Assembly (NCBI GenBank): GCA_028713595.1
Contig: JAQTNZ010000038.1
Coordinates: 1-10,431, forward strand
Direction: 5' to 3'
DNA length: 10,431 bases
DNA from: Methylovulum sp.
GTDB lineage: Bacteria > Pseudomonadota > Gammaproteobacteria > Methylococcales > Methylomonadaceae
The notes below the pieces were generated by a model. That model was not told the origin of the DNA, searched no databases, and saw only the letters and a program-made list of their open reading frames with translations. A program made the position numbers and the translations under genes. Every line of letters begins with the position of its first letter. The first letter of the stretch is position 1. Below, piece after piece: positions 1-10,431 of the stretch.

Positions 1-1
1 A

Positions 2-1100
2 GGCCGGACAGCTGAAAACTGCGGCTATCAGCGGGGCGGCGGGGTGGCGGATCGGGATTGTTTTGATCCTTTGTTTTTTAATATCGCCCCGCGTGAAGCC
101 GAACCCATGAGACCGCACCAGCGTCTGATCCTTCAGGAAAGTTGGGCGGCCTTGGAAGATGCGGGCTATAACCCGAAAAGCTTGGATGGGCAGGCGGTGA
201 GCGTGTATATCGGCGCGGAACCTAACACTTACGCCCAAGAGTCGTTCACAGGGGCATCGGATGCGATTATCGCCTCGCGTCTGGCGTATTTTTTAAATCT
301 GACAGGCGCGGCGATGGTGGTCAACACGGGCTGCTCGTCTTCCGCCGTGGCTATCCATTTGGCGGCGGTTAGCCTGCGCTCTGGTGAAGCCACTATGGCT
401 TTGGCGGGCGGGGTGTTTGCGACTTTAGACCAAGGCATGTTGATGGAGTTGGCGGACATTGACATGTTGTCACCGACAGGCCGTTGCCATACCTTTGATG
501 CCAGTGCCGATGGCACGGCTTTTTCCGAAGGCGTAGGGGTGGTGGTGTTAAAGCGTCTCAATGATGCCATTGCCGATGGCGATCCCATTTATGGTGTGCT
601 GGTCGCCTCCGGCATTAACCAAGACGGGGCTAGCAATGGTATGACCGCCCCCAACGGCCTTGCCCAACAAGCCTTGATTAGTGATGTCTATCGCCGTTAC
701 CGCATCAATCCTGAGCAGATCAGTTATGTCGAGGCGCATGGTACGGGCACTCGCCTAGGTGATCCTGTGGAGGCCAACGCTTTGGTGAAAGCGTTTGGAA
801 GCCTGACCCCCAAAAGCCATTATTGCGCCATTGGCAGCACTAAAGCCCATATTGGCCATACTTCCGCCAGTGCCGGGGTTATTGGCCTTATCAGGATTTT
901 ACTGTCTTTGCAGCATCGGCAAATTCCCGGCTTGCCGCATTTCCGGCAATTGAACCCGTTGATAGAGTTTTCTGGTTCGGCATTTTATGTCAACACCGAA
1001 ACGCTTGTATGGCATTCCCCGTCAGGCCAGCCGTTGATGGCGGCCTTAAATTCGTTTGGGCATAGCGGTACTAATGCGCATTTGGTGGTGAGCGAGTATA
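2..1100 (+). other. KS1 ketosynthase domain (N-terminus outside window)
   Basis: Thiolase-fold condensing domain. The catalytic triad is complete: Cys codon 332-334 in NTGCSSS, His 737-739 in EAHGTGT, and His 857-859 in KAHIGH with its Lys at 842-844. FDPLFFNIAPREAE near the start and NSFGHSGTNAH near the end are standard KS landmarks. Around the nucleophile the usual DTACSSSL-type motif reads NTGCSSSA, with Asn for Asp and Gly for the residue before Cys. KS2 shares this, so it looks like a clade feature rather than damage. About the first 50 residues, with the usual IAVIGM start, are outside the window. Predicted active. Confidence 0.93.
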
Positions 1101-3205
1101 TCGGTGCTGCGGCTGAAACCACAACCACACCAACTGGTGTTTACTTGATTGTGTTATCGGCAAAAAATGCCGACCGCTTACAGGCATACACGGCCAAATT
1201 GTTAAGGTTTGTGCAAGCCCCTCAGCAGGCCATTAGCCTGTCGGAATTGGCTTATACCCTGCAAACAGGCCGTGAAGCCATGCCGGAACGGCTGGCTTTT
1301 ACGGTGACATCGCTACCGGAGCTGGCAGAAAAGCTGGAAGTGTTTTTAAATCATCAGCATGAGGGTTTGTATTGCGGACAAGCCCCGCGCCATAATGGGC
1401 TGTTGGCCTTGCTGGGTGCGGATGCCGGTTTGGGCAATACGCTCGGCAATTGGTTTGCTTTAGGCCAGTATGACAAATTGCTGGAGCTTTGGGTGCAAGG
1501 CGTTGAGCTGGATTGGACGCGTTTATACGGTTCCGCCCAGCCCCGTAGGATGTCCTTGCCGACGTATCCTTTTGCGCGTGAGCACTATTGGGCCGGGTCT
1601 GCGAGTACCCCTCATACTTGTGCTGCCAAAACCAGTATGCCACCTCCAGCCGATGAGAGTTTAGCGTATTTGCTCAGGTGGCAGGTGCAACCCCCTGCTC
1701 CTTACTGCTATCCGGTTCCATTGCCGCAGACGATGGTGCTGGTTTACCCACCTTGTGCTTGGGGGTTGGAGCAAAACCTTAGTGAAGCCTTTAAGCTGCA
1801 TCATCCCGAAACTTTGGTTGTTAAGGTCTTGTTGGCGGAACAAAGCCAGCAATTATCCGCGCATGAATGGCAGTGCGCGGTGGCTGATGGGCAAAGTCTG
1901 GCGGCGTGTTTGCAAGGCTACAGCCATATTGACAGCGTTTATTTTCTGGCCACGCCCGATAATCAGGTGCTGGCCGCCGATAGCGTGGTGCAAAGCCAAC
2001 AGTATTATGAATGGTCGTTATTACGCCTGATACAGGTGTTAAAGGCCAAAATCCCTAGCCATGCCATGGTGGACTGTTATCTGGTGACGCTGGACAATTA
2101 CGCTATTTCCGGCAATGCAGTACAGCCGTTGGGGGCGGGGGTGACGGGCTTGGCTTATGCCTTGGCGCAAAGTGACCCGCGTTTTGCGGTCAGGAATCTG
2201 GACGTATCGAGTAGCGATTTGGCCGATAGCCGTAGCCGCCTAGCCTTGGTCAACAGCATTTGGCAAGAAGCCGCCTCTGGCCGTGGCGAAGTGGTCAAGC
2301 TTAATGCTGGTGGTCGCTATAAACAGCGGTTTTATTCGTGGGAATTGCCCGCTATCACCGCTTCGGCCTTCAAAACAGGTGGGGTCTATTTACTGTTAGG
2401 CGGCAGTGGTTCGGTAGGAAGGGTAATCACCCGCTATTTGCTGGAACAGTATCAGGCTAAAGTGGTTTGGTTAGGACGCACCCCTGTGGGCGATCTGGCC
2501 TTGCAACAGAAATTGGCCCAATTCAGTCGCTGGCAAGGAGCGTTAAGTTATAGCCAAGCTGATGCCAATGATTTGGCCTCCTTACAACAAGCCATCACCG
2601 GAATTAAGCAACAGTATCCGCTCATTAACGGTGCTATTTTTTCCGGTTTGGTGTTCCGCCATGAGCGGGCTTTGGCGGATACCGTTGACGCTGAATTTGG
2701 TGACATGTTGGCGGTAAAAACCGTGGGCAGCGTCAATTTTTACCAAGCTTTGCAAGGGGAAGCTTTGGATTTTATGTGTTATTTTTCATCCATCCAAGCG
2801 TTCTCTTTCCTCTCCGCCAAAGACAGTGCGGCTTATGCCGCCGGTATTGTTTTCGCCGATACTTTTGTGCAATCCTTGCAGGCCACCGCCCGTTTTCCGG
2901 TAGGTAGCATCAACTGGGGCTATTGGGCGGACACTACTGTCGGTACTGACTTAGCAAGCCGCTTAAGCAAGCATTTTGGCCTGATTGGTGACGCGGAAGG
3001 TTGCCAGTTTTTTGAGCAATTTATCCATCACTTGCGACACGGGGTGTTAAGCCAAGCTTTGTGCTTGCGTGCCAAGGCCTCGGTGCGCGATTTGATGGCA
3101 TCGGCCAAAGAGGAAACCATGACGCTGTGCAAGCAGGAAGCCCCATCGCTAATCCAGAGCTTATGTCAGGAGGGTTATGTCCACTACGACCCGGTTTCCC
3201 CATAA
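2..3205 (+). CDS. Trans-AT polyketide synthase, KS-KR (gene A, 5' end outside window)
   Basis: Large PKS protein that catalyses decarboxylative Claisen condensation (KS) and beta-keto reduction (KR) on an ACP-bound chain in the cytoplasm. The frame is open from the first full codon at 2, and the residues before the GTG at 44 already align with the equivalent part of KS2, so that GTG is internal and the true start lies upstream. The window holds 1067 codons. Order: KS1 (2 to about 1100), post-KS linker (to 1591, ending LPTYPF..EHYW), KR1 (about 1660-3080), then a tail of about 40 residues to TAA at 3203-3205. There is no AT, DH, methyltransferase or ACP in this protein. The missing cMT and ACP of the module start gene B, 102 bases downstream on the same strand, so KS1 and KR1 presumably act in trans on ACP1. 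The C-terminal tail may dock to the gene B product; that is inference. Family assignment is secure; the product is not identified. Confidence 0.95.
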   Translation, partial: GRTAENCGYQRGGGVADRDCFDPLFFNIAPREAEPMRPHQRLILQESWAALEDAGYNPKSLDGQAVSVYIGAEPNTYAQESFTGASDAIIASRLAYFLNLTGAAMVVNTGCSSSAVAIHLAAVSLRSGEATMALAGGVFATLDQGMLMELADIDMLSPTGRCHTFDASADGTAFSEGVGVVVLKRLNDAIADGDPIYGVLVASGINQDGASNGMTAPNGLAQQALISDVYRRYRINPEQISYVEAHGTGTRLGDPVEANALVKAFGSLTPKSHYCAIGSTKAHIGHTSASAGVIGLIRILLSLQHRQIPGLPHFRQLNPLIEFSGSAFYVNTETLVWHSPSGQPLMAALNSFGHSGTNAHLVVSEYIGAAAETTTTPTGVYLIVLSAKNADRLQAYTAKLLRFVQAPQQAISLSELAYTLQTGREAMPERLAFTVTSLPELAEKLEVFLNHQHEGLYCGQAPRHNGLLALLGADAGLGNTLGNWFALGQYDKLLELWVQGVELDWTRLYGSAQPRRMSLPTYPFAREHYWAGSASTPHTCAAKTSMPPPADESLAYLLRWQVQPPAPYCYPVPLPQTMVLVYPPCAWGLEQNLSEAFKLHHPETLVVKVLLAEQSQQLSAHEWQCAVADGQSLAACLQGYSHIDSVYFLATPDNQVLAADSVVQSQQYYEWSLLRLIQVLKAKIPSHAMVDCYLVTLDNYAISGNAVQPLGAGVTGLAYALAQSDPRFAVRNLDVSSSDLADSRSRLALVNSIWQEAASGRGEVVKLNAGGRYKQRFYSWELPAITASAFKTGGVYLLLGGSGSVGRVITRYLLEQYQAKVVWLGRTPVGDLALQQKLAQFSRWQGALSYSQADANDLASLQQAITGIKQQYPLINGAIFSGLVFRHERALADTVDAEFGDMLAVKTVGSVNFYQALQGEALDFMCYFSSIQAFSFLSAKDSAAYAAGIVFADTFVQSLQATARFPVGSINWGYWADTTVGTDLASRLSKHFGLIGDAEGCQFFEQFIHHLRHGVLSQALCLRAKASVRDLMASAKEETMTLCKQEAPSLIQSLCQEGYVHYDPVSP
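1101..1591 (+). other. Post-KS linker 1 (trans-AT type, no AT domain)
   Basis: About 164 residues join KS1 to the KR region. A cis-AT module would need roughly 300 more residues here, with a GHSxG nucleophile motif, and none is present. The segment contains SLSELAYTLQTGREAM and ends in LPTYPFAREHYW, matching the flanking (KS-AT plus post-AT) linkers that remain in trans-AT synthases. It is the likely surface where the free acyltransferase meets the module. The equivalent linker after KS2 (6101-6595) is similar in sequence and length. Confidence 0.75.
1660..3080 (+). other. KR1 ketoreductase domain (structural plus catalytic halves)
   Basis: NADPH-dependent reductase acting on the beta-keto group. 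The N-terminal structural half starts near LAYLLRWQVQ and includes GVTGLAYALAQSDPRF. The catalytic half starts with the nucleotide-binding loop GGSGSVG (2399-2419) and VVWLGR. Catalytic residues seen: Lys codon 2717-2719 (LAVKTVG), Ser 2789-2791 (second Ser of YFSS) and Tyr 2834-2836 (AAYAAG). The Asn of the usual YAAAN motif is Ile, and Ser and Tyr are 15 residues apart rather than the usual 13. KR2 has both features. There is no LDD motif in the loop after the AIFSGL strand, so canonical B-type stereochemistry is not indicated. Probably active. Confidence 0.9.
3168..3174 (+). promoter_or_regulatory. Strong Shine-Dalgarno-like AGGAGGG inside the 3' end of gene A
   Basis: A near-perfect anti-16S complement sits in the last codons of gene A, three bases upstream of an out-of-frame ATG at 3177 when measured from the GGAGG core. 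The spacing is shorter than the normal 5-9 bases, so it may be chance from the Gln-Glu-Gly codons. It is recorded because it precedes an unusual short frame reaching to the start of gene B. Confidence 0.25.
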
Positions 3206-3307
3206 AAAACTGGCATACTATGAAAATTTTAAAGGATAACGTTTGCGGTTTGGCAAAGGTTTCAAAGAAAGAGACTACTTTAGGGTTGGCCTTGAATGGA
3301 AAGCTAC
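3206..3307 (+). other. Spacer between genes A and B that splits module 1
   Basis: This 102-base gap is about 37% G+C by hand count, clearly AT-richer than the flanking PKS code. Genes A and B are in the same reading frame, yet that frame carries five stops across the boundary (3203, 3221, 3230, 3281 and 3293). A single sequencing error or simple readthrough therefore cannot join them. I see no convincing sigma-70 promoter and no hairpin-plus-T-run terminator, so cotranscription of A and B is the simplest reading. Confidence 0.7.
3298..3303 (+). promoter_or_regulatory. Ribosome binding site of gene B (GGAAAG)
   Basis: GGAAAG lies just upstream of ATG 3308, with GGA seven bases from the start codon. 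It favours 3308 over the other in-frame ATG at 3296, which directly follows a stop codon and has only a weak AGGG about ten bases upstream. The choice changes the protein by four residues. Confidence 0.5.
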
Positions 3308-6300
3308 ATGAACAGCATTAAATGGCGGCAAGAAGATTGGCAAAATTTCAATAACGGTTTACGCAAGCTATTGTTTGCCCAATTACGGCAAATGGGGCTG
3401 TTTGCCGAACCGGGCGTTTGGCACAACCTCACGGTATTGCGCCAGCAAGCGGGTATCCACGACAAATATGCCCGTTGGTGGGCGGAAGCTTTAAATCTTT
3501 TGGCGGATGGTGGCAACGGCCCAAGCTGGGTATTGCTAGATAAGGAATCTGTCCAAGCCACTATGGCGGCGGCTGGTTTTGACGCGGCGGCGGCTTGGCG
3601 GGAGTGGGATAGCCAAAAACCCGATTATATGGCGGATGCCGAATTGGCCACTTCGGTGCAGTTGGTCGATGCCTGTTTACAAAACCTGCCCGAAATTTTG
3701 CGCGGCAAGCTTCAGGTCACTGATATTCTGTTTCCGCGTGCGACTATGGAAAAAGTCGAAAACATGTACCAACGCCATGCGGTCGCCGATTATTTCAATG
3801 GCGTGGTCGCCGATTTGGCTTTAGCGGCTATCAGCCAGCGCGTCAAAGCCGACCCTGAAGCTAAAATACGCTTGATAGAAATTGGTGCGGGTACGGGCGG
3901 GACTACGGCAATGGTCTTGCCGGTTTTGGCAACGGTCAAAAACCATATTGAAGAATACTGTTATACCGACATTTCCAAAGCTTTTTTGTTACATGCACAA
4001 AACCGTTACGCAGTAGATTACCCTTATCTGCAAACCCAACTGTGGAACATCGAACAGCCGTTGGCGGAGCAAGGCATAGCCATAGGGAGCTATGACATTG
4101 CCATAGCCACCAATGTCCTCCACGCCACCCGTAATATCCGGCACACCTTGCGCAATGCCAAGGCGGCGTTAAAACGCAATGGCCTGTTGCTCATCAATGA
4201 AGGCATCCAAAAGACTGTGGTGGGGACGCTGACCTTCGCGCTGTTGGATGGCTGGTGGCTATATGAAGACGAAGAGTTGCGTTTGTCCGGTTCGCCGCTG
4301 TTAAGCCCGGAAACGTGGCAACGGGTGTTGCGGGAAGAAGGCTTTGCCCAAGTGCTGTTGCCCATCGAATCTGCCCGTGAATTAGGGCAGCAAATTATCG
4401 TGGCCGAAAGTGATGGTTGGATCAGGCAAACAACCGCATCGCCAACACCGTTGCAGCCTACTGTAACCCAGCCAACCGGCGATAGGCAACGGTCTGCCAC
4501 ACAAGTAACACCTGTTAGCGCCGACAACCTTAAGGATGAGGTCACGGAGATTATTTTCGCCAACCTCGCGCAGACTTTAAAAATTGCCACCAACACTTTG
4601 ACCATTGATATATCGTTTTCGGATTATGGCATTGACTCCATACTTGGTGCTGGGTTTGTCAGGCAAATCAATGATGCGCTAGGCATTACCATGAACACGG
4701 CGAGCATTTTTGACCATAGCACCGTCCAGCGTTTAGCCGACTATTTGCTGAAAACGTATCAAGGGCCGTTGGCGGAACGCTTAGGGCAAACCGCCGTTGG
4801 CTGTGAGCCTGAAGCCAGCCAAGCCGACATTCCACTCGTCCAGCCACAATCGGAACGCAGCTCCCAACATCCCTCAGCGCAAGGTAGTCCGGCAATTGCC
4901 GTGATTGGCATGTCGGGGCAGTTTCCATGCGCGAATAATGTCCATGAGTTTTGGCAAAACTTGCTTGATGGTAAATCCGGTATCGGTGAGCTGCCAGCGC
5001 ATTATCTGGATCAACCTGATGCCAATTACCGCTGGGGTGGTGCTTTGGCGGGACGGGATTGTTTTGACCCGCTGTTTTTCAATATCGCCCCGCGTGAAGC
5101 CGAGTCGATGAACCCGCACCAGCGCCTGATTTTGCAGGAAAGTTGGAAAGCTTTGGAAGATGCCTGTTATAACCCCAAAAGCCTCGCCGATACGCAAACC
5201 GGTTTGTTTATCGGTGCCGAACCCACGGGTTATTTTCATGAATCCTTTACGGGGTCTTCCGATGCGACCATCGCCTCGCGGCTGTCTTACTTTCTTAACC
5301 TGAAAGGCCCTGCACTGGTGGTCAATACCGGTTGCTCGTCATCGGGCGTGGCCTTGCATCTGGCGTGTGAAAGTTTGCGCCACCGCGAATCGGATTTGGC
5401 TTTGGCGGGCGGCGTGTATGCTGGGATGATGCAAAGCGGTTTAAGCGTACTGGCGGAAGCGGGGATTTTGTCACCTGATGGCCGTTGCCATACCTTCGAT
5501 GCCACCGCCAATGGCACGGTTTTGGCAGAAGCGGTGGGGGTGGTGGTGTTAAAGCGTTTGGACGATGCGCTGGCCGCTGGCGATTTGATTTACGGCGTGA
5601 TAGTCGGCTCCGGTATTAACCAAGATGGGGCCAGCAATGGCATGACTGCACCCAATGGGGCGGCGCAAGAAGCTTTGATTGCCGACATTTATCGGCGTTA
5701 CCGGATTAGCCCCGAACAGATCAGTTATGTCGAAGCCCACGGCACGGCGACCCGCTTAGGTGATCCGGTCGAAGCCAATGCCCTCGTCAGGGCGTTTAAA
5801 CGCTTTACCGCCCGGCAACATTACTGCGCGGTAGGTAGTGCCAAGCCTGCCATCGGGCATACCTCCGCCAGTGCCGGAGTGGTCGGGCTAATCAAAATCC
5901 TGCTGTCCTTACAGCATAAAACCCTGCCTAGTTTATTGCACTTCCAGCAATTAAATCCGCTGATTGAATTTGCCGATTCGGCGTTTTATGTCAATACCAC
6001 CACCAGTCCGTGGCAACGCCGTGATGCCCGTCAACCTTTAATGGCGGCTTTAAGTTCGTTTGGGCATAGCGGCACGAATGCGCATTTGGTGGTTGAAGAA
6101 TTTGTCCACGCATCCGCTCCCATTGCCAATAGCCCATCTGCGGTGTTAGTGCCGGTGTCGGCAAAAAACCGTGCCAGACTTAGCGACTATTTAATGCTAC
6201 TACACGCTTACCTACAATCACACCGGACAACGGTCAATTTGCCTAGCTTGGCTTATACCCTGCAAACCCGCCGCGAAGCGATGGCGGAACGGGCAGTATT

Positions 6301-9300
6301 TTTGACCAAGAATGTTGACGAATTGCTGGGTTTATTGACGGCGGCCATAGCGGGGGAGGCTTCGGACAATTATTGGCAAAGCCAAGATTACGGCAATAAA
6401 CCAAAAGGGCTATTTTTCGCCAATGATGAAGATAGCCAAGACATGTTGGCCAAATGGATGGCTAAGGGTAAGCTTAAGAAACTGGCCGAAGGCTGGGCGC
6501 AAGGGCTGAACGTAAATTGGCAGGCATTGTACGGAAACGGCCACCCCCAACCCATCCGCCTACCCACTTACCCGTTTGCCCAAGAACGCTATTGGCCGAA
6601 GGGCAAAGCCGCACCATTGGCAGAGGCTAAGATTGGCTATTTGCACCCTTTGTTGCAACAAAACACGTCCGACATTAATCGGCAACGCTACAGTTCGGCG
6701 TTTACGTCGGCGCAGTTCCCTAGCTTGCAAGGGCAAACCCTATTGCCCGCCTTGGCGTGTTTGGAAATGGCTTTGGCGGCGCTGCAACAAAGTGCGGGGT
6801 TTTTACTGGATGCGCCTACGGTGATACAGTTGCATCATCTGGAGTGGGCGGAGCCTCTGTGGCTTGACGATATCAGCCCTGTGCATATTAGCCTATTTGC
6901 TGAAGCCGAAGACATCGCTTATGAGATTTATGGCGCTGATGAAACCAGCCATCAGCAAGGCTGGGCCTGCTTAACGGCCAATGCCCCAGCCATATTGGAT
7001 TTATCGAACTTACAAGCCGACATTAAGCAATATCATCTTAATGCCGGACAATGTTATGAGGCGCTTAACGCTTTGGGCTATGTCTGCCCCCAGCATTGGC
7101 AAACCTTGGTGGCCGTGCAGGCCAATAGCCAACAGCTGTTGGCAAAGTTGGTGTTGCCCGCCGATTTGGCGGCTACCCAGCATCACTATACGGTACATCC
7201 GGCCTTATTGGAAGGGCTAATACACGCTTTAAGCCAGTTTGAGGGGTATCGTGGGCAACTCTGGTTTCCTGAACGTTTGCAGACGGTCGAGCTGTCACAA
7301 CCTTGCCCTGCTGAGGTTTGGGCATGGCTACGGCTGAATGGTGACAGCATCGACATTGATGTTTGTGACCACCAAGGCCATGTTTGTCTGCATATCACGG
7401 GCTTGCGGTTGCGGCCTTTGGCAATCGGCAAAGTCAACGAGATGCCGATGACGGCCTGGGATGGCCTGAGCTATCTGCAAACTTGGCAAGTGCAGGTCTT
7501 GCCTGAACACACCAAGCCTAAAACACCCGCCTTAGTGCTGGTGGTTGCCTATAGCGAAAATGCTTTTGCCGAATTTATTGCTGGCAGCTATCGGCAGCAA
7601 GCCGCTACCGTGCACGCTATCCTGTTAGGGTCAGACACTCGGCCATTGTCAGAAAGCGACTGGTTGTGCGGCATAGATGATAGCAAAGGTTTTGCCCGTT
7701 GTTTGCAGGATGCCCCAACGCCCGATTGTGTGTATTTTTGTGTCAGTGACGGGTCTGGCGAGTTTTTGCAAGCGGTGGAAGCAAGCCAACACTATCATGA
7801 GCTTCAACTGTTACGTCTGCTTAAGGCTTTGAAGCATAAGCTAGCCAGTACGGCTTTTGTCGATTGTTATGTGTTGTCAGTGGACAATTACCGTCTTTAT
7901 GACACGGCAATCCAAGCTGGTGGTTGTGGCTTGACCGGATTGGCTTATGCTTTGGCGCAAAGTGACCACCGTTTTTTGCTGAGAAACGTGGATTTGGCGA
8001 GTGAAGACTTGCACGACAGGCAAGTTTATCCGCATTTGTTCAGGCAGATTGTCAGCGAACCGGCTGCTGATAGGGGTGATGTGGTCAAACTGTGCGGTGG
8101 GCAACGTTATAAACAGGCTTTTTATAAATTAAATACCGATAGCGCGGCGGTTCCGGTACTCAAACAACGTGGTGTTTATGTGATCTTGGGCGGTAGCGGC
8201 ACGGTGGGCAGAGTTATCACCCGTCAATTGCTAGCAGATTATCAAGCCCACGTGGTTTGGCTGGCTCGGACAGTCGCAACTGATCCGGTGGTTCAGGCCA
8301 AGCTCGCCGAATTTGGCGCGGCGGTGACTTATATCCAAGCCGATGTCACGCAATGGACAACCCTGCAATACGCTTTTGCCATCATCAAACAACGGTTTTC
8401 CTGCATCAACGGGGCGATTTTTTCAGGTTTGGACATTAGCCAAGAGCAAGGCTTGGCGCAAGTCAGCGAAGCGGCGTTTTTGGATATTGTTAAGGTAAAA
8501 ACTTTAGGTAGCCTGTATTTTTATAGGCTGTGGCAAGACGAAGCGTTGGATTTCTTATGTTATTTTTCCTCAGGCCAAGCCTACCCGTTTTCAGGGGCCG
8601 CCAAACTGCCCGCTTATGCGACCGGCATTACCTTTGCCGATAGCCTGGTACATGGCTTGCGACAATCCGCCCGTTTTCCGGTCGGCATCATCAACTGGGG
8701 ATTTTGGCAAGCGTCTTTTGCTGATGTTTCTGGTAGCACTCCGCAAAATGTCAGTTTTTTGAGCGATCAAGAAGGCTTTGCCTGTTTTAAGGCGTTTTTG
8801 GGGCATTTGCCAAATGGCCCGTTGCGGCAAGTGTTATGTATGCGGGCTTCGGAACCCGTACAGCAATTGATGGCGGTCAAGGCCGAAATTGTAGGTTTAG
8901 CTCAGGCAGGCACACCGATAAGCTTTACATCGGCACACTATGCCAATCTTGTCGGTTTGCCGTTGACCAATCCGCATTGGCCAACGCTGTTGGCCTGTTT
9001 GCAAAGCTTGCTGTTTGCCCAATGCCGACAATTGGGGTTGTTTACTGATATGGGCTGGCAACAGCGGACACACTTGCGCCAACAAGCAGGCATTCTGGAC
9101 AAGTACGCCCGTTGGTGGGAAGAAGCCTTAAACCTATTGGCTGACGACAGTTATGGCACACGCTTTGTACATATAGACAATGATGCCGTGCAAGTCGATG
9201 TCGGACAAGTAGGGTTTGACGCACAAGCCGTTTGGCAACGTTGGGCGGAACAAAAGGCCCTATATTTGGCCGATGCCGAGTTGGCCTCATCGGTGCATTT

Positions 9301-10431
9301 GGCTGATGCCTGTTTGCAAAATTTGCCGGACATTTTACGCGGCAAGCTTCAGGCCACTGAGATACTGTTTCCCAGCGCAAGCATGGCTAATGTTGAAAAT
9401 ATATACCAACGCCATGCCGTTGCCGATTATTTTAATGGCGTGATCGCCGACATGGTGTTGCTGGCGATAACACAAATCCTCAATGCCAATCCGAGCGCCA
9501 AAATCCGTCTGATAGAAATTGGCGCGGGTACGGGTGGGACTACGGCAATCGTTTTGCCAGCGTTGGCAACGGTCAAAAACCATATTGAAGAATACCGCTA
9601 CACCGACATTTCCAAGGCCTTTTTGTTACATGCGCAAAACCGTTATGCAGTAGATTACCCTTATTTGCAAACCCAACTGTGGAACATCGAACAGCCTTTG
9701 GCGGAGCAGGGCATAGCTATAGGCAGTTACGACATCGCTATCGCTACCAACGTCCTCCATGCCACCTGCAATATCCGGCACACTCTAGGTAACGCCAAGT
9801 TGGCATTAAAAACCAATGGTTTGCTGATCATCAACGAAGGCATCCAAAAATCGCTGTTGAATACCCTGACGTTTGGCTTGCTCGATGGTTGGTGGTTATA
9901 TGAAGATGCCAGCTTGCGCCTGCCCGGCTCACCATTGTTGGGTGTGGAGCAGTGGCGGCAAGTGTTAGGGATGGAAGGTTTTGGTAAGCTGTTTTGGCCC
10001 GCCCAAGCGGCGGCGGTTGCCGGATTGCAGGTGATAGTCGCGGCCAGCGACGGTTTGCTCAAGCAAGCTGTCGCTCGGCAAACTGCCAAGCCATTGCCAT
10101 TGCAAGACATTAAACCAACCACCGCAACGGCTAGTAAAAAATACCTTGCCAATGTTGTACCGACATCCGGCGGCAACCTTAAGCAACAAGTCGGTGGCAT
10201 TATCGCCGAAGCCTTGGCAATATCATTAAGCGTAGCCAAAAATGAGCTTGATTATGATGTACCCTTCTCAGATTACGGCATAGACTACATTTTGGGCGTG
10301 GGTTCTGTCAGCGAGGTGAGCAAGAGTCTAGGTGTAACTATGAACACCGCGATCATTTTTGATTATACGACGGTGAACTTGCTGACGGCTTACTTATTGG
10401 ATACTTATCGGAAAGGTTTGACCGCTCGTTT
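3308..10431 (+). CDS. Trans-AT polyketide synthase, cMT-ACP-KS-DH-KR-cMT-ACP (gene B, 3' end outside window)
   Basis: Giant PKS protein of at least 2374 residues, open to the window end with no stop in frame. Residues are counted from ATG 3308 (ATG 3296 is possible). Order: cMT1 (about 15-375), ACP1 (407-486), KS2 (527-931), post-KS linker (to 1096), DH2 (about 1110-1373), KR2 (about 1389-1848), cMT2 (about 1895-2253), ACP2 (2290 onward). The first two domains complete the module begun by KS1-KR1 of gene A; the rest is a second module. There is no AT domain, so loading is in trans. Module 2 parallels module 1 domain by domain, with the DH added, which points to module duplication. Two domains of module 2 have lost catalytic residues: DH2 (His to Pro, Asp to Glu) and ACP2 (attachment Ser to Tyr). 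An upstream-type start in mid-module is unusual but occurs in trans-AT systems, where modules are often split between proteins. The polyketide is not identified. Confidence 0.95.
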   Translation, partial: MNSIKWRQEDWQNFNNGLRKLLFAQLRQMGLFAEPGVWHNLTVLRQQAGIHDKYARWWAEALNLLADGGNGPSWVLLDKESVQATMAAAGFDAAAAWREWDSQKPDYMADAELATSVQLVDACLQNLPEILRGKLQVTDILFPRATMEKVENMYQRHAVADYFNGVVADLALAAISQRVKADPEAKIRLIEIGAGTGGTTAMVLPVLATVKNHIEEYCYTDISKAFLLHAQNRYAVDYPYLQTQLWNIEQPLAEQGIAIGSYDIAIATNVLHATRNIRHTLRNAKAALKRNGLLLINEGIQKTVVGTLTFALLDGWWLYEDEELRLSGSPLLSPETWQRVLREEGFAQVLLPIESARELGQQIIVAESDGWIRQTTASPTPLQPTVTQPTGDRQRSATQVTPVSADNLKDEVTEIIFANLAQTLKIATNTLTIDISFSDYGIDSILGAGFVRQINDALGITMNTASIFDHSTVQRLADYLLKTYQGPLAERLGQTAVGCEPEASQADIPLVQPQSERSSQHPSAQGSPAIAVIGMSGQFPCANNVHEFWQNLLDGKSGIGELPAHYLDQPDANYRWGGALAGRDCFDPLFFNIAPREAESMNPHQRLILQESWKALEDACYNPKSLADTQTGLFIGAEPTGYFHESFTGSSDATIASRLSYFLNLKGPALVVNTGCSSSGVALHLACESLRHRESDLALAGGVYAGMMQSGLSVLAEAGILSPDGRCHTFDATANGTVLAEAVGVVVLKRLDDALAAGDLIYGVIVGSGINQDGASNGMTAPNGAAQEALIADIYRRYRISPEQISYVEAHGTATRLGDPVEANALVRAFKRFTARQHYCAVGSAKPAIGHTSASAGVVGLIKILLSLQHKTLPSLLHFQQLNPLIEFADSAFYVNTTTSPWQRRDARQPLMAALSSFGHSGTNAHLVVEEFVHASAPIANSPSAVLVPVSAKNRARLSDYLMLLHAYLQSHRTTVNLPSLAYTLQTRREAMAERAVFLTKNVDELLGLLTAAIAGEASDNYWQSQDYGNKPKGLFFANDEDSQDMLAKWMAKGKLKKLAEGWAQGLNVNWQALYGNGHPQPIRLPTYPFAQERYWPKGKAAPLAEAKIGYLHPLLQQNTSDINRQRYSSAFTSAQFPSLQGQTLLPALACLEMALAALQQSAGFLLDAPTVIQLHHLEWAEPLWLDDISPVHISLFAEAEDIAYEIYGADETSHQQGWACLTANAPAILDLSNLQADIKQYHLNAGQCYEALNALGYVCPQHWQTLVAVQANSQQLLAKLVLPADLAATQHHYTVHPALLEGLIHALSQFEGYRGQLWFPERLQTVELSQPCPAEVWAWLRLNGDSIDIDVCDHQGHVCLHITGLRLRPLAIGKVNEMPMTAWDGLSYLQTWQVQVLPEHTKPKTPALVLVVAYSENAFAEFIAGSYRQQAATVHAILLGSDTRPLSESDWLCGIDDSKGFARCLQDAPTPDCVYFCVSDGSGEFLQAVEASQHYHELQLLRLLKALKHKLASTAFVDCYVLSVDNYRLYDTAIQAGGCGLTGLAYALAQSDHRFLLRNVDLASEDLHDRQVYPHLFRQIVSEPAADRGDVVKLCGGQRYKQAFYKLNTDSAAVPVLKQRGVYVILGGSGTVGRVITRQLLADYQAHVVWLARTVATDPVVQAKLAEFGAAVTYIQADVTQWTTLQYAFAIIKQRFSCINGAIFSGLDISQEQGLAQVSEAAFLDIVKVKTLGSLYFYRLWQDEALDFLCYFSSGQAYPFSGAAKLPAYATGITFADSLVHGLRQSARFPVGIINWGFWQASFADVSGSTPQNVSFLSDQEGFACFKAFLGHLPNGPLRQVLCMRASEPVQQLMAVKAEIVGLAQAGTPISFTSAHYANLVGLPLTNPHWPTLLACLQSLLFAQCRQLGLFTDMGWQQRTHLRQQAGILDKYARWWEEALNLLADDSYGTRFVHIDNDAVQVDVGQVGFDAQAVWQRWAEQKALYLADAELASSVHLADACLQNLPDILRGKLQATEILFPSASMANVENIYQRHAVADYFNGVIADMVLLAITQILNANPSAKIRLIEIGAGTGGTTAIVLPALATVKNHIEEYRYTDISKAFLLHAQNRYAVDYPYLQTQLWNIEQPLAEQGIAIGSYDIAIATNVLHATCNIRHTLGNAKLALKTNGLLIINEGIQKSLLNTLTFGLLDGWWLYEDASLRLPGSPLLGVEQWRQVLGMEGFGKLFWPAQAAAVAGLQVIVAASDGLLKQAVARQTAKPLPLQDIKPTTATASKKYLANVVPTSGGNLKQQVGGIIAEALAISLSVAKNELDYDVPFSDYGIDYILGVGSVSEVSKSLGVTMNTAIIFDYTTVNLLTAYLLDTYRKGLTAR
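3350..4430 (+). other. cMT1, SAM-dependent C-methyltransferase domain
   Basis: Transfers a methyl group from S-adenosylmethionine to the alpha carbon of the beta-ketoacyl-ACP. An N-terminal helical lid (LLFAQLRQMGLF, HDKYARWW) precedes the Rossmann core. SAM motif I is LIEIGAGTGGTT at 3872-3907 (residues 189-200), followed by EYCYTDIS. The His of NVLHAT (codon 4121-4123, residue 272) and the Glu of LLLINE (4199-4201, residue 298) match the His-Glu pair known from PKS C-methyltransferases. LLDGWWLYED and a SGSPLLSPETW segment close the domain, as is usual for the family. Predicted active, acting on the chain carried by ACP1. Confidence 0.9.
3872..4144 (+). repeat. Methyltransferase core, copy 1 of a diverged direct repeat
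   Basis: This stretch, from the SAM motif to just past NVLHAT, aligns without gaps to 9509-9781. By hand I count roughly 30 base differences over about 270 bases, most of them silent, and only about four amino-acid changes in about 90 residues. The surrounding lid and C-terminal parts of the two methyltransferases differ much more. Confidence 0.8.
4526..4765 (+). other. ACP1 acyl carrier protein domain (intact)
   Basis: Four-helix carrier domain that holds the growing chain on a phosphopantetheine arm. The attachment serine is codon 4637-4639 (residue 444) in DYGIDSILG, the normal G(I/V)DS context. Helix III follows in the usual place (TMNTASIFDHSTVQRLADYLL). A flexible linker rich in Pro, Thr and Gln separates it from cMT1 (about 4430-4520), and another of about 40 residues leads to KS2. 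It serves the split module whose KS and KR are on gene A and should also deliver the chain to KS2. Confidence 0.93.
4886..6100 (+). other. KS2 ketosynthase domain
   Basis: Complete condensing domain starting at SPAIAVIGMSGQFP. Catalytic residues are all present: Cys codon 5333-5335 (residue 676, NTGCSSSG), His 5738-5740 (residue 811, EAHGTAT) and His 5858-5860 (residue 851, KPAIGH). It shares with KS1 the unusual NTGC surroundings of the nucleophile and long identical stretches such as FDPLFFNIAPREAE. It would accept the chain from ACP1. Whether it condenses depends on a working partner ACP, and ACP2 of its own module lacks the attachment serine. Confidence 0.94.
6101..6595 (+). other. Post-KS linker 2 (trans-AT type, no AT domain)
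   Basis: About 165 residues, including SLAYTLQTRREAM, and ending in LPTYPFAQERYW. It parallels the linker after KS1 and lacks any acyltransferase motif. It supports loading of both modules by one free AT encoded elsewhere. Confidence 0.72.
6635..7425 (+). other. DH2, degenerate dehydratase-like domain
   Basis: Double-hotdog region between the post-KS linker and KR2. It begins with the family's HPLL motif (His codon 6644-6646). The first catalytic motif, normally HxxxGxxxxP, aligns as PSLQGQTLLP: Gly (6731) and the last Pro (6746) are kept but the catalytic His is Pro (codon CCT 6719-6721, residue 1138), one base from the His codon CAT. LEMALAAL follows as in real DHs. In the second motif, normally HPSLLDG...Q/H, the sequence reads HPALLEGLIH, so the catalytic Asp is Glu (7211-7213, residue 1302). 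The fold is clear but dehydration is very unlikely. It may be structural or vestigial. Module 1 has no counterpart. Confidence 0.8.
7470..8850 (+). other. KR2 ketoreductase domain
   Basis: Two-part KR. The structural half starts near LSYLQTWQVQ and includes LTGLAYALAQSD. The catalytic half begins with GGSGTVG (8189-8209, from residue 1628) and VVWLAR. Lys 8498-8500 (residue 1731, VKVKTLG), Ser 8570-8572 (1755, second Ser of YFSS) and Tyr 8615-8617 (1770, PAYATG) are in place. As in KR1, the Asn of the usual YAAAN motif is Ile and the Ser-Tyr spacing is 15 residues. There is no LDD motif. The reductive residues are intact even though the neighbouring DH and ACP are not. Confidence 0.9.
8990..10065 (+). 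other. cMT2, SAM-dependent C-methyltransferase domain
   Basis: Paralogue of cMT1, here fused to KR2 rather than starting a protein. The lid includes LLFAQCRQLGLF and LDKYARWW. SAM motif I, LIEIGAGTGGTT, is at 9509-9544 (from residue 2068). The His-Glu pair is His 9758-9760 (residue 2151, NVLHAT) and Glu 9836-9838 (residue 2177, LLIINE), again 26 residues apart. LLDGWWLYED and LPGSPLLG follow. It looks catalytically sound although its own ACP cannot carry substrate in the usual way. Confidence 0.9.
9509..9781 (+). repeat. Methyltransferase core, copy 2 of a diverged direct repeat
   Basis: Partner of 3872-4144, about 5.6 kb away in the same orientation and reading frame. See that entry for the comparison. 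Confidence 0.8.
10175..10431 (+). other. ACP2 carrier-like domain without the phosphopantetheine serine
   Basis: Aligns with ACP1 along its length (NLKQQV..., FSDYGID, TMNTAIIFDYTTV, AYLLDTY), so the fold is evident. In the GIDS motif the attachment Ser is replaced by Tyr: the codon is TAC at 10286-10288 (residue 2327), where ACP1 has TCC, a possible one-base change. A nearby Ser five residues on (LGVGS) is not at the attachment point. A 4'-phosphopantetheinyl transferase should not modify this domain, so it cannot hold a chain by the normal thioester arm. A second, functional ACP could follow immediately after the window edge. Confidence 0.87.

What the first reader, a model, noticed from the sequence alone, without database searches (positions are those of the whole stretch)
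10262..10300. ACP2 has Tyr in place of the phosphopantetheine-attachment serine
Directly read: FSDYGIDYILG, with TAC at 10286-10288, against FSDYGIDSILG with TCC in ACP1. The rest of the carrier fold is well kept. Carrier domains need this Ser for 4'-phosphopantetheinylation, so module 2 as seen cannot tether an intermediate. Inference: module 2 is skipped, uses a tandem ACP beyond the window, is served by a carrier in trans, or this domain is a docking scaffold.
Basis: partly seen in the sequence, partly recalled or inferred. Interest (0 to 1): 0.75.

Follow-up and report, generated by a model that had tools for sequence, protein, structure and literature searches.

The report
Polyketide carrier domain missing attachment serine
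Near the end of a contig, probably from a methane-oxidising bacterium, one carrier domain of a polyketide assembly line reads tyrosine where the essential attachment serine should be; it is otherwise an ordinary carrier, so this is most likely a recent local loss or a base-call error rather than a new kind of domain.

Summary
In detail: codon 10286-10288 is TAC (Tyr), while ACP1 has TCC at 4637-4639.

ACP2 is an authentic trans-AT PKS carrier (PF00550 34.9 bits, cut-off 20.8; helical carrier model, pLDDT 89.5). Ser-less carriers are not rare in related synthases: 33 of 447 in the proteins examined, 31 of them with a Ser-bearing ACP later in the same module. As first carrier after a methyltransferase, only 1 of 210 others lacks Ser. 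Unlike 15 of 18 Ser-less carriers compared, ACP2 has a normal profile score (55th percentile); its 11 nearest distinct relatives carry Ser and show no following ACP. One further oddity, Ser at +6, occurs in 0 of 399 Ser carriers.

Best reading: a recent, isolated loss leaving an unmodifiable domain, tolerated if a second carrier serves the module (0.4). A sequencing error or strain variant (0.27) and a decaying or skipped module (0.20) remain open. Interest is low to moderate.

The parts
2..3205 (+). PKS protein 1 (5' end cut by the contig): KS1 (about 23-1129, N-terminus missing), KR1 (about 2372-2926); the module continues in the next gene with MT1-ACP1
3296..10429 (+). PKS protein 2, 2378 aa, open to the contig end: MT1-ACP1-KS2-DH2-KR2-MT2-ACP2, no AT domain found (trans-AT type)
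4541..4762 (+). ACP1, with Ser codon TCC at 4637-4639
4892..6136 (+). KS2; active-site Cys and both His kept; 70% identical to the KS that follows MT-ACP in G011:C73
6614..7450 (+). DH2, probably inactive: 4-column gap and Pro (6719-6721) at the catalytic His column, Glu for Asp and His for Gln in the second motif
8162..8710 (+). KR2, conserved Lys, Ser and Tyr columns kept
9389..10003 (+). MT2 (C-methyltransferase), 0 deviations at 33 highly conserved columns
10196..10411 (+). ACP2, carrier domain without the attachment Ser
10286..10288 (+). TAC (Tyr) in the phosphopantetheine-Ser column
10304..10306 (+). TCT (Ser) at position +6, a hydrophobic core position; Ser there in 0 of 399 Ser-bearing carriers
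10412..10431 (.). contig end: 6 residues after the matched ACP2 domain, no continuation found in the MAG

Best explanation
ACP2 is an ordinary C-methyltransferase-associated carrier domain of a trans-AT polyketide synthase that has recently, and as far as seen only here, lost its phosphopantetheine serine (Ser to Tyr). Shown: the codon, the predicted carrier fold, the kept KS, KR and MT motifs around it, and Ser in its nearest relatives. Inferred: the domain stays apo and inert, and the module can run only through another Ser-bearing carrier, most simply a tandem ACP just beyond the contig end.
For: Codon confirmed in a 7.1-kb open frame. Carrier by Pfam, AlphaFold and Foldseek. KS2, KR2 and MT2 keep their catalytic columns, so the module is not simply rubble. 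Ser-less carriers recur in related synthases (33 of 447), and 31 of those 33 have a Ser-bearing ACP later in the same module. Tandem ACPs after MT exist in the family (24 of 209), including P0151, the 12th nearest distinct relative of ACP2. The second unusual residue in the same helix, Ser at +6 (0 of 399), would not come from the same single-base error.
Against: The 11 nearest distinct relatives of ACP2 show no following ACP, and the domain-collinear relative G015:C44 has a Ser ACP and then a KS without room for a second ACP. None of the 24 post-MT tandems seen has a Ser-less first copy. ACP2 shows no general decay: percentile 0.55 with the Ser column masked and end branch 0.45 against a median of 0.52, which fits a base error as well. 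A polar residue at some core position is found in 20 of 265 Ser-bearing carriers, so the +6 Ser is only suggestive.
Confidence: 0.4

Rival explanations
1. Base-call, assembly or minority-strain artefact: the real or majority codon is Ser and the module is ordinary.
For: One base separates TAC from TCC; the site lies about 145 bp from the end of a contig of a 587-contig, 76.6% complete MAG. The rest of the domain looks functional. Only 1 of 210 other post-MT first ACPs lacks Ser, and that one (P0138) sits in a fragment whose following KS turns, by my reading of it, to apparent nonsense. No second assembly of this protein was seen: P0001 stands for one sequence on one contig.
Against: No break in the 7.1-kb frame. 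No excess of odd residues at highly conserved columns of KS, KR, MT and DH: 8 of 217 on this contig, 30 of 716 on seven other PKS contigs of the MAG, and about 5.1 expected from reference proteins (P = 0.14). A second unusual residue at +6. The two MT-ACP copies share at most 33 identical bases in a row, so a repeat chimera is unlikely.
Confidence: 0.27
2. Module 2 is decaying or skipped: DH2 and ACP2 are dead, the chain passes from ACP1 directly onward, or the line no longer makes its product.
For: DH2 has lost its catalytic His and has changed Asp and Gln columns. The tail of MT2 departs from a conserved motif.
Against: Conserved-column deviations on this contig are no higher than on the MAG's other PKS contigs taken together (8 of 217 against 30 of 716, P = 0.85); an excess over three hand-picked contigs (2 of 414, P = 0.004) disappeared when all were counted. 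KS2, KR2 and MT2 motifs are kept and the frame is open. The DH2 changes alone fit a module that leaves a beta-hydroxyl. ACP2 has no long branch.
Confidence: 0.2
3. A free-standing or neighbouring-module carrier serves module 2 in trans.
For: Trans-AT systems use several trans-acting parts (established knowledge, recalled).
Against: None of the evidence gathered points to it. The 24 PF00550 matches of the MAG were not examined for a dedicated free-standing carrier.
Confidence: 0.05
4. ACP2 is a kept apo-domain with a structural or recognition role (a Ser-less carrier under selection).
For: Ser-less carrier folds recur in certain places in these synthases: after KS, before MT, and as first of a tandem. 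ACP2 keeps a normal profile score.
Against: 15 of 18 non-redundant Ser-less carriers score at or below the 7.2th percentile, unlike ACP2. ACP2's nearest Ser-bearing row is at tree distance 0.85, whereas the other Ser-less carriers for which one was listed, P0138 apart (0.63), are at 1.05 or more. No relative with a kept non-Ser residue at this place was found.
Confidence: 0.05

Closest known systems
Carrier domain of trans-AT PKS modules ending in MT-ACP (P0121, P0020, contig C161 of the same MAG)
   Same: Same order MT-ACP, 56-58% identical, same FSDYGID-ILGVG...MNTAIIFDY signature
   Different: All three carry Ser at the attachment site and Phe at +6
Natural Ser-less ACP at the start of a tandem (KR-ACP[Q]-ACP, nine labelled Brevibacillus and one Bacillus; KR-ACP[A]-ACP in Paenibacillus)
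   Same: Carrier fold without the attachment Ser
   Different: Followed by a Ser-bearing ACP and placed after KR, not after MT; residue Gln or Ala
Internal Ser-less carriers after KS or between KR/DH and MT (for example C63 residues 2080-2149, P0020, P0041, P0075)
   Same: Carrier-like fold without Ser; C63, in the same MAG, also has Tyr
   Different: Mid-module position, far from Ser-bearing carriers in the tree, low profile scores where scored (C63 was not scored there)
P0138, MT-ACP[L]-KS fragment
   Same: The only other post-MT first ACP without Ser in the sample; normal profile score (0.59)
   Different: Leu; the KS after it turns, by my reading, to apparent nonsense

Membership tests
PF00550 carrier domain (ACP) | Sequence match over the curated cut-off | tested here: met
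   34.9 bits against 20.8
PF00550 carrier domain (ACP) | Helical-bundle carrier fold | tested here: met
   Prediction only: AlphaFold2 pLDDT 89.5, helices 8-24, 37-40, 44-58, 66-69, 73-90; best Foldseek hits are carriers, e.g. 4hkg, VirA ACP5b, CurA ACP
Functional acyl carrier domain | Ser at the start of helix II for 4'-phosphopantetheine | tested here: not met
   Tyr, TAC at 10286-10288
Functional acyl carrier domain | Phosphopantetheine arm present on the protein | not testable with these tools
   Needs intact-mass spectrometry
Trans-AT PKS | No AT domain inside the modules | tested here: met
   Pfam scan at E <= 0.001 lists no acyltransferase domain; PF22336 (RhiE-like linker) in both proteins
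Trans-AT PKS | Free-standing AT in the gene cluster | not tested
   The long + strand ORFs of the contig are PKS genes; the rest of the cluster was not searched for an AT
Recurrent Ser-less carrier (mid-module or tandem) | Groups with those domains, low carrier score | tested here: not met
   Nearest rows are Ser-bearing post-MT carriers, end branch 0.45 against median 0.52; percentile 0.55. The tree has 73 columns and no well-supported set holds ACP2
Tandem ACP with a dead first copy | Ser-bearing ACP immediately downstream | not testable with these tools
   The contig ends; no continuation found

The most novel reading that the evidence does not exclude
ACP2 is a genuine, selected apo-carrier at the terminal position of a methylating module: a carrier fold kept for protein contacts (KS/KR/MT docking or handing the chain to another carrier) while the covalent arm is supplied elsewhere, a use of the fold with no convincing parallel at this position among the relatives examined.
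Probability: 0.05. Interest if true: 0.5.

Novelty: new member of a known kind. Interest (0 to 1): 0.25.

Why it matters
If the base is real, it is a clean natural case of a single-residue carrier knock-out in a module whose KS, KR and MT look intact, useful for asking how assembly lines survive carrier loss (backup tandem carrier, skipping or decay). For genome mining it is a caution: a module counted from its domains may be unable to hold a chain, and a Ser-less carrier call near a MAG contig end should be checked in the reads first. The survey also shows that Ser-less carrier folds are fairly common in trans-AT synthases (33 of 447 in this sample).

Tried and rejected
Tried and led nowhere: (a) finding the contig's continuation. 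A search for the last 22 bases with up to 2 mismatches gave only the contig itself. Contig C63 begins inside an ACP and was considered as the next piece, but its first KS is closest to a G011:C73 KS (62.6%) that follows KR-ACP in another module, so the join is not supported. (b) A second reading of the same gene: none among the listed hits of two protein searches, the 20 genus genomes or 237 family genomes, both including the window's own, or the genome-contig scan, whose 72 loci I read only as a table of titles and identities. (c) Repeat-driven misassembly: the longest identical stretch between the two MT-ACP copies is 33 bp. (d) Plasmid records: 263 records, all below 60% identity. (f) Literature: the searches listed no paper recognisable as describing a natural Ser-to-Tyr ACP. 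I saw passages of PMC10921412, PMC4552970 and PMC8739492 and otherwise listings and abstract starts. This is not a claim that nothing is in print.

Considered and rejected: phosphopantetheine on Tyr or on the nearby Ser at +6 (recalled: no PPTase known to me does this; nothing here supports it, about 0.01). Dedicated docking scaffold as the main reading.

Limits: the carrier counts rest on the 120 best listed hits of each of two searches (of 886 and 193 hits) with home-built HMMs. P0030 in that set is contig C161 of the same MAG; in the list of nearest relatives P0030 and C161 are one domain and were counted once. 10 of the 11 Gln cases are close relatives. Five post-MT ACPs cut by protein ends and 54 MT domains without a following ACP were set aside. 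For the profile and core tests, domains with under 66 aligned residues were dropped. The tree used domains thinned at 85% (Ser-less) and 55% (Ser) identity, plus up to 7 relatives named by hand.
Full report
What is there. The window is one complete contig (C38) of a fragmented metagenome-assembled genome, 3.26 Mb in 587 contigs, 76.6% complete. Its genus-mate G015 has two contigs of the same lengths as contigs named Methylocucumis oryzae (13,943 bp; 47,155 bp), so the host is most likely a methane-oxidising gammaproteobacterium (inference). The contig carries two PKS proteins on the + strand: KS1-KR1 (2-3205), then, after about 90 bp with several stops in that frame, MT1-ACP1-KS2-DH2-KR2-MT2-ACP2 (3296-10429). 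The Pfam scan lists no AT domain and finds RhiE-like linkers in both proteins, so this is trans-AT PKS machinery.

The observation. TAC lies at 10286-10288 and TCC at the matching place in ACP1 (4637-4639). In an HMM alignment the Tyr falls in the Ser column; in the AlphaFold model (pLDDT 89.5, 22 aligned sequences) it is the first residue of helix 44-58. The best Foldseek matches are carrier proteins, and PF00550 matches at 34.9 bits against a cut-off of 20.8. So the domain is a carrier that lacks its attachment residue.

How unusual. In the 119 homologues of the first search Ser-less ACPs were already visible. In all 240 listed proteins of two searches, 33 of 447 carriers lack Ser, counting only domains with a letter in the column and leaving the window's two out. 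In 31 of these 33 a Ser-bearing ACP follows before the next KS; one runs off its protein (P0011) and one has none (P0138). They sit mainly after KS, between KR or DH and MT, and as first of a tandem. As first carrier after an MT domain, 209 of 210 have Ser, the exception being P0138 with Leu. Among the sequences examined, Tyr was otherwise seen only in contig C63 of the same MAG, in a mid-module carrier whose nearest counterparts have Asn and Thr.

What ACP2 resembles. With the Ser column masked, ACP2 scores at the 55th percentile of 265 non-redundant Ser-bearing carriers; 15 of 18 non-redundant Ser-less carriers score at or below 0.072, the exceptions being two Brevibacillus tandem copies (about 0.32) and P0138 (0.59). 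In a tree of 208 carriers its nearest rows are Ser-bearing post-MT carriers and its end branch is ordinary (0.45, median 0.52), though with 73 columns most forks are weak and no well-supported set holds it. Its 11 nearest distinct relatives all have Ser and show no following ACP in the stretch visible; the 12th, P0151, is the first of a tandem. One core position is unusual: +6 is Ser, seen in 0 of 399 Ser-bearing carriers. Since 20 of 265 Ser-bearing carriers have at least one polar core residue somewhere, this is suggestive, not proof, of relaxed selection.

The rest of module 2. KS2, KR2 and MT2 keep their catalytic residues. DH2 does not: a 4-column gap and Pro at the catalytic His column (His in 108 of 125 reference rows), Glu for Asp (Glu in 12 rows) and His for Gln (His in 2) in the second motif. 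At highly conserved columns of KS, KR, MT and DH, C38 departs in 8 of 217 cases. Against contigs C63, C161 and C374 (2 of 414) that looked high (P = 0.004), but against all seven other PKS contigs of the MAG that were fetched (30 of 716) it does not (P = 0.85), nor against reference proteins (about 5.1 expected, P = 0.14). So there is no sign of general decay, nor of many base errors, on this contig.

Is there a tandem ACP? Unknown. The contig ends 6 residues after the matched domain and its last 22 bases are unique in the MAG. Tandems after MT occur in 24 of 209 cases, none with a Ser-less first copy. Against a tandem here, the domain-collinear relative G015:C44 has a Ser-bearing ACP followed about 40 residues later by a KS in another frame, and P0018 has ACP and then KS. 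Orthology is loose: the first C44 KS is not among the nine best matches listed for KS2.

Weighing. A real loss is favoured over an error because Ser-less carriers occur regularly in the family as a whole, the frame is clean, and a second odd residue is present. An error stays plausible because the position is near a MAG contig end, the domain otherwise looks functional, and post-MT carriers almost never lack Ser. If real, survival of the module requires another carrier, and the simplest is a tandem ACP just outside the window; if none exists, the module is skipped or dying. The odds given are my judgement, not computed.

Literature. PMC10921412 (passages) changes the conserved Ser of the second ACP of gladiolin PKS module 6 to Ala so that only a single phosphopantetheine can be borne, which illustrates the need for this Ser. 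PMC6916388 (search listing and abstract start only) reports that chain length and scaffold of a polyketide depend on the function of a single domain. No described natural Ser-to-Tyr carrier was recognised in the searches listed in Tried and rejected.

Verdict. It is a Ser-less member of a known domain family, not a new kind of system.

Noticed in passing
L011 (contig C63), minus-strand protein residues 2080-2149: A second carrier-like domain with Tyr for Ser (YGLDYGQ) in the same MAG, about 45 residues after a KS. Counterparts have Asn (P0020) or Thr (G011:C131), and KS-[Ser-less carrier]-DH orders occur elsewhere with His, Pro or Ala. This recurrent Ser-less carrier fold after KS may be a real functional element and deserves its own study.
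   Followed up: partly
window 6614-7450: DH2 lacks the catalytic His (4-column gap, Pro at the His column) and has Glu and His in the Asp/Gln motif, so it is probably inactive.
   Followed up: yes
window 3203-3296: Module 1 is split between two genes, KS-KR and MT-ACP, with about 90 bp and several in-frame stops between them.
   Followed up: partly
homologues P0005, P0009, P0011, P0012, P0014, P0025, P0027, P0129: A Ser-less carrier fold lies just before the C-methyltransferase (after KR or DH where seen) in eight related proteins.
   Followed up: partly
contigs C63 and C161 of G000 (L011, L009): C63 ends in and C161 begins in a KS of the same type (70% and 71% to the same G011:C131 KS), so the two contigs are probably neighbours in one assembly line.
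   Followed up: no
window 3749-4363 and 9389-10003: MT1 and MT2 are much more alike (84-91% DNA identity over three successive 30-codon blocks in their middle) than the ACP stretches (48-60%), suggesting exchange between the two modules.
   Followed up: partly
contigs C278 and C30 of G000 (L072, L067): One KS on each departs at 13 and 12 of 57 highly conserved columns, far more than the others, so these may be unusual or inactive KS domains.
   Followed up: no
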